Shown here one piece after another: positions 1-64,000 of a stretch of DNA of 64,000 nt (positions within the stretch are counted from its first letter, which is position 1; each line of letters starts with the position of its first letter). The stretch lies in the NCBI GenBank assembly GCA_024640845.1, contig JAHEEE010000011.1, positions 1 to 64,000 of the forward strand, written 5' to 3'. A model generated the notes under the pieces. The model had not been told where the DNA came from. It saw only the letters and a program-made list of their open reading frames with translations, and did no database searches. The stretch is from Myxococcales bacterium (GTDB lineage Bacteria > Myxococcota_A > Polyangia > Polyangiales > Houyiibacteriaceae). Both the position numbers and the translations under genes were made by a program.

Positions 1-48
1 GTGCACATCCTGACCGTGTACGGTGTGGGCTACAAGCTGGTCTGTTAG
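1..48 (+). CDS. C-terminal end of an OmpR-type response regulator (partial)
   Basis: The window opens inside a reading frame that ends TVYGVGYKLVC-stop. A T-V-x-G-x-G-Y-K/R-L ending is the last beta-hairpin (wing) of the OmpR/PhoB winged-helix DNA-binding domain, so this is probably the last 15 residues of a two-component response regulator. The receiver domain and any partner kinase lie upstream of the window. Four bases separate it from the next small gene, so the two may be co-transcribed. The call rests on one short motif. Confidence 0.6.
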   Translation: MHILTVYGVGYKLVC

Positions 49-52
49 TCGA

Positions 53-193
53 ATGGGAACCGGAGTCACTACTTTTCTCTGGTACGGCCTCTGCGGTGGT
101 GTCGTCGCCCTCACCGTCGTCGTCGGCGTCGGTCTCTTCATGTGGGGTAACCACAAAGAGAAGCGTCGAAAACAGAATCCGCCGCCGTCTTGA
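53..193 (+). CDS. Small single-pass membrane protein
   Basis: A 46-residue ORF below the size cut of the ORF track. It starts with ATG 4 nt after the response-regulator stop. One hydrophobic helix (residues about 8-31, rich in Gly/Val/Leu) is followed by a basic tail (NHKEKRRKQNPPPS), which suggests an N-out, C-in inner-membrane peptide by the positive-inside rule. It resembles no family I recognise. Tight spacing with both neighbours suggests a translationally coupled unit. It could be spurious, but length, TM segment and placement favour a real small protein. Confidence 0.45.
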   Translation: MGTGVTTFLWYGLCGGVVALTVVVGVGLFMWGNHKEKRRKQNPPPS

Positions 194-259
194 CCAGGTG
201 GTGACTGCTCTGTACAACCATTCCGCTTTGCATCGAACGGGGATTTACGAGGAAACCTT

Positions 260-715
260 TTGCCAGGAGAACGACAACGAGGCCGAATTGGCCGCCGACT
301 GGCAATAGCCATCTATTCGATCGCCCTCGCCTACTTGGTCATCGTCGGGTTTGCCTCGGTCATCCCCCAGGTCTTCTGGCCCAAGAGCGACGAATCGTTC
401 GATCTAGATTGCCCGGACGGCCTCGAGCTACTTCGCCACGAGGTGGACGAGCTACGGCTTGCTTACCTCGCGACCAACGAAACCGATCCAACCGCCATGA
501 AAAAGGCGCTTCATTCTTGGGATCTGAGGCTCAACGCCCTCCAAAAGCGCTGCGACGAAGACCAAGTAGACTTACTCAACCGCTATCGCCACCGTGTAGA
601 GCTCAACCTGCAGCGATACATGCGTGAGGACGCCCCTCTTGCGGAGCGCGTGAGCGAAACCGTCGGCTCTACGGCCGATTCCCCAATTCCCGCAACACCG
701 GAGCCCACTCCATGA
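260..715 (+). CDS. Hypothetical protein with one N-terminal transmembrane helix
   Basis: A 151-residue protein of unknown function. The TTG start is chosen because a GAGGA Shine-Dalgarno lies about 8 nt upstream and no ATG or GTG in frame is better placed. After a basic N-terminus (PGERQRGRIGRR) comes one TM helix (about residues 14-37). A charged, predicted alpha-helical domain with two cysteines follows, then a Pro/Thr-rich C-terminus. Topology is likely N-in, C-out, placing the helical part in the periplasm. Its stop overlaps the ATG of the downstream helicase by 4 nt, implying translational coupling. Confidence 0.6.
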   Translation: MPGERQRGRIGRRLAIAIYSIALAYLVIVGFASVIPQVFWPKSDESFDLDCPDGLELLRHEVDELRLAYLATNETDPTAMKKALHSWDLRLNALQKRCDEDQVDLLNRYRHRVELNLQRYMREDAPLAERVSETVGSTADSPIPATPEPTP

Positions 716-2352
716 CAGAGCCGCCCGAAGAGGAAGGCGCCCAGACGTTCGAAGAGCTTGGCCTATCCAAAGAAGTCCTCACCGCGTTGAAAGACATGGG
801 GTGGGAGACCCCGACCCCCGTGCAGCGCGATTCCTACCCGCTCGCCATCGCCGGACACGATATCATCGTGCAGTCGCGCACGGGTACGGGCAAGACCGGC
901 GCCTTCGGTATCCCACTCGTCGACAAGCTGATCACCGAGGAAGGGGACGAGCAGGCGCTGGTGCTCGCGCCCACCCGCGAGCTTGCGTTGCAGAGCGCCG
1001 CCGAAATCGAAAAGCTCGGCGCGCATCGAAACATCGATACCGTCGCCGTATATGGAGGCGCTTCGATGGACCGGCAGGTACGGGCGCTCGAGAAAGGCGC
1101 TCGGGTCATCAGCGGCACGCCAGGTCGCGTGCTGGACCACCTCAAGCGCGGAACGATGGATGCCTCGAAATTGCGGTTCCTCGTGCTCGACGAAGCCGAC
1201 GAGATGTTGTCGATGGGCTTTGCCAAAGAGCTCCACGCGATCATCGAAAGGCTCCCGAAAAAGCGGCAGACACTGCTGTTTTCCGCAACGGTCGACCGTG
1301 CGATCAAGCGAGTCGCCGAAAAGCACATGCACGATCCGCAGTTCCTCGGACTGTCGGGTGACCACGTAGGTGCGCTCGGAATCGAGCACTTCGTGTACAT
1401 GGTGAGCGGCGTTGGACGCGTCGCGAACCTCATCACGGTCCTCGAGACGGAGGATCCGGAGAGCGCTCTGATCTTCTGCAACACGAAAGCGGAAACGGAG
1501 GAGGTCTCCGCGGCCCTTCAACGAGCCGGCTTCAATGCGGAGTGGCTAAACGGAGATCGTCCTCAAAAAGAGCGCGAGGAAGTGCTCGACCGAGTGAGGC
1601 GCGAGGAGATACGGTTCTTGGTCGCCACGGATGTGGCCGCGCGGGGCATCGACGTCTCTCACTTGACGCACGTCATCAATTTCTCGCTACCCGAGAACGT
1701 CGAGCAATACGTCCACCGCACCGGACGCACTGGTCGGGCTGGACGAACGGGCACCGCAATCACGCTCGTAGGCCCCACGGAGCTCGGAATCCTGTACTAC
1801 CTGCGACTGCAGTACCGTATCTTCCCGGTCGAGCGTACCCTGCCAAGTGAAGGGGAGCAGCGAACGCGCCAGGAAGCCGATCGGATCGCGATGATCGACG
1901 CTGCCTATCCGAAGCCCCCGGGCGAGCGCGACCTCGCGCTGGTGCGACGGTTTCTGACGCACGCCAACGCCGAGCGAATGCTCGCCGGCCTTCTTGGCGC
2001 GTTCTTCGGGGAAGAGACCGGAGACGTCGACAAGGTCGCGGCCGCCAAGCGTCGTCGAGGCAAGCAGCACCCTGATGACCACAGCCAGGTCGACTCGGAT
2101 GACGAGGAGCCCGAAACCACCACGCTCTACGTGAACATCGGTCGGCAGGATGAGCTCAAAGCGTCCGAGCTCGGACGCCTCCTGCGCGATCGCACCGGTC
2201 TCAAGCGCAAAGAAATCGGCCGAATTCGGGTTCGCGACAAGCATTCGCTCGTCGACGTCCCCGAGGACCGCGCCCAGGAGGTGATCGAGTCGATGGCGGG
2301 CGCCGTGCTGCGGGACCGGGAGCTCGAGCTAGAGCTCGCCGAGAACGGATAG
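712..2352 (+). CDS. deaD: DEAD-box ATP-dependent RNA helicase with DbpA-type RNA-binding tail
   Basis: A 546-residue DEAD-box helicase. Motifs in order: Q-motif region (FEELGLS...TPTPVQ), Walker A SRTGTGKT (about 55-62), PTRELA, TPGR, DEAD (about 160-163), SAT in LLFSATVD, and domain 2 motifs ATDVAARGID and HRTGRTGRAGR. The last ~75 residues (TTLYVNIGRQDELKASEL...) match the DbpA/DeaD RRM-like domain, preceded by a charged linker. By family it unwinds short RNA duplexes in ribosome assembly or mRNA decay, often in the cold. ATG overlaps the preceding stop (ATGA). DeaD is preferred over DbpA because of the length and linker, but the symbol is tentative. Confidence 0.9.
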   Translation: MTEPPEEEGAQTFEELGLSKEVLTALKDMGWETPTPVQRDSYPLAIAGHDIIVQSRTGTGKTGAFGIPLVDKLITEEGDEQALVLAPTRELALQSAAEIEKLGAHRNIDTVAVYGGASMDRQVRALEKGARVISGTPGRVLDHLKRGTMDASKLRFLVLDEADEMLSMGFAKELHAIIERLPKKRQTLLFSATVDRAIKRVAEKHMHDPQFLGLSGDHVGALGIEHFVYMVSGVGRVANLITVLETEDPESALIFCNTKAETEEVSAALQRAGFNAEWLNGDRPQKEREEVLDRVRREEIRFLVATDVAARGIDVSHLTHVINFSLPENVEQYVHRTGRTGRAGRTGTAITLVGPTELGILYYLRLQYRIFPVERTLPSEGEQRTRQEADRIAMIDAAYPKPPGERDLALVRRFLTHANAERMLAGLLGAFFGEETGDVDKVAAAKRRRGKQHPDDHSQVDSDDEEPETTTLYVNIGRQDELKASELGRLLRDRTGLKRKEIGRIRVRDKHSLVDVPEDRAQEVIESMAGAVLRDRELELELAENG

Positions 2353-2401
2353 TCCCAAATTTGGGGGCGGGTCCTCGGGTCGATTATCTTGTTCTCCGGA
2401 G

Positions 2402-4243
2402 ATGGCGGAGGGGATTGCGTCTAGTAGACCGGAGGCTTCGGGGTTGCACCCGGGGGTCGTGGTCGGCGGGAGGTTCGAGGTCGTCGACCGCGTCGACGAG
2501 GACACGCAGGCCATCATCTGGTCGGCGAAGGACCAGCAGACCAAACGCGCCCTTCTGGTCCGGGTGATTCGGCCGGACCTGGTTTCGTCCGACTCCACAC
2601 CCGAGCTCCGCGAAGCCTGCCGGACTGCGGCGACGCTTTCCCATCGCAACATCGCGCGCGTCTTCGGCGTCGGTAAGACGCCGCGCGGCGCGCACTTCAT
2701 CGCAGGCGAATGGATCGACGGCACCCGCCTCTCCGATTTCATTCAGGAGCGCAAACGCGACGGAAATCCAATATCGCTTCGCGGCATCTACAACGTCATC
2801 GCCCACCTATGCAGCGCGCTCAGCTACGCGCACGAGAAGGGACCGCATGGAACAGTGCGCCCGAGCGTGGTGTGGGTGACCCGAGGCGGGCGGGTCAAGC
2901 TGCACGACTTCGGTGTCGGTCAGGTCTTACTAGGCTCTGCAGGCCCCGACGCCTTCAAGAGTGCGGACCATGCATGCCTTGCCCCCGAAGTGAAGCGTGG
3001 GGAGCCCCCAACGCAACGAAGCGACGTCTTCGGCATCGGCGCAATCCTATATGAGCTCTTGACGACACGCGCTCCCGGCGCCGACTTCGTGCCACCGTCT
3101 CACGTACGCGACGATATCCCGGCCGAGATCGACGGGATTCTTTTCGAATGCCTGGCGCCGGACCCGAAGGACCGATTCGAGTCACCCGAGGCGGTCCGAA
3201 ACGCTTTGTTGCCGTTTGTGACCCAAGCGAACTCCTTGCCTCCTCCTGCGGATGCTGGCGTCAGCGTGGATATCGACCTCGGCTCCGTGCTGCCGCCTGC
3301 CGACCTCGACATTCCCGGTGTCGACATCGCGGGGCTTCCTCCGTTGGCGCCCCCGCCTGCGCCAAAACGCCGACGAATCGCGAGTCTCATCGAAGAGCTC
3401 TCCACTGACCCCAAGCAGCGTTGGATGGTCGCGCGCGACAAGATGGACCACGGACCGTTCAATGCGCGGGAGCTCATCGAACGGCTCAACGTCGGCGGGT
3501 TCGCGGGCGATGACATCACGATGAACGCCGACACGGGGGAGCGAAAAAAGCTCCGCGAGTGGCCGGAGTTTCGCGAGTTCGTCCTTCAGCGGGAGCATCA
3601 GGACACGGCAGCGGCCGAGCACGCTGCACGCGTGAACGCGCACCGCGCGGAGAAGCGCTCGTCCGCGATGAAGTGGCTGATCGCAGCTTCGCTCGTCGGC
3701 GTCGTGGCGCTCGCCGTGGGCGGATTTCTCCTTTCGCGATCGAGCGGCATGCGGGAGATCGCCGATATGGAGCTCGACGACTTGTTCAAGCTCGGAAAGA
3801 TCACGACCGGTGAAGCGGGTCTCCTGCCCGATCCGCCCCCTGCCAGAAAGCGCAAGCGTGGCTCGGCTGCGGCTCCCGCTCGACCCTCGAGCGGCGGATT
3901 CGCGAGCTATAACGAAGCGATGAGCCGCGCGATGGAGATCGGGGATGCCTCGCAAAGCGGCGGCGAAGGTCGACTGACCGGCAGCCAAGTCGCAAGCGTG
4001 ATGAACCGCAGCCTCAACCGCTTCTACAGCCAATGCGTGATGCCGGAGGTCAAGAGTGGAGGCAAGCCTGGCACGGTCAAGGTCGACCTCGCCATCGCCG
4101 GCAGCGGATCGGTCATGGGCGCGACGGTCCACGGCGGCAGCTCGTCGTTCCAGGGCTGCATGGGACAACAGATCAAGACCGTTCGCTTCCCAAGCTTTGG
4201 CGCCCCCCGCATGGGTGCGAGATATACCTTCACGGTCAACTGA
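2402..4243 (+). CDS. Membrane pseudokinase with GYF-like domain and AgmX/PglI-type C-terminus
   Basis: A 613-residue protein with a Ser/Thr kinase fold at about 20-275. The glycine loop is absent (GGRFEVVDRVDEDTQ). The beta-3 lysine is replaced by Arg54 (ALLVRVI). The HRDxKPxN loop reads HGTVRPSVV, so catalytic Asp, Lys and Asn are lost. DFG (169-171) and an APE motif (194-196) are kept, so it is almost certainly not a phosphotransferase. A Pro-rich linker leads to a GYF_2-like domain (about 340-395, containing DHGPFNARELIERL), then a TM helix (about 424-445). The last ~110 residues hold two cysteines (FYSQC, FQGCMG) and resemble the AgmX/PglI or TonB-like tail of myxobacterial envelope proteins. 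It probably reads a cytoplasmic signal and acts in the periplasm; this is inference. Confidence 0.82.
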   Translation: MAEGIASSRPEASGLHPGVVVGGRFEVVDRVDEDTQAIIWSAKDQQTKRALLVRVIRPDLVSSDSTPELREACRTAATLSHRNIARVFGVGKTPRGAHFIAGEWIDGTRLSDFIQERKRDGNPISLRGIYNVIAHLCSALSYAHEKGPHGTVRPSVVWVTRGGRVKLHDFGVGQVLLGSAGPDAFKSADHACLAPEVKRGEPPTQRSDVFGIGAILYELLTTRAPGADFVPPSHVRDDIPAEIDGILFECLAPDPKDRFESPEAVRNALLPFVTQANSLPPPADAGVSVDIDLGSVLPPADLDIPGVDIAGLPPLAPPPAPKRRRIASLIEELSTDPKQRWMVARDKMDHGPFNARELIERLNVGGFAGDDITMNADTGERKKLREWPEFREFVLQREHQDTAAAEHAARVNAHRAEKRSSAMKWLIAASLVGVVALAVGGFLLSRSSGMREIADMELDDLFKLGKITTGEAGLLPDPPPARKRKRGSAAAPARPSSGGFASYNEAMSRAMEIGDASQSGGEGRLTGSQVASVMNRSLNRFYSQCVMPEVKSGGKPGTVKVDLAIAGSGSVMGATVHGGSSSFQGCMGQQIKTVRFPSFGAPRMGARYTFTVN

Positions 4244-4784
4244 AGCCCCAGGGCTGCAGCACTCAATTCCCAGAACCGAGCGCTAGCGCACGACGCGCGG
4301 GCGTCGAGGTGCACACGGGTCTCGAAAAAACACGATACGGGGTTTCACGGGACGGGCGGCCTGCAGATGCGGCCTCGTAGGACAGGTTGGGTCAGGCCGC
4401 GCACGCCGCCCTCGGACGGCGCGCCAATCGCGGTGGCTGCTGTCTTGCGATTGGCACTTCGTACGCCCGCTCCACCCCCTGTCGCGTTTTTCCGAGCCCC
4501 TGATGAACGACTCTTTGCATCAAAAGGGCTGCGACGGCGTGTGTACGCACAATGCCCCGGTCCAAGACATGCGCGGCAGCGCGAGCCCGAAGGGCGAAGC
4601 CCGGCGCGAAGCGCCGCCAAGCGCGAGCAAAGCGAAGCGCGCGGAGGGAGGACTACGGGTGGGGGTAGGAGATAGTGTGGGGGCGGTGGGGCGGGACAAA
4701 CAGCCGCCGAAGGCGTCCGGGCGGGTGGATGGAACAAAACCTCCCGACGCCACTCGCACAGTTCTAAGCGCGTGGGCGCCCTGC
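4244..4784. repeat. Intergenic repeat element, copy A (MITE-like module plus hairpin block)
   Basis: This 541-bp gap between convergent genes has no credible ORF. At 4317-4344 and 4473-4500 lie imperfect inverted repeats (22 of 28 positions match; core CTCGAAAAAACACGA) bounding a ~184-bp module. A second nested inverted pair flanks the centre (CCAATCG / CGATTGG). After the module come ATGAACGACTCTTTGC, then a chain of GAA-loop hairpins (GGGCGAAGCCC, GGCGCGAAGCGCC) at about 4568-4640, a G-rich stretch (GGAGGGAGGACTACGGGTGG) and ACAAAACCTCCCGACGCCA near 4736. Nearly the whole string recurs inverted at 22272-22660, and its downstream half at 24713-24853. No transposase is present, so it would be non-autonomous if mobile. 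Confidence 0.75.
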
Positions 4785-5864
4785 TTAGCCCGCCTTTAGC
4801 GCTGCAGCCACCTTTGGGATTCTCGCAAAACTGTCCTTGTCGGCCGCCTTCTCGAGCGCGTCTTGCGGCGTGACCACGCCCTGCAACACCAAGCCCGAGA
4901 GGACCGCGTCGATGCTTTGCATGCCCTGACCCCCACCGCTCTGGATCAGGCTTTGCAGCATCGTGGTCTTGCCTTCGCGAATGGCGGAAGCAACCCCAGT
5001 CGTGCCAATCAGGATCTCTTGCGCGGCTACACGACCGCTGCCGTCGGCCTTGCGCAAGAGCTGCTGTGCGACGATCCCAGCCAGCGAGTCCGCGAGCATC
5101 CCGCGGATCTGCGGTTGTTGACTCGCGGGAAACGCGTTGACGAAGCGATCGATCGTCGCCGGCGCCGAGTTGGTGTGAACCGTGGCAAAGATGAGGATGC
5201 CGAAACTCGCTAGTTGGAGCGCCATCTTCATCGTTTCACGACCACGAAGCTCACCGACGAGGATGACGTCCGCGTTCTCTCGGCCCGCGCTTCGAATCGC
5301 ATCTGCGAAGCTCGGTGTGTGAACCCCCACCTCGCGGTGGCTAATCTGGCACTTGCGAGGACGGTGCACGAATTCGACCGGGTCCTCGATCGTCAGTATG
5401 TGCGCTTCACGGGTGCGATTGATGTGATCGAGCATCGCGGCAAGCGTAGTGCTCTTGCCGCTGCCCGTGGGACCCGTGACGAGCACCAGCCCGGCTGTGC
5501 GCTCCGCGAGCTCGATTACTGCGCGCGGCAGTCCCAACTGCTGTACGGTCAGGATGTCGCTCGGGATCGTGCGGAAGACGGCTCCAGGCCCGGTCGTCTT
5601 GTAGAGGTAGTTCGCGCGAAACCGCGCCTTGTCTTCGTAGCCGTACGCGAAATCGAGGTCGCGGTATGCGTGGAAGTATTCGTTCTGGTCCGGGTCGAGC
5701 AGCTCATCCATGAGGTGCTTGATCTTGATCTCGTCGAGCGGACCCTCGTCCACCGCGACGAGCTCGCCCTTCAGCCGAATCGTGGGCGGGTGTCCAACCG
5801 ACAGGTGGAGGTCCGAGCCGCCCTTGTCGAGCAGGATGTCGAAATAGTAGTCGATCGCCGGCAT
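4785..5864 (-). CDS. pilT: Type IV pilus retraction-type ATPase, PilT family
   Basis: A 359-residue hexameric secretion-type ATPase of normal PilT length. N-terminal PAS-like domain (GGSDLHLSVGHPPTIR, about 15-30), Walker A GPTGSGKST (about 130), Asp box LTIEDPVEF, Walker B VILVGELRGRET and an intact His box FATVHTNSAP. The AIREGKT segment matches the PilT C-terminal AIR-type motif associated with retraction. In myxobacteria PilT powers pilus retraction and S-motility. The start lies 3 nt after the stop of the other ATPase gene, so the two form an operon. Which pilus it serves cannot be told here, as no other pil genes are in view. Confidence 0.88.
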   Translation of the reverse strand: MPAIDYYFDILLDKGGSDLHLSVGHPPTIRLKGELVAVDEGPLDEIKIKHLMDELLDPDQNEYFHAYRDLDFAYGYEDKARFRANYLYKTTGPGAVFRTIPSDILTVQQLGLPRAVIELAERTAGLVLVTGPTGSGKSTTLAAMLDHINRTREAHILTIEDPVEFVHRPRKCQISHREVGVHTPSFADAIRSAGRENADVILVGELRGRETMKMALQLASFGILIFATVHTNSAPATIDRFVNAFPASQQPQIRGMLADSLAGIVAQQLLRKADGSGRVAAQEILIGTTGVASAIREGKTTMLQSLIQSGGGQGMQSIDAVLSGLVLQGVVTPQDALEKAADKDSFARIPKVAAALKAG

Positions 5865-5867
5865 CGC

Positions 5868-7523
5868 TCAGTTCCCTTTCTTCTTCGAGAACAGGTTGCG
5901 CGAGGCACCCGTGCTTCCGGACTCTGTCGCCTGCGGTCCGCTGCCGCCTGGCGGCATCTGTCCGATGAGCCGTGGGTCATCCGCATGACGCTTTGCGGTG
6001 TCGATCGTGATCGTCCCTGCTTCGACGAGCGCGTTGAGCGAATCCTCGATGCGGATCATGCCGAAGCCACGGCCGCGCTGCAGGAGACTCGGGAGCTGGA
6101 AGAGCTTGTCGTCGCGAATGAGGCTCCAGAGCGCCATCCCGCCGCTCAGGAGCTCGGTCGCGGCGACGAGGCCCCTCCCATCCCTGCGCGCAACCAGGCG
6201 TTGGCAGACGACGAACTTCAGCGCCCCGGCGAGCGTCGCACGCACCTGAGACTGGTCATCCGGAGGGAACATGTCGATGAGGCGGTCGATGCTGCTCGCC
6301 CCCGATGGAGTGCTCATGGTCGCGAACACCAAATGACCCGTCTCCGCCGCCTCGAGCGCCTTCTCCACGGTCTCCCGATCGCGAAGCTCGCCGATGGCAA
6401 TCACGTCCGGATCCTCTCGAAGCGACCCCTTCAGGGCGCTGTGGAAGCTCGTCGTATGCGAGCCGACCTCGCGTTGAGTGACGATGGCCTTCTTGATCGG
6501 GTGAATGATCTCTACTGGGTCCTCGACAGTGATGATGTGGACGGCCTTCGCGGCATTGAACATATCCACGAGAGCTGCGAGCGTGGTCGTCTTGCCGGCA
6601 CCGCTCGGTCCGGAAACGACCACGAGCCCTTGGTGATAGTCGAGCATCTTCTTGAGCTCGACTGGCAAACCGAGTGCCTCCAACGAGGGCGGCTCGTCCA
6701 TGATCAGGCGGAAGCATCCCTTCACGCCGGTACGCTGCTTGTTCACGTTGACTCGCAGGCGGCCAGCGCCCTCGACCTCGCATGCGAAGTCCGCATACCC
6801 CAACTCATCGAACTGCTTCCTATTTCTCTCGTCGAGAAGCGGAAGCGTCATGTTTCGCGCCTGATCGTCGCTGAGCAGCTCTCCCTGTGCGATCATGTAC
6901 CCGCCGCATCGGAAGCGGGGCGGCTGATCCGACATGACGTGCACATCGCTTGCACCTTGGCGGCGCGCATCGCTCAACAACGCGCAGAGCTCTCGGGAGG
7001 CCTTCATCGGCACACCACCCGAAGCGAGGGGCTTGACGGGGGATGCTTCCGGAGGGGGCCGATAGGAGATCCGCGGCGCTTCGAGTTGCGCGGGTTTCGG
7101 TTCGGCGATCTTCGGAGCCGAGGGCGCCGCGACCACCTCCTCGGCCACGATCCGATTCGCAGGCTTGCGCGACCTCGCCGAGGTTCGAATCGACGCAATG
7201 GGCACCTTCGGCGGATCGGTGTGTCGTCCGTCTCGGCGAACGCGAAGCATGAGCATCGAACCGGATCGCGCCATCGTCGCGACGTAGTGCACCCCATTGA
7301 TCTCGGTCGTCACTGCGGGTGAGGCGCCATCTCCTTCGGGCACCAATTTCTCGAGCGGCGTATTGCTGACCAGCCTCAGGATGTGCTTTGCACTCAGCGG
7401 TTCGCGGGTGACCGGTTTGAGCTTGCCCTTCTTTTTTGCCGCCGCGGTCGCCCCGCTCTGGAAAACGATCTCCGTGACATCACCCCGATCGAGGTACTGA
7501 AGGAACTTCCTGAGCTCTTGCAC
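5868..7523 (-). CDS. Long PilT/PilU-like ATPase with duplicated N-terminal domain and altered His box
   Basis: A 551-residue protein with a full PilT-like core in its C-terminal ~370 residues: DVHVMSDQPPRFR, Walker A SGPSGAGKTTT, Asp box ITVEDPVEII and Walker B DVIAIGELRDRET. The His box reads FATMSTPSGASS, where PilT has FATVHTNSA, so the His is lost. The first ~100 residues (GDVTEIVFQSG...) look like a second, degenerate copy of the PilT N-terminal domain, joined by a basic Pro-rich linker. Translation starts at GTG with no clear Shine-Dalgarno. It precedes pilT by 3 nt. It may act as a PilU-like accessory motor or regulatory subunit; this is inference. Confidence 0.75.
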   Translation of the reverse strand: MQELRKFLQYLDRGDVTEIVFQSGATAAAKKKGKLKPVTREPLSAKHILRLVSNTPLEKLVPEGDGASPAVTTEINGVHYVATMARSGSMLMLRVRRDGRHTDPPKVPIASIRTSARSRKPANRIVAEEVVAAPSAPKIAEPKPAQLEAPRISYRPPPEASPVKPLASGGVPMKASRELCALLSDARRQGASDVHVMSDQPPRFRCGGYMIAQGELLSDDQARNMTLPLLDERNRKQFDELGYADFACEVEGAGRLRVNVNKQRTGVKGCFRLIMDEPPSLEALGLPVELKKMLDYHQGLVVVSGPSGAGKTTTLAALVDMFNAAKAVHIITVEDPVEIIHPIKKAIVTQREVGSHTTSFHSALKGSLREDPDVIAIGELRDRETVEKALEAAETGHLVFATMSTPSGASSIDRLIDMFPPDDQSQVRATLAGALKFVVCQRLVARRDGRGLVAATELLSGGMALWSLIRDDKLFQLPSLLQRGRGFGMIRIEDSLNALVEAGTITIDTAKRHADDPRLIGQMPPGGSGPQATESGSTGASRNLFSKKKGN

Positions 7524-7633
7524 GATTACAATATTAACGTGAAAGTCTAGTGTGAATCAAATCACAACGGGAAGGGTTTGAAAGAGGACTACCTGGGTTA
7601 CGATGAGGCTGGAAATCCAACGAATCCGTTCGT

Positions 7634-7663
7634 TTGACACCCCTCGCCCCCCGTTGCTAGCGT
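7634..7663 (+). promoter_or_regulatory. Possible sigma-70-type promoter for the coiled-coil gene
   Basis: A perfect TTGACA hexamer at 7634-7639 lies ~95 bp upstream of the ATG at 7733. At 18-nt spacing the -10 is a weak TAGCGT. The 209-bp gap between the divergent ATPase and coiled-coil genes must carry promoters for both, and it is locally A/T-richer than its surroundings. The poor -10 keeps this speculative. Confidence 0.25.
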
Positions 7664-7732
7664 TTTTGTATCCCACAACACCAATCCCGCCCTTGTCCGT
7701 AGGCAACGGAAAAGTGTAATATAAGTATCAGG

Positions 7733-8464
7733 ATGTCCGAGGAAAAAGAGTCTTCCGTTTTGTTCAACCTGCGCGAGCTCATGAACCTCGAAGAGGATCG
7801 TGTTCGCGACGAAGAAGAGGAACGGCTTCGACGCGAGGCTGCCGAGCGCGAGCGAATCGCCGCCGAGGCGCAGCGAAGACAGGAAGAGGCGGAAGCGAAG
7901 CGCCGTGCCGAAGAGGAAGCGCAGCTCGAGCAGATGCGCCGGCAACGCGAGGAAGAAGAGCGTCTGGTACGCGAGCGCAAAGAAGCGGAGCTTCGCGTGC
8001 GCCTCGAGCAAGAAGCGGCCGAGAAGGCAGAAGCACATCGACGACAGCTCGACCACGAACGCGAGCTTGCAGCGATTACGGCGAAGCAACGAAAAGGAAT
8101 TCACCCAGGACTGTTTGCTGCAGTCGCAGTGCTGATGCTCGGGCTCGGCACGGGCTGGTACTTCGGTGTTTACAAACCAGAGGTACAGCGGCGCGAGGCC
8201 GCCGCGATCGCTGCGAAGATGGAAGCCGAGCGCGCGGCGCGCGAAGCAGAAGAGGCGCGCGCGGCCGCCGAGCTCGAGGCGCAGAAGCGCGCCGAAGCAG
8301 AAGCAGAAAAGGAACGGCTCGCCGAGAAGGCTCGTCGCGAAGCGCAAGCCGCGGCCGCGGCGCGCAGAGCTGCAGCCCCTAGCAAACCAGCCAAACAGCG
8401 CAGCAGCTCGCGCTCCCGCAAGGCCGACACCGACGATCCGTTGGCTGGACTGGACAGTCTCTAA
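7733..8464 (+). CDS. Coiled-coil protein with a central transmembrane helix
   Basis: 243 residues, unknown function. Residues 1-~120 are an almost unbroken charged coiled coil (EEEERLRREAAERERIAAE), then one TM helix (about 123-143: GLFAAVAVLMLGLGTGWYFG), a second Ala/Glu/Arg coiled coil, and a basic-Ser tail ending DDPLAGLDSL. It would thus expose a coiled coil on each face of the inner membrane. Extreme composition makes homology calls unreliable. It is divergent from the PilT-like operon and 29 nt upstream of pyrF. A role as scaffold or TolA-like spacer is possible, but nothing in the sequence settles it. Confidence 0.65.
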   Translation: MSEEKESSVLFNLRELMNLEEDRVRDEEEERLRREAAERERIAAEAQRRQEEAEAKRRAEEEAQLEQMRRQREEEERLVRERKEAELRVRLEQEAAEKAEAHRRQLDHERELAAITAKQRKGIHPGLFAAVAVLMLGLGTGWYFGVYKPEVQRREAAAIAAKMEAERAAREAEEARAAAELEAQKRAEAEAEKERLAEKARREAQAAAAARRAAAPSKPAKQRSSSRSRKADTDDPLAGLDSL

Positions 8465-8493
8465 TCCGCACCGTAGCGTTGCTGCGGTGATCC

Positions 8494-9201
8494 ATGAATG
8501 AGAACGACCCAGGGTCGCGCATCGCGCTGGCGCTCGACGTCCCCGACCTCGACACAGCAGAGCGGCTCATCTCGCAAACGCGCGAGCACATCGGCGTGTT
8601 CAAAGTCGGCCTGGAGCTCTATACGAGCGTCGGCCCTGCGGCGGTGGAGGCGGTGCACGCGGCAGGCGCACGGTGCTTCCTCGACCTGAAGCTCCACGAC
8701 ATTCCCGCAACGATGGGCCGCTCGGTGGCACGGGCGGCTGCGATGGGAGTCGCGTATCTCACGGTCCACGGCATGGCTGGGGCGGAGTCCCTGCGCTGCG
8801 CAGAACGAGACGCAGGCGGAACGAAATTGCTCGCCGTGACCGTTCTCACCAGCCTGGACGAGAGGGCGCTCGACGAGATTGGTCTCGAAGGTGGCCCGGC
8901 CGGAGCCGCGGAACGTCTAGCGAAGCTCGCATGGGATGCGGGCGTGCGCGGCTTTGTCACCTCGGCGCACGAATGCGTGTCGTTGCGCCGAGCGCTCGGT
9001 CCCGACGCGTTCTTGGTAACGCCGGGAATTCGTCCTGCTGGGGCCGATATCGGCGATCAGAGGCGGGTGATGACACCGGCTGACGCCATCGATGCAGGCG
9101 CCGACATGCTCGTCGTGGGCCGGCCGATTCGCGACGCCAGCGATCCAACGACCGCCGCCTCCGACATTGCGAGCCAAGTGGCCGCGGCCCTTGCGCGATG
9201 A
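8494..9201 (+). CDS. pyrF: Orotidine 5'-phosphate decarboxylase
   Basis: 235 residues, the usual bacterial length. It converts OMP to UMP, the last step of de novo pyrimidine synthesis. The TIM-barrel motifs are clear: RIALALDVPDLDTAE, FKVGLELYTSVGP, the catalytic DLKLHDIPATMG (Asp-x-Lys-x-x-Asp) and the phosphate-binding VTPGIRPAGADIGDQRR with VVGRPIRDASDP. ATG follows a GGTGA sequence at short spacing. Its stop overlaps the ATG of rlmB (ATGA), so they are co-translated. Confidence 0.95.
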   Translation: MNENDPGSRIALALDVPDLDTAERLISQTREHIGVFKVGLELYTSVGPAAVEAVHAAGARCFLDLKLHDIPATMGRSVARAAAMGVAYLTVHGMAGAESLRCAERDAGGTKLLAVTVLTSLDERALDEIGLEGGPAGAAERLAKLAWDAGVRGFVTSAHECVSLRRALGPDAFLVTPGIRPAGADIGDQRRVMTPADAIDAGADMLVVGRPIRDASDPTTAASDIASQVAAALAR

Positions 9202-9926
9202 CCCGTGTTCTCGCAGGCCGCCGGCCGGTACTCGAAGCGCTCCGGGGCAAGACCAGCATCCGTCGCATCTACATCGAACCCCATCGCGCCGATCCCACGA
9301 TTCAGCAAGCCGCGGAAAGGCGGGGCATCTCACTGACGCACAAAGATCGAGGCGAGCTCGACCGTCTCAGCGAAGGCGTGCGACACCAGGGAGTCGTCGC
9401 GCTGGCGGAGGATTACCCGTTCTGCGAGATCGACGACATCACGGGCAATGCGGAAAGGCCGCCGGTGATCGTTGCGCTCGATCAAATCACCGATCCGCAG
9501 AACCTCGGCGCGATCATTCGGAGTGCGGTCACCCTCGGACTCGACGGACTCGTGATTCAGAAGCACCGGGCCGCGGGAATCACGCCTTCGGTCGTACGCG
9601 CTTCTGCGGGCGCAACCGAGCACGCATCGATCGCGCGCGTGACCAACCTTCAAAAGACGCTCCAATCACTGTCCAAGGCCGGGTTTGAAGTGATCGGCCT
9701 CGACGCTGGAAGCGGCATGGACGTTCGCGCCCTCGAACCGAGCTCCGCCGGGCGCGTGCTCGTCGTCGGATCGGAAGGCAAAGGCCTTCGCCGCATGGTC
9801 CGGGAACGCTGTGATATGGTTGTCCAGATTCATCAGGAAGGCCCCATGGATTCGCTGAATGCATCGGTCGCGGCGGCCATCGTCATGTACGAGATCGCTG
9901 GGAAAAGAGTCCCGCATGACCGATGA
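9198..9926 (+). CDS. rlmB: SpoU/TrmH-family 2'-O-ribose RNA methyltransferase (RlmB-like)
   Basis: 242 residues. An N-terminal substrate-binding domain (VLAGRRPVLEALRG...) precedes the SPOUT knot, with motifs ALDQITDPQNLGAIIRSA (motif 1), VVGSEGKGLRRMVRE (motif 2) and MDSLNASVAAAIVMYE (motif 3). By family, RlmB methylates G2251 of 23S rRNA using SAM; a related tRNA target cannot be excluded. It overlaps pyrF upstream by 4 nt and the phosphofructokinase start downstream by 11 nt. Confidence 0.88.
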   Translation: MTRVLAGRRPVLEALRGKTSIRRIYIEPHRADPTIQQAAERRGISLTHKDRGELDRLSEGVRHQGVVALAEDYPFCEIDDITGNAERPPVIVALDQITDPQNLGAIIRSAVTLGLDGLVIQKHRAAGITPSVVRASAGATEHASIARVTNLQKTLQSLSKAGFEVIGLDAGSGMDVRALEPSSAGRVLVVGSEGKGLRRMVRERCDMVVQIHQEGPMDSLNASVAAAIVMYEIAGKRVPHDR

Positions 9927-11046
9927 CAATCTCGCCCGAGACCGAGAGCAGGAAAAGAATCGGAGAGTGCTCATCCTGACCGGTGGCGACGACGCTCCCG
10001 GTTTGAACGCAGTTCTTCGCGCATTCGTCAAGGCAGCGACCGATCTCGGCATGCGGGTCTACGGCTCAGAGGACGGGTTCGCCGGGCTCATCGCAGAGCC
10101 CGTGCGCATCGTCCGGCTGACACCGGCGAGCGTCCAAGGAATTTTGCCGAAGGGCGGAAGCGTGCTCGGCTGCTCCAGCGAGGCGAACCCGTTCGCCTAT
10201 CCGACCGTGGGGTCAGACGGTGTCAAACGAACGATCGACGTTTCCGAGCACGTCAAAGCCACGTTGGAAGAACGCGAGATCGACATCCTCGTCCTCGTGG
10301 GCGGCGATGGCACCTTGGAGATCGGCATGCGATTCGAGAAGCTGGGCGTTGCGGTAGTCGGGATTCCAAAGGCGATCGACAACGACCTGGCCGCAACTGA
10401 CTTGGCTTTCGGGCTCGACACGGCCGTTGCGACGGCAACACATGCCATCGACGCGCTCCACTCGACCGGCGAAGCCCACGACCGTGTGATGGTGCTAGAA
10501 GTGATGGGTCGTCATGCGGGATGGATTGCGCTGATGTCGGGGATCGCGGGCGGAGCCGATGTGATCCTGATCCCAGAGATTCACTACGATGTCGATCGCG
10601 TGATCGACAAGATCGAGACGCGGACCTCGGCTGGGCGTCGCTTTAGCATCATCGTCATAGGTGAAGGCAGCAAGCCGCTCGGGGGGACGGTCTCGAGCAT
10701 CAGCGACGCCCTCGAGAACATTCCCCATCGGCAGATGAGTTCCGGTCATCAGCTGGCGCTTCTGCTCGACGGCCGAATCGACCACGAAGTGCGCGTGACG
10801 GTCCTTGGCCACCTACAGCGTGGCGGATCGCCCTCCTCCTTCGATCGGCTTCTCGGGACGCGATTCGGGGTGCGGGCAGCGGAGCTCTGCTACCGGAACA
10901 AGACATGCCAGGTCGTAGCGCTCCGAGGCCAAGACGTCATCGCCCTGCCCCTCGAAGCTGCGGTGGCCAACCACAAACGCGTCCCACCGGATGGAGAGCT
11001 CGTCGGTGTCGCCCGCGCGATCGGTATCGAGCTCGGTCAGGAGTGA
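9916..11046 (+). CDS. pfkA: 6-phosphofructokinase, ATP-type signature in a group III-like background
   Basis: 376 residues. The ATG at 9916 is preferred over the ORF-track start at 9859 because it has a purine-rich GGAAAAGAG upstream and only a short overlap with rlmB. Motifs: LTGGDDAPGLNAV (about 22-34), GGDGT (129-133), GIPKAIDND (149-157), MGRHAGWIAL, and the sugar-phosphate segment LGHLQRGGSPSSFDR. Gly at the second GGDG position predicts ATP rather than PPi use, while the Lys in PKAIDND is typical of PPi-dependent and actinobacterial group III enzymes. Reaction: fructose 6-phosphate to fructose 1,6-bisphosphate in glycolysis. Confidence 0.88.
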   Translation: MTDDNLARDREQEKNRRVLILTGGDDAPGLNAVLRAFVKAATDLGMRVYGSEDGFAGLIAEPVRIVRLTPASVQGILPKGGSVLGCSSEANPFAYPTVGSDGVKRTIDVSEHVKATLEEREIDILVLVGGDGTLEIGMRFEKLGVAVVGIPKAIDNDLAATDLAFGLDTAVATATHAIDALHSTGEAHDRVMVLEVMGRHAGWIALMSGIAGGADVILIPEIHYDVDRVIDKIETRTSAGRRFSIIVIGEGSKPLGGTVSSISDALENIPHRQMSSGHQLALLLDGRIDHEVRVTVLGHLQRGGSPSSFDRLLGTRFGVRAAELCYRNKTCQVVALRGQDVIALPLEAAVANHKRVPPDGELVGVARAIGIELGQE

Positions 11047-11047
11047 C

Positions 11048-11779
11048 ATGCGTCGAACCGCCGCTGCGTTGATCATTGGAAACGAGATCCTGTCCGGAAA
11101 GATCGCAGACACGAACACGACTTATCTAGCGCGCGGGTTGTTCGAGCTCGGCATCGAGCTTCGGCGGGTCGTCGTGTGCCCAGACGAGATCGACACGATC
11201 AGCCGTGAGCTCAGCGAGCTCCGCACCAGTCACGATCTCGTGTTTACGAGTGGGGGCGTCGGACCAACTCACGACGATGTCACCATCGAAGGTGTCGCCG
11301 CCTCGTTCGAGCGCCCGGTCGTTCAATCGGAAGGGGTAGCCAAAATGATTCGACACTACTACGGCGAGCGAACCAACGACGCGCACCTCCGAATGGCCAA
11401 TATGCCGGAAGGCGGGGAGATGATCCGCAGCTCCGACGCACCGTGGCCCACAGTCGTCATCGAAAACGTTTTCGTCCTTCCCGGAGTCCCCGAGATCTTC
11501 GAGCTGAAGTTCAACGACCTTCGCAGGCGGCTCGACCAAGGGCAGGAATTCCATTCCCGCGCCGTATTCACGCTAAGCGGAGAGGGCGAAATCGCGAGCC
11601 TCCTAGAACGGATCGCAAAGGCGTTCCCGGGCGTGATGGTGGGGAGCTACGTGAAGTGGAAAGCCGAAGACTACCGCACGAAGGTCACGTTCGATGGAAA
11701 CGATCGCGAAGCCGTCGAGAAAGCTGCGGATATGTTGATCGGGGAGCTTGCCCCTGACCTATTCGTGCGGCGAGAGTGA
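11048..11779 (+). CDS. CinA-like molybdopterin-binding domain protein
   Basis: 243 residues from the ATG that immediately follows the pfk stop. It is the MoCF/MoaB-like domain of CinA: ALIIGNEILSGKIADTNT, FTSGGVGPTHDDVT and VFVLPGVPEIFELKF. The C-terminal CinA nicotinamide-nucleotide amidase domain is absent, so this is a stand-alone CinA_N (COG1058-type) protein. Some CinA N-terminal domains act as ADP-ribose or CoA pyrophosphatases; the substrate here is not known. It is the last gene of the plus-strand run pyrF-rlmB-pfk-cinA-like and converges with the lipoprotein gene. Confidence 0.82.
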   Translation: MRRTAAALIIGNEILSGKIADTNTTYLARGLFELGIELRRVVVCPDEIDTISRELSELRTSHDLVFTSGGVGPTHDDVTIEGVAASFERPVVQSEGVAKMIRHYYGERTNDAHLRMANMPEGGEMIRSSDAPWPTVVIENVFVLPGVPEIFELKFNDLRRRLDQGQEFHSRAVFTLSGEGEIASLLERIAKAFPGVMVGSYVKWKAEDYRTKVTFDGNDREAVEKAADMLIGELAPDLFVRRE

Positions 11780-11789
11780 GGGTCGCAGC

Positions 11790-12812
11790 TCACTTTTCAG
11801 GAGTATGCCACTTCAGCTTCTGCTTTCCCGGATCGGTGATGACCTTGACGTCGTCGGGATCGGCCGGCTTTTCTTCGGGCTCTGCAGGCTCTTTCTTTCC
11901 GCCGGCCGGGTACAACTGCACCGCAGTTCTTCTTTCGATGCGGATCAACTGATTCTCTCCGGATGCGGTCGGCTGCGAAACGTGCATCTGAGTGATCGAT
12001 TCAGCCTCCGAGAACGCGGTGAAGTTGGTCAGCCGGACATCCGCAGAGCCGATGACAGAAGCTTGATACACTTCGAGGCGTCCGTTTCCGAGCTGCTGCG
12101 GCCTCGCCGTCTGACGAGCACTGACCTGCATGCCGACCGCATCGTCGCGAATGCGCTGGATCTCATATGTCACCACTTGGTCCACCCAGAAGCTCGATAA
12201 CTGCACCCTGCGCTCGACCTCCCACCGCGCGCGAACCCCGAGCGGTTGATCGGGAAAAGGTACGCTGAGCAGCGCGCTCCGCACGTTGCCAAGCATGACG
12301 CTCAACTGGGGAGACACCGAATCGAGGCCCTCGAACTGACCGCGGCGAATGCGCCCCTGAAGGTCCATCTCGCTCCAGCCCTGGACATTCAATAGCGGAG
12401 CGAGGGACTTTTCGAGCTCCTCGCGCTGCGCGGGGCTCATCTTGTCGGCGACCTCGGAAATGCGAACCTGAGTGATGGCGACTGGATGACGAATGTAGCC
12501 CTGAGGCGTCATCGACGCGGGGCCGAGCTTCACTTCGAGTTGCACCGGTGGCATCCCGCTCTTGGCACCCCGCCCCTCTGCCTCCATTACCTCCATCTCG
12601 GCAAGCTCGACGTAGAGCGTCTCGACTTGTCCCGGCGGGACTCGGTAACGAAGCGGCTGGCGAGGGGTCAGCCCCGGGTCGAGGACGCGGATCGTCGGAA
12701 GAACCCGCTCGGGCGGACCGGGATCAGCCACTTGAACCGTCTGCGGTTGGAACTGGGTTCGACATGAAGCAGTCGCCACCAAGAGACACGCGAGCATCAC
12801 GATTCGGAACAT
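11790..12812 (-). CDS. Lipoprotein of unknown function, paralogue of its neighbour
   Basis: 340 residues with a clear lipoprotein signal (MFRIVMLACLLVATASC, Cys about 17). The mature part is predicted beta-rich. It shares a central signature with the upstream lipoprotein: GNVRSALLSVPFP...RARWEVERRV here, GNVRSAIATIPLP...AVWEVKRQL there. The C-terminus is a Lys/Glu/Pro-rich tail. It begins 4 nt after the paralogue's stop, with GAAAGG upstream of the ATG. I do not recognise a named family; an accessory role to the envelope barrels encoded nearby is possible. Confidence 0.72.
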   Translation of the reverse strand: MFRIVMLACLLVATASCRTQFQPQTVQVADPGPPERVLPTIRVLDPGLTPRQPLRYRVPPGQVETLYVELAEMEVMEAEGRGAKSGMPPVQLEVKLGPASMTPQGYIRHPVAITQVRISEVADKMSPAQREELEKSLAPLLNVQGWSEMDLQGRIRRGQFEGLDSVSPQLSVMLGNVRSALLSVPFPDQPLGVRARWEVERRVQLSSFWVDQVVTYEIQRIRDDAVGMQVSARQTARPQQLGNGRLEVYQASVIGSADVRLTNFTAFSEAESITQMHVSQPTASGENQLIRIERRTAVQLYPAGGKKEPAEPEEKPADPDDVKVITDPGKQKLKWHTPEK

Positions 12813-12816
12813 GGAG

Positions 12817-13746
12817 CTACCTTTCTTCGACCTTGGACTTCATCTGCACGGCCGAGCGCCGCGTGGACATTAGAGGCTCTGTTGCTTCCGGCGAGACGAG
12901 CGCGATATCGGCCGCTGAGTTCGACTCTAGATCCGCTTCGAGCGCGAGAGGCAGCCCCAGATCAGCGAGCGCGTGGCCGTTCGCATGAAGCTCGTAGCCT
13001 CGCACGTGCATTTCGAGCTCCGGATTCAGGTCCGCCGTTTGGGGCGGAGCGGTCTGGTGGATCGTGATGGCTACGCGGAATCGATCCCCCTCCCGGTCCT
13101 CCAGCTCGTATCGCGCGACCTGTGTCACGTTGGCGCTCCAGATACGAAGCTGCCGCTTGACCTCCCAAACGGCCCCGATGCCAACCGGCTCGAGCGGGAG
13201 CGGAATCGTAGCGATCGCGGAGCGCACGTTGCCGATGGTGATCGCGATTCGCGGGTGGATCAGCTCCTGCCCTTCCGACCAGGGGACGTCCGAATCGACG
13301 ACGATGCCTTGGTGATTGAGATCAAAGCGCCCGCGCATGCCGCGTAGCGCCTGAATCCCTTGGCGCGCCTCAACGATCTGCTGCGAGGTCAAGCCCTCGG
13401 GGAGAATCGACTCGGCCTTCGAAATTCGTAGGACGTAGCGGGTGCCGTTCGGTAGCGCGAGGGTGGGACCTGCGTGGAGCAGGAGCTTCATGCCAGGCAC
13501 GACGCCGAACGCATCCTCGGCATCTTCGTATTCCTGCGACTCGATTTGGATATCCTGAATCGTCAGCAAGCTCTTGAGCGTGGTGTCTGGTGGGATCGCG
13601 TATACCAACGGCTCCCGCGGCATCCCGCCCGGATCGACCAACGTGACCGCGATCTCCGGCGGAGGGGGAGTCGTCTTGTTTTTCTTCTTGCAGCTTGCTG
13701 TCAAGAGCGCGGTGACGACGGCGACCGCAACTAGGGTGTTTCTCAT
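12817..13746 (-). CDS. Lipoprotein of unknown function, paralogue of its neighbour
   Basis: 309 residues with lipobox LTASC (Cys about 19) followed by KKKNKTTPPPP, a linker typical of a surface or periplasmic lipoprotein. It shares with the next gene a DPG-x-x-P-R-x-P-L-x-Y segment near the N-terminus and the GNVRSA...P-x-G-x-x-x-x-W-E-V core, so the pair arose by tandem duplication. A GGAAGCC sequence precedes the ATG. It lies 80 bp downstream of the outer-membrane barrel gene. Function unknown. Confidence 0.72.
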   Translation of the reverse strand: MRNTLVAVAVVTALLTASCKKKNKTTPPPPEIAVTLVDPGGMPREPLVYAIPPDTTLKSLLTIQDIQIESQEYEDAEDAFGVVPGMKLLLHAGPTLALPNGTRYVLRISKAESILPEGLTSQQIVEARQGIQALRGMRGRFDLNHQGIVVDSDVPWSEGQELIHPRIAITIGNVRSAIATIPLPLEPVGIGAVWEVKRQLRIWSANVTQVARYELEDREGDRFRVAITIHQTAPPQTADLNPELEMHVRGYELHANGHALADLGLPLALEADLESNSAADIALVSPEATEPLMSTRRSAVQMKSKVEER

Positions 13747-13826
13747 GATCGGAAGGCTTCCTGTGCTTGGGCAGTCCTTCTAGAGAGGAATCGCCCTCGG
13801 GGCAAGCTTGGACCTCCGCGGCAGCA

Positions 13827-15326
13827 TCAATACCAGCCGCCGATGCCGAACGAGAACGAGCCGTAGGCTCGCGCGAGGTCCAGCGCGGCGCTGATCTGCC
13901 ACCGGTAGTCGTCCGGCCAGAGCCCAAAGACACTCCACTTGAGAAGGCTGATGTCGAAACCCAGCGTTCCGTGTACGCGCGCGTTGGAATTCTCGAACCG
14001 GCTCGGTTCGAGGTAGGTCCCGGCTCGTAGCTTCATTCGCGTCGGCCAAACCTCCGTCTCGAAGCCCAGCCGGGGCGAGACGGTGATGCTCTCGCCCGAG
14101 CGCTGAACGGTTTGAAAGAGAAATGACTCGACGCCGACCCCATTGGCTACACGCCCGTTGAACCATAGGTCGGCCGTCAACAGATAGTAGCGCCGCGGCC
14201 AGCCCCATCGGTACCGTCTGCGGAGCTGCTCCCATGCGACCTTTTTGATCTCCGTTCGCGCTCGCTCGAGCTCCGCATACCTCCTTGCGTAGCGCTGCTC
14301 GATCGCGCGCACGCAGATCTCGAGGTCCGGGCCCCCGCGCGCCCTTGCTTCGGCGATCGCTGCCTCTTCGTGCTCCTTTAACCGTTGCTTTCGGCGGTCG
14401 AAGCGTTCGAGCTCCGCGGCCGCGAGCTTCTCGGCGCTAGTCCAGGGAGGATTGCTTGGACGCGGACCGAGCTGATACGAGAAGCCGATGCTCCCGGTGG
14501 TCGGGATCGTGGTATCGCGCGGTACGTAGTAGTCGCCGACGACGATGTCCCCGTCGGGGGTCTCCATCGCGTTGCCACGGTTGCGAAGACCCGTAGACAT
14601 CTTGGGAAAGAGCGACGCACCGAGGCTCCATCGCTTGTAGTGAGGTCGGAGCATCACGCCAACCTCGGCGCCGAGCCCGAGAGTCGTATAGAGGTCGCCG
14701 TCGCTCCCGAGGTTCGGCGACACGTACGCGCGCTGCCGAAGGATACGAAGGCCCGCACCCACGACGAGCTGCCCATCGAGAAAGCCGTACCCCGCTTGGA
14801 TGTGAAACGTCGTGAACCGCAGCCGAAGGGTCTCCTGCGCATCGCCGGTGGGGTCCGGGGCGCTCGTCAGCTTGATGAACTGCGTGTCGATCGTGAGCCC
14901 GATACCGAGGTTCCACATCTGCCAATAAGCGCCCGGAATGAGAAAGAACGTCGCCTCATCATCGAGCTCGTCGGAGCTCGCGACGGCCCCACCGCTATTG
15001 TAGAAGTCGCCCGACTGGTAGGGATAGGTGACACCCAGCGCCAACCAGTAGTCGTACCAATCCGGCCATTGCGGGCCTCGGTACGCGACGGCCGACGGGT
15101 TTTGGAGGCCACCTTCGACACCTTGGGCCAACGCGGTTGCCGCTCCCGCAAGCCCGATCACCCGAGATGTGCTGACGACGACACCGCGAGTGAGGTCGAC
15201 GCTGTAGTCCGACGTCGTGATCGGCGTCCCGTCAGGCCCGAGTTGCGCCTGGGCGACCTCCGGCACGCAAGTCAACAAGACGACGAGCCAGCAATGCCTA
15301 AAGCTTCGTTGAAGTGCTCGAGTCAC
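13827..15326 (-). CDS. Outer-membrane beta-barrel-type protein
   Basis: 499 residues from a GTG start. A signal peptide (about 1-28, ending PEVAQAQ) precedes SRVIGLAGAATALAQG and GLQNPSAVAYRGP, the NPSA-type N-terminal plug signature of FadL/OmpP1-like porins. Alternating aromatic strands follow. A charged helical insert (about 300-360, RRKQRLKEHEEAAIAEARARG) interrupts the barrel. The chain ends FSFGIGGWY, a C-terminal aromatic typical of barrels. It could transport hydrophobic compounds, but the ligand is not predictable. It lies 42 bp downstream of another FadL-like gene. Confidence 0.7.
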   Translation of the reverse strand: MTRALQRSFRHCWLVVLLTCVPEVAQAQLGPDGTPITTSDYSVDLTRGVVVSTSRVIGLAGAATALAQGVEGGLQNPSAVAYRGPQWPDWYDYWLALGVTYPYQSGDFYNSGGAVASSDELDDEATFFLIPGAYWQMWNLGIGLTIDTQFIKLTSAPDPTGDAQETLRLRFTTFHIQAGYGFLDGQLVVGAGLRILRQRAYVSPNLGSDGDLYTTLGLGAEVGVMLRPHYKRWSLGASLFPKMSTGLRNRGNAMETPDGDIVVGDYYVPRDTTIPTTGSIGFSYQLGPRPSNPPWTSAEKLAAAELERFDRRKQRLKEHEEAAIAEARARGGPDLEICVRAIEQRYARRYAELERARTEIKKVAWEQLRRRYRWGWPRRYYLLTADLWFNGRVANGVGVESFLFQTVQRSGESITVSPRLGFETEVWPTRMKLRAGTYLEPSRFENSNARVHGTLGFDISLLKWSVFGLWPDDYRWQISAALDLARAYGSFSFGIGGWY

Positions 15327-15368
15327 GGACCGTGTCGGGGAGCGTACACGCAGATCGGCCGAAGCCCA

Positions 15369-17171
15369 CTAGCGAATCGTTTGGATGCCGGACTGGGTCG
15401 TGCCTTGAATCGCCTTCTGGTCCGCCGCATCGAGGTTCTTCTTCTTGGTCGCCTCGAGTTTCTCGATCTCGTCGTCAGCTTTCTTCACGTCGTCTTTCGC
15501 GGCGTCCAGCACCTTTCTAGCCTCGATCGCGCGCTGCTTGGCGGCCTTGATCTCGGGATCGGTCTCTTCGTCCATCTCGGCCTGTCGAGCTTGGCGATCG
15601 GCTTCCTCTTGCGCTTCGATTTGTTTTTGGCTCTTCTTCTCTTTGACGCGGCTCTTCACCACGTCCGCGGTTTGTCCGATGTCCCCACCGACGGAGATGA
15701 TGAGGATCCGCTCTTGGATAGGCACTCGGATGAAGTTGGTGTCATTTTCGAAAGCTTCGTTGCGGAAGTCGAGGCCGTTGCCGGTTCCTTTTCCGAAGAG
15801 TACCGAGACGCCGGCGGATAGCCCCTTGCCATTCTTGAAGCCGCCAATCGAGGTGCTGAAGCCGTAGCGGTCGATCTTCATTGGACGAATGAAGCTTCCA
15901 GATCCGGTGGCGTCGGGTGCGCTGCTGTTGTCGGTGAGGAAACCAAATCGAGTGAACAAGAACTTCGTGATCTGAATCTCGGAGCCGAGCGAGATATTCC
16001 ACGTGAAGTCTCGATCGGTCGAGTCGGCCAGAAGAATACCCGAGCTGTTGGCCCGGCCCTCGAGTTGCGGGATCCCCGGCGCGATCGAACCATCGGGGAC
16101 CCGGCCAACGAACTGAAGGTCCGCTGCGACGACGACCTTGCGCGAGATCACATACGAAGCACCCAAGCGCAGCTCCCACGGGATCGGCGAACGGGCGCCG
16201 CGCGTGATCTGGGCGAAGACCGAGTCTGAAAGACCGGGGTCTTCGACGGCGTCGTTCGGCCTGACGTCGCTCAGCTCGAATCGCAGCTTGGACTTGCCCC
16301 CGACGCCGATTCCCGGCGGTTGAAACATGATGCCGACGCGCCATCGCTTGCCGATTAGGTTCATGAGGCCGATACGCATCGTGAGGTCCCAGGCGTTCAT
16401 TCGAAAGACCGTGTTTCGGTTCTGTTGCCGGGCGTCGAGAATGCAAAAGGGGATCGTTGGGCTCGATGGACACGGGCTTCCCTGGCTGGGGTCCTGCGTC
16501 CCCCCGAGAGCGAACGCCGCGGTTTCTACGTGCTGGATGACGCGGTTCCGTGCCAGCAGCGTGACTCCCCACGAGAAGTGCCGGGTCGGCCGGTGACCAA
16601 GGGCAGCAGCGAAGTAGCTGCTTCGGTCATCCTGATAGAACTGGATGCTGTTGGTTCGCCCGAGCTCGTCCTGGAAAATGACGTCGCCCCCGGTCGTGTA
16701 GTTGTAGAGCAAGAACGCAGAGATTGCGATTTGAAACGGCTTGGTATCGTTGAGCTCCTCTTTGGGTTTTCCGACAGCGAAGCTCGCGACCGCGAACCCC
16801 GGTAGGTTTGGAGCCGACTTGAGGGTGAAGTCCTCGACCTGGTCCTCGCCACCGGGTCCGTCCGGTCCATCGGTGACGACCGCTCCCTTAATCTCGACGA
16901 CCCGGCGCTGAATCAGCGACAAGCTGCCCTGCAGGAGCTTCGGCTCGAGTAGTGGAAGACCCGCCGGGTTGAACCAGATTGCGGCGCCGTCCGCCGCAAA
17001 GCCCGTATACGCCGCGGCCATGCCGCGAGAGCGCTCGCCAAGCTGGAGCGTTTGATAGTGCGAGCTGTCTCCCTGAGCGTCAGCAGGAAGCGGGGCAGCA
17101 CTCGTCGCGAAGAGCGCAATCCAAGCCAACGGCGCGACGTTCCGCATGCCCTTCAGCATGCACTTCAGCAT
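15369..17171 (-). CDS. FadL/OmpP1-like outer-membrane protein with C-terminal coiled coil
   Basis: 600 residues with signal peptide (APLAWIALFATSAAPLPADAQ) and the FadL hallmark GMAAAYTGFAADGAAIWFNPAGL (NPAG motif; quoted in part: AIWFNPAGL), followed by a barrel. The last ~90 residues form a charged coiled coil (EEADRQARQAEMDEETDPE...), unusual for FadL and probably periplasmic. Start is uncertain: ATGCTGAAG is duplicated, giving three in-frame ATGs at 17171, 17159 and 17147; the last gives the most standard signal peptide (MRNVAPLAW). First gene of a minus-strand series with the second barrel and two lipoproteins. Confidence 0.78.
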   Translation of the reverse strand: MLKCMLKGMRNVAPLAWIALFATSAAPLPADAQGDSSHYQTLQLGERSRGMAAAYTGFAADGAAIWFNPAGLPLLEPKLLQGSLSLIQRRVVEIKGAVVTDGPDGPGGEDQVEDFTLKSAPNLPGFAVASFAVGKPKEELNDTKPFQIAISAFLLYNYTTGGDVIFQDELGRTNSIQFYQDDRSSYFAAALGHRPTRHFSWGVTLLARNRVIQHVETAAFALGGTQDPSQGSPCPSSPTIPFCILDARQQNRNTVFRMNAWDLTMRIGLMNLIGKRWRVGIMFQPPGIGVGGKSKLRFELSDVRPNDAVEDPGLSDSVFAQITRGARSPIPWELRLGASYVISRKVVVAADLQFVGRVPDGSIAPGIPQLEGRANSSGILLADSTDRDFTWNISLGSEIQITKFLFTRFGFLTDNSSAPDATGSGSFIRPMKIDRYGFSTSIGGFKNGKGLSAGVSVLFGKGTGNGLDFRNEAFENDTNFIRVPIQERILIISVGGDIGQTADVVKSRVKEKKSQKQIEAQEEADRQARQAEMDEETDPEIKAAKQRAIEARKVLDAAKDDVKKADDEIEKLEATKKKNLDAADQKAIQGTTQSGIQTIR

Positions 17172-17265
17172 GCCGGCATCCTAGTGGGTCGCTCACTCGT
17201 TGACCAGTCGATTCGAGCCGTATAGAACGACCGAGGCTCTGCATGACGACTCGAAGGATTGCATC

Positions 17266-19122
17266 ATGAAACAACTGAGCGCCGCTTGTCTCGTCCCGCT
17301 TCTCATCCTCGGTTGCGGCACGCCGAGCAGCACCCCCCCCTACGCCACGGTTTCGTCGCTCGCCGGCGAGCCGAGCGATGTCTTTTGGGGCGACACGCAT
17401 CTGCACACGAGCTATTCTCCGGACGCGTTTTTCTTTGGGAACGCAACGGCAGACCCCGACACGGCGTACCGGTACGCCAAGGGCCTTCCTGTCGTGCACC
17501 CATACCACAAAGGGAAGATCCGGATCGGGACTCCTCTCGACTTTCTCGTCGTCGCCGACCACGCCGAGATGATGGGCGTCCCTCTTCGCCTGTTTCAGGG
17601 CGACGAGGCGTTGAACGAGACCGCCTCGGGGCGTCGGTTCATGAAGATGCTCGAAGCCGGCAAGAACCAGGAAGTGTTCTTCGAGTTCATTACCGCCATC
17701 AACAACAACCAGCCGTTCGAGGACCTCAACGGCGAGGATGTTCGGCGATCGGTCTGGAGCGATACGGTCGCGATCACCGAGCGTCACAACGCGCCGGGCG
17801 ACTTCACTTCCTTCATCGGCTGGGAATGGACCTCGACGCCGAACGGGAAGAACCTCCATCGCGTCGTTTTCATGCCCGAGGGGGGTGACGTGGCGGCGAA
17901 GTTCATCCCGTACAGCGCATTTGATAGCGACAGACCGGAAGACCTCTGGGCGTGGCTCGAAGAGACATCGACACGCACCGGCGCGAGCTTCGTCGCAATT
18001 CCGCACAATTCGAACATCAGCGGCGGGCTGATGTTCAACGATGTCGACAGCGACGGCCGCCCGATCACGGCGGAATACGCGCGAACGCGAATGAAATGGG
18101 AGCCGGTGATCGAGGCGACCCAGATCAAGGGCGACTCCGAGACTGACCCCATCCTTTCGCCCAACGACGAGTTCGCGGCGTTCGAGCCCTTCAGTCATGC
18201 GATCGACACCGAAGCGATCACGGAAGGCAAGGCCGGACCCGAGCTTGGCCCCGGCGACTTCGCGCGCAGCGGGTTGAGGCGCGGGCTCGAGATCGAGGCG
18301 AAGGTCGGTGCGAACCCCTACAAGTTCGGGATGGTCGGCTCGACCGATGCTCACACCGGGATCTCGTCGACAGAGGAGGACAACTTCCACGGAAAGACCG
18401 CCTTCGACTCGATCCCGGAGAACGAGTTCAACACCTTCCTCGAGATCGAAGGCTTTGGCGCCGACATGTCCGCCGCGGGATTGGCCGGGGTTTGGTCGCC
18501 CACCAACAACCGTCAGGCGCTGCACGAAGCGTTTCGGCGCAAGGAAGTCTACGCGTCGACAGGCCCGAGGATCCGCGTGCGTTTCTTCGGTGGCTGGGAT
18601 TTCCGCGACAGCGATGCCGGCAAGAAAGACCTCGCGAAGCGGGGATACGACGGCGGCGTGCCCATGGGCGGCGACTTGACGAAAGGGCCGGATGGCAAAG
18701 CGCCGGCATTCCTCGTGTACGCCATCAAGGACCCCCGCGGGTCGAACCTCGACAGGATCCAAATCGTCAAAGGCTGGCTGAAGCCCGACGGCACGTCCGA
18801 CGAGAAAGTGTACGACGTCGCTTGGTCGGACGGCCGTGTGCCCGACGATGGTGGGGCATTGAAGCCCGTCGGGAACACGGTCGACGTCACCACCGGCCGG
18901 TACACCAACGAGATCGGGGACGCGCAACTGTCCGCGGTTTGGCGCGATCCCGATTTCGACCCGGCGCTGCGCGCCTTCTACTATCTCCGAGTCCTCCAGA
19001 TTCCAACGCCCCGTCACACACTCTACGACGCGATCGCGCTTGGAATGGACCCGCAGGAAACGGGACACCCGCCCACCATCCAAGAGCGGGCCTACTCTTC
19101 CCCGATCTGGTACACCCCCTGA
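17266..19122 (+). CDS. DUF3604-family lipoprotein (PHP-like metal site)
   Basis: 618 residues. ATG 17266 is chosen over 17200 because AAGGA lies 7 nt upstream and it gives a proper lipoprotein signal (MKQLSAACLVPLLILGC). The mature start FWGDTHLHTSYSPDAF is the DUF3604 signature with PHP-type metal-binding His; further metal-type residues occur in VVADHAEMMG, AIPHNSNISGG and VGSTDAHTGISS. DUF3604 proteins are large secreted or periplasmic proteins of uncertain hydrolytic function. It is followed within 3 nt by a PpiC gene and then a HupE/UreJ-like gene, so the three form one operon. Confidence 0.85.
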   Translation: MKQLSAACLVPLLILGCGTPSSTPPYATVSSLAGEPSDVFWGDTHLHTSYSPDAFFFGNATADPDTAYRYAKGLPVVHPYHKGKIRIGTPLDFLVVADHAEMMGVPLRLFQGDEALNETASGRRFMKMLEAGKNQEVFFEFITAINNNQPFEDLNGEDVRRSVWSDTVAITERHNAPGDFTSFIGWEWTSTPNGKNLHRVVFMPEGGDVAAKFIPYSAFDSDRPEDLWAWLEETSTRTGASFVAIPHNSNISGGLMFNDVDSDGRPITAEYARTRMKWEPVIEATQIKGDSETDPILSPNDEFAAFEPFSHAIDTEAITEGKAGPELGPGDFARSGLRRGLEIEAKVGANPYKFGMVGSTDAHTGISSTEEDNFHGKTAFDSIPENEFNTFLEIEGFGADMSAAGLAGVWSPTNNRQALHEAFRRKEVYASTGPRIRVRFFGGWDFRDSDAGKKDLAKRGYDGGVPMGGDLTKGPDGKAPAFLVYAIKDPRGSNLDRIQIVKGWLKPDGTSDEKVYDVAWSDGRVPDDGGALKPVGNTVDVTTGRYTNEIGDAQLSAVWRDPDFDPALRAFYYLRVLQIPTPRHTLYDAIALGMDPQETGHPPTIQERAYSSPIWYTP

Positions 19123-19124
19123 CC

Positions 19125-20042
19125 TTGAAGTGGTTCTTGAAAGAGCCGTTGGTTCACTTCCTTGCCGCGGGTCTCGCACTGTTCGTGTTGTTCGGTGTCG
19201 TCAATCGCGACGAGAATGGCGATGACGCCAACGTCATCGTCGTGGATCACGAAGCGCTTCTCACCTTCATCCAGTATCGAATCAAGGCGTTCAATCCGGC
19301 GATCGCCGAGGAGAAGCTCCAGTCGATCTCGGACGAGGAGCTCGACCGCTTGATCGAGGACTTCGTGCGCGAAGAGGTTCTTCACAGGGAAGCACTCGCC
19401 CTGGGGCTCGACGAGGAGGACTACGTGATCCGCAGGCGCCTGGTGCAGAAGCTGGAGTTCATCACCGAGGGATTCGCGGAAGCATCGGTCGAGGTCGACG
19501 AGGCTTCGCTGGAACGCTACTTCGCCGCCCACAAGGGGGACTACTATGTCGAGCCCTTCGTGACCTTCACGCATGTCTTCTTCGACGCCGAGGATCGCCC
19601 GCGGGCCGAAGCACGCGCAAAGGCGGAGAAGAAGCTCCTCGAGCTCAATCGCAAGAGCACGCGATTTTCCGACGCGCCAAAGCACGGCGACCGCTTCCCC
19701 TATCACGTCAACTATGTCGAACGCACACCCGAGTACGTGGCGAGCCACTTCGGGGCGCCCATGGCCAAGGCCGTGTTCGAGCTCGAACCGAACGACTTCG
19801 CATGGCAGGGCCCATTCGACTCGCCTTACGGGGTCCACCTGGTCCTACTGATCACGAACGAGCCCGGTCGCGAGCCGGAGCTCAGCGAGATCGAGGGGCG
19901 CGTCCGGGAGGATTGGCGACGGTCGAGGATCCGCGAGAATACGGAAGACGCGATTCGGGACATCGTCAGCGCGTACGACGTCCACGTCACCTACGAGCGC
20001 AGCCCCGAGCCGCAGGTCACAGCCGAGAGCCCGCCCAAGTGA
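19125..20042 (+). CDS. PpiC-type (parvulin) peptidyl-prolyl isomerase, membrane-anchored
   Basis: 305 residues from TTG 19125, directly after the DUF3604 stop. The ORF track begins it at 18492, but that part is a shadow of the DUF3604 gene. One N-terminal TM anchor (about 8-25: VHFLAAGLALFVLFGVV) is followed by a SurA/PpiC-like helical chaperone region (VREEVLHREALALGLDEED) and a parvulin-type domain (FVTFTHVFF ... FELEPNDFAWQGPFDSPYGVHLVLL). It probably helps fold periplasmic partners, likely the flanking products. No Shine-Dalgarno is visible; translation is probably coupled. The stop TGA shares its A with the next ATG. Confidence 0.82.
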   Translation: MKWFLKEPLVHFLAAGLALFVLFGVVNRDENGDDANVIVVDHEALLTFIQYRIKAFNPAIAEEKLQSISDEELDRLIEDFVREEVLHREALALGLDEEDYVIRRRLVQKLEFITEGFAEASVEVDEASLERYFAAHKGDYYVEPFVTFTHVFFDAEDRPRAEARAKAEKKLLELNRKSTRFSDAPKHGDRFPYHVNYVERTPEYVASHFGAPMAKAVFELEPNDFAWQGPFDSPYGVHLVLLITNEPGREPELSEIEGRVREDWRRSRIRENTEDAIRDIVSAYDVHVTYERSPEPQVTAESPPK

Positions 20043-21055
20043 TGCGTGCTCCGACCCTATTCGTTGTGGCCCTTCTCGGACTCACCATGCGAGCCCCATC
20101 GGTACGAGCACATGAGAGCCGCCCCTTGTACATCGAGGTCAACGAGACGGAGCCACTCGTGTTCTCGATTCAGTGGAAGATCCCGCCCTCGGTCGACGTT
20201 CGCAATGCCCCAGAAGTCACGATGGGCGACGGATGCACCCCCGCAACCGGGCCAGGCATTGGGCGCGGAAGCGTCCGCCGCCAAACCTATCGCTGTGATA
20301 CCGATCCCGCGGGAAGCGTGCTTCGCGTCGTCTACCCCGCGTTCAATCCGTCTGTGTCCTCGCTGGTCCGTATCGTGCGCCTCTCTGGTGAAACGCACTC
20401 CATCCTCGCTTCGCCAAGACAGACCGAGGTGAGCATTCCAGAGGAAGAGAGCTTCGGGGCAGTCGCCCGTGACTATCTCTGGCTCGGCATACAACACATT
20501 CTCGGGGGCTACGACCATCTGTTGTTCCTGGTCTGCCTCATGCTGATCGCGGGGACCGGGCGCCGAATCCTGTTCACGATCACGGGATTCACGATCGCCC
20601 ACTCGATCACACTGGTGTTGAGCGCGCTGGGCGTCGTGCATGTTCCGATTCCGCCGGTCGAGGCTGCCATCGCGCTCAGCATCGTGTTCCTGGCGGTCGA
20701 GATCGTGCGAGGCGATCCGAAGAGCCTCACGTACCGCTACCCCATTGCCGTGTCGTCCTCATTTGGGTTGCTTCACGGCTTTGGCTTCGCCGCGGTGCTC
20801 GGAGAAACCGGCCTTCCCCAAACCGAAATCACGGCTGCCCTGTTTTTCTTCAACGTCGGCGTCGAGATCGGACAAATCGTGTTTGTCGCTGCCGTCATCG
20901 CGATCTATCAAGCCGTTCGTCGCGTCGGAAATGCGTTCCTCGATCGTGGCAGCTCGATTGCCGAGCTTCGCTCACTCGAGACCCCGGCGGCATACGCCGT
21001 CGGCATGCTTGCCGCGTTCTGGCTGATCGAACGAATGGCATCGTTTTGGGCCTGA
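20042..21055 (+). CDS. HupE/UreJ-like integral membrane protein with periplasmic N-terminal domain
   Basis: 337 residues. ATG 20042 overlaps the PpiC stop by one base and gives a signal peptide (FVVALLGLTMRAPSVRA) with mature N-terminus HESRPLYIEV. A ~120-residue periplasmic domain with two cysteines precedes about 6 TM helices carrying the HupE/UreJ_2 hallmarks GIQHILGGYDHLLFL, GFTIAHSITL and LHGFGFAAVL (conserved His and Asp). Family members are candidate metal (Ni/Co) or small-solute permeases. The upstream ORF-track extension to 19802 overlaps PpiC and is rejected. Confidence 0.85.
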   Translation: MRAPTLFVVALLGLTMRAPSVRAHESRPLYIEVNETEPLVFSIQWKIPPSVDVRNAPEVTMGDGCTPATGPGIGRGSVRRQTYRCDTDPAGSVLRVVYPAFNPSVSSLVRIVRLSGETHSILASPRQTEVSIPEEESFGAVARDYLWLGIQHILGGYDHLLFLVCLMLIAGTGRRILFTITGFTIAHSITLVLSALGVVHVPIPPVEAAIALSIVFLAVEIVRGDPKSLTYRYPIAVSSSFGLLHGFGFAAVLGETGLPQTEITAALFFFNVGVEIGQIVFVAAVIAIYQAVRRVGNAFLDRGSSIAELRSLETPAAYAVGMLAAFWLIERMASFWA

Positions 21056-21103
21056 CGGCTCGCTTCTAGGGGCCAGAGGGGGGCCTGTGCTAGCCTCCGC
21101 GCC

Positions 21104-22075
21104 ATGACACGAACGATGGGTGTTCTTCTCTTGGCGCTCGCCCTTGGCGCATGCGCGTCTTCCAAATCCTCCACGAAAGACGCGTCTTCAATCGGCAAGG
21201 GCATCAACCTCGAAACGATGCGGCCGCAGGAGGCAGCCCAGGTCGTCAGGGAGTTCCAGCAAGCGTACGGCATTCCTCCCATCCCACCGCCGAACACGCC
21301 CGTGACCTCGATGGCCCAGGTCCTCGAGATCATCCGAGGGGATCGGTTGCCGGAGTTCGAAGAAGCCCGTCGATTCGCCGCCGGACGTCAAGGACCCGAG
21401 GCCCTGACGGTACGCGCTTATCTGGAGCTCTCATACGCCGGCGCACTGATCACCGCGGCTTCGATTCTCGACAGGGAGCGGAAGCAAGACCTCACTGAGC
21501 TTCGTCAACTGCAACAGGCGCGCCCGTTCGAGGACCAGGCGGCCACAGAGAAGGACAAGGCCCACGCCGCCAAGCTCCAAACCGAGACGGAGGATCTTCG
21601 CAAGGTCGTACGAGCGCTCCATATCTTGTCGGAAGATCCGCTCCGCTCTGGTTCTGACCTCGCCGAGCAGGCGATTCGACTGGACCCGAAGGCGCAGCTC
21701 GCCTATCTCGCCAACGCGAACTACTTCCGTCTGAGAGCACAGTGGCTGGAGTACGACCGCATGATGCGCTACGCGGACGCCGGCCCCGAGGATCCCCCCG
21801 TTCGCACCTACCTCCGCGCGATGGAAGCTTTCGAGCGCTACGTGGACCCCGCGCGCTGCGAGAAGCTCCTCAAAGAGACGCTCGCCAAACGGCCAGATTT
21901 CGTGCGCGCACAGGCGAACTTGGTCCTCGTCGATGAGAACACAGTCGACAAGTACGAGGAGCTGCAGCGCCTCAAGGCCATCAGCCCCAACCACCTGGTC
22001 GTCAGGCTGGCCGGACCGATGATCGAAGAGGAATACAAGACCGCCCAGGAGCTCGGCGGGGTCTTTGCGCAGTGA
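21104..22075 (+). CDS. Lipoprotein with TPR-like helical repeats
   Basis: 323 residues. Signal MTRTMGVLLLALALGAC (lipobox LGAC) followed by a Ser/Lys linker. The mature part is all-helical; the C-terminal half (DLAEQAIRLDPKAQLAYLANAN, MEAFERYVDPARCEKLLKETLAKRPDFVRAQANL) reads like degenerate tetratricopeptide repeats, implying protein binding in the periplasm. No Shine-Dalgarno is obvious, and ATG 21116 is an alternative start. It lies 48 nt after the hupE-like gene and may belong to the same transcript. Function unknown. Confidence 0.7.
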   Translation: MTRTMGVLLLALALGACASSKSSTKDASSIGKGINLETMRPQEAAQVVREFQQAYGIPPIPPPNTPVTSMAQVLEIIRGDRLPEFEEARRFAAGRQGPEALTVRAYLELSYAGALITAASILDRERKQDLTELRQLQQARPFEDQAATEKDKAHAAKLQTETEDLRKVVRALHILSEDPLRSGSDLAEQAIRLDPKAQLAYLANANYFRLRAQWLEYDRMMRYADAGPEDPPVRTYLRAMEAFERYVDPARCEKLLKETLAKRPDFVRAQANLVLVDENTVDKYEELQRLKAISPNHLVVRLAGPMIEEEYKTAQELGGVFAQ

Positions 22076-22681
22076 GGCGGTGAGGTGAGCTGCGGGCCGG
22101 GTTTGGTTTAGTTAATGTCCACCCGCCCACCCCCACCACGTAATCCTCCCTCCGCGCGCTTCGCTTTGCTTGCGCTTGGCGGCGCATGCGCGCCGGGCTT
22201 CGCCCTTCGGGCTCGCGGGTTGCTTGCCGCAGAGTGCTCGGCGGGTTGGGGACCTGGTTTGGTTTAATTACATCCGACCCGCCCACCCCCACCGCGTAAT
22301 CCTCCCTCCGCGGCACTCGCTTCGCTCTGCCTTGGCGGCGCTTCGCGCCGGGCTTCGCCGTTCCGGCTCGCGCTACCGCGCTTGTGTTGTGAACTGGGTC
22401 TTCCGCGTGCACACACCGTCGCAGCCCTTCTTTCGCAAAGAGTCGTTCATAAGGGGCTCGGAAACACGCGATGGGGGTTGGAGCGGGCGTGCGAAGTGCC
22501 AATCGGCACGACAGCAACCACCTTCGATTGGCGCGCCGCCCGAGGCGAGGCTTGCGTGGCCCGACCCTCCCTGTTCTTCCGGCCACCTTTGCAAGCCGAG
22601 CCGTCCCGTGAAACCCCCATCGTGTTTTTCCGAGACCCGTGTGAACCTCGACGCCCGGGCGTCCTGCGTCTGCGTCTGCGT
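22076..22681. repeat. Intergenic repeat element, copy B, with an extra tandem hairpin block
   Basis: A ~606-bp gap between convergent genes without a credible ORF. Read on the minus strand, 22660-22272 repeats copy A almost end to end. Inverted repeats at 22453-22479 and 22612-22638 match at 24 of 27 positions (CTCGGAAA...GATGGGGGTT) and bound a 186-bp module. Downstream on the minus strand come ATGAACGACTCTTTGC and the GAA-loop hairpin block with GGAGGGAGGATTACG. A second hairpin block with its own G-rich end follows at 22116-22230, and each block ends next to TTTGGTTTA (about 22101 and 22254), so the block is duplicated in tandem. Short CGTCTG repeats occur at 22664-22685. Confidence 0.78.
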
Positions 22682-22984
22682 CTAGGGCGGTATCGGTCTT
22701 AGCTGTATCGACAACGTCGTCGTCCCGGCTGGCAGATCCAATTCCATATCGTGCGGAAAATGGTCATCGGCGGTGACTGTCATCAAGTGAACACCCGGTG
22801 CCAGGGCCTTCGGTTCCTGTGAGAGTACCGTCGCTCGGCCAAAGTAGTGGCCGTCGATGTAGACGGAAGCCTCCGCCGGGGTCGCGATGACCTTCAAGCG
22901 GGCGGGTTCGGGTGCGACGGTCCCCTGCTTGGCGCAGCCAAGCAGCGCGAGCGCGAGCAGCAGGGCGGCGGCCCTCACTCCCAT
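22682..22984 (-). CDS. Small PEGA-domain lipoprotein
   Basis: 100 residues. The start at 22984 gives a textbook lipoprotein signal (MGVRAAALLLALALLGC); the ORF-track start at 23221 is inside guaA in another frame. The mature part carries a PEGA domain: LKVIATPAEASVYIDGHYFG...LAPGVHLMTVTA, the conserved pattern of surface or periplasmic PEGA repeats. Its ATG overlaps the guaA stop by 10 nt, so it is translated from the guaA message. Its role next to GMP synthetase is unexplained. Confidence 0.8.
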   Translation of the reverse strand: MGVRAAALLLALALLGCAKQGTVAPEPARLKVIATPAEASVYIDGHYFGRATVLSQEPKALAPGVHLMTVTADDHFPHDMELDLPAGTTTLSIQLRPIPP

Positions 22985-24519
22985 TCGATCGTCGAAGGGG
23001 GCTTGGATGAGATGTCGTAGCAGACGCGATTGCAGCCGCGCACCTCGTTGATAATGCGGGTCGAGATCCGCGCGAGCACCTCGTGGGGAATCCGTGACCA
23101 GTCGGCGGTCATGCCGTCGCGCGAGTCGACGGCGCGGATTGCAATGACGTAGTCGTATGTTCGTTCGTCGCCCATGACGCCGACCGTTCTCACGGGCAGG
23201 ATTACGCAGAACGCCTGCCATATCTTCTCGTAGAGATCGGCGGCGCGAAGCTCCTCGATGAAGATCGCGTCGGCCTCACGAAGGATGTCGAGCTTCTCGC
23301 GCTCGATCGCCCCTGGACACCGTACCGCAAGACCGGGCCCTGGGAACGGATGACGCCAGAGTAAGTCGTGCGGCATTCCCATTGCCTCGCCGACCTCGCG
23401 AACCTCGTCCTTGAAAAGCAAGCGCAGGGGCTCGATCAACTCGAGGTGCAACGTATCGGGCAAGCCACCCACGTTGTGGTGACTCTTGATGACGGCGCTC
23501 GGCCCTTTGAAAGACAAGCTCTCGATCACATCCGGATAGAGCGTTCCCTGCACCAAGAAGCCCACGTCTTCGAGCTTCTCCGCCTCGCGCTGGAACACGT
23601 CGATGAACACCTTGCCGATGATTTTTCGCTTTTTTTCGGGGTCTGAAACGCCGTGAAGAGCCTCGAGAAACTCGTCGGCCGCGTCCACGTGGATCAACTT
23701 GAGCCCGAAATGGTCGCGATAGGTGTGGACCACGCTCTCGGCTTCGTCTTTTCGAAGCAAGCCGTTGTCGACGAAGATGCAGGTGAGCTTGTCACCGATG
23801 GCCCTGGAGACGAGCATTGCGGCCACCGACGAATCGACCCCACCGGATAGGCCGCACACCGCGGCACGGCCGCCCACTTGTCGCTTGACCGACTCCACCG
23901 TCTGTTCGACGAACGACCCCGGCGTCCAATTCGGCTTGCAGCCGGCGACCTCGAACAAGAACGCGCGGAGCATCTCGACGCCGCGCGGCGTATGCGCAAC
24001 TTCGGGATGAAACTGAACACCGAAGATGTTCCGCTCCAGATTGGCCACGGCGGCGAACGGACTGTTCGTGGTTTGGCCGATCGTCCCAAACCCGGGCGGC
24101 AGGCTCTCGACGCGGTCCCCGTGGCTCATCCAGACGTCGACGTGTGACCCGACCTGAAACCCGTGCAGCAGTCCTTCGGGTTTGAGCACCTCGAGCCGCG
24201 CCGGCCCGTACTCCCGCTCATCGGCCCGCTCGACCTTCCCGCCAAGCAGATGACTGGTGAGCTGCATCCCGTAGCAGATGCCCAAGACGGGAACTCCAAG
24301 GTCGAAAATGCCCGGGTCGACGCTAGGCGCCCCCTCGGCAAACACGCTCGCGGGGCCGCCGCTGAGGATGATCGCACGCGGCTCGATCGCCTTGATCTCG
24401 TCGAGCGGATAGGTGCAAGGCTGAATCTCGCAGTAGACATGCTGCTCGCGGATGCGCCGAGCAATGAGCTGGGTGTACTGGCTACCGAAGTCGAGAATTA
24501 AGACCCCATCGACGATCAT
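22975..24519 (-). CDS. guaA: GMP synthase (glutamine-hydrolysing)
   Basis: 514 residues, the usual length. An N-terminal class-I glutamine amidotransferase (LDFGSQYTQLIARRIRE, nucleophile Cys in GICYGMQL, His/Glu in GVQFHPEVAHT) is fused to the ATP-pyrophosphatase domain (GLSGGVDSSVAAML) and the dimerisation domain (ending SKPPSTIEWE). It converts XMP to GMP with ATP and glutamine. guaB lies upstream on the same strand but is separated by a 385-bp repeat-bearing gap, so a guaB-guaA operon, if present, is interrupted by this insertion. Confidence 0.96.
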   Translation of the reverse strand: MIVDGVLILDFGSQYTQLIARRIREQHVYCEIQPCTYPLDEIKAIEPRAIILSGGPASVFAEGAPSVDPGIFDLGVPVLGICYGMQLTSHLLGGKVERADEREYGPARLEVLKPEGLLHGFQVGSHVDVWMSHGDRVESLPPGFGTIGQTTNSPFAAVANLERNIFGVQFHPEVAHTPRGVEMLRAFLFEVAGCKPNWTPGSFVEQTVESVKRQVGGRAAVCGLSGGVDSSVAAMLVSRAIGDKLTCIFVDNGLLRKDEAESVVHTYRDHFGLKLIHVDAADEFLEALHGVSDPEKKRKIIGKVFIDVFQREAEKLEDVGFLVQGTLYPDVIESLSFKGPSAVIKSHHNVGGLPDTLHLELIEPLRLLFKDEVREVGEAMGMPHDLLWRHPFPGPGLAVRCPGAIEREKLDILREADAIFIEELRAADLYEKIWQAFCVILPVRTVGVMGDERTYDYVIAIRAVDSRDGMTADWSRIPHEVLARISTRIINEVRGCNRVCYDISSKPPSTIEWE

Positions 24520-24904
24520 GGCGGCGGTCTAACATGGCCAACTTGGGCGGTCGAGGAGCCCGGAACAAGCGACTACCGGACCGGAGAATCGGTCGCGACG
24601 CACGTGCTCGGGAGCGGGTCCCGCTCGGCCGTCTCTACACGGCAGTACACGACTCGCCTCCCGCCCACTCCCTGTGCCGCGCATCCCGACCGATTCTCCT
24701 GCTCACGCAGAAGACATGCGCGGCAGCGCGAGCCGGAACGGCGAAGCCCGGCGCGAACGCGCCGCCAAGCGCGAGCGAAGCAAGGGGCGCGGAGGGAGGA
24801 TTACGGGTGGGGGTGGGCGGGTGGATGCAACGAAAACCTCCCGACGCCAATCGAGAACCGCCGACGTGCGTCGCGACCGATTCTCCGCGTGTGCGCAATT
24901 CCGC
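24520..24904. repeat. Intergenic element, copy C, bounded by perfect 23-bp inverted repeats
   Basis: The 385-bp gap between guaB and guaA has no gene. Positions 24583-24605 (GGAGAATCGGTCGCGACG...) and 24864-24886 (reverse complement ending CGACCGATTCTCC) are a perfect 23-bp inverted pair enclosing ~258 bp. A partial third copy, CGACCGATTCTCC, sits at about 24687-24699. Inside lies the hairpin block of copies A and B (24713-24800: GCGGCAGCGCGAGCC, GAAGCCCGGCGCG), the G-rich GGAGGGAGGATTACGGGTGG and AAAACCTCCCGACGCCA, but not the 185-bp inverted-repeat module. It looks like a composite, non-coding, MITE-like element. Confidence 0.75.
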
Positions 24905-26386
<1,482 letters not shown>

Positions 26387-26402
26387 CTAAAAATTGGCGG
26401 CG

Positions 26403-26408
26403 AGTATA
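26403..26408 (-). promoter_or_regulatory. Candidate -10 element of the guaB promoter
   Basis: On the minus strand TATACT stands 35 bp upstream of the guaB GTG, a strong match to a bacterial -10 hexamer, in the only A/T-rich part of the short gap after the ribbon-helix-helix gene. No convincing -35 lies 16-18 nt upstream, so it remains a candidate. Confidence 0.35.
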
Positions 26409-26427
26409 GCGCCCCCATGACAGCACG

Positions 26428-26733
26428 CTAGTAGGCTCGCGGGAAGTCTCGAATATCCACCTGATCGAGGGCGAACCGGATGAGGGCGCTCCGACTGATC
26501 TTCCGATGCCCGCGCTTCTTGAGCTTGGCGACCATCTCGTCGAGCTGGGCTAGATCCTCTTTGTAGAGCGAAATGCAAATCACGTCGTAGTGGTCCGGTT
26601 TCTTCTTGGCCTTTTTCGTCTTGCCGGATCCATTCTTCGCTTTCGCGCCGCTATAGAAGGTGTCGCGGAGGACCGCGCTCACCTCGTCTTCATCGAAAAC
26701 TCCGTCTACCCCTGTTCCGTCCCGCTTCTTCAT
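26428..26733 (-). CDS. Small basic protein with ribbon-helix-helix-like C-terminus
   Basis: 101 residues. A charged, Lys-rich N-terminal half (SGKTKKAKKKPD) precedes YDVICISLYKEDLAQLDEMVAKLKKRG..KISRSALIRFALDQ, which reads as strand-helix-helix, the ribbon-helix-helix (CopG/Arc/ParD) pattern with Ser/Arg before helix 2. It follows the ParA-like gene by 8 nt on the same strand. RHH proteins serve as centromere-binding partners of several plasmid ParA proteins, so a DNA-binding partner role is likely here. The fold call is from pattern alone. Confidence 0.65.
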   Translation of the reverse strand: MKKRDGTGVDGVFDEDEVSAVLRDTFYSGAKAKNGSGKTKKAKKKPDHYDVICISLYKEDLAQLDEMVAKLKKRGHRKISRSALIRFALDQVDIRDFPRAY

Positions 26734-26741
26734 GTGCCCCC

Positions 26742-27821
26742 CTAAGATACCGCGGCGAGCGTCGCCGGCCTCGGCGCTCGTCGACCAGTCGCAGCAACGG
26801 CGGTCACCCGTCGCACCAAACGCATGTAGTCCTCCGCGCCATGGCTCTTCGGCGCGTACTCGAAGATCGTCTGCTTCGCGCTCGGCGCCTCGCGAAGCTT
26901 GGTGTTGATGCGTATCGGATCGTAGCAGCGGCCCTCGAAGTGCTGCCGAAGGGTCAGGATGGCTTCGCGCGAGATACGATTGCGTACGTCGAAGAAGGTC
27001 GGGACCACGCCCAGAAGCTCCACCTCGTGCTGTAGAAGCTCACGAACGTTGCGAATCGTTCGCAGCACCTGCTTGACGCCGACGAGCGAAAGATAGTCGC
27101 AGGCGACCGGCACGACCACGCTATCGGCATAGACCATCGCATTCTGGTTCATCAGCGAGAGCGCCGGTGCGCAGTCGATCACGACCGTGTCGTACTCGCG
27201 GCACGCGTCCCCGAGGCGCTCGCGCATGATGCGGTCACGGTTCGGGCGTTCGGCGAGGAAGAGCTCCGCGGCGGCCAAGGTCTCGTTCGAAGTGAGCACA
27301 TCGAGCCCGTCGCGCACCGGTACCGCGACCTCAGACGCCTTCGCTCCGTTGACCAGCACGTGGTAGAGCGTGCGCTGCCCTGCGATTCCGAGCGAAGCGC
27401 CGACGTTCCCCTGTCCGTCCGCATCGATCAAGAGCACGCGCCGCCCGGATTCAGAGAGACCGGCAGCCAGATTGATCGCCGTGGTCGTCTTACCGGTCCC
27501 ACCCTTGTGATTGAATACCGCGATGCGCTTCGGCCCGGAACGCAGCAGCCCGACTCGGCTCTGCCGCTGCTGGCCGCGCTCGCGGCACTCGGTTGTGCAG
27601 TAGTAACGCCGGCTCCCGTCGCCGACGCTCATTTGGTACGGAAACTCGATCTCGAAGGTCGCCCCGCAGGTGTCGCACGCGTGCACGCCGTCGGCGCCGA
27701 GCAGCAAGCGCTGCTGGCAACCAGTCGAGCATACGTACACGTATTGCCCCTTCTCCTCGCGAACCTGATAGCGAAAGCGAGCCTCGAAGGTTCTTTCACA
27801 CACGTGACAAGTCGACTGCAT
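26742..27821 (-). CDS. ParA-family ATPase with tandem N-terminal zinc-finger-like repeats
   Basis: 359 residues. The first ~80 residues hold two repeats of Cys-x2-Cys-x~24-Cys-x3-Cys ([12 protein letters not shown]...CSTGC and [12 protein letters not shown]...CTTEC), likely two zinc-binding modules. From about 100 a complete ParA/MinD-like ATPase follows: deviant Walker [33 protein letters not shown], and [16 protein letters not shown] (Walker B/switch II). Such ATPases segregate or position DNA or protein cargo on the nucleoid. The zinc repeats sit where plasmid ParA proteins carry an HTH. Partner: the RHH-like gene 8 nt downstream. Confidence 0.85.
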
Positions 27822-27876
27822 TGACCACTCCCCGAGTTATCGAAGTACTTCCTGAAGTGGTTGAACCAGAAGCGCA

Positions 27877-27907
27877 GCGCGCGGTCAAAAAACCGCGCGC
27901 TCTTTTT
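27877..27907. terminator. Strong hairpin between parE and the ParA-like gene
   Basis: GCGCGCGGT (27877-27885) and ACCGCGCGC (27892-27900) form a perfect 9-bp G/C stem around a CAAAAA loop. TCTTTTT follows on the plus strand. Flanking genes are on the minus strand; read that way the hairpin lies just after the parE stop but lacks a trailing U-tract. It may end parE transcription or block antisense transcription from the left. Confidence 0.6.
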
Positions 27908-27912
27908 CGAGC

Positions 27913-29820
27913 TCAGACGTCGAGCTCGACGGCTTCGGCCTGCGGCGCGCGCTCCATGATGAACGAGAACCGGGCCGAGGGGTCCTTCCCCATGAGCTCG
28001 CTGAAAACTCGATCGGCCTCGAGCTCGCCATCGACCATCACGCGAAGCGCGCGACGGCGGCTTTTGTCGAGCGTCGTCTCCTTCAGCTCCGCCGCGGTCA
28101 TCTCGCCGAGACCCTTGAACCGACTGATGTCGACCTTCGCATTCTTCGGCGCCTCCGAAATGATACGGTCTCTCTCTTCGTCATCCAGTGCCCAGTGCAC
28201 ATCCTTGCCGATGTCGAGTCGGTAGAGCGGCGGTTGTGCCAAATAGACGTGCCCGGCCTTGATGAGCTGCGGCAGCAGCCGATAGAAGAAGGTGAGCAAG
28301 AGCGTGGCGATGTGGTGTCCGTCGCTGTCGGCGTCCATCAATAGGAAGATGCGCCCATAGCGGAGCTTGCTGATGTCGAAGTCCTTTCCGATGCCGCAAC
28401 CAAGCGCGCTCACGATGTCTTGAAGCTCGCGGTTGCCGAGTATCTGCGCCTGCGAAGCGCGCTCGGCGTTGAGCACTTTTCCGCGAAGCGGGAGAATCGC
28501 CTGCGTCTTTCGATCACGGCCCTGCTTGGCATTGCCGCCGGCGCTGTCACCCTCGACCAGGAAGAGCTCGCTGTCATCTGGGTTCGTGCTCGAGCAATCC
28601 GCGAGCTTGCCGGGGAGGTTCAGCCGATGACTCACCGCCGTCTTGCGCGACACCTGCTGGCTCGCGGCGCGGCTCGCAGCCCGCGCCCGCGCCGAGATGA
28701 TGACCCGCGCGATGATCGACTCGGCCGAGGTCTTGTTGTTGAGCAGCCACTGCTCGAAGGCCGTGCGTACCGAGGTCTCGATCTGTGCGGTCACCTCCGG
28801 ATTGTTCAGGCGGTCCTTGGTCTGCCCCTGGAACTGCGGCTCCTCGACATACACGCTGACGAGCGCGATCAATCCTTCCCGGATGTCGTCCGCCGTGAGC
28901 TTCACACCCTTCGGCGTGAGCTTCTGCGTTTCCATGTGATTGCGGATTGCTTTGGCGAGCCCTTGCTTGAAGCCGGTTTCATGCGTGCCGCCGGAACCAG
29001 TCGGGATTCCATTCGCATAGGAGCGAATCACCTCGTCGGTGGACTCCGTCCAACGAAGTGCGACCTCGAAGCGTGGCTCTTCCTCGTGCTCGATCGTGAA
29101 CGCATCCTTGTGTACTGGAGCCTTGCCGCGCTCGGAAACCAGCTTGTCGAGGAAATCGACGATACCGCCCGGATGCTCGAACTCCTGTTTGTCGCCGGTC
29201 TTCTCGTCGACGAAGACGATCTTCAGACCGCGGTGCAGGTAGGTCTTTGCCTCGAGCCGCTCGGCCACGCGGGCCGCATCGAAAGCGAGGCGCTTTCCAA
29301 AGATATCGGGATCGGGGCGAAAGTGAATCGACGTGCCCCGCTTGCTGGTCTTGCCTCCTTGCTTGAGCTTCGTCTTTGCCTTGCCGCGGCTGTACGTCTG
29401 CGAGTAGGTCTTGCCACCCCGCCAGACGGTCGCAGTCATGTCCGACGAAAGGGCGTTGACCACGGACGAGCCCACACCGTGAAGCCCGCCTGCGACTTGA
29501 TAACTCTTCCCTTCGAATTTCCCGCCCGCATGAAGCGTCGTGAGAATCAGCTCGAGCGCCGACTTCTTGAACTTCGGGTGTGGGTCGACGGGAATCCCGC
29601 GACCATTGTCGGTCACCGTCGCGCCGCGATGGTCGGCATCGAGCACGACTTCGATGCGGGTCGCATGCCCATTGATCGCCTCGTCGACCGAGTTGTCGAC
29701 GATCTCCCAGAGAAGATGGTGATACCCGTGGGGATCGGTGCCCCCAATGTACATCGCAGGACGTTTGCGGACGGGCTCCAGGCCCTCGAGAACGTCGATG
29801 TCTTTCGCGGTATACGCCAC
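27913..29820 (-). CDS. parE: DNA topoisomerase IV subunit B (ParE)
   Basis: 635 residues, ParE rather than GyrB length (it lacks the ~170-residue GyrB insert). GHKL ATPase motifs: [27 protein letters not shown] and [21 protein letters not shown] motifs [15 protein letters not shown] (catalytic Glu) and [12 protein letters not shown]-terminal [13 protein letters not shown]. With ParC it decatenates daughter chromosomes and relaxes supercoils. GTG start overlaps the parC TAG by one base, so the subunits are translated in tandem. The assignment to topo IV over gyrase rests on length and operon form. Confidence 0.9.
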
Positions 29821-32174
29821 TACTCCTCCGGAAAGACGGGAATCTCGGGTTCCTGATAGACTTCGGACTCGATCGCACCGCGGGTGAAGAGCTGAAAGCC
29901 CTTCCCGCCTCGCGAAACGACATCGTACTTGCGGAGCGTGACCCGGTACTCGCTCCCGCCTTCCCGCTGCGCGATCAGCACGTCATCTTCGTACGCGAGC
30001 ACCCGCGCCCCGACGACATAGTCGTCCTTGCCGAGCTTGATCAGCATCACGCCCCGCCCTGCGCCCGCCAGCAACGAAACGTCATCCGCCTCGCAGACCA
30101 GCGCGCGTCGCTGCTTCGTAATGCAGGCGATGCACTCCTCCGCGAACACAGGCGCCACGTAGATCACCTCGTCGCCCTGCTTGGGCCGAGTGAACTTGCG
30201 GCCGGAGCGCGTCGATGGGTCGCGATGGCTGCGAAGCGAGAATCGAAGCGCCAAGCCACCTCGCGTCACCGCGATCGCATATGGCTCCTCGGGCTCCTCG
30301 GCGTTCTCGTCGGCCGGCGGCACCTCCAGGAACCGCGGATCGAAGCCCATCGCGCCGACGATGCGCTCCCCGTCGGCCATCTTGAACAAGGTCTGGAGCG
30401 GCGTGCCATGCCCCGTAGTCGCCGGGATATCCACGATGCGAGTCACGTAGCAAACCCCATGACTGCTGAAAAACGCGACCGTGCTTTTGGTGGACCCCGC
30501 CAGCACCGCCAGCACACGGTCACCTTTTCGCACTCGGGTCGAGGCGACGTCCTTGAGCTTACCTTGCCGCTTCACCCAGCCTTGCTCCGTGACCACGACC
30601 ATCGCGTCCTCGTCGACGATGAACGCTTCGGCGTCGAACTCGGGTTCGTCGAGCTTTGCGGTGATGCGGGTCCGGCGCGGGTCGGCATAGGTCGATGCCA
30701 GCTCTTGAAGCTCCGCCCGGATGAGCTTCCAGCGCGCGGCCGGGCTCTTCAGCAATCGCTGCACCCGGCTGGCTTCCTTGAGTTTCTGGTCGAGCTCGCG
30801 CCGAATCTCGAGCATTTGGAGCTTTGCAAGCCGGTAGAGCTTGAGCTCCAGAATCGCATCTGCTTGAAGGTCGTCGAGGCCGAAGCGCTTCATCAGCTTC
30901 ACCGCGGCGTCGGCCTTGCCCTCGGAGCGGCGGATGATTCGAATCGCCTCGTCGAGGGCATCGAAGATGATGACGAAGCCTTCGAGGATGTGGATGCGCT
31001 TGAGGAGCTGGTCGAGCTCGAACTCGAGGCGCTTCGTGACGACCTCCATCCGGAAGTCGAGAAAATGCCGGAGGATGGCCTTGAGCCCAATCCGTTGGGG
31101 CGCCGCAACCTCGGGGCTATGAGTGGGCACGAGGCAGGTGAGGTTCACTTGCACGTTCGTCTGGAGAGGCGTGTTCTTGTACAGGTACGCCATGACGAGG
31201 TTCGGGTCCGCGCCCTTCTTCATCTCGCAGACGATGCGGCAGTCCTCGGTGCTCTCGTCTCGCACGTCGATGAGCCCAGGCAGCCTTTTCGCGATGATCA
31301 CCTCGGCGATCTTCTCGACGACGGCCCGTCGCTCGACCGAGTAAGGAATCGAGTGAATTACGATCAGCGGCTCGCCCGACCTCTGCTTTTCGGTCTTCCA
31401 CTCTCCGCGAAGCTTGAGCGACCCTTGTCCCGTCTCGTATGCCGAGCCGAGCTCGTCCTTACTGCTGATCAGCTCTCCGCCGGTCGGGAAGTCGGGACCT
31501 TTGACGAACTTCATGAGCTGCTTGGTGGTGAGATCCCCGTCGATGAGCGCGACGCACGCCTGAATCACCTCGTTCAAATTGTGAGGCGGAATCGAGGTTG
31601 CCATCCCAACTGCAATGCCCTGAGAGCCATTCACCAAGAGGTTGGGAAAGCGCGCGGGCAGCACTACCGGCTCGAACAGCCGTCCGTCGTAGTTGGGTCG
31701 GAAGGCGACCGTCTTCTTCGCGAGCTCGACCAGGAGCTCGTCTGAAAGCTTCTGAAGCCTCGCCTCCGTGTAGCGCATGGCCGCCGCCGAATCGCCGTCC
31801 GGCGAGCCGAAGTTGCCGCGACCGTCGACCAGAGGCTCTCGCATCGTGAAGGACTGCGCCATCCGCACGAGGGCGTCGTAGATGGCGGTGTCACCGTGCG
31901 GATGGAACTTGCCCATCACGTCGCCGACGATTGCGGCCGACTTCCGGTGCTTGACGTCGCTCCGAAGCCGGAGCTCGTTGTACATCGTATAGAGGATGCG
32001 CCGCTGGACGGGCTTGAGGCCGTCGCGCACGTCCGGGAGCGCACGCGAGGTAATGACGCTCAGCGCGTAGTTGAGGTAGCGCCGCTGGGCTTCGACGACG
32101 AGCGAAGCGTCCTCGATGCTGTCCATGGGCAGCTCGATCTGCGGAGCCCCCTTCTTCTTCCGACGACGCGCCAT
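29820..32174 (-). CDS. parC: DNA topoisomerase IV subunit A (ParC)
   Basis: 784 residues. Breakage-reunion domain with [20 protein letters not shown], the quinolone-pocket [17 protein letters not shown] (Thr at the GyrA Ser83 position, Asp at 87) and the catalytic Tyr in [21 protein letters not shown] and a long coiled coil follow. The beta-pinwheel C-terminal domain has only SRGGKGFQL as a possible remnant of the GyrA-box, supporting topo IV. It is upstream of parE with overlapping stop and start. Inhibitor-related sites are described only as landmarks; no phenotype is implied. Confidence 0.88.
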
Positions 32175-32246
32175 CCGAGAATGCTCGCATGTAGCAGCCT
32201 CGCAAAAGGCGGGGCAACAAAAGCGTTTCAGAAAGTTCGACGCGCC

Positions 32247-33053
32247 CTAAGGTTTGTCGTCCACTGGCCAGAGATGATTGACCGGGAGCGCGCCCTGCCC
32301 GACCGAGAATGCTTCGCGGAGCGCGCCGCTGAGCCAGCGCTTGGCGAGCGCGACCGCCGATGGGATGTCGTCGCCGCGCGCGAGACGCGTTGCGATAGCC
32401 GCCGAGAGCGCGCAACCGGTGCCATGGAAGCGGCCGGACACGAGCTCGGTGGCCGCGAGCTCGATGATGACGCCATCGTGGAGGAGCACATCGGTCCCCT
32501 GGGCCGGGCCCTCGAGGTGCCCGCCCTTGACGAGCACGGCGCCCGACCCGAGCTGAGCGATCCGTTCTGCGGCCGTCCGGGCGTCGGCAATCGAGCGAAC
32601 CGGCATCTCGGCTAGCAGCCCCGCTTCGAGGGCGTTTGGGGTTACCAAGGCCGCCCTCGGCAGGATCGCTTCCTTGTAGGCCTCCACGACGTCGCCCCTG
32701 GCGAGCGGGCGGCCCCGACTGGGGAGCCAGACTGGATCGACGACCCATGGGAAGTCGCTCTCGGCCATGATCGATCCGACGACATGCACCACCGCGCGCG
32801 AGCCGAGGGCGCCCGTCTTGGCGGCCGCGGGTTTCAGATCCGCGAGTAAGCTGGAGAGCTGCGCCCGAAGCAAGTCCGGCGACAGCACCTCCACAGCCTC
32901 CACGCCTTTGGTGTTCTGCACGGTGATCAGCGTCGGCACGGCCGCCCCGTAGCCACCGTGCTGATGAATCGTCTTGAGGTCCGCCTGGAGCCCCGCACCG
33001 CCCGACGGATCCGAGCCGGCCACGCTAAGGACCACGGGAGCGGCGACACTCAT
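32247..33053 (-). CDS. thiD: Hydroxymethylpyrimidine / phosphomethylpyrimidine kinase
   Basis: 268 residues. ATG 33053 is used; the ORF-track start at 33455 runs into ppk2 in another frame. Ribokinase-fold motifs: VLSVAGSDPSGGAGLQADLKTI, the HMP-site segment PTLITVQNTKGV, VVDPVWLPSRGRPL and anion-hole SGRFHGTGCALSAAIA. It phosphorylates HMP and HMP-phosphate for thiamine diphosphate synthesis. Its ATG overlaps the ppk2 stop (ATGA). No other thi genes are in view. Thiamine diphosphate is the cofactor of the PDH E1 and Rieske-TPP enzymes encoded elsewhere in the window. Confidence 0.93.
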   Translation of the reverse strand: MSVAAPVVLSVAGSDPSGGAGLQADLKTIHQHGGYGAAVPTLITVQNTKGVEAVEVLSPDLLRAQLSSLLADLKPAAAKTGALGSRAVVHVVGSIMAESDFPWVVDPVWLPSRGRPLARGDVVEAYKEAILPRAALVTPNALEAGLLAEMPVRSIADARTAAERIAQLGSGAVLVKGGHLEGPAQGTDVLLHDGVIIELAATELVSGRFHGTGCALSAAIATRLARGDDIPSAVALAKRWLSGALREAFSVGQGALPVNHLWPVDDKP

Positions 33054-33931
33054 TGCTCTTCGAGCATTCTGCGGCATTTGGCCAACCCCGCCTTGGCCTC
33101 GTCGTCGACCTCTGGGTAGTCGACGCGGAGGCTCTCGAGGGTCTGTTGAACGATGCGCGCCACCTGCAGCCGCATGTAGGGTTTGCTGTCCGCGGGGATC
33201 GCGTACCACGGCGCCCAAGGGCGAGATGTCGCGTTGAGCGCTTCCTCGAACGCGTGCATGTAGTCGGGCCAGCGCTTGCGCTCTTCCACGTCGCCCTCGT
33301 TGAACTTCCAGTTCTTGCTCGGCTTGTCGATGCGTCGCAGAAAGCGCTCCTTCTGCTCGTCCAACGAGACGTTGAGAAAGAACTTCACGATGACGGTGCC
33401 GTTGTCGGCGAGATGCTTTTCGAAGTTGCGAATCGACTCGAAACGCTCGCCCCAAATGGTGTCCAAATCATAGCTCGGGAGTCGCTGCCCCTCGAGGTAC
33501 TCTGGATGGACCCGGACGACGAGCACCTCTTCATAGTGGCTCCGGTTGAACACCCCGATTCGACCGCGCTCCGGCAGCCGCCGCGCAATGCGCCATAGGA
33601 AGTCGTGATCGAGCTCCTCAGCCGACGGCGCCTTGAACGACGAGACCTGAAACCCGGCCGGGTTCACACCGGTGAAGACATGGCGGATCGTGCTGTCTTT
33701 GCCGCCGGCGTCCATCGCCTGAAACACGAAGAGCGCCGAGTAGTGGTCGTCGGCGTAGAGCTTGCGCTGGAGCTCCCCAATCGCCTCCGTCCGTTTTTCA
33801 CGCGCGTCCTCGAGAGCATCCTCGTCGACCTCCTCAGTCGGCCCCGTGGGCGCGTCGGCAAGGCGAAAGGACCCGTCGAAAGGAACGAGGAAGTCGCTTC
33901 GGGGCGCGGTCCAACGGTGCTCGTCGCTCAT
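33050..33931 (-). CDS. ppk2: Polyphosphate kinase 2 family phosphotransferase
   Basis: 293 residues, single PPK2 domain. Walker A-like FVFQAMDAGGKDSTIRHVF (about 65), GVNPAGFQVSSFKAPS, lid residues in RGRIGVFNRSHYEEVLVVRVH, and ISLDEQ-type segment VSLDEQKERFLRR. It transfers phosphate between polyphosphate and nucleotides; the GVNPAGFQVSSFK form fits the class that phosphorylates AMP and/or ADP, but class cannot be fixed by eye. ATG start is divergent from the dehalogenase gene and overlaps thiD at its stop. Confidence 0.9.
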   Translation of the reverse strand: MSDEHRWTAPRSDFLVPFDGSFRLADAPTGPTEEVDEDALEDAREKRTEAIGELQRKLYADDHYSALFVFQAMDAGGKDSTIRHVFTGVNPAGFQVSSFKAPSAEELDHDFLWRIARRLPERGRIGVFNRSHYEEVLVVRVHPEYLEGQRLPSYDLDTIWGERFESIRNFEKHLADNGTVIVKFFLNVSLDEQKERFLRRIDKPSKNWKFNEGDVEERKRWPDYMHAFEEALNATSRPWAPWYAIPADSKPYMRLQVARIVQQTLESLRVDYPEVDDEAKAGLAKCRRMLEEQ

Positions 33932-33981
33932 TGGACCGACTATATACCATTGCCGACTTTTCCCTTATCATCGGCCGCGCC

Positions 33982-34866
33982 GTGAGCACGATCTCTGCCG
34001 AAGACCCGCATCCGCGAAAGCGCGTCGCTGTCGAGGACAGCGAGATCTCCTTTGTAGATACTGACGGGGATGGGCCCATCGCTGTGTTCCTTCATGGAAA
34101 CCCGACGTCTTCCTATCTCTGGCGCAATGTAATCAAAGAGGTCGCGCCTGTCGCGCGCTGCCTCGCGCCCGACCTCATCGGAATGGGCGACTCGGGCGAG
34201 AGCTCTTCGGGGTATGGGTTCGTCGACCACCGACGCTACCTCGACGCCTGGTTCGATGCGGTCGTGGGCGACAAGCCCGTATTTCTGGTGATTCACGACT
34301 GGGGCTCGGGGCTCGGCTTCCATTGGGCACACCGCCACCCCACACAGGTTAGAGGCATCGCGTACATGGAAGCCGTCGTCCGCCCGATCGCCGGATGGGA
34401 GGAGTGGGCGGAGCCTGCGCGGAAGATCTTCCAAGCCATGCGCTCGCCGGCCGGCGAGGCGATCGTCCTCGAGAAGAACGTCTTCGTCGAGCGGATCTTG
34501 CCTGCGTCGATCATGCGCCCACTCAGCGCCGAAGAGACCGAGAGATACGGCGCTCGTTACACAGAGCCGGGCGAGTCGCGGCGCCCCACCCTCACCTGGC
34601 CCCGCCAGATCCCCATCGGCGGCGAACCAAAAGACGTTCACGACATCGTGAGCGCCTACGCCGAATGGCTCGCCCGAAGCGATGCATTGCCCAAGCTCTT
34701 CGTCAATGCCGAACCGGGCACCATTCTGATCGGCGCGCAGCGGGAGTTCGCGCGAGGCTGGCCCAACCAAGAAGAGATCACGGTCAAGGGCCTGCACTTC
34801 ATCCAAGAGGACTCACCGGCCGAGATCGGCCAGGCCGTCGCCGGCTTCGTACGAAAGCACGCATGA
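33982..34866 (+). CDS. Haloalkane dehalogenase (alpha/beta-hydrolase)
   Basis: 294 residues. GTG 33982 is preferred over the TTG at 33931 because it gives the family's N-terminal length and avoids overlap with ppk2. Catalytic pieces match the DhaA/LinB class closely: HGNPTSSYLW (halide-stabilising Asn), nucleophile Asp plus halide-binding Trp in IHDWGSGLGF, catalytic Glu in AYMEAVVRPI, and His in GLHFIQEDSP. It hydrolyses carbon-halogen bonds to alcohol and halide; natural substrate unknown. It is a single gene between divergent ppk2 and a convergent M48 gene (3-nt gap). Confidence 0.9.
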   Translation: MSTISAEDPHPRKRVAVEDSEISFVDTDGDGPIAVFLHGNPTSSYLWRNVIKEVAPVARCLAPDLIGMGDSGESSSGYGFVDHRRYLDAWFDAVVGDKPVFLVIHDWGSGLGFHWAHRHPTQVRGIAYMEAVVRPIAGWEEWAEPARKIFQAMRSPAGEAIVLEKNVFVERILPASIMRPLSAEETERYGARYTEPGESRRPTLTWPRQIPIGGEPKDVHDIVSAYAEWLARSDALPKLFVNAEPGTILIGAQREFARGWPNQEEITVKGLHFIQEDSPAEIGQAVAGFVRKHA

Positions 34867-34869
34867 GCC

Positions 34870-35709
34870 TCAGGGCAACGCTTCGGGGTTGATCCATTCA
34901 TCTGGAGGCGGTTGGCAGAGCGGGTCCTTCCCAGCCGCCCGGGCCATCTCGTACGCCTGCATCGCCGAGGGCAAGTTCTCATGGAGCCTCTCGATGCGTG
35001 TGGTATCCGCTGGGTGCGTCGACTGCCATTGCTTCGGCGCCTCGCCGCCTTGCTGCGCCATGTTCTGCCAAAGCGTAATCGCCTCCGCGGGATAGAACCC
35101 GGCCTGCGCCATGAACATCTGACCGACCTCGTCGGCCTCGCTTTCGTGCTTGCGGCTGAATGGCAGGAGCACACCGAACTGAGCCCCGACGCCGAGCCCG
35201 CCCACGATCATGTCCTGATACGCCGGCGCGGCCGCGCCAGTGGCCACGGATGCTGCGTTGACTGTCGCGTCCGCCAAAATCGATTGCGACATGCGCTCGT
35301 TGCCGTGTCGAAGCAGCACGTGCGACACCTCGTGCCCGAGCACCGCCGCAAGCTGCCCCGGCGTCACCGCGACCTCGAGCATGCCCGAATGCACGCCGAT
35401 CTTGCCACCGGGCAACGCGAACGCGTTGGGCGTGTTGTCCTCGAAGACGAGCACCTCCCAGCGCCCGCCGTCCGGCTGGTACTCGGCCGGGATGACCTCG
35501 AGGATCGCGCGCGCAACACAGATGACGTACTCGTTGACGCCGGGATCTCGGCTGAGCTTCCGCTCCGCCTTCAAGCTGGAGAACGTCGCGATGCCGATCG
35601 CGTCCATCTTGTCTTCGTTGATCAGCGTGAGCTGTCTGCGCCCGGTCATGGTCGTCGAACATGCCGAAACCGCGAGCGCCAAAGCCAATCCGAGGACCCC
35701 GATTCTCAC
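34870..35709 (-). CDS. M48-family zinc metalloprotease, lipoprotein
   Basis: 279 residues from GTG 35709, which gives a lipoprotein signal (VRIGVLGLALALAVSAC); the longer ORF-track start at 35748 overlaps hemB. M48 motifs: VFEDNTPNAFALPGGKIGVHSG, zinc motif LGHEVSHVLLRHG (HExxH), and third ligand region RKHESEADEVGQMFM. It resembles the periplasmic quality-control peptidases of the LoiP/YcaL type rather than HtpX, as it has no TM helices. Probable role: degradation of misassembled envelope proteins. Confidence 0.88.
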   Translation of the reverse strand: MRIGVLGLALALAVSACSTTMTGRRQLTLINEDKMDAIGIATFSSLKAERKLSRDPGVNEYVICVARAILEVIPAEYQPDGGRWEVLVFEDNTPNAFALPGGKIGVHSGMLEVAVTPGQLAAVLGHEVSHVLLRHGNERMSQSILADATVNAASVATGAAAPAYQDMIVGGLGVGAQFGVLLPFSRKHESEADEVGQMFMAQAGFYPAEAITLWQNMAQQGGEAPKQWQSTHPADTTRIERLHENLPSAMQAYEMARAAGKDPLCQPPPDEWINPEALP

Positions 35710-35722
35710 GCACGAACGATAG

Positions 35723-36751
<1,029 letters not shown>

Positions 36752-36823
36752 CCCTCGACTTGCCCGGCCTCGGCCCATGTGACAGGTCATAGGTTCGCAG
36801 AAAGCGGAAAGAGGAGTCCCTGC

Positions 36824-37081
36824 ATGTACCGATGTCAGCTTTGCAATCGAGTGTCGCGCCCCGGAGAGAGGGCGACGAAGGTGGTGACCGAGCGTCGTCC
36901 CGCCGAATACCCGAGCCGCGGCAAAGCACAGAAGGCAGGCTCCGGCCGCCGGTCGAAAGCGCAGGACGATCCGGGCGGGGCCGGCTACGAAATCGCCAAA
37001 GAAGCGATGGTTTGCCCCACCTGCGCTCAAGAGCAGCTCGCGAAGGATGCCGCCCAAGAGGCGGACTCCATCGGCATCTAG
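36824..37081 (+). CDS. Small zinc-ribbon-like protein
   Basis: 85 residues. ATG 36824 is selected by a GAGGAG Shine-Dalgarno 7 nt upstream. Two CxxC knuckles (YRCQLCNRV at the N-terminus, VCPTCAQE near the C-terminus) flank a basic Gly/Lys linker, suggesting one zinc ribbon. I do not recognise a named family; nucleic-acid binding is plausible. It sits between hemB and the ZIP-like gene on the same strand. Confidence 0.65.
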   Translation: MYRCQLCNRVSRPGERATKVVTERRPAEYPSRGKAQKAGSGRRSKAQDDPGGAGYEIAKEAMVCPTCAQEQLAKDAAQEADSIGI

Positions 37082-37119
37082 CAACGCCTGAACCCACTCG
37101 AATGTGGTAAGCCGGCTCG

Positions 37120-37818
37120 GTGCTGTGGCCGATCACGATCGTCGTTGGGTCCGTCGGTGCGGGCGCCATCTTGGGGCTCGTCGCGCCGGGGCGGGGACGC
37201 TGGCTCGATGCCGTTCGAACCTTCGCGATCGTGTCGGCAATCGCGGTCGTCGTCGGTCGACTGATCCCCGACGCGATGAGCGCAGCGGGTCCGCGAGTGT
37301 TGATCGCGGTGGCGGCAGCGTTCCTCGCTCCCTGGTTGATCGAGCGGGCCGCGCAAGAAGATCCGGAGCACGACCACTCGTCGACCAAAGGGCTCGAGCT
37401 CAGCTACTGGGGCTTGATGCTGCACAAGCTCGGTGACGGTGTTGCAATCGGGTCGTTCACCGGAGCGGCACACGCCGGACACCATCATGGCGATACGCTC
37501 ACCGCGATCGCGGCGCACTCCGTGCCCGTGACCGCGCTGATCACGCTCGCATTCACCGCAGCGCACGGACGCGCGAGCGGCATCCGGCGGGCCATCGGTC
37601 TGGCCGTGGTCGGCGTGCTTGGCGTCATCCTGGCGCAACGAACCTCACTCGGAAGTTGGGCCGCCGGCGAGCCTTGGATCGAGGCCGCCGTGAGCGGCCT
37701 TCTGTTACACGTCGTGACACACGACTGGGCGCACGAGCACGAACGCCCCGCACTACCCGGTTGGCCCCAAGTGATCGCCATCGCCGCAGGCATCGGGGTC
37801 TTGCTGCTCGGCCGCTAG
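37120..37818 (+). CDS. ZIP-like metal transporter homologue (divergent)
   Basis: 232 residues, GTG start, about seven TM helices. Two helices hold His-containing motifs at the places of the ZIP metal site: LMLHKLGDGVAIGSF (cf. HNFPEG) and AIAAHSVPVTALI (cf. HEIPH), with a His-rich stretch between them (GAAHAGHHHGD) and HDWAHEHE near the end. This suggests a ZIP-family relative that moves a divalent cation, but the motifs are altered and the call is moderate. Its TAG stop and the converging gene's stop share the palindrome CTAG. Confidence 0.6.
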   Translation: MLWPITIVVGSVGAGAILGLVAPGRGRWLDAVRTFAIVSAIAVVVGRLIPDAMSAAGPRVLIAVAAAFLAPWLIERAAQEDPEHDHSSTKGLELSYWGLMLHKLGDGVAIGSFTGAAHAGHHHGDTLTAIAAHSVPVTALITLAFTAAHGRASGIRRAIGLAVVGVLGVILAQRTSLGSWAAGEPWIEAAVSGLLLHVVTHDWAHEHERPALPGWPQVIAIAAGIGVLLLGR

Positions 37819-38645
37819 CCCCTGAACAAGCTTCGACAGGCGGTGAGCGCGCCACCGAGGGCATCGAGCACCGCAGCGCGCTGTCGGTCTTTGCGCTTGG
37901 AGATCAGCTGCTCCGCGGTGAGCACCGCGGCGGTGAAGCCTTCGGTGTGCCAATGCATTCCTGCTGGCAATAGAGGCAAGGCATCGGCGGGGGGATACGG
38001 CCACGGAGTGACGTAGAAGTAGGGTTGGTCGTAGGAGCGATCCCCTGGGGAAAACCCGACGCCGACGCTGCGCGCCTCTTCGGGGTCGCGGCCAGGGTCG
38101 AGGGTGATGAGGCTGGCAACGTCGAAGTGATGGGGCCAGCAACGCACGATCGAAGCGCGCCGATCCTCGGATACCACCGCTTGGACCGACGCTGTCGCGT
38201 TTGCGAACCAGGCAGCCAGCTCGGAGCGCGCCTCCGTCGCCGCTCGGCCGAACGAGGCCCCACCTGCGATGGCGTGATCCGGCATCTTGTGCGTGGGCAG
38301 CGAAAGTCGATTCGGGTCGTCGGCGACTCGCTCGGAAAGCCACGACAACGCTTGCGCCAGTGAGGAGCCCGCGAGCCGATACGACGCACGCTCGAGGCTG
38401 CCTTCGAGCACGGCGAGTTCGAGACTCTCGAAAACCAAGGCCGCCCGCAACGACGCTCCGCCGACATGACGCCCTGCCAGGACGCCGAGTCTCGAGTCCC
38501 AGCTGAGGTTGGTGTGGCTGTGGTCAGCCTCGGGCGCGAGGAGGCTCTTTCCCGGCGCGCTCACGAGCTGTGCCGCGAAATGAAGCTCTAGCCGCGCCGC
38601 AGAGAGCTGCCCCGGCAAGACCGAACCTAGTGCGCGCCAGCTCAT
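37815..38645 (-). CDS. Conserved protein of unknown function coupled to the glutamate-synthase-like gene
   Basis: 276 residues from ATG 38645, which overlaps the upstream gene's stop (ATGA). The ORF-track start at 38702 lies inside that gene. The sequence is soluble and rich in Trp/His (LEADHSHTNLSWD-like region, SWLSERVADDPNRL, CWPHHFDVASLITL, FSPGDRSYDQPYFYVTPWPYP, HWHTEGFTAAVLTAEQLI). The His/Tyr/Trp-dense C-terminal half hints at a metal or cofactor site, with weak likeness to DUF5996-type proteins. Function is unknown, but the coupling implies a role with the Rieske-GltS enzyme. Confidence 0.62.
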   Translation of the reverse strand: MSWRALGSVLPGQLSAARLELHFAAQLVSAPGKSLLAPEADHSHTNLSWDSRLGVLAGRHVGGASLRAALVFESLELAVLEGSLERASYRLAGSSLAQALSWLSERVADDPNRLSLPTHKMPDHAIAGGASFGRAATEARSELAAWFANATASVQAVVSEDRRASIVRCWPHHFDVASLITLDPGRDPEEARSVGVGFSPGDRSYDQPYFYVTPWPYPPADALPLLPAGMHWHTEGFTAAVLTAEQLISKRKDRQRAAVLDALGGALTACRSLFRG

Positions 38646-40261
38646 GGCGCCTCCACACCGGCGTATTGGATGCCGGTGAGCTTCGCGATGTCCGCGTTCC
38701 ACGTGGTGAGGTCGTGTACGCTGAGGTCGCGGAGATGTTCGTGGCCGCAGGCGCGAGCGAGGGCCTTCATCAGCTCTACGGTGGCTCCGAAGTAGTTGTG
38801 GAGTCGTTGGGCGGACTTGTCGATCTCGAGCCGCGCGCGAAGGTGCTCCTGCTGCGTGGCGATGCCCACGGGACAGTTGTTCGTGTGGCAGGCCCGCATG
38901 CCGAGGCAGCCGATCGCCTGAAGCGGGGCGTTCGAGAGCGCAATCGCATCGGCGCCGAGCGCCAGAGCCTTCACGAAGTCACTCTCGGTGCGAAGGCCTC
39001 CTGTGATGACGAGCGTGACGTCCGAACGCCCCCGGTCGTCGAGGTGGCGTCTCGCGCGGGCGAGCGCGACCATGGTCGGCACGGAGATGTTGTTCTTGAA
39101 GATGTTCGGAGCTGCGCCCGTCGCACCGCCGCGACCATCGAGGATGATGTAGTCGGCGCCTGCCTCGAGGGCAAAATGCAAGTCGTTCTCGATGTGTTGG
39201 GCGCTCATCTTGAAACCGATGGGAATGCCGCCAGTAGCTTCGCGCACTTCGTCGGCCACCCGCCGGAAGTCGGCCGAGGTATGAAGATCGGGGAAGGCGG
39301 CGGGGCTGATCGCTGCTTCTCCCGGTTCGAGGCCCCGGACCTCGGCGATCTCCTGCGTGACCTTCTTTCCGGGAAGATGTCCGCCCGTGCCGGTCTTCGC
39401 GCCCTGCCCTGCTTTGAAGTGAAACGCCTGGCACTTCTTCACCTTGTCGAGGCTCCAGCCGAAGCGTCCAGATGCGAGCTCGTAGAAGTAGCGGGAGTTG
39501 TTGGCCTGCTCTTCGGGAAGCATCCCGCCCTCGCCCGAGCAGATCCCGGTGCCAGCGAGCTCGGCGCCTTTCGAGAGCGCGATCTTGGCCTCGCGGCTCA
39601 GCGCGCCGAAGCTCATGTCGCTCACGAACAACGGGATCTCCAGGCGCAGAGGCTTGTCGGCGTTCGGTCCGATGATGACCTCGGTGTCGACGGGCACGTC
39701 CCCCATCAAGGGCCTGCGAGCCAACTGGGCCGTCAATACCAAGACGTCATCCCACGAGGGAAGCTCCGAGCGCGGCACGCCCATCGCGGACATCGGCCCA
39801 TCGTGGCCGACATTCTTCAGGCCATTTCGGGCAAGCTCCTGGATCTGATTGTTGAACGGCTCGTCGGAGGTTCCATGCACGTCGGCGTAAAGACCGAGGT
39901 ACGTCTTGCGATCGTAGGGCTGTGGCGACGTCTTTGCCCAGGCGCGAATCTCGGACTCGTCGACGAGAACGACGTCGGCCTCTTTGTCGATTTTCGCGCC
40001 GAACTTGTGAAGCGCCTCGTCGTTGTTGTAGGCGCTAACGCCGGAGTCACACCGATAGTCCCACCCGTGCAGCCCGCAAATGAGATTGTCGCCGTCGACT
40101 CGGCCGTCGGCCATGAGTGCGCCCCTGTGAAGGCAGCGCCCATACAACACCGAAACCTCGTCGTCGTATCGGATGACGACCAAATCGACGTCGGCCACCA
40201 ACGCATATGCGGGTTGGCGATCTTCGAGCTCGCTCCACTTGGCAACCTGGGCTTCTTTCAT
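38642..40261 (-). CDS. Rieske domain fused to FMN-binding glutamate-synthase-like domain
   Basis: 539 residues from ATG 40261 (the ORF-track start at 40414 overlaps the upstream gene). Residues 1-~95 are a Rieske [2Fe-2S] domain with ligands in GRCLHRGA (Cys-x-His) and ICGLHGWDY (Cys-x2-His). The rest is the FMN/Fe-S synthase domain of glutamate synthase: ISFG-type VSDMSFGALSREAK, GTGICSGEGGMLPEE, GAKTGTGGHLPGKKV, YIILDGRGGATGAAP and the Cys cluster CLGMRACHTNNCPVG. No glutaminase domain is present, so it is an archaeal-type or orphan GltS-like oxidoreductase; the substrate is unknown. It follows the Rieske-TPP gene by 13 nt. Confidence 0.85.
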   Translation of the reverse strand: MKEAQVAKWSELEDRQPAYALVADVDLVVIRYDDEVSVLYGRCLHRGALMADGRVDGDNLICGLHGWDYRCDSGVSAYNNDEALHKFGAKIDKEADVVLVDESEIRAWAKTSPQPYDRKTYLGLYADVHGTSDEPFNNQIQELARNGLKNVGHDGPMSAMGVPRSELPSWDDVLVLTAQLARRPLMGDVPVDTEVIIGPNADKPLRLEIPLFVSDMSFGALSREAKIALSKGAELAGTGICSGEGGMLPEEQANNSRYFYELASGRFGWSLDKVKKCQAFHFKAGQGAKTGTGGHLPGKKVTQEIAEVRGLEPGEAAISPAAFPDLHTSADFRRVADEVREATGGIPIGFKMSAQHIENDLHFALEAGADYIILDGRGGATGAAPNIFKNNISVPTMVALARARRHLDDRGRSDVTLVITGGLRTESDFVKALALGADAIALSNAPLQAIGCLGMRACHTNNCPVGIATQQEHLRARLEIDKSAQRLHNYFGATVELMKALARACGHEHLRDLSVHDLTTWNADIAKLTGIQYAGVEAP

Positions 40262-40274
40262 GCGTTCACCTGAC

Positions 40275-42236
40275 TCATACCAGCAAAGGGTCCGCGATGA
40301 TCTCGACCGTCGCAGGCCCCTCGTGGGCCAGCGCCTCGGCGATTGCAGCTTCGAGCTGGCTTGCAGCCGTGACACGGATGCCGAGGGCCCCGCAGTTTTT
40401 GGCATACTGCGCAAAGCTCGGGTTGCGAAGTGAAGTCTGCCAGACGTCGTAATCGGCGCTCCTCTGTTCCTTGCTGATCTTCCCTAGCTCGCTGTTGTTG
40501 AGAAGCACGTGCGTGATGTCCATCCCGTACTTCACGGCCGTCGTGTACTCGGCCATGTATTGCGCAAAGCCGCCGTCCCCGGTAATCGCGATGACCTTGC
40601 GGCCTTCGAAAGAGGAGCCGACTTCCTGCGTCGCTGCCCACGCGCCCATTGCAGCGGGATAACCGAAGCCGATCGAGCCGAGATATCCACTCATCAGCAC
40701 GGACTGTCGTTTGCACTCGAAGTAGCGACCGAACGAATAAGTGTTGTTCCCGACATCGACCGCGAGGATGGCGTCGTCGGGCGCAGTCTCCGCGAGCGCA
40801 GCAAAGATCGCCGCCGAGTGCACGCCGTCACCCTTGCCCTCCGCGAGTCGTCTCTTTTTCTCTTCACGCCAGATCCGCCAGCGCTCGGCAACGTCGCCGC
40901 GTTGATCCTCGGCATCCGTGGAACCCAAGCGCTTGGCGAACATCTTGGCGGTCACGCCGATTTCCCCCCACACCGGAACCGTCACGGAGTGAAAGCGCCC
41001 TAGCGTCATTGGGTCGTAGTCGACTTGAACGATCGGCTTGTAACTCGTGATCCCGGTGTGGTTGCTGAAGCTCGCCCCAAAAACGATCAGCAGGTCTGAT
41101 TCGTTCATGAACCAACTCGCGACCGGCGTCCCGCTTCGGCCGAGCACCCCGCACCCAAGCGGATGATCGTCCGAGATCAGTCCTTTTCCCTTGAAGGTCG
41201 TCATGACGGGCGCGTTGAGCTGCTCCGCCAGCGCAACGACCGGCTCCATCACGAAGCGCGCGCCGTGACCGACGATGATGACGGGCCGCTTGGCCTCGGC
41301 GATTTTGCTGACGGCCTCCTCGAGGGCGTCCGACGGAGGCGCGATTTGCCGTTGCGTCAGGCGCCCCTCCGGCGACCCAGGCTCCGCGTCCTTGGCTTCC
41401 ACGATCTGCACGTCGTCGGGGAACACCATGTGCGAAACCCCGCGTTCGACGATGGCGTGCTTGCACGCGAGGCTGGCGATCTCGGCAAAATCCGAGTCCT
41501 TCGCCGGTACCCCGGTGTAGGTCGCAACGCCTCCGTAAGCCGCAGCTAGGTCGACTTCCTGAAACGCGCCTCGGCCGATCAACTTCGTGGGCACCTGCCC
41601 GGTGAGGGCCAGCGCAGGCGCGCGGTCGACGTTGGCGTCCCAAAGACCCGTGAGCATGTTGGTTGCGCCCGGGCCGGCGATCGAGAAACACGCGGCCGGC
41701 CTTCCCGTGAGCTTGCCGTATGCTGACGCCGCAAACGAGGCGGCGCCCTCGTGACGGATTCCGATGTAGCTGAGCGCGCCTTTGGCCTCCTGGCGACGCA
41801 TCGCGTCGGCAAAGCCGAGATTGGAGTGTCCCACCATGCCCCAGACCCACTTCACGCCCCAGTTGACGAGGGTTTCGACCATCACGTCGCTCGACGTCCG
41901 AACATGAGGTCGTTCCTCCGGAAAGGCGACGAAGACGCCATCTTCGCGAACCTCCACTTGGAAGGTTTCGACTCCATCGTCGTAATCGCCGGGAGGCTTT
42001 CCGGTCAGCGGATGGAAGTCCCAGCCGTGCCACGGACAGCGAAGCAGACCTTTTTCGATCGAGCCCTCCCCGAGCGGCCCGCCTTGATGAGGGCATTTGT
42101 TGTCGAGGGCCCCATACTGCCCCTCGAAATGGGTCAGGCAGAGCGTGCGGTGTTTGCAGGTGACAGGTTTGACTCTCCCCTCCGGGAGCTCGTCGACGTC
42201 GAGGACCTTCAGCCAGAGGACCTTTTCACGGCTCAT
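40275..42236 (-). CDS. Rieske domain fused to thiamine-diphosphate-dependent enzyme (acetolactate synthase / pyruvate oxidase fold)
   Basis: 653 residues. The N-terminal ~105 residues form a Rieske domain (NKCPHQGGPLGEG and LRCPWHGWDFHP). A complete ThDP enzyme of the AHAS/POX family follows: activating Glu in GIRHEGAASFAASAYGKLTG, AGPGATNMLTGLWDAN, central domain VIIVGHGARFV, and the ThDP motif GDGGFAQYMAEY...LLNN. Such enzymes decarboxylate 2-oxo acids. The Rieske fusion suggests that electrons from the ThDP intermediate leave through a [2Fe-2S] centre; this is inference. AAAGG lies upstream of the ATG. First gene of an operon with the Rieske-GltS gene. Confidence 0.86.
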   Translation of the reverse strand: MSREKVLWLKVLDVDELPEGRVKPVTCKHRTLCLTHFEGQYGALDNKCPHQGGPLGEGSIEKGLLRCPWHGWDFHPLTGKPPGDYDDGVETFQVEVREDGVFVAFPEERPHVRTSSDVMVETLVNWGVKWVWGMVGHSNLGFADAMRRQEAKGALSYIGIRHEGAASFAASAYGKLTGRPAACFSIAGPGATNMLTGLWDANVDRAPALALTGQVPTKLIGRGAFQEVDLAAAYGGVATYTGVPAKDSDFAEIASLACKHAIVERGVSHMVFPDDVQIVEAKDAEPGSPEGRLTQRQIAPPSDALEEAVSKIAEAKRPVIIVGHGARFVMEPVVALAEQLNAPVMTTFKGKGLISDDHPLGCGVLGRSGTPVASWFMNESDLLIVFGASFSNHTGITSYKPIVQVDYDPMTLGRFHSVTVPVWGEIGVTAKMFAKRLGSTDAEDQRGDVAERWRIWREEKKRRLAEGKGDGVHSAAIFAALAETAPDDAILAVDVGNNTYSFGRYFECKRQSVLMSGYLGSIGFGYPAAMGAWAATQEVGSSFEGRKVIAITGDGGFAQYMAEYTTAVKYGMDITHVLLNNSELGKISKEQRSADYDVWQTSLRNPSFAQYAKNCGALGIRVTAASQLEAAIAEALAHEGPATVEIIADPLLV

Positions 42237-42280
42237 TCACGGACCTTTCACAAGAGCTTGCGCCGAGCGACGCAGGTAGG

Positions 42281-42310
42281 CATCGACACTCCACCATCGT
42301 GGAGTCGATG
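42281..42310. other. Intergenic hairpin between acyltransferase and Rieske-TPP genes
   Basis: CATCGA-CA-CTCCAC, loop CATC, GTGGAG-TCGATG forms a 12-bp stem with a 2-nt bulge, 45 bp upstream of the Rieske-TPP ATG. No U-tract follows on the minus strand. It may be a factor-dependent terminator for the acyltransferase gene or an operator of the Rieske operon. Confidence 0.4.
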
Positions 42311-42344
42311 TAAAGGACGTCCGGGATCGGTCGACGTTACAGGT

Positions 42345-42977
42345 CTATAGACTGCCGGCGAGTCGATCGAGCTCTTCGGGGTCGCTCGCATCGTGCTCCA
42401 ACACATCTTCGACGTCTTCTTCGCGGAGTCGAATCACACCGACGTTCTCGGGGCGGAAGCCCTGCTTGCCGGCATAGAAGGCGCGAATTTTGTTCATGTC
42501 GGCTGTGATGTCCCCGGTCATCTTGAGCGCCGGACCGATGCCGCCAACCTTCTTGCCGAAATCGAGATACGAAAGAACGACGGGCACGTCCGCTGCACGC
42601 GCAATGTGATAGAAGCCCGACTTCCAATAGTCGACGTGCGACCTCGTGCCCTCCGCGGGCACCATCAGCACCAAGGCTTCATTGTCGGCGAATGCTTCGA
42701 CCATCTGACCAACGACCCCGCCGGGACGATGACGGACGATCGGCATGCCGCCGAGCCACTTGAAGAAGGTTCCCTTGGGCCCCTCGAACAAGGTGTGCTT
42801 CCCCATCCACTTCACGGGAATGTCGTAGATGAACGCGAACGCGAGCATGAACGGCATGTCCCAATTGGACGTATGCGGCGCAGCGATGATGACGTACCGG
42901 TCCACCGGTGGCCGTTCACCATCGACCCTCCAACCAGCAACCTTGAGGAATGCCTCACCGATCAAGCGCTTAATCAT
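42345..42977 (-). CDS. 1-acyl-glycerol-3-phosphate acyltransferase-like (PlsC family)
   Basis: 210 residues. Acyltransferase block I APHTSNWDMPFML (HxxxxD), block II-type KHTLFEGPKGTFFKWLGGMPI, and block III VPAEGTRSHVDYWKSGFYHIA. It belongs to the short PlsC-like group that acylates lysophospholipids or related lipids at the inner membrane; the acceptor is unclear. ATG start. It lies 159 bp downstream of the molybdopterin oxidoreductase, in a gap without recognisable features. Confidence 0.83.
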   Translation of the reverse strand: MIKRLIGEAFLKVAGWRVDGERPPVDRYVIIAAPHTSNWDMPFMLAFAFIYDIPVKWMGKHTLFEGPKGTFFKWLGGMPIVRHRPGGVVGQMVEAFADNEALVLMVPAEGTRSHVDYWKSGFYHIARAADVPVVLSYLDFGKKVGGIGPALKMTGDITADMNKIRAFYAGKQGFRPENVGVIRLREEDVEDVLEHDASDPEELDRLAGSL

Positions 42978-43136
42978 CGCGAGCTCACTCTTCTATGGCA
43001 GACCCCAATCCCGGATACGAGAGATCGGCTGGGTAGTGACAGAACTTTTACAAAGCAAGTGGCAGCGCTGTGGCGTTAGACGCGTTTGCTGGCTTCTGCG
43101 GTGGGGCGGCAGTTGCCACCCGCTCGGGTCAGAGGG

Positions 43137-45377
43137 TCAGTCCACTCGGGTCACTTCGACCCAGATGCCATTCAGCTTGGCCATTCCCGAGAAATACTCG
43201 AGGTGTTCCGGGCCGTCGGCGGCCAGGAGATTCACGTTTGCTCCGGTCGTCCTGCTCGCGACACTCAGCCCGTCTGCCTGTTGGTGCCCCCAGCCATGGG
43301 GCAGCGCAACGGCGCCCACCATCATCTCGTCGGTGAGCTGTACTGGCAACCTCACCGAAGCAACGCTGCTCCGCACTTCGACCATGTCACCGGATTCGAC
43401 GCCCGCCTTCCCGCCGTCTTCGGGATGCATGTAGAGATAGTTGGTCGACCGCCTCCCTTCGACGAAGCGTGGATGGTTGTGGAGCCAGCTGTTGTGACTG
43501 AGTTGCTCTCTTTTGCTAATCAGCTTCAGCCTGTGACGCTGCGCGATCTCGCTTTCGAAAGCGTGCTCGAGCTCCCGCGCCGCAGCGACGAGGTCGTCGG
43601 GAGCCAAGTCGATCAAGCCATCGTCCGTCACGACACGACGGCCGAGGAAGTCGCCCCCACGGTGCGGATCTAACAATCGCCCGTGCGGTTCCTTCCTGAG
43701 GCTTTGGAGCGAGCCCAGTCGGAACGCGCGCGCCATCAGCCCCAAGAGCCTCTTCGGCGTCAGCCCGAGCCGCCGACCGAGCACCGGGAGCTCTCCGATC
43801 CCAAGCCACGTGCTGAGGAACCCATTGGCGACGCGGGAGTCGAAGAGCCTCGACCCGCATGCACGAGCGAGCTGCAAGAGAATCATCGTTTCGTCGCGTT
43901 GCTCAGCGTCCATCGGGACGAGCTCGTCCGTGTACTGCGCGTACGGAATCGGCTGTACGCCCATCAACGATTGAAACACGAACGGCAGATCCGGGCGCTG
44001 GAATGCGCTCGTGCCCGGGAGAACGTAGTGGGCGTGGTTCGCCGTCTCGTTGCGGAAGATGTCGATGACGACGAGAAGCTCGAGCGCCTCGAGCGCCCGT
44101 TCGAGTCGACCATTGGTGTTGGGCACCGTGAGCAAGGGATTGCCCGAGAGACAGAACAACGCGCGAACCTGCCCCTGCCCCGGTGTGAGAATCTCGTCGG
44201 CCATCAAGCCGGCGGGAAAGGTGTCGGCCACGGAAGGCAAGCGTCCGACTCTGGACAGGTCCTTGCGCATCGTGTGGCCGCCCTTGCGCGCATGCTTCGG
44301 GAAATCCTTGACGTATCCATGGCCGACGAGAGTGCCGCCCGGGCGGTCGAGGTTGCCCGTGATCGCGTTGATCGCTTCCTGAAGCCAAAACGCAAGTGTC
44401 CCGTGACTCCCCTGGTTTACACCGGTCGAAAGATAGAGCGCCGCACCGTCGGCTTCGAGGTACGCCGCAACCATCGACCGCAGCGTATTCGCAGCGATAC
44501 CGGTGATCTCAGCCGTGCGTTCAGGCGGCCAGGAATCGGCGACTTTCCGAAGTACATCGTAGCCTCGCATGTATTGCTCGACGCGTCCTTCGTCTGCCCC
44601 TCCTCGGCTCACGACCTCGTGCAGAAAACTGAGCAGGAAGTAGACGTCGGTGTCGGGACGAATGAACACGTGCGTTCCGAGCTGCTTTGCCGTCTCCGTG
44701 CGGCGCGGGTTCACGTGAAACACTCTGCCGCCGCGTGCTTCGATTGCCTTGAGGCGCTGGATGGGATGGGGGAGTTGGATGAAGCTGCCGCGGGACACCG
44801 CGGGATTCGATCCGATGATGAGCAGGCAGCCGGTTCGATCGATATCGGGGAACGGCTGGATGAACGGAAACCCGTAGAGGCGCTCCGCCGCGGCGAACTT
44901 GTTGTTGCAGTCCTGCGAGCCGGTTTGGAACAGGTTGCGGGAGCCGAGCCCCTGTAAGAAGGCCGCCGTCAGAATCGGTGGCATGAGGCTGAACGAGATG
45001 GGATTGCCGAGGTAGGCCGACACCGAGTCGCCCCCGTGGTCCTTCACCAACTGCCGCGTTTTGCGGCCAATCTCTTCGAGCGCTTGCGCCCAACTGATCT
45101 CCTCGAAGCGATCACCCACCCGTTTCAACGGTACGCGGAGCCGGTCTGGGGAGTGGTGGATCTCGTGATAGCGAAGACCTTTGATGCAGGAGTAGCCCTT
45201 ACTGGCGACGTGCTTCGCGTCGGGCTCGAGCGCGACGACGCGATCTCCTTCGATCGTGGCACGCAGGCCGCAAGTGGCCTCGCAGATCCTACAAAACGTG
45301 TACTGGGTTCGACTCGACACGGTCGAGAAGGTGCCAGGCGCACACCCCGCCGACAAGCCCGATGCGACATCCCGCAA
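43137..45377 (-). CDS. Molybdopterin oxidoreductase (DMSO reductase / formate dehydrogenase family)
   Basis: Up to 746 residues. N-terminal [4Fe-4S] motif FCRICEATCGL...GYSCIKG, bis-MGD binding segments (ISWAQALEEIG, LLIIGSNPAVSRG, LSGNPLLTVPN) and a C-terminal molybdopterin dinucleotide-binding barrel (PEDGGKAGVESGDMVEV, HGWGHQQADG). Cys in GSQDCNNKFAAA is a candidate Mo/W ligand, as in Nap/Fdh-type enzymes. No twin-arginine signal, so it is cytoplasmic. The TTG start at 45377 has AGGA upstream; GTG 45320 is an alternative. No partner electron-transfer subunit is adjacent; substrate unknown. Confidence 0.85.
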   Translation of the reverse strand: MRDVASGLSAGCAPGTFSTVSSRTQYTFCRICEATCGLRATIEGDRVVALEPDAKHVASKGYSCIKGLRYHEIHHSPDRLRVPLKRVGDRFEEISWAQALEEIGRKTRQLVKDHGGDSVSAYLGNPISFSLMPPILTAAFLQGLGSRNLFQTGSQDCNNKFAAAERLYGFPFIQPFPDIDRTGCLLIIGSNPAVSRGSFIQLPHPIQRLKAIEARGGRVFHVNPRRTETAKQLGTHVFIRPDTDVYFLLSFLHEVVSRGGADEGRVEQYMRGYDVLRKVADSWPPERTAEITGIAANTLRSMVAAYLEADGAALYLSTGVNQGSHGTLAFWLQEAINAITGNLDRPGGTLVGHGYVKDFPKHARKGGHTMRKDLSRVGRLPSVADTFPAGLMADEILTPGQGQVRALFCLSGNPLLTVPNTNGRLERALEALELLVVIDIFRNETANHAHYVLPGTSAFQRPDLPFVFQSLMGVQPIPYAQYTDELVPMDAEQRDETMILLQLARACGSRLFDSRVANGFLSTWLGIGELPVLGRRLGLTPKRLLGLMARAFRLGSLQSLRKEPHGRLLDPHRGGDFLGRRVVTDDGLIDLAPDDLVAAARELEHAFESEIAQRHRLKLISKREQLSHNSWLHNHPRFVEGRRSTNYLYMHPEDGGKAGVESGDMVEVRSSVASVRLPVQLTDEMMVGAVALPHGWGHQQADGLSVASRTTGANVNLLAADGPEHLEYFSGMAKLNGIWVEVTRVD

Positions 45378-45412
45378 CGATCCTGCTAAAGCGCCGCGCA
45401 GTTGAGGTGATC

Positions 45413-46384
45413 ATGGACAGACTTTTCTTATTTCTCGTGATGGCCGCGATGTCGATCGGCTGCGGCACGAGCAGCAGCGGCAGTGGTGGTCAGGGCGGCG
45501 GCATGGGCGGTGAGGCAGGCGTCGGCGGCGCGGGCGGCGGCGGCGGATCCGAACCCAAGTGCCAGACGCCGCAGGAGATGCTCCGCTGCGACAAGGTCCT
45601 CAACATCGCGCATCGCGGCGGCAGGCGCATTCGCCCCGAGCACACGTTGCTCGCCTACGACCAGGCCCTCGCAGACGGCGCGGACGTCCTCGAGCTCGAC
45701 ATCAATGAAACGATCGACGGGGTTCTCGTCGTGATGCACGACAGGACGGTCGACCGAACCACCGACTGTAGCGGTGCGATCAAGGACATGACGTTCGACG
45801 AGATTCGCGAGTGTGACGCGGGCTACAACTTCAGCCCTGATGAGGGCGAAACCTACCCGTACCGCGGCATGGGGCTCGTGGTACCGAGGATCGAAGAGGT
45901 CTTCGACCGTTATCCGGATGCACCCTTCGTGATTGAAATCAAGCAGGAAGCCCCTTCCATCATCGACCACTTCGTCGAGGTCATCCGCGAATACGAAGTG
46001 ACGGACAAGATGATCGGTGCGGCGTTTTCCGATGACGTCCTGATCCAGCTCCGCGAGGCGGCCCCCGAGATTGCAAGCAGCATGGGTGTCAATGAGACAC
46101 TCGTCTTCTGGGGAAACTCTTTCAACCCCATCGACCCCGAGTATGACCCTCCCGCCGAATTCCTACAGGTGCCGACCGAGTACAACATCGGCGACCGTGA
46201 TGTGGTCGTGCTTCACCCTGGTTTCGTCCCGCGGGCCCACGAGCTCGCCATGTACGTGCACGTCTGGACCATCAACGACGAAGCCACGATGCGCGACCTG
46301 ATCGAATTGGGGGTCGACGGAATCATGACGGACGACCCCCCGCTTCTCAGCAGGGTCATCGACGAGCTCGGCGTCGGCGACTGA
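45413..46384 (+). CDS. Glycerophosphodiester phosphodiesterase, lipoprotein
   Basis: 323 residues from ATG 45413, with GAGGTG about 5 nt upstream. Lipoprotein signal (MDRLFLFLVMAAMSIGC) then a Gly/Ser-rich flexible linker (SGSGGQGGGMGGEAGVGG) typical of myxobacterial surface lipoproteins. Catalytic GDPD motifs: NIAHRGGRRIRPEHTLLAY (HR and E), LELDINETIDGVLVVMHD and VVLHPGFVPRAHELAMYVHVWTINDE. It hydrolyses glycerophosphodiesters to glycerol 3-phosphate and an alcohol outside the inner membrane. Divergent from the Mo oxidoreductase with only 35 bp between. Confidence 0.9.
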   Translation: MDRLFLFLVMAAMSIGCGTSSSGSGGQGGGMGGEAGVGGAGGGGGSEPKCQTPQEMLRCDKVLNIAHRGGRRIRPEHTLLAYDQALADGADVLELDINETIDGVLVVMHDRTVDRTTDCSGAIKDMTFDEIRECDAGYNFSPDEGETYPYRGMGLVVPRIEEVFDRYPDAPFVIEIKQEAPSIIDHFVEVIREYEVTDKMIGAAFSDDVLIQLREAAPEIASSMGVNETLVFWGNSFNPIDPEYDPPAEFLQVPTEYNIGDRDVVVLHPGFVPRAHELAMYVHVWTINDEATMRDLIELGVDGIMTDDPPLLSRVIDELGVGD

Positions 46385-46395
46385 CGAAGGCGCCA

Positions 46396-46432
46396 GATCG
46401 ACATGAGTCGACTTCGCGGGGCGGAGTCGATC
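46396..46432. terminator. Weak hairpin between convergent GDPD and CBS genes
   Basis: GATCGAC at 46396-46402 and GTCGATC at 46426-46432 can pair, with an inner AGTCGACT palindrome. It lies exactly between the two convergent stops and may act as a shared terminator, though it has no T-tract. Confidence 0.3.
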
Positions 46433-46830
46433 TATACGTTCGGGAAGTTGTCGACGAGCAGCTTGAGGGCGTCGTGCGTCGTTAGGATGCCGACGATCTT
46501 CGTGCCTTCGACCACGATGGCCGATCCGTATTTGTGTTCGAGCATCTCGCCAAGCACGTCGAACATCGGCGTATCTTTGGACACCGTGTAAGCCTCTTGT
46601 GTCATCGCCTCTTCGACGGTGGTCTCGTCGGGGTTCACCTCGTTGAGGCCGGCGATCATGCCGAGGTCGCGATCGCTGACGACGCCGTGGAGCTCGCCGC
46701 CGTGCAGGACGGGCAAGTGACGGATGTCGTACTTCTGCATCAAGTGCTGAGCAAACGTGATCGTCTGCTCGCTGCCCACCGTGTGAGGCATCGGGGTCAT
46801 GAAGGCAGCGATCGGAGCGGTCTTGTCCAT
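46432..46830 (-). CDS. Tandem CBS-domain protein
   Basis: 132 residues from ATG 46830 (the longer ORF-track start adds an unlikely Cys/Pro-rich tail). Two CBS motifs make a Bateman module: AAFMTPMPHTVGSEQTI...HLPVLHGGELHGVVSDRDL and EEAMTQEAYTVSKDTPM...AIVVEGTKIVGILTTHDAL. Stand-alone Bateman proteins bind adenosyl ligands (AMP, ATP, SAM) and regulate partners; no partner is fused. Downstream of and on the same strand as the PDH/ATPase operon (57-nt gap after the P-ATPase stop), so it may belong to it. Confidence 0.85.
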   Translation of the reverse strand: MDKTAPIAAFMTPMPHTVGSEQTITFAQHLMQKYDIRHLPVLHGGELHGVVSDRDLGMIAGLNEVNPDETTVEEAMTQEAYTVSKDTPMFDVLGEMLEHKYGSAIVVEGTKIVGILTTHDALKLLVDNFPNV

Positions 46831-46887
46831 GTGCGAATCTCTACCACAGTCGGGCGGTTCTGCCATCGCCGTTCGACACCTGCTGGC

Positions 46888-49575
46888 TCAGGAGGACCTG
46901 CGCGGACGTCTCGAGACGAACCACTTGGTCAGCTCGAGGACCGGGGTCAGGGTCAGGGCGGGGACGAGCGCCACGAGCCAGTCGTTTCGAGACAGCGGGC
47001 TCGTGCCGAACGGCTCGTGCAGCGGCTCGAAAGACAAGATGAACGCGAGAAGCGCGACCTCCCAGAGCACCGCGAGGTTCAACCATTTGTTGGCAAACGG
47101 CCGCCGGAACAACGAATGCCGGTCGGACCTGAAGTTGTACGCTTTGACGAACTCGATGAGCACCAAGGAGACGAACGTCATCGACATCGCGAGAGTGACA
47201 CTGCGCCCCGACCGGAGGGCCCACGTGAACAGCGTGAGATTCGCCGCCGTCGACCACGCTCCTCCAACCAGCATGAGCGTCACGACGGACCGGCTGAAGA
47301 CACCGGAATCGGTGTTGCGTGGGGCTAGCTCCATGAGATCGTCCTCGTGAGGGTCGACGGAGAGCGCCAACGCAGGCAGACCGTCGGTGGCGAGATTGAC
47401 ATAGAGGAGCTGCACTGCGGTCAGAGGAAGCGGCAGGCCCGCCAGCGTTGCGCCGGCGACGAGCCCTATCTCTCCGATGTTCGCCGAGAGAAGATACATC
47501 AAGTACTTCTTGACGTTCTCGAAGATCGCCCGCCCTTCCTCCACGGCGGCTACGATCGACGCGAAGTTGTCATCGAGGAGCGTCATGGCCGAGGCTTCTT
47601 TACTGACGTCCGTGCCCGTGATGCCCATCGCGACACCGATGTCCGCCTTCTTGAGCGCCGGCGCATCGTTCACGCCGTCGCCGGTCATGGCGACGATGTG
47701 ACCTCGATCCTGAAGCGCGGTGACGACGCGAAGCTTGTGCGCCGGAGACACGCGCGCATACACCTCGATGCTTTCGACCTCGCGCACCAGCTCTTCATCA
47801 GGCATGTCTTCGAGCTCTGCGCCGGTCACGGCTCGCCCTGTATGGACGAGGCCTATTTCACGCGCGATCGCTTGGGCGGTAAGCGGGTGATCCCCGGTGA
47901 TCATGATCACCCGGATACCGGCTCGGTTGCACCGCTCGACCGCAGACCGCGCCTCAGCACGAGGCGGATCGAGCATGCCGACGAGCCCGAGAAACGTCAT
48001 GTCGCGCTCCGCATCCTCGAGCGTCGCGTTCGCCTTCTTCCCGACGGCGAGCACGCGCAGGGCGTCGCCCGCCATCTCTCGAACCGCGTCGAGAATCGCC
48101 TTCCGATCGGAGTCTTGGAGCATCACCTCGCCCTGGCTCGTGAGCTGTCGGGAGCAGGAGTCGAGAATGACCTCCGGCGCGCCCTTGGCATATGCGATCC
48201 GGTCGTCCCCAATCGCATGGAGAGTCGTCATGCGCTTGGATTCAGACGTAAAAGGGATCTCGCCGACTCGCGGAAACCGATCGTCGAGATCGCCCTTGTG
48301 AAGACCGGCCTTTTCAGCAGCGACGATGATCGCGCCCTCCGTCGGGTCGCCTTTGAGCTCCCAGCTCCCGTCCTCTTCCTGGACCAAGTGTGCATCGCAG
48401 ACCAACGCGCCAGCGGTCAGCAGCTCCGTCTCGAGCTCCGAGGGTTTGACGGCGGAGCCGCCTACGGAGAGCTCGCCTTCCGGTTCGTAGCCGCTTCCCG
48501 AGATGGCCACCACTCTCTCGTGCGTGCAAAGCCGACGCACCGTCATCTCGTCCCTGGTCAGCGTGCCGGTCTTGTCCGAGCAGATGACGGATGTGCTTCC
48601 CAACGTCTCCACCGCCGGAAGGCGTCTGACGAGCGCGTTTCGCTTCACCATCCGCTGTACACCGATTGCCAGCGAGATCGTGACCACTGCGGGCAAGGCT
48701 TCGGGAACGGCGGCCACCGCGAGCGCGATCCCGAAAATGAACATGTCGAGCAACGGCTCGTTACGAAGCAACCCCGCGGCAACGACCACAGCAACGATGA
48801 CCAGCGCCGTCTTCGCTAGCACGCGGCCCACCTTGTCGAGGTTTCGCTGGAGTGGCGTCCGACCCGTTTCGACGGTCTGCAGCATCTCGGCAATCCGACC
48901 GAACTGGGATTTCATACCCGTCGCGACGACGATGCCACGACCTCGCCCGTAGGTGATAATCGTGCCCCCGAACACCATGTTGCTGCGGTCGCCGACAGAC
49001 AGATCCTCCTCGGGCAGCGCGTCGGTCTTCTTGTGTACCGGTACGGACTCTCCGGTCAGGGCGGCTTCATCCGCCTGCAAATTGACCGACTCGAGCAAGC
49101 GCGCGTCCGCGGCCACCTTGTCGCCTGCCTGGAGCAGGATGATGTCGCCCTGCACGAGCTCGCGCGCCGCAATCGCCATCTCGTGACCGTCACGAATGAC
49201 GACGACGGTGGGCGCCGCCATTTCCCGGAGCGCTTCAATCGCGCGCTCCGCCCGATACTCCTGAACGAAGCCGAGCACGACGGCGAACAGAACGATGACG
49301 GCGATGGCGATGGTCTCGACGCCGTGGCCGAGAAACGCCGACGCGACGGTCGCCACCACCAAGACGAGGATCAGGACGTTCTTGAACTGCTCGAAGAGGA
49401 TCTTCCAAGGGGAAACGTGCGCCGCAGCTCGGAGCTCGTTTGGGCCGTCGCGCTCCAATCGCAGCTGAACCTCTGCCTTGGGGAGGCCCCTGCGCCCAGT
49501 AGAGAGCTCGGACAGCACGGCTTCGACGGACAGCGCGTGCCAGGCGGGCGCCTTTCTAGACCCGGGCGGCAACAT
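46888..49575 (-). CDS. Ca2+-type P-type ATPase (P2A)
   Basis: 895 residues from ATG 49575; a longer start at 49611 is possible. Phosphorylation motif [10 protein letters not shown], actuator LTGESVP, hinge [18 protein letters not shown]. The ion-site residues of P2A pumps are kept: [11 protein letters not shown] (TM4 Glu), [10 protein letters not shown] (TM5 Asn/Glu) and [13 protein letters not shown] (TM6 Asn/Thr/Asp), so Ca2+ (or Mn2+) export is predicted. N-terminal cation-ATPase domain present; about ten TM helices. It overlaps the acyl carrier protein gene by 20 nt as last member of that operon, an unexpected partner for PDH genes. Confidence 0.9.
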
Positions 49576-49798
49576 AGTCGACGGTTTCCCCAAGTGTCGT
49601 GATCTCGCCATAGTCCTCTTCGGGAATCTCTACGCCCAATGCCTTGTGAATTCCTTGAACCCATCGGAGGATATCCATGGAATCGAGGTCGAGCTCGTCC
49701 CGAAGGTCCATGTCGCTCTCGATTTCCTCGTCGCCAATCTCGGGCGCGACGTCGAACAAGCACTTGAGCAAGGTCGCGCGTATCTCTTCGCGGGTCAT
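49556..49798 (-). CDS. Acyl carrier protein
   Basis: 80 residues. The four-helix ACP pattern is intact: EIRATLLKCLFDVAPEI, phosphopantetheine Ser in DELDLDSMDILRWV (DSM), and [22 protein letters not shown]. It is acidic and of normal length. ATG overlaps the E2 stop (ATGA). It is not in a fatty-acid synthase locus but behind PDH E2, so it probably carries an acyl group made or used by this operon, not housekeeping lipid synthesis; this is inference. Confidence 0.92.
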   Translation of the reverse strand: MTREEIRATLLKCLFDVAPEIGDEEIESDMDLRDELDLDSMDILRWVQGIHKALGVEIPEEDYGEITTLGETVDYVAARV

Positions 49799-51090
49799 AG
49801 CTTTTCGGGCTCCTGCAGTAGTCGATCGAGCGCGCTCAGAAAGCGCGAACCTTGGTGACCGTTGCTAACACGGTGATCCGCTCCGAGTGTGACGTGCATC
49901 ACCGGTCGCGCAACGATTTGGCCGTCGACCACCCAGGGCCGCTCGACCAGCGCGCCGCAGCCCACAATGGCCACCTGCGGAGGAAAGATGATCGGCATCA
50001 CGCTCTCGACCCCACGCTCTCCGAGAGACGTCAGCGTAATCGTCGCGGAGGTTATCTCGGAGCTACGAAGCGTGCCAGCGCGCGCACGTGCAACCAAGTC
50101 AGTCATGCGCGCCATCAAGTCGGAGAGACTACCTTCGTCCGTATTTCGAACGGCCGGTGCAACGAGTCCCCCGCCTCGAAGAGAAATAGCGAGCCCGACG
50201 TGGATTTCCTCGCTCGGAACCGCCTCTCCGTGCTGCCAGGTCGCGTTGAGCTTCCTGTGCTTCCGCAGCGCGAGCGCTACGGCCCGCAGCATCAACACCC
50301 CAGACACCAATCGCTGGTTGACACCGAGAGAGGCGTTGGTCTGCTTGAGCCAGGTCAGCGCGTTACCCATGTCGCTCGTGTGCTCGACGTAGTAGTGTGG
50401 GATCTCGTCGTTCGCGCGCGTCATCGCAGCTGCGATCACTTGTTGCATGCGCTCTGCGGGCGAGGCTGGCTTCAGGGGTGGTTGGGCTTTTGCATTGGAC
50501 ACGTCTTTGGCTTGAATCGCTCCACCCGGACCGCTGCCCCGAATCGAAGAGACATCGATACCGCGCTCTTCCGCGATGCGGCGTGCGTATGGCGAGATGC
50601 GCAGACGGCCGCACGGCTTCGCAGGCGGACGCGCGGCGCTGCGCACATCGTCGAGCGTGACGCGCCCATGCTCGCCACTGCCACGAATGCGCTCGAGCGG
50701 AACGTCGAGCTCATGCGCTTTCCGCCGAACGGCGGGAGAGGCCATTGGACCGCTGAGGTCGGGCCCGGAGGAGCCGGCAGAGAGGATGAGACCGGGGCGT
50801 GTGTCAGCGCCCGCGTCAACGTCCGCGCCGGTATCAGCGCCACTGCCCGCGCCTCCGCCACTGCCGATCTCCGCGAGCGGCGTCCCCACCGGAACCTTCT
50901 CCCCCTCATTGACCAGCAACTTCTGCACGGCACCACTCTCGAACACCTCGATCTCGATGATCCCCTTGTCGGTTTCGACCTCGGCGATGATGTCGCCCTG
51001 TTTGACGGTGTCACCGGCAGTGACGCGCCATTTCGCCAGGGTTCCGGAGGTCATATCCGCCCCGAGGGAGGGCATCAGGAACTCAGCCAT
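49795..51090 (-). CDS. pdhC: Dihydrolipoamide acetyltransferase (PDH E2) with two E3-binding domains and Asn in the active site
   Basis: 431 residues. Lipoyl domain 1-78 with [10 protein letters not shown] (lipoyl Lys), an Asp/Gly/Ala linker, then two peripheral-subunit-binding domains ([18 protein letters not shown] and [18 protein letters not shown]), then the CoA acyltransferase core. The catalytic motif reads [15 protein letters not shown]: the His is kept but the usual Asp of DHRxxDG is Asn. Reaction: transfer of the acyl group from lipoate to CoA. It overlaps E1 beta by 8 nt upstream and ACP by 4 nt downstream. Confidence 0.88.
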
Positions 51091-52057
51091 CGCCTACACT
51101 CCTCCTTGCGGCTTCGACGATGCGATCAACCTGGGGGATCGCTGCCTCCTCGAGGTGCTTGGCATACGGGATGGGCACTTCGAGTGTGCAGACGCGCTCG
51201 ATGGGTGCATCGAGATCGTAGAACGCATGCTCGGCCAGGGTCGCGCTAATCTCCGAAGCGAGGCTGCCCGTCTTCCAAGCCTCGTCAATAACCACCGCTC
51301 GATGGGTTCGCCGCACGCTGTCGACGATGGTGTCGCGGTCGAGGGGCCGAAGGCTTCGAAGATCCACGACCTCCGCGCTGATGCCGCCTTTGTCGAGCTC
51401 TTCGGCCGCACTGAGCGCCTTGTGCATCGAGCCGCCATAGGCGATGAGGCTGACATCCGTGCCGGATCGCCGAATGACCGCCTTCCATGGCGACAGCGGC
51501 GTCGCCGTCGTATCGAGCTCGCCCTCGATTCCGTAGAGCATCTGGTGCTCGAACACGAACACCGGATCGGGATCCTCGACCGCCGCTAGGAGCATGTCGT
51601 GCGCGTCCTGCACGGTGGCGGGCGCGAGTACCTTGATCCCCGGGATGTGCGCATACCAGTTCTCGAGGCTGTGCGAGTGCTGCGCGGCGATTTGCTTGCC
51701 ACCACCCGTTGCCATCCGGACCGCGATCGGCACCTGAAACTGCCCCCCTGACATATGCCGCATCACCGCTGCGTTGTTCACGACTTGATCGAGCGCCAGC
51801 AGGCTAAAGTTCACCGTCATGACCTCGACGATAGGCCGCATTCCTCCAAGGGCCGCGCCGATTCCGGCACCGACGAAGGTCGATTCACACAGAGGGGTGT
51901 CACGAATACGATCCTCGCCGAACTCCTCGAGCAGGCCCTTGCTCACAGCATAGGCGCCTCCATATCGGCCGACGTCCTCGCCCATCAAGAACACGCGATC
52001 GTCCTCGCGAAGCAAGGTCTGAAGGGCGGTTCGCACTGCGTCTCGGTATGTCGTCAC
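51083..52057 (-). CDS. pdhB: Pyruvate dehydrogenase E1 component, beta subunit
   Basis: 324 residues. GTG 52057 (GTGA overlap with the E1 alpha stop) is chosen, with GAGGGA upstream; the ORF-track ATG at 52108 lies inside E1 alpha. Motifs: [56 protein letters not shown] and the C-terminal transketolase domain ([17 protein letters not shown]). With E1 alpha it forms the heterotetrameric ThDP enzyme for oxidative decarboxylation of pyruvate. Substrate could instead be acetoin or a branched 2-oxo acid, but the HSQ/HSLE-type segment fits pyruvate. Confidence 0.9.
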
Positions 52058-53031
52058 GACAAATCCCTCGCGTAGGTATGGCGCGTGATCTCCTCGACCG
52101 GCTCCCACTCGCCCTGTTCAGCGAACTCGACGGCTTCCGCGATTTCTTTCGCGGCGTCGTCTTCGATGGCGTCGATGTCCGCCTGCGTGATCAAGCCCTC
52201 TCCAAGCAAGCGCGACTGGAAGGCCGATATGGGGTCGTCCTGCTTTCGCTCCTCGACCTCTTCCTTCGAGCGGTAGAGCTCCGCGTCGTACATCGAGTGC
52301 GCACGAAACCGGTAGGTTTTGAGCTCCAGGAACCGTGGTTTGCTCGTCTCCCGAACCAACTCGGCCTCGTTGTGCACGGCGCGTTCGACGGCAACGACAT
52401 CCATTCCGTTCACCGAATCCGCCGGCACGCCATATCCCGGCGGATTATTGACGATGTCTTCGTCCGACACGTGGCGCGAAAGCGCCGTACCCATGGCGTA
52501 CTCGTTGTTTTCGCAGAGGAACAACACGGGCAGCTTCCAGAGCGCCGCCAAATTCAACGACTCGTGAAACTCTCCCTCGTCGGTAGCCCCATCGCCAAAG
52601 AAGCAAGCCGTCACCCGCGACTCACCTTTCATCTTGACGGCGAGCGCAAGCCCCACGGCGACGGGCAAGCCGCCTCCGACGATGGCGTGACCCCCATAGA
52701 AATTCCGTTTGGCCGAAAACAGATGCATCGACCCGCCGCGGCCGCCCGAGCACCCGTTCGCCTTGCCATACATCTCGGCCATGATCTCGCCTGCCGGAAT
52801 GCCTCGCACCAACGCCTGCCCGTGTTCTCGATACGTCGCCACGATGTTGTCGTCTCCGCGAAGCGCGTGCATAGCACCGACGCCCACCGCCTCTTCGCCG
52901 ATGTAGAGGTGCAAGAAGCCGCGGATCTTCTGTTTCGAGTAGAGTTCGGCGCTCTTTTCTTCGAGCCGCCGAATCCGAATCATGTCCCGCAAGAGCCCAA
53001 GTGCGTGGTCACGTGAGATGTCCAAAGTCAA
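52054..53031 (-). CDS. pdhA: Pyruvate dehydrogenase E1 component, alpha subunit
   Basis: 325 residues from TTG 53031, which overlaps the synthetase stop (TTGA) and has AAGGAG 7 nt upstream; the ORF-track start at 53223 is a read-through in another gene. ThDP motif [21 protein letters not shown]...ENNEYAM, substrate channel segment [12 protein letters not shown], and phosphorylation-loop-like [15 protein letters not shown]-terminal [19 protein letters not shown] is the family signature. Works with E1 beta in the same operon. Confidence 0.9.
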
Positions 53032-54785
53032 CTGTCTGCTCCTTCCAAGGTTGAGATGTCCCCTTCGGGCAGTCCGAGCTCCCGCGCCTTGAGAAGGCGG
53101 CGCATGATCTTTCCGCTCCGGGTCTTCGGAAGCGATTGGCAGTAGTCGATCTCGCGAGGCGCCGCCGTGCCGAGGTTCTTCCGCCCGAACCCGAGGATCT
53201 CTTTTTGAAGCTCGTCGCTCCATTTTCGACCCGGTTGCAAACTGACGAAGGCTTTGATAATCGTGCCGGCCACCGGGTCCGGCTTGCCAATGACGCCCAC
53301 CTCGGCGACTGCAGGGTGCTTCATGATGACACTCTCGACCTCGAAGGGACCGATGAGGTGCCCGGCCGACTTGATCACGTCGTCGGCCCGGCCGACGAAC
53401 CAGTAGTATCCCTCGTCGTCGCGCCGCGCGAGGTCACCCGAGAGATACCAGCCGTCGCGAAAGCACGCCTCGTACCGCTCCTGGTTGTTCCAGTAGCCGC
53501 GAAACACCGACGGCCAGTCGGGACGCAATGCAAGCTCACCATCCTGGTCCGGGTCGTCGACTTCGTGCATGTGTCCGTCGTCGCCTTCGCGAACGATACC
53601 GGCCGTGATCCCGGGCATCGGCCTGCCCATCGAACCCGGCTTCACGTCCATGGACGCGTAATTTGCAATCATGATCCCGCCCGTTTCGGTCTGCCACCAG
53701 TTGTCGTGGAAGGGCATGCCGAACACCTCCTGGCCCCAAACGACGGCTTGTGGATTCAACGGCTCGCCGACGCTTGCCATGAAGCGCAATGCGGATAGGT
53801 CCTTGCTTTGCGGAAACTCGGCTCCCGCCCTCATCAGCATTCGAATCGCCGTCGGAGCCGTGTACCAAACCTGGATCTTTTCCTCTTCGAGGATCTGATA
53901 CCAACGCTTCGGGTCGAACTCGGCCTCGTCGACGACCATGGTCACCCGATTGGTGAGCGGCGCGCTGATGCCATACGACGTGCCCGTGACCCAACCTGGA
54001 TCCGCCGTGCACCAGTAGACATCACCTGGGTGCAGGTCGAGCGCGAGCTTGCCCGTCACGTAGTGCGTCAGCACGGCACCGTGCACGTGATAGGCTCCCT
54101 TCGGGGTGCCAGTCGTCCCGCTGGTAAAATGCAGCACCGCCGGCGTTTCGGGGTCGGTGTCTGCGATCCGATAGTCGGCTGCGGCGGACGCCATCGCGTC
54201 CGCCCAATCGGTCGTACCTTCGGGGTGCTTGGGCCGCTTTGGGTCTCCGACGATGAGCACGTGCTCGAGCGTCGGAATCTGATCCCGAATGGCCGCAATT
54301 CGACGGTTGAACAAACGCTCGGTCGTGAAGAGCACACTCGCCCCGCCGAGGTTCAGTCGCTGCAGGATGGGCTCGGGTCCAAACGCCGAGAACAGCGGAC
54401 AGAACATCGCTCGATGCTTCAGCGTGCCGAGCGCGCAAACGTAGAGCTCGGGGATGCGCCCGGTGAGTGAGTATACGCGGTCGCCGGGATGAACGCCGAG
54501 TCCGGCGAGCACATTCGCAAAGCGATCGCTGAGCGAATCGAGCTCCGCATAGCTAATCTCGGTTCGCCCTCCGTTCTTGCCGAGCCAGATGATCGCGGTC
54601 TGTGAGCCGTGGCCACCCGCGACGTGCCGCGCGACGGCCTCGTACGCGAGATTGAGCCCGCCTCCGTCAGGAAGCCCGTCGAGCTCTTCCCTGGCGCGTC
54701 CCCACGAGAACGACGCTCGTTCGCGCGTGTAATCACTGAGATTCGGACCCGCCTGCCCCTCGTGAAGTTCTTTTCGGATGCGCAT
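53028..54785 (-). CDS. acsA: Acetyl-CoA synthetase-like acyl-CoA ligase (AMP-forming)
   Basis: 585 residues from ATG 54785; GTG 54815 is an alternative, but the shorter start matches the Bacillus AcsA-like N-terminus. ANL-family motifs: [14 protein letters not shown] (P-loop), [12 protein letters not shown] with the Trp that limits the pocket to acetate or propionate, [25 protein letters not shown], and acetylatable Lys in [10 protein letters not shown]. Makes acetyl-CoA from acetate, CoA and ATP. It is the first gene of the operon acs-pdhA-pdhB-pdhC-acp-ATPase, so two independent routes to acetyl-CoA are encoded together. Confidence 0.9.
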
Positions 54786-54883
54786 GTCCACGCTGGGAAA
54801 CCCACATGCATCCACCGAGCCAAGTCGACACCGGACCTAACTGTCCCTGTGTACCCGTGGAAAATGGCTCGAGGAACTGGCGC

Positions 54884-54908
54884 GAAGGGCGCGGATCTTG
54901 CGCCCTTC
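54884..54908. promoter_or_regulatory. Perfect 9-bp hairpin in the leader between acsA and a divergent small gene
   Basis: GAAGGGCGC, loop GGATCTT, GCGCCCTTC: a perfect stem 99 bp upstream of the acsA ATG and 118 bp upstream of the divergent gene. Without a U-tract it may be an operator palindrome or leader structure controlling one of them. Confidence 0.35.
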
Positions 54909-55025
54909 AGGGGCTCTCGCGAAGAAGTTGCGTCTACTTCCAGCGAGCTCGCGCGAAACCACGGGGGTTACGTTTGGCACGGGCGGTGCTAGTGGTAACA
55001 ACCCGGAACCCTCAAGGAGGAGACC

Positions 55026-55295
55026 ATGAGTGCCGATCAAGCAGACAAGAAACTGAAGCAGGACCTGGAAGATACGCGCAACGACCTCAAGCGTGCCGCA
55101 GACGAGATCAGGCTCAAGCTGCACCTTGCCGGAATGGACGCAAAGGACGCGTGGGAAGAGGTTCAGCCACGCTTGGCGGACTTCGAACAGCGTTTCGATG
55201 CGAAGGCCGAAGAGGTCGGTGAAGAGCTCAAGGCGCTTGGCAGCGACATCATGAAGCGCCTGCAGAACATCAAGTCGAAGATCTCGTCAGAGTAG
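55026..55295 (+). CDS. Small all-helical coiled-coil protein
   Basis: 89 residues with a near-consensus Shine-Dalgarno (AAGGAGGAG) about 5 nt before the ATG, implying high expression. The whole protein is charged amphipathic helix (KKLKQDLEDTRNDLKRAADEI, DAWEEVQPRLADFEQRFDAKAEEVGEELK) without Cys or membrane segment. It resembles the small, abundant stress-related helical proteins seen beside universal stress proteins, and a UspA gene converges 5 nt downstream. Exact function unknown. Confidence 0.75.
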   Translation: MSADQADKKLKQDLEDTRNDLKRAADEIRLKLHLAGMDAKDAWEEVQPRLADFEQRFDAKAEEVGEELKALGSDIMKRLQNIKSKISSE

Positions 55296-55300
55296 AGAAG

Positions 55301-55756
55301 TCAGCCTGCGTCGGGGGCTCGTTCCCGCACGACGAACACGCTGCACGGCGCGTGACGCACGGTGTTCTCCGCGACGCTCCCCAAGAGGCGTCTGAGAACC
55401 CCGGTGCGGCCGTGCGAACCGAGGACGATCAAGCTTGCGTTCGTCTCGGTCGCGACGCGGCAAATCTCGACCGAAGGCGAGGCGGACGGGCGCGCGTCGT
55501 ACTGGACGTCCGTGTCATCGAGATGACCGAAGTAGGAGTGACGGGCCTGTTTGAGCAGGTGCATGGACTCCTCGTCCCACCCTCGGCCTTCGCGCTCCGC
55601 CGGGGCGCGCGCGGCCGGTCGCTTCAACTTTTTGGGATCGAAGACATGGATGATGAACACCCGGGTCTCGTCCCGCCGAGCAATCTCCGCCGTCCGTTCG
55701 AGCGCAAGGTCGGAACATGCGGAAAAATCCGTACAAACGACGATGAGCGGCTTCAT
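55301..55756 (-). CDS. Universal stress protein (UspA family)
   Basis: 151 residues, single Usp domain. N-terminal IVVCTDFSACSDLALERTAEIA and the ATP-binding signature GSHGRTGVLRRLLGSVAENTVRHAPCSVFVV (quoted in part: GSHGRTGVLRRLLGS) indicate an ATP-binding subtype. A disordered Lys/Pro/Arg stretch sits mid-domain. Starts within the MDR gene's stop (ATGA), making SDR-MDR-UspA one operon. Confidence 0.9.
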   Translation of the reverse strand: MKPLIVVCTDFSACSDLALERTAEIARRDETRVFIIHVFDPKKLKRPAARAPAEREGRGWDEESMHLLKQARHSYFGHLDDTDVQYDARPSASPSVEICRVATETNASLIVLGSHGRTGVLRRLLGSVAENTVRHAPCSVFVVRERAPDAG

Positions 55757-56802
55757 AGGGTCAAGAGGATTTTGCCGGTGCGGCCGGGACGGCCGGCATG
55801 GTTCAGGGCCGCATGGATCTCATCGAGGGCGTAAATCCGTTCGACCGTCGTGCCGAGAACGTCGCTCGCGATCAGCTTTGCCGTGGCACGCACCAAACCG
55901 ATGCGCTGGAAGAGAGAGCGGTTCGCGAGATAGGCCGGTAGGTAAAAGCCCTCGACCGTCGTCATCGGCATCATGATGTCGCGCGGAGGAAGCGAGATCG
56001 GCTCTGGGCTGAGGGTGCCGTAGCAGATCATGCGTCCGCCGGGCGCGAGTGTGCGAAGCACCTGCGAGCCCGTGGGACCTCCGACGCAGTCCAAGACGTA
56101 CTGGACGCCGCTCGGCGTGTACCGATGCACCGCCTCGATGACGTCTTGATCCTCGGTGGCGATCACGTACTTCGCGCCCGCCTTTTTCAAGCGCTCCGCT
56201 CCGGCCCGGCTTCGCACCACGTTGATCACGCGAAATCCGTCTGCGCGCCCCAGGTTGCGCACCATTTGGCAGAGCGCAGACCCACCCGCGGTCTGCAGTA
56301 CCACGGCGCCCCTCGGCACCTGGAGCACGTGCCGAACCATGATCAGCGCGGTCAGCGGATTCACGAAAAACGAGCACGCTTGCTCATCGGTCAACGAACG
56401 AGGAACCGGAAACGCGCGCTTTGCATCGATCAGTGTTTGCTCTTGCCATGTGCCATGGGGGGGGCCGCCGACGACCGCTACGCGCTTGCCGACCAATCGC
56501 CGCGCCAAGAGCCCACCGCCGGACTCTTCCACCACACCGACCCCTTCGACGCCCAAGGAATACGGCGGTGCGGGTGACGGGTTGCCGTCCGGCCCGGTCG
56601 GCCGCTCGACCCCACGGTTCCAAATCATGCGGGCGAACGCTCGTTCATACGTGCCGTTGATGTAGTTGAAGTCGGACGGGTTCACGGGCGCCATGTGCAT
56701 GCGGACGCGAACCTGCCCCGGACCGGGTGATGGGATCGCCACGTCGCGGATCCGCACTGCGGACGGGTCATCGCTGTGCGCATCGACCATGGCGGACTTC
56801 AT
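55753..56802 (-). CDS. Zinc-binding-type (MDR) quinone or enoyl reductase
   Basis: 349 residues. GroES-like N-domain (PVNPSDFNYINGTY, YSLGVEGVGVVEESG) and Rossmann domain with VVLQTAGGSALCQMVRNLGR and YVLDCVGGPTGSQVL. It lacks the catalytic and structural zinc Cys sets, so it belongs to the zinc-independent quinone-oxidoreductase / enoyl-reductase branch of the MDR superfamily and probably uses NADPH. It follows the SDR gene by 4 nt, and both may act on the same alcohol/ketone or enoyl substrate. Confidence 0.85.
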   Translation of the reverse strand: MKSAMVDAHSDDPSAVRIRDVAIPSPGPGQVRVRMHMAPVNPSDFNYINGTYERAFARMIWNRGVERPTGPDGNPSPAPPYSLGVEGVGVVEESGGGLLARRLVGKRVAVVGGPPHGTWQEQTLIDAKRAFPVPRSLTDEQACSFFVNPLTALIMVRHVLQVPRGAVVLQTAGGSALCQMVRNLGRADGFRVINVVRSRAGAERLKKAGAKYVIATEDQDVIEAVHRYTPSGVQYVLDCVGGPTGSQVLRTLAPGGRMICYGTLSPEPISLPPRDIMMPMTTVEGFYLPAYLANRSLFQRIGLVRATAKLIASDVLGTTVERIYALDEIHAALNHAGRPGRTGKILLTL

Positions 56803-56806
56803 CCCG

Positions 56807-57616
56807 TCACCCGCCTTTCGGTCCGCTCAACCCACTTGGCATGGCGAACGGCCAGTTCGAGTCCACGGTGCCGCCGTCGACCTCGAGCACCTTGCCCGTC
56901 ACCCAGCTTCCCGCCTCGGAGAGCAGATAGAGCGCAGCCGCCCCGATATCTTCGACCGTGCCGAGACGTTTGAGCGGAGTGAGGTCCTCCATTTGCTTCG
57001 CGAGCGACTTGTCTGCGGTCACCATGGCAAGCGCATCGGTTTGCGTCGCGCCCACTGCAATCGCGTTGACGCGGACATGCGGAGCCCACTCGTGGGCGAG
57101 CAGCCTCGTCATGTGCGACATCGCCGCTTTTGCGGTGCCGTACGCGACGAAGCCGTTGTCGACCAAGTGCGAGAGCCCCGAGGTGATGTTGACGATGGCG
57201 CCATGCTCGCGCTCCGCCATCGAGGGGGCGAGCGCGCGTGACAAATGGAACGCGGTCGTCACGTTGAAGTGAAACGCCTTGTCGAGCTCGTCGTCGGTGC
57301 AATGCAACGCGGGACCCGGCAATGTTCCCCCGGCGTTGTTGACGAGAAAGTCGACGCCACCGAATTCTTCGAGCGCCCTTGCCGCAAGACGTTCGAGCTG
57401 CTCGCCGTCCAACACGTCCGTCGGCACGACGAGCGCACGGCCGCCGTTTTGTTCGACGATGGTCGCAACTTCTCGCAGCGTGTGTTCGCGTCTGGCGGCC
57501 AAGACCATGTCGGCTCCGGCCTCGGCAAGCGCAATTGATATCCCTCGGCCGATACCTCTACCGGCGCCTGTCACGACGGCAACTCGTCCGTCAACCCTAA
57601 AGCGGTCCAGAATCAT
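56807..57616 (-). CDS. Short-chain dehydrogenase/reductase
   Basis: 269 residues from ATG 57616; the longer ORF-track start has an improbable leader. Classical SDR: TGAGRGIGRGISIAL (TGxxxGIG), NNAGG, catalytic Ser in NITSGLSHLV, Tyr and Lys in YGTAKAAMSHM, and C-terminal VDGGTVDSNWPF. Arg in AARREH after beta-2 suggests NADP(H). Substrate unknown; similar to 3-oxoacyl-ACP reductase-like and gluconate-type SDRs. Divergent from the Anbu gene. Confidence 0.88.
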   Translation of the reverse strand: MILDRFRVDGRVAVVTGAGRGIGRGISIALAEAGADMVLAARREHTLREVATIVEQNGGRALVVPTDVLDGEQLERLAARALEEFGGVDFLVNNAGGTLPGPALHCTDDELDKAFHFNVTTAFHLSRALAPSMAEREHGAIVNITSGLSHLVDNGFVAYGTAKAAMSHMTRLLAHEWAPHVRVNAIAVGATQTDALAMVTADKSLAKQMEDLTPLKRLGTVEDIGAAALYLLSEAGSWVTGKVLEVDGGTVDSNWPFAMPSGLSGPKGG

Positions 57617-57716
57617 AGATGGGCGATCTCCGGCGCGTACTTTCCGGCAAAGCCCCAAAATTCGCAACAGGCGTATTGCGTTGACCCACCTCACCGGGTC
57701 CCGTATTTTCTCCCGG

Positions 57717-58472
57717 ATGACCTATTGTATCGCCGTGAGGGTGAATCAGGGGTTGGTGTTCGCATCGGATTCCCGGACCAACGCCGGAGTCGACCACATC
57801 AGCACCTACGGCAAAATGCACACCTTCTGCGGCGACGGGGAGCGCTTCTTCACGCTGCTGACCGCAGGGAACCTCGCGACCAGCCGGGCCGTCGTGACGC
57901 ACCTCCGGCGCGACATCGAAGACGGCGCGGAGACGAGCCTCGCCACGGTCAAACGCCTCACTGGCGCAGCGGACTACATCGGCCAGATCAGCACCGAGGA
58001 GCAGCGCAAGCACGACAAGCTCGCCAAAGGCAAGGGATTCAGCGCCGGCGCGAGCTTCATCCTAGGGGGCCAAATCAAGGATGCAGAGCACTCGATCCTC
58101 CTCATCTATCCGGAAGGCAACTACATTCCCGTCTCCCGTCATTCGCCGTTTCTCCAGATCGGCGAGGAGAAGTATGGCAAGCCGATCCTCGATCGCATCA
58201 TCGAGCCGAACGTCAGCCTAGAGGTCGCCGGCCGGTGCGCCCTGGTTTCGATGGACTCCACCATGCGAAGCAACGCGAGCGTGGGGCCGCCGATCGACCT
58301 CTTGCTGTACTCAGCCGGCACGCAGCGGCCCGGCAGCCACGTGACCTTCGGCGAAGACGACGAGTACCTCCGCGCGCTCCGGCGTGGTTGGCAAGACAGC
58401 CTGAAGAACGCCTTCAACAACCTGCCGACCCTGCCCTTGCCGGCCGGCGCCATGCGGCTGGTCGACGGTTGA
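57717..58472 (+). CDS. Anbu peptidase (proteasome-like N-terminal nucleophile hydrolase)
   Basis: 251 residues from ATG 57717; the ORF-track start at 57279 is a read-through. After Met removal Thr is the N-terminal nucleophile (TYCIAVRVNQGLVFASDSRTN). Asp17 and a Lys near position 32 (ISTYGKM) match the HslV/20S catalytic set. GNLATSRAVV, SRHSPFLQIGEEKYGKPILDR and MRSNASVGPPIDLLLY are Anbu hallmarks (COG3484). Anbu is a proteasome relative of uncertain function, linked by gene neighbourhood to amidoligases and transglutaminase-like proteins, as here. Stop is 7 nt from the converging DUF2126 stop. Confidence 0.9.
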   Translation: MTYCIAVRVNQGLVFASDSRTNAGVDHISTYGKMHTFCGDGERFFTLLTAGNLATSRAVVTHLRRDIEDGAETSLATVKRLTGAADYIGQISTEEQRKHDKLAKGKGFSAGASFILGGQIKDAEHSILLIYPEGNYIPVSRHSPFLQIGEEKYGKPILDRIIEPNVSLEVAGRCALVSMDSTMRSNASVGPPIDLLLYSAGTQRPGSHVTFGEDDEYLRALRRGWQDSLKNAFNNLPTLPLPAGAMRLVDG

Positions 58473-58479
58473 GCTTCGA

Positions 58480-60591
58480 TTACTGGCCGAGACCCTGCCG
58501 TCTGAGATCGAGCGTGTAGTAGCTCTCGTCGGTATAGACCCCGGGTTGAAGCTCTCTTCGCACGCCCACATCTTCCGCGGAGGTTCCCCACCGGGCGCTT
58601 CGCCGCGCACGCGCCTCCTCGAGGTCGCGCGGACCGGCTTTGTAGACCGGCCCGTCGGGGTTCCAGTAGTAGTACTTCCCCGAGGCCGCCACGACCCCCG
58701 AGCGGTCGACCACCTCGATGCGAACCGGCGATTGGATCGGGACGTGGGGATGAAGCGCGGGCCAGCCGCTGGCCGCCTTGTAGCGGACGCCGGCGGCCAG
58801 TGTCCCGCCGAAGTCGTGAAAGCGTACGACGAATCCGTCGACCGCGACTTGGCATCGATCGAGGAGGGCCGGGTTCGTCAAGGAGAGCTCGATACGGTCG
58901 GTCGAGTTATCAACCATCCGCGACGTGGTTCCACCGTCGGACATCTCGGCCATAAGCGGCCAGGGCTCGAGCGCCTGGCGTACGACCACCTCTCCATCAT
59001 CGAGCTCGAGCCGGCCGAGCACGGCAAAACGCGCCTCGAAGATCCCAAGCAGCCAATCACGCTCGAACGGAAGGCCAGCGGCCGCGAGGTCGCTGCAGAC
59101 CATGCCTAGGTCCTCCCAGAGCCCGGCCGGAAGCATGTAGCGATCGTGCAGACTCGCGCCGTGCCGAACGAGAGCTCCCTTGCACGGCTCGGCGGCCAAC
59201 ATGGCGAAGATCGCACGAACGAACAGAGCCGAGAGCGATTGCAACGCAACGTCGTGCATCGTCTCGAAGGCCCGAAGCTCGATCAAGCCCTGAAGGCCCA
59301 TCGGCGAGTCGTAGTTCCACAACTTGTCGATGCTGATCTCGGCGAGGTGCGTGTTGCCCGCACTGTCGGTGAGGAGGTTCCGAAACAGGCGATCCAAAAG
59401 GCCGCGATCGCCGGAACCATTCGCAGGGTCGGTGCCGAGGCATGCTGTCTCGAGCTCGTAGAGCTTGGCGAGCAGGGTTTCGTCGGCGCGCGGCGCTTGC
59501 GAGCCGGGCCCCACGTACTGACCCGAAAAGAAGTATGACAAAGCGGGATGCCGTTGCCAGTAGCGAATGATGCTGCCGAGAAGCGCGGGGTGCTCGAAGA
59601 ACGGGTTCTCATCGACGCTCGGACCGCCAAACAACACGTGCGCGCCACCGCCCGTTCCCTGAATCTGACCGTTGAGGTGGCGGCGGATCGTGTAGAGACC
59701 CTCCGCTTCGGCAGCTTTGGTGATTCTCGTCAGAACCCGATCGTAGTCCCGCCACGTCTTGGTCGGCGGAAGGTTGACCTCGAGCACGCCGGGGTCTGCC
59801 GCCAATCCGACCGTTGTCACTCCCGGGGATTGGTTCGGCCGGTAGCCACACAACACGAGTCGTGAAACCTGGCGTTTGACGGCAACCCGCTCGATGAGGC
59901 GAATCAACGCGGCAAACCCGTCGAAGTCGAGCGGCGGCACGAAGAGATGCAGCGCACCGTCGGTGGCCTCCACGGTCAACGCGCGCCGAATGTGACTCTC
60001 GTCGAGCTCGCCAAGTGGCAGCCGCAATCCGACAGGGCTCATTCCGGGGACCAGCACGACTGGCTTCTCGCGCGAGAACGGCCAATCGCCGGAAACCCAA
60101 TCGCCATCCCGCCGATCGAGCGGTAAGACCCATCCGCGCGGAGTATCGAGCGAGCCCCCCTTCTCGATGCACGGTAACACGTACTGCTTTACGCCGAGCT
60201 CGCTCGCGAGCGCCGCGATCAGCTTGCGCGCATCGCGATTGGTCGCTTCGCTCCCGCCTCCCTCGAGCGCGAAGATCTCGGGGTGACGCCACATCGGAAC
60301 ACCGTCCTCTCGATGCAACGTAAGCACCACCCATCGCGGCAGCGGCTCGCCAGGATACTGCTTGCCGAAGATCTGCATCACCAGCCCGCCGGGATAGACC
60401 TCGCGCAAGAGCCGCGCCGTCAGTCGCTGCGCGTACCCGAGCTTTTCCGGTCCCATGGCCTCGTTGTTCCACTCGCGGCCGTCCGGGTCTGCCGGGATGA
60501 AGGTTGGCTCTCCACCCATCGTCAGGACCAGACCGCACCCCCGCAACTTGTCCTCGACCGCCCCGGCGAGCTCGTCGATGGCGCTGCTCAC
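58480..60591 (-). CDS. DUF2126 putative COOH-NH2 ligase
   Basis: 703 residues from GTG 60591, which overlaps the transglutaminase stop (GTGA). DUF2126 signature: GLVLTMGGEPTFIPADPDGREWNN (in part: LTMGGEPTFI), GEPLPRWVV, WPFSREKPVVLVPGMSPVGLRLP, GQIQGTGGGAHVLFGGP, NPFFEHPALLGSIIRYWQRHP and GKYYYWNPDG. From memory, this family was proposed to have a GS-like amidoligase fold, with the conserved Glu/His/Asn in the middle part binding metal-ATP. In many genomes DUF2126 is fused to a transglutaminase; here they are separate but co-translated. Confidence 0.85.
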   Translation of the reverse strand: MSSAIDELAGAVEDKLRGCGLVLTMGGEPTFIPADPDGREWNNEAMGPEKLGYAQRLTARLLREVYPGGLVMQIFGKQYPGEPLPRWVVLTLHREDGVPMWRHPEIFALEGGGSEATNRDARKLIAALASELGVKQYVLPCIEKGGSLDTPRGWVLPLDRRDGDWVSGDWPFSREKPVVLVPGMSPVGLRLPLGELDESHIRRALTVEATDGALHLFVPPLDFDGFAALIRLIERVAVKRQVSRLVLCGYRPNQSPGVTTVGLAADPGVLEVNLPPTKTWRDYDRVLTRITKAAEAEGLYTIRRHLNGQIQGTGGGAHVLFGGPSVDENPFFEHPALLGSIIRYWQRHPALSYFFSGQYVGPGSQAPRADETLLAKLYELETACLGTDPANGSGDRGLLDRLFRNLLTDSAGNTHLAEISIDKLWNYDSPMGLQGLIELRAFETMHDVALQSLSALFVRAIFAMLAAEPCKGALVRHGASLHDRYMLPAGLWEDLGMVCSDLAAAGLPFERDWLLGIFEARFAVLGRLELDDGEVVVRQALEPWPLMAEMSDGGTTSRMVDNSTDRIELSLTNPALLDRCQVAVDGFVVRFHDFGGTLAAGVRYKAASGWPALHPHVPIQSPVRIEVVDRSGVVAASGKYYYWNPDGPVYKAGPRDLEEARARRSARWGTSAEDVGVRRELQPGVYTDESYYTLDLRRQGLGQ

Positions 60592-61472
60592 TCCCGTGCC
60601 TCCTCGATCGTCAATGCGACCTGCATCCGTGATGCGACGCCGCCGACGTGGAAGTACTGCCCCTGGATCGGGCTCACCCACTCCGGCCGGTTGGCAACCG
60701 CCGCAGGCAAGAAGTGATGGTCCGCGACGAGCCCGTTGGTCGGGTCGAAACCCCGCCAACCCGCCCCCGGCAAATACACCTCGGCCCATGCATGCATCGA
60801 GCCCGCGGCAACGTTGAAAGTCGTGGCCCCGTCCGGACGCGGAGGCTCGTAAAGATAGCCGCTCACGAACCTTGCTGCCAAACCGAGCTGGCGGCTGGTT
60901 GCGACGAAGAACTCAGCCATGTCCCGACAGGAGCCGCACCTCCGGTCGAGCGTTTCGTTTGCAGTCTGCGTACCTTCTTCGTCGCGACTCTCGTATCGGA
61001 TCTGTCGATGAATCGCCAAGTTGAGATCGGTGAGAAACGAAAAGGTCTCTCGCGGCTTGCTCAGATCCCCGAGCGCTGCGCGAGCCCACTCCAACACCCG
61101 CCAACGTTCCAGCTCCTCGGCCTCTAGATAGGGCCGAAGCGCGCTCTTCTCTCGCGCGTCATAGGTGAACGGAAAGTTGCTCGCGCGGCTCTCCAAGATG
61201 AAATCGAACGGGTTCTCTTCGGCGACTTCAAACGCCATGCGGCAGTGAAAGGAGAGCAGTGACGACTTCTCGAGACCGAAGCTGACGACGGCCACTACGT
61301 TGTTGAAGCAATCGCGCACCCATCGGACCTTGCCCGCGGGCTGGGAACTGAGCTCGAACGACTCGACGTGAATCGTCTGGCTTTCGCGAGGGCGGAGATA
61401 GAGCGAGTGCTCACCGAACCCTACAACTTGCTCGTACCGATATTCGGTAAGATGGTCGACTACGATCTTCAT
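60588..61472 (-). CDS. Transglutaminase-like cysteine protease superfamily protein
   Basis: 294 residues from ATG 61472. N-terminal Bact_transglu_N domain (VVDHLTEYRYEQVVGFGEHSLYLRPRES) then the catalytic core with Cys in RRCGSCRDMAEFF, His in MHAWAEVYLPGAGW and Asp in GFDPTNG. Members act as peptidases or in amide transfer; by context it would process the product of DUF2126. It is the first gene of a two-gene operon and is divergent from the hydrolase gene (137-bp gap). Confidence 0.9.
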   Translation of the reverse strand: MKIVVDHLTEYRYEQVVGFGEHSLYLRPRESQTIHVESFELSSQPAGKVRWVRDCFNNVVAVVSFGLEKSSLLSFHCRMAFEVAEENPFDFILESRASNFPFTYDAREKSALRPYLEAEELERWRVLEWARAALGDLSKPRETFSFLTDLNLAIHRQIRYESRDEEGTQTANETLDRRCGSCRDMAEFFVATSRQLGLAARFVSGYLYEPPRPDGATTFNVAAGSMHAWAEVYLPGAGWRGFDPTNGLVADHHFLPAAVANRPEWVSPIQGQYFHVGGVASRMQVALTIEEARE

Positions 61473-61609
61473 CTGCGACTGGATTAGCAGGTTTCCGCCG
61501 CTGATGTGATTTCGAAAAGGTTTCCGAGTCGTATCTCTATCGCAACTTCGGCGACAATGGCCCATGGGGTGCTGCGAACTCCTCAGAAGAGCGATATTCT
61601 TCGGGAATC

Positions 61610-62614
61610 GTGAAAAACGTGATCCGCTTCCCCACTCAGCTTCGCGCGGCGCGTTTGGAAACCCTCGACGATCGCCAGTACCGTACGATCCACGGCTACC
61701 GTCGCGCTTTCATCAAGGCAGGCAGCGGTCCGGCGGTTCTACTGATTCATGGAATCGGGGACAGCGCGGACAGCTGGCTCGACATCATTCCAGCGCTCGC
61801 TCGGGATTACACCGTGATCGCGCCTGATCTGCTTGGACACGGTCAATCGGACAAGCCCCGCGCTGACTACTCGATCGCCGCCTATGCCAACGCGATGCGC
61901 GATCTCCTGGCCGTCCTCGACGTCGAACGAGTGACCGTGGTCGGTCATTCGCTCGGCGGCGGCGTTGCGATGCAGTTCGCCTATCAGTTCCCCGAGCGTT
62001 GCGAGCGTATTTGTTTGATCAGCACCGGCGGGGTCGCGCACGAAGTCACTCCGCTCCTTCGCTTCGCATCGGCCCCAAACGCCGACCTCGTCCTGCCTCT
62101 GATCGGCACGCCCACAGCCCGGCTGCTCGGCAGGCTCACCTTCGGAGTGCTCCGGGCGCTCAACACCAACCTGGGTCTCGACGCCCACCACTTGATGCGC
62201 GTATTCGACGCGCTCCCTGACGCGTCGGCACGACTGGCTTTCGTCCGCACGCTCCGCGCCGCGGTCGATTGGAAGGGCCAGGCAATCACGATGCTCGACC
62301 GTTGCTATCTCACACAAGGCATGCCGACACTCCTGGTGTGGGGTGCGCGCGATGCCGTGATCCCGGTTGCCCACGCGCACAAGGCTCATGGCGCCATGCC
62401 TGGCAGCCAACTCGAAGTGTTTCCGGACGTCGGCCACTTCCCGCACAAGGACGACCCCGAGCGCTTCATTCGTCTATTCCAAGCCTTCTACGCGGGCGCC
62501 GAACCCAACACGTACAGCGCCGAAGACTGGCGCGCGGTGCTCCGTCGGGGAGCTATTGCTGCGCCTGTTGCTGAGCGTCGGCTTCAGGCGTTGTCGCCTC
62601 TTCGATCCGTTTGA
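61610..62614 (+). CDS. Alpha/beta hydrolase
   Basis: 334 residues from GTG 61610. Oxyanion loop VLLIHGIGDSADSW, nucleophile elbow VVGHSLGGGVAM (Ser), acid in WGARDAVIPVAHAHK and His in FPDVGHFPHKDDPE complete the triad. A cap region lies between about 150 and 230. Substrate unknown. It sits between the two transglutaminase genes, on the opposite strand; its last 62 nt overlap the converging gene. The overlap and position suggest co-evolution with the cluster, but membership is uncertain. Confidence 0.85.
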   Translation: MKNVIRFPTQLRAARLETLDDRQYRTIHGYRRAFIKAGSGPAVLLIHGIGDSADSWLDIIPALARDYTVIAPDLLGHGQSDKPRADYSIAAYANAMRDLLAVLDVERVTVVGHSLGGGVAMQFAYQFPERCERICLISTGGVAHEVTPLLRFASAPNADLVLPLIGTPTARLLGRLTFGVLRALNTNLGLDAHHLMRVFDALPDASARLAFVRTLRAAVDWKGQAITMLDRCYLTQGMPTLLVWGARDAVIPVAHAHKAHGAMPGSQLEVFPDVGHFPHKDDPERFIRLFQAFYAGAEPNTYSAEDWRAVLRRGAIAAPVAERRLQALSPLRSV

Positions 62615-64000
62615 CCCGTACGGAGACTTCGAGGCGCTCGCCGTGCCCCCCAGCATAAAGGGTGCCGGCCGTCGGCGTGGCGTCTCGGTAATTGCGTCCC
62701 GACGCGACCCGAACGTGGTCGAGGTCGACCAAACACCCATTGGTTGGGTCGAATCCCCGCCACCCGACCGAAGGCAGGTAGACCTCCGCCCAGGCGTGAG
62801 ACGCCTCGGATTGAATTTGATTGTGATACGTAGCGCCCGTGTAGATGTAGCCAACCCGATACCGCGCGGGCACGCCAAGCAATCGCGCCAGGCAAATGAA
62901 GAGGTTCGCAAAATCCTGACAAACCCCGCGCCGATCCTGAAACACGTCGAAGGGCGAGGTTTCGAAGGAAGTGGAGCCGGGAATGTACTTGAAGTCCTTG
63001 TGAAGTGTCTCGTTCAAGTCGATGAGCGTCTCGAGCAGATCGTAGCCGCGACGCGCCGCAAAGCTCATCGCGAACCCGGAAAGCTCGCGGAGCTCGGTTT
63101 CCGGAAGCTCCGGCGGCAGAAGGAACGGATTCATCATCTGACGCTGCCAAGGCATCCAGACGAGCGGAATGTGCGTAGTCCGAAGCGAGGAGTGTGTCTC
63201 GACGTGGTAGGTCCTCACCTTCGAGTACGCGCGCACCCATAGCTCGGTGTACGGCTGACTGATCTGAAAGCTCAGCACGTGATTGCCGAACACGTCCTCG
63301 TAAGAGAACGCCTGACCGGGGGGCGAGATCTCGAGCTTGTACTCGAGGACGTCCTGCGTGAGGTCGCGCACGGGTTGAAGTCGCACAGTGTGACTCGAGG
63401 TCTCGACCGCCGTTTCGTAGCGGTAGATCGTCTCGTGCACGATCTCGTAGGTGCCGGACTTGCCCTGCCCTGACTCGAGCGCTGGAACCAATGGCCCCGG
63501 CACCGCGGCAGGCGGGGTCGCGGGCTGCACCACGCTCGTGCGCGGCGCTTCCTGCTGAACCCGAGACCAAGACGACTTGCGCTTCTCGCCGAGCGCGGGA
63601 GCCGGCGGCGGAATCGTCTCGCCCGTGTCGATCAACTGTCCGCGGCTGACGACGCGGAGCTCGCCAGGCGCGAACTGCGACCAAGCCTCGTCCGAGAGCG
63701 GCCGCGTCGAAATGACAGTGAAGGTGCAGTTCTCGTCGATCGAGTTGGAGACATCTAGCTCGAGGAGGTCGGACTCGAGCTTCGTAGAAATCGGAGGCGG
63801 CAATCGGCGCAGGTGGTGGAGCGCGTTGAAGCCGTTCCGGTCGTGATACGCGACCACGTGCAGGCCGTCACTCCAAACGACGTTGAGGGTCCCGAGCTCG
63901 TTGAGCCTCTGCAACCACTCCCGAATCGTATGCCAACTCAAATCCGACAGACTTCGAGCACCCACGGCTCGCACCTGGCCCATCAACCAGCAGAACGCAT
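62553..64000 (-). CDS. Class-II glutamine amidotransferase domain fused to a transglutaminase (5' end beyond the window)
   Basis: At least 482 residues; the frame stays open to base 64000, so the listed start at 63986 is internal. The first ~150 residues (AFCWLMGQVRAVG, DGLHVVAYHDRNGFNALHHL, TRPLSDEAWSQFAPGELRVV) match the C-terminal half of YafJ/Gat-II-type amidotransferases; the N-terminal Cys nucleophile would lie off-window. A Pro-rich linker follows, then a second transglutaminase unit (GTYEIVHETIYRYETAVETS, Cys in RRGVCQDFANLF, His in SHAWAEVYLPSVGW, Asp in FDPTNG). Its C-terminus is Gln-rich (ADAQQQAQQ). Confidence 0.85.
   Translation of the reverse strand, partial: AFCWLMGQVRAVGARSLSDLSWHTIREWLQRLNELGTLNVVWSDGLHVVAYHDRNGFNALHHLRRLPPPISTKLESDLLELDVSNSIDENCTFTVISTRPLSDEAWSQFAPGELRVVSRGQLIDTGETIPPPAPALGEKRKSSWSRVQQEAPRTSVVQPATPPAAVPGPLVPALESGQGKSGTYEIVHETIYRYETAVETSSHTVRLQPVRDLTQDVLEYKLEISPPGQAFSYEDVFGNHVLSFQISQPYTELWVRAYSKVRTYHVETHSSLRTTHIPLVWMPWQRQMMNPFLLPPELPETELRELSGFAMSFAARRGYDLLETLIDLNETLHKDFKYIPGSTSFETSPFDVFQDRRGVCQDFANLFICLARLLGVPARYRVGYIYTGATYHNQIQSEASHAWAEVYLPSVGWRGFDPTNGCLVDLDHVRVASGRNYRDATPTAGTLYAGGHGERLEVSVRVKRIEEATTPEADAQQQAQQ

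Follow-up and report, generated by a model that had tools for sequence, protein, structure and literature searches.

Module M, a stretch of ~186 bp present twice in the 64,000 nucleotides analysed here (the window), is a dispersed, structured, MITE-like element. The reading we favour, at a probability of about one half, is that M is a short, non-coding and non-autonomous DNA element with a conserved forked hairpin, which is moved in trans and survives where it does no harm. The genome that carries the window is a 4.1-Mb Polyangiales MAG assigned to the genus SG8-38, a name that is itself inferred, while the genus and family codes (g and f) used below are working labels.

A first-pass annotation of the window had reported nearly the same string at 4298-4680 and, inverted, at 22272-22660, and the two do match over their length, with blocks of 115 and 103 nt that are complementary at 84% and 83%, respectively. 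The repeat is therefore real, but what had been taken for a single shared element is a string of two different repeats, M (~4290-4560) and then a second module, R (~4563-4690). The imperfect ~27-bp outer inverted repeat and the nested CCAATCG/CGATTGG pair described for it are both present, and both turn out to be helices of a covarying fold. The features are as follows.

4290..4315, + strand: left border common to the own-genome copies, GACGCCCGGGCGTCGAGGTGCACA type, where homology between copies begins
4316..4501, + strand: module M copy A, a forked hairpin (outer stem P1, hairpins P2 and P3) of ~186 bp, from BLAST, alignment, fold and covariance model
4317..4343, + strand: 5' arm of P1, GGGTCTCGAAAAAACACGATACGGGG, from consensus fold, covariation and arm comparison
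4353..4413, + strand: hairpin P2, GGCGGCCTGC..GCACGCCGCC, from consensus fold and covariation
4419..4458, + strand: hairpin P3, the nested CCAATCG/CGATTGG pair, from consensus fold and covariation
4475..4500, + strand: 3' arm of P1, from consensus fold, covariation and arm comparison
4563..4690, + strand: module R, the second dispersed repeat, which contains several short hairpins (52 own-genome matches)
22126..22217, - strand: tandem second R at a spacing of 156, from the inverted match and the R search
22282..22389, - strand: module R behind copy B, from the R search
22452..22639, - strand: module M copy B (covariance model, 192 bits)
24581..24699, + strand: module N, a third dispersed palindrome, in the guaB-guaA gap, from the N search and gap comparison
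24711..24817, + strand: module R without M, beside N, from the R and N searches

M is present in ~40-50 copies in its own genome. BLAST gave 52 matches, which correspond to ~40 distinct copies, the last dozen being short or reverse-strand pieces of these, and the covariance-model search gave 56. In an alignment of 29 own copies the left border is sharp, at GACGCCCGGGCGTCGAGG, and two subfamilies are resolved. Many contigs of this genome start or stop inside copies of M or R, which would be expected of repeats that break assembly. Covariance model R1 detected M in 18 of 19 SG8-38 genomes including our own (17 of 18 without it, at 1-44 copies each), from a single copy in G014, G016 and G018 to the maximum in our own genome. 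A second model (R2), built on the M core with divergent members and searched in 184 genomes of the order Polyangiales, found it in 28 genomes of four families, namely the own family f1 (genera g1, g4, g5 and g7), f8, f9 and f10. A pattern scan of named genomes matched MAGs of Myxococcota, including Myxococcales bacterium SG8_38; the pattern was absent from viral contigs, arguing against viral carriage, and a horizontal copy in Mangrovicoccus (L149) was rejected, since the pattern match there was not recovered by the covariance model. Nor is M a conserved single-copy gene, as the lone copies in G016 and G018 adjoin different genes. The initial description of a dispersed, non-coding, multi-copy repeat bounded by inverted repeats is supported, and the case that would have spoken against it, two copies only and no empty sites in relatives, does not apply, as the genome holds ~40-50 copies and relatives have empty sites.

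Copy A is flanked by a kinase gene (2402-4243, +) and by a gene for a pilT-like ATPase (4785-5864, -), and copy B by genes at 21104-22075 (+) and 22682-22984 (-), so that both sit between convergent gene ends as originally noted. Such sites are enriched among the SG8-38 copies at large: with genes called by a simple codon-usage method, 39 of 71 copies have convergent neighbours, whereas the baseline, gaps that lack M, gives 33 of 267 (p=5e-13). Short repeats of the GACGCT type are common in the intergenic DNA near M (the right flank of L005 and others).

The history of the site of copy A could be followed through the downstream pilT-like gene, which was traced in 19 species. The orthologous kinase-pilT gap is empty in G010 and G003, where it measures 13 and 23 bp, respectively. 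It holds M and R in G004 and G005, the same pair in the other orientation in G000, and N with M in G017; G018 and G016 contain N, whole or as a remnant, and a short remnant resembling P1 is present in G006 and G011. Directly behind pilT, M is also found in G012 and G015, where the next gene is a different one. Given these differing occupants, the site has been filled more than once. Short P1-like remnants downstream of the pilT-like gene (L250, L245) suggest that M has been lost there by deletion, and loss of this kind seems to occur as well. At one locus, species differ in the orientation of M and in its partners, so these loci are shaped by deletion and recombination as well. We infer that M is mobile from its presence or absence at orthologous sites and from the differing loci it occupies among species. 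No target duplication was seen in three filled/empty pairs from f9 or at the pilT locus, where flanks are too diverged or gaps too short.

M mostly occurs in SG8-38 alongside the palindromic modules N or R. R is also found without M (e.g. 24711-24817) and in tandem, often at 156-bp spacing; the arms of its hairpins vary in step (CCCGAAGGG/CCGGAACGG), and a G-rich stretch lies at its end. N is an imperfect palindrome of ~120 bp that flanks M in other species, giving a 28-bp inverted repeat. The guaB-guaA gap holds N and R in our own genome and M and N in G017.

What is conserved in M is its fold. A consensus from 54 distinct sequences consists of the outer stem P1 and the hairpins P2 and P3, and is retained across four families although the sequence changes. 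Changes on both sides of a pair were seen in 20 of 45 pairs (201 cells), a level reached by none of 500 shuffles, though the relatedness of copies inside one species means that these cells do not count as independent events. On the named structure 97.6% of cells are paired, a value that falls to 44-50% when partners are shifted by one column, and the divergent M core is still 90.2% paired with 81 both-side cells. The unpaired stretches of the junction are conserved too.

Covariation in a three-way junction whose unpaired stretches are conserved would also be expected if M were an amplified small RNA gene or structured RNA element (in 3'-UTRs or as a terminator, for example) that works as RNA. 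Its position fits such a role, since M often begins 1-20 nt past a stop codon (in the other SG8-38 species, 17 of 41 copies start <=20 nt from the stop codon of their 5' neighbour), and at sites in those species where only one neighbour ends at M, it follows that gene in its own direction by 13 to 3. However, our own genome shows no such orientation bias (4 to 8), copy number ranges from 0 to about 50 between species, and M has no match at curated score in Rfam, HEARO included, so that it could not be placed among known RNA families. G.U pairs are also nearly absent. Among 2,418 stem cells there are 9 G.T and 25 A.C combinations, so A.C is no rarer than G.U, and the wobble share is 0.4%, against 8.7% in tRNAs from the same loci (20 G.U in 230 pairs of ten distinct tRNAs). 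This near-lack of wobble pairs suggests that the fold matters as DNA; as the tRNA sample is small and tRNAs are not palindromes, the comparison supports a DNA-level constraint rather than proving it. We regard a function as RNA as possible but doubtful.

A link to a transposase comes from two related families. All three ISAs1-type transposase genes (PF13808 + PF01609) of G024 have M ~220 nt upstream in the same orientation, as do two of the three in G063 at a similar distance, giving 5 of 6 copies overall; the third G063 copy has lost the shared upstream region, with a breakpoint inside the coding sequence. In this lineage M forms a structured leader that follows the left inverted repeat and precedes the gene (L229, L232, L234, L230, L233). 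In G024 the IS inverted repeat, CAGACCTGATYGG, lies outside M, and a transposase between inverted repeats, as in ISAs1-family IS, is found for this host IS only and not for the window copies. Elsewhere, unlike these IS, M lacks both the transposase and the IS ends. Other ISAs1-type copies (G047, G058, G042) have no M nearby, a related transposase was found in none of the 33 other genomes of the family, and PF13808 has no match in ten SG8-38 genomes. The matching transposase that the first-pass annotation proposed to look for was not found in the same genome, at least as an ISAs1-type gene. Since the transposase is absent from SG8-38 and CAGACCTGATYGG is absent around dispersed M copies, the connection is suggestive: M resides in this IS lineage, which need not be what moves it.

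These results bear directly on whether M is a classical MITE, that is, a product of internal deletion in an IS, with the ends of the parent IS and mobilised by the parent's transposase. M is short, non-coding and multi-copy with inverted-repeat ends, it occurs inside the ISAs1-type elements of G024 and G063, and in several SG8-38 species it is enclosed by the N-derived 28-bp inverted repeat. Against this, dispersed copies lack the ends of an autonomous element, SG8-38 lacks such a transposase, the P1 arms differ among the copies of one genome, unlike shared transposase-binding ends, and covarying internal helices exceed what a simple MITE needs. A classical MITE is therefore an unlikely identity for M.

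Correia and ERIC/IRU elements are bacterial MITEs; together with the RU type they resemble M in being short, non-coding, bounded by inverted repeats, intergenic and multi-copy, with empty sites in relatives. RU-type elements are likewise MITE-class repeats of bacteria (PMC2759123). M differs from all of these in that neither a shared-end transposase nor a target duplication was found for it, in its conserved three-way fold, and in outer arms that are copy-specific in other genomes. REP, BIME and REPIN sequences are comparable as intergenic palindromes at gene 3' ends that occur in tandems and in modular combinations (as do M, N and R), but M is much larger. The only RAYT (Y1_Tnp) of our own genome (L158, 1462-2112) lies between GGGGAC and GTCCCC repeats that are unrelated to M, and a RAYT-driven REP was rejected on this basis; stretches similar to these flanking repeats occur near M in L082 and L207. 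The earlier suggestion of a MITE or a large REP-like element is fair in its descriptive part, "MITE-like", while membership of the MITE class is unproven. A retron msr/msd was rejected, our own genome having no RVT_1 (reverse transcriptase) match. The CTX phage attP is a forked hairpin recombination site, and it and integron attC share with M a forked or imperfect hairpin whose structure is conserved rather than its sequence. However, in comparison with attC, a folded single-stranded recombination site (PMC6393395), M copies are dispersed, form no cassette array and do not keep their stem sequence constant.

In divergent genomes, the outer stem P1 mostly spans 25-37 bp and is often free of mismatches, as over 30/30 positions in four G021 copies and 34/34 in three G047 copies. 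The P1 arms of G047 look unrelated between copies, yet are complementary within each copy. G047 and G058 also contain inverted pairs of M ~220-300 bp apart (L218, L220, L074), and every M in them carries a near-perfect outer stem of its own. The pair is missing from orthologous gaps in G070 or G058, whose flanks are so diverged that neither ends nor target duplications can be defined. Insertion into older palindromes was discarded as a source of copy-specific arms, as three empty orthologous loci, with diverged flanks, show no such 30-bp palindromes. More tentatively, M could represent a new class of mobile DNA in which a forked hairpin is read as folded DNA, the arms are free to change but remain perfectly complementary, through selection or arm-to-arm copying, and the fork has been adopted by an ISAs1-type transposase lineage. 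That the palindromes reflect mutation only, with template switching copying one arm to the other in an otherwise decaying repeat under no selection for a fold, would account for arms perfect over 30-34 bp yet unrelated among G047 paralogs and for the near-absence of intermediate mispairs, but it leaves the conserved unpaired stretches and a core kept across four families unexplained, and we consider it very improbable.

Under our preferred reading of M as a non-autonomous element moved in trans, an enzyme would recognise the extruded or single-stranded fork and move M, whose copies would survive mainly where no gene is harmed, just behind stop codons. The M stem may also stop transcription there, making a putative terminator role at convergent gene ends possible. 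Full-text searching, which covers few subscription papers, found no description of this repeat, and the retention of its fold across four families despite sequence change suggests a mobile or structural DNA element not described before. Dispersed bacterial repeats do not usually show strong covariation with nearly no wobble pairs, in stems that change completely while every pair is kept. Should the fold be required as DNA, the M family would allow folded-DNA recognition in transposition to be tested in a natural system; if M instead works as RNA, it would be a hitherto undescribed 3'-end element, widespread in Myxococcota.
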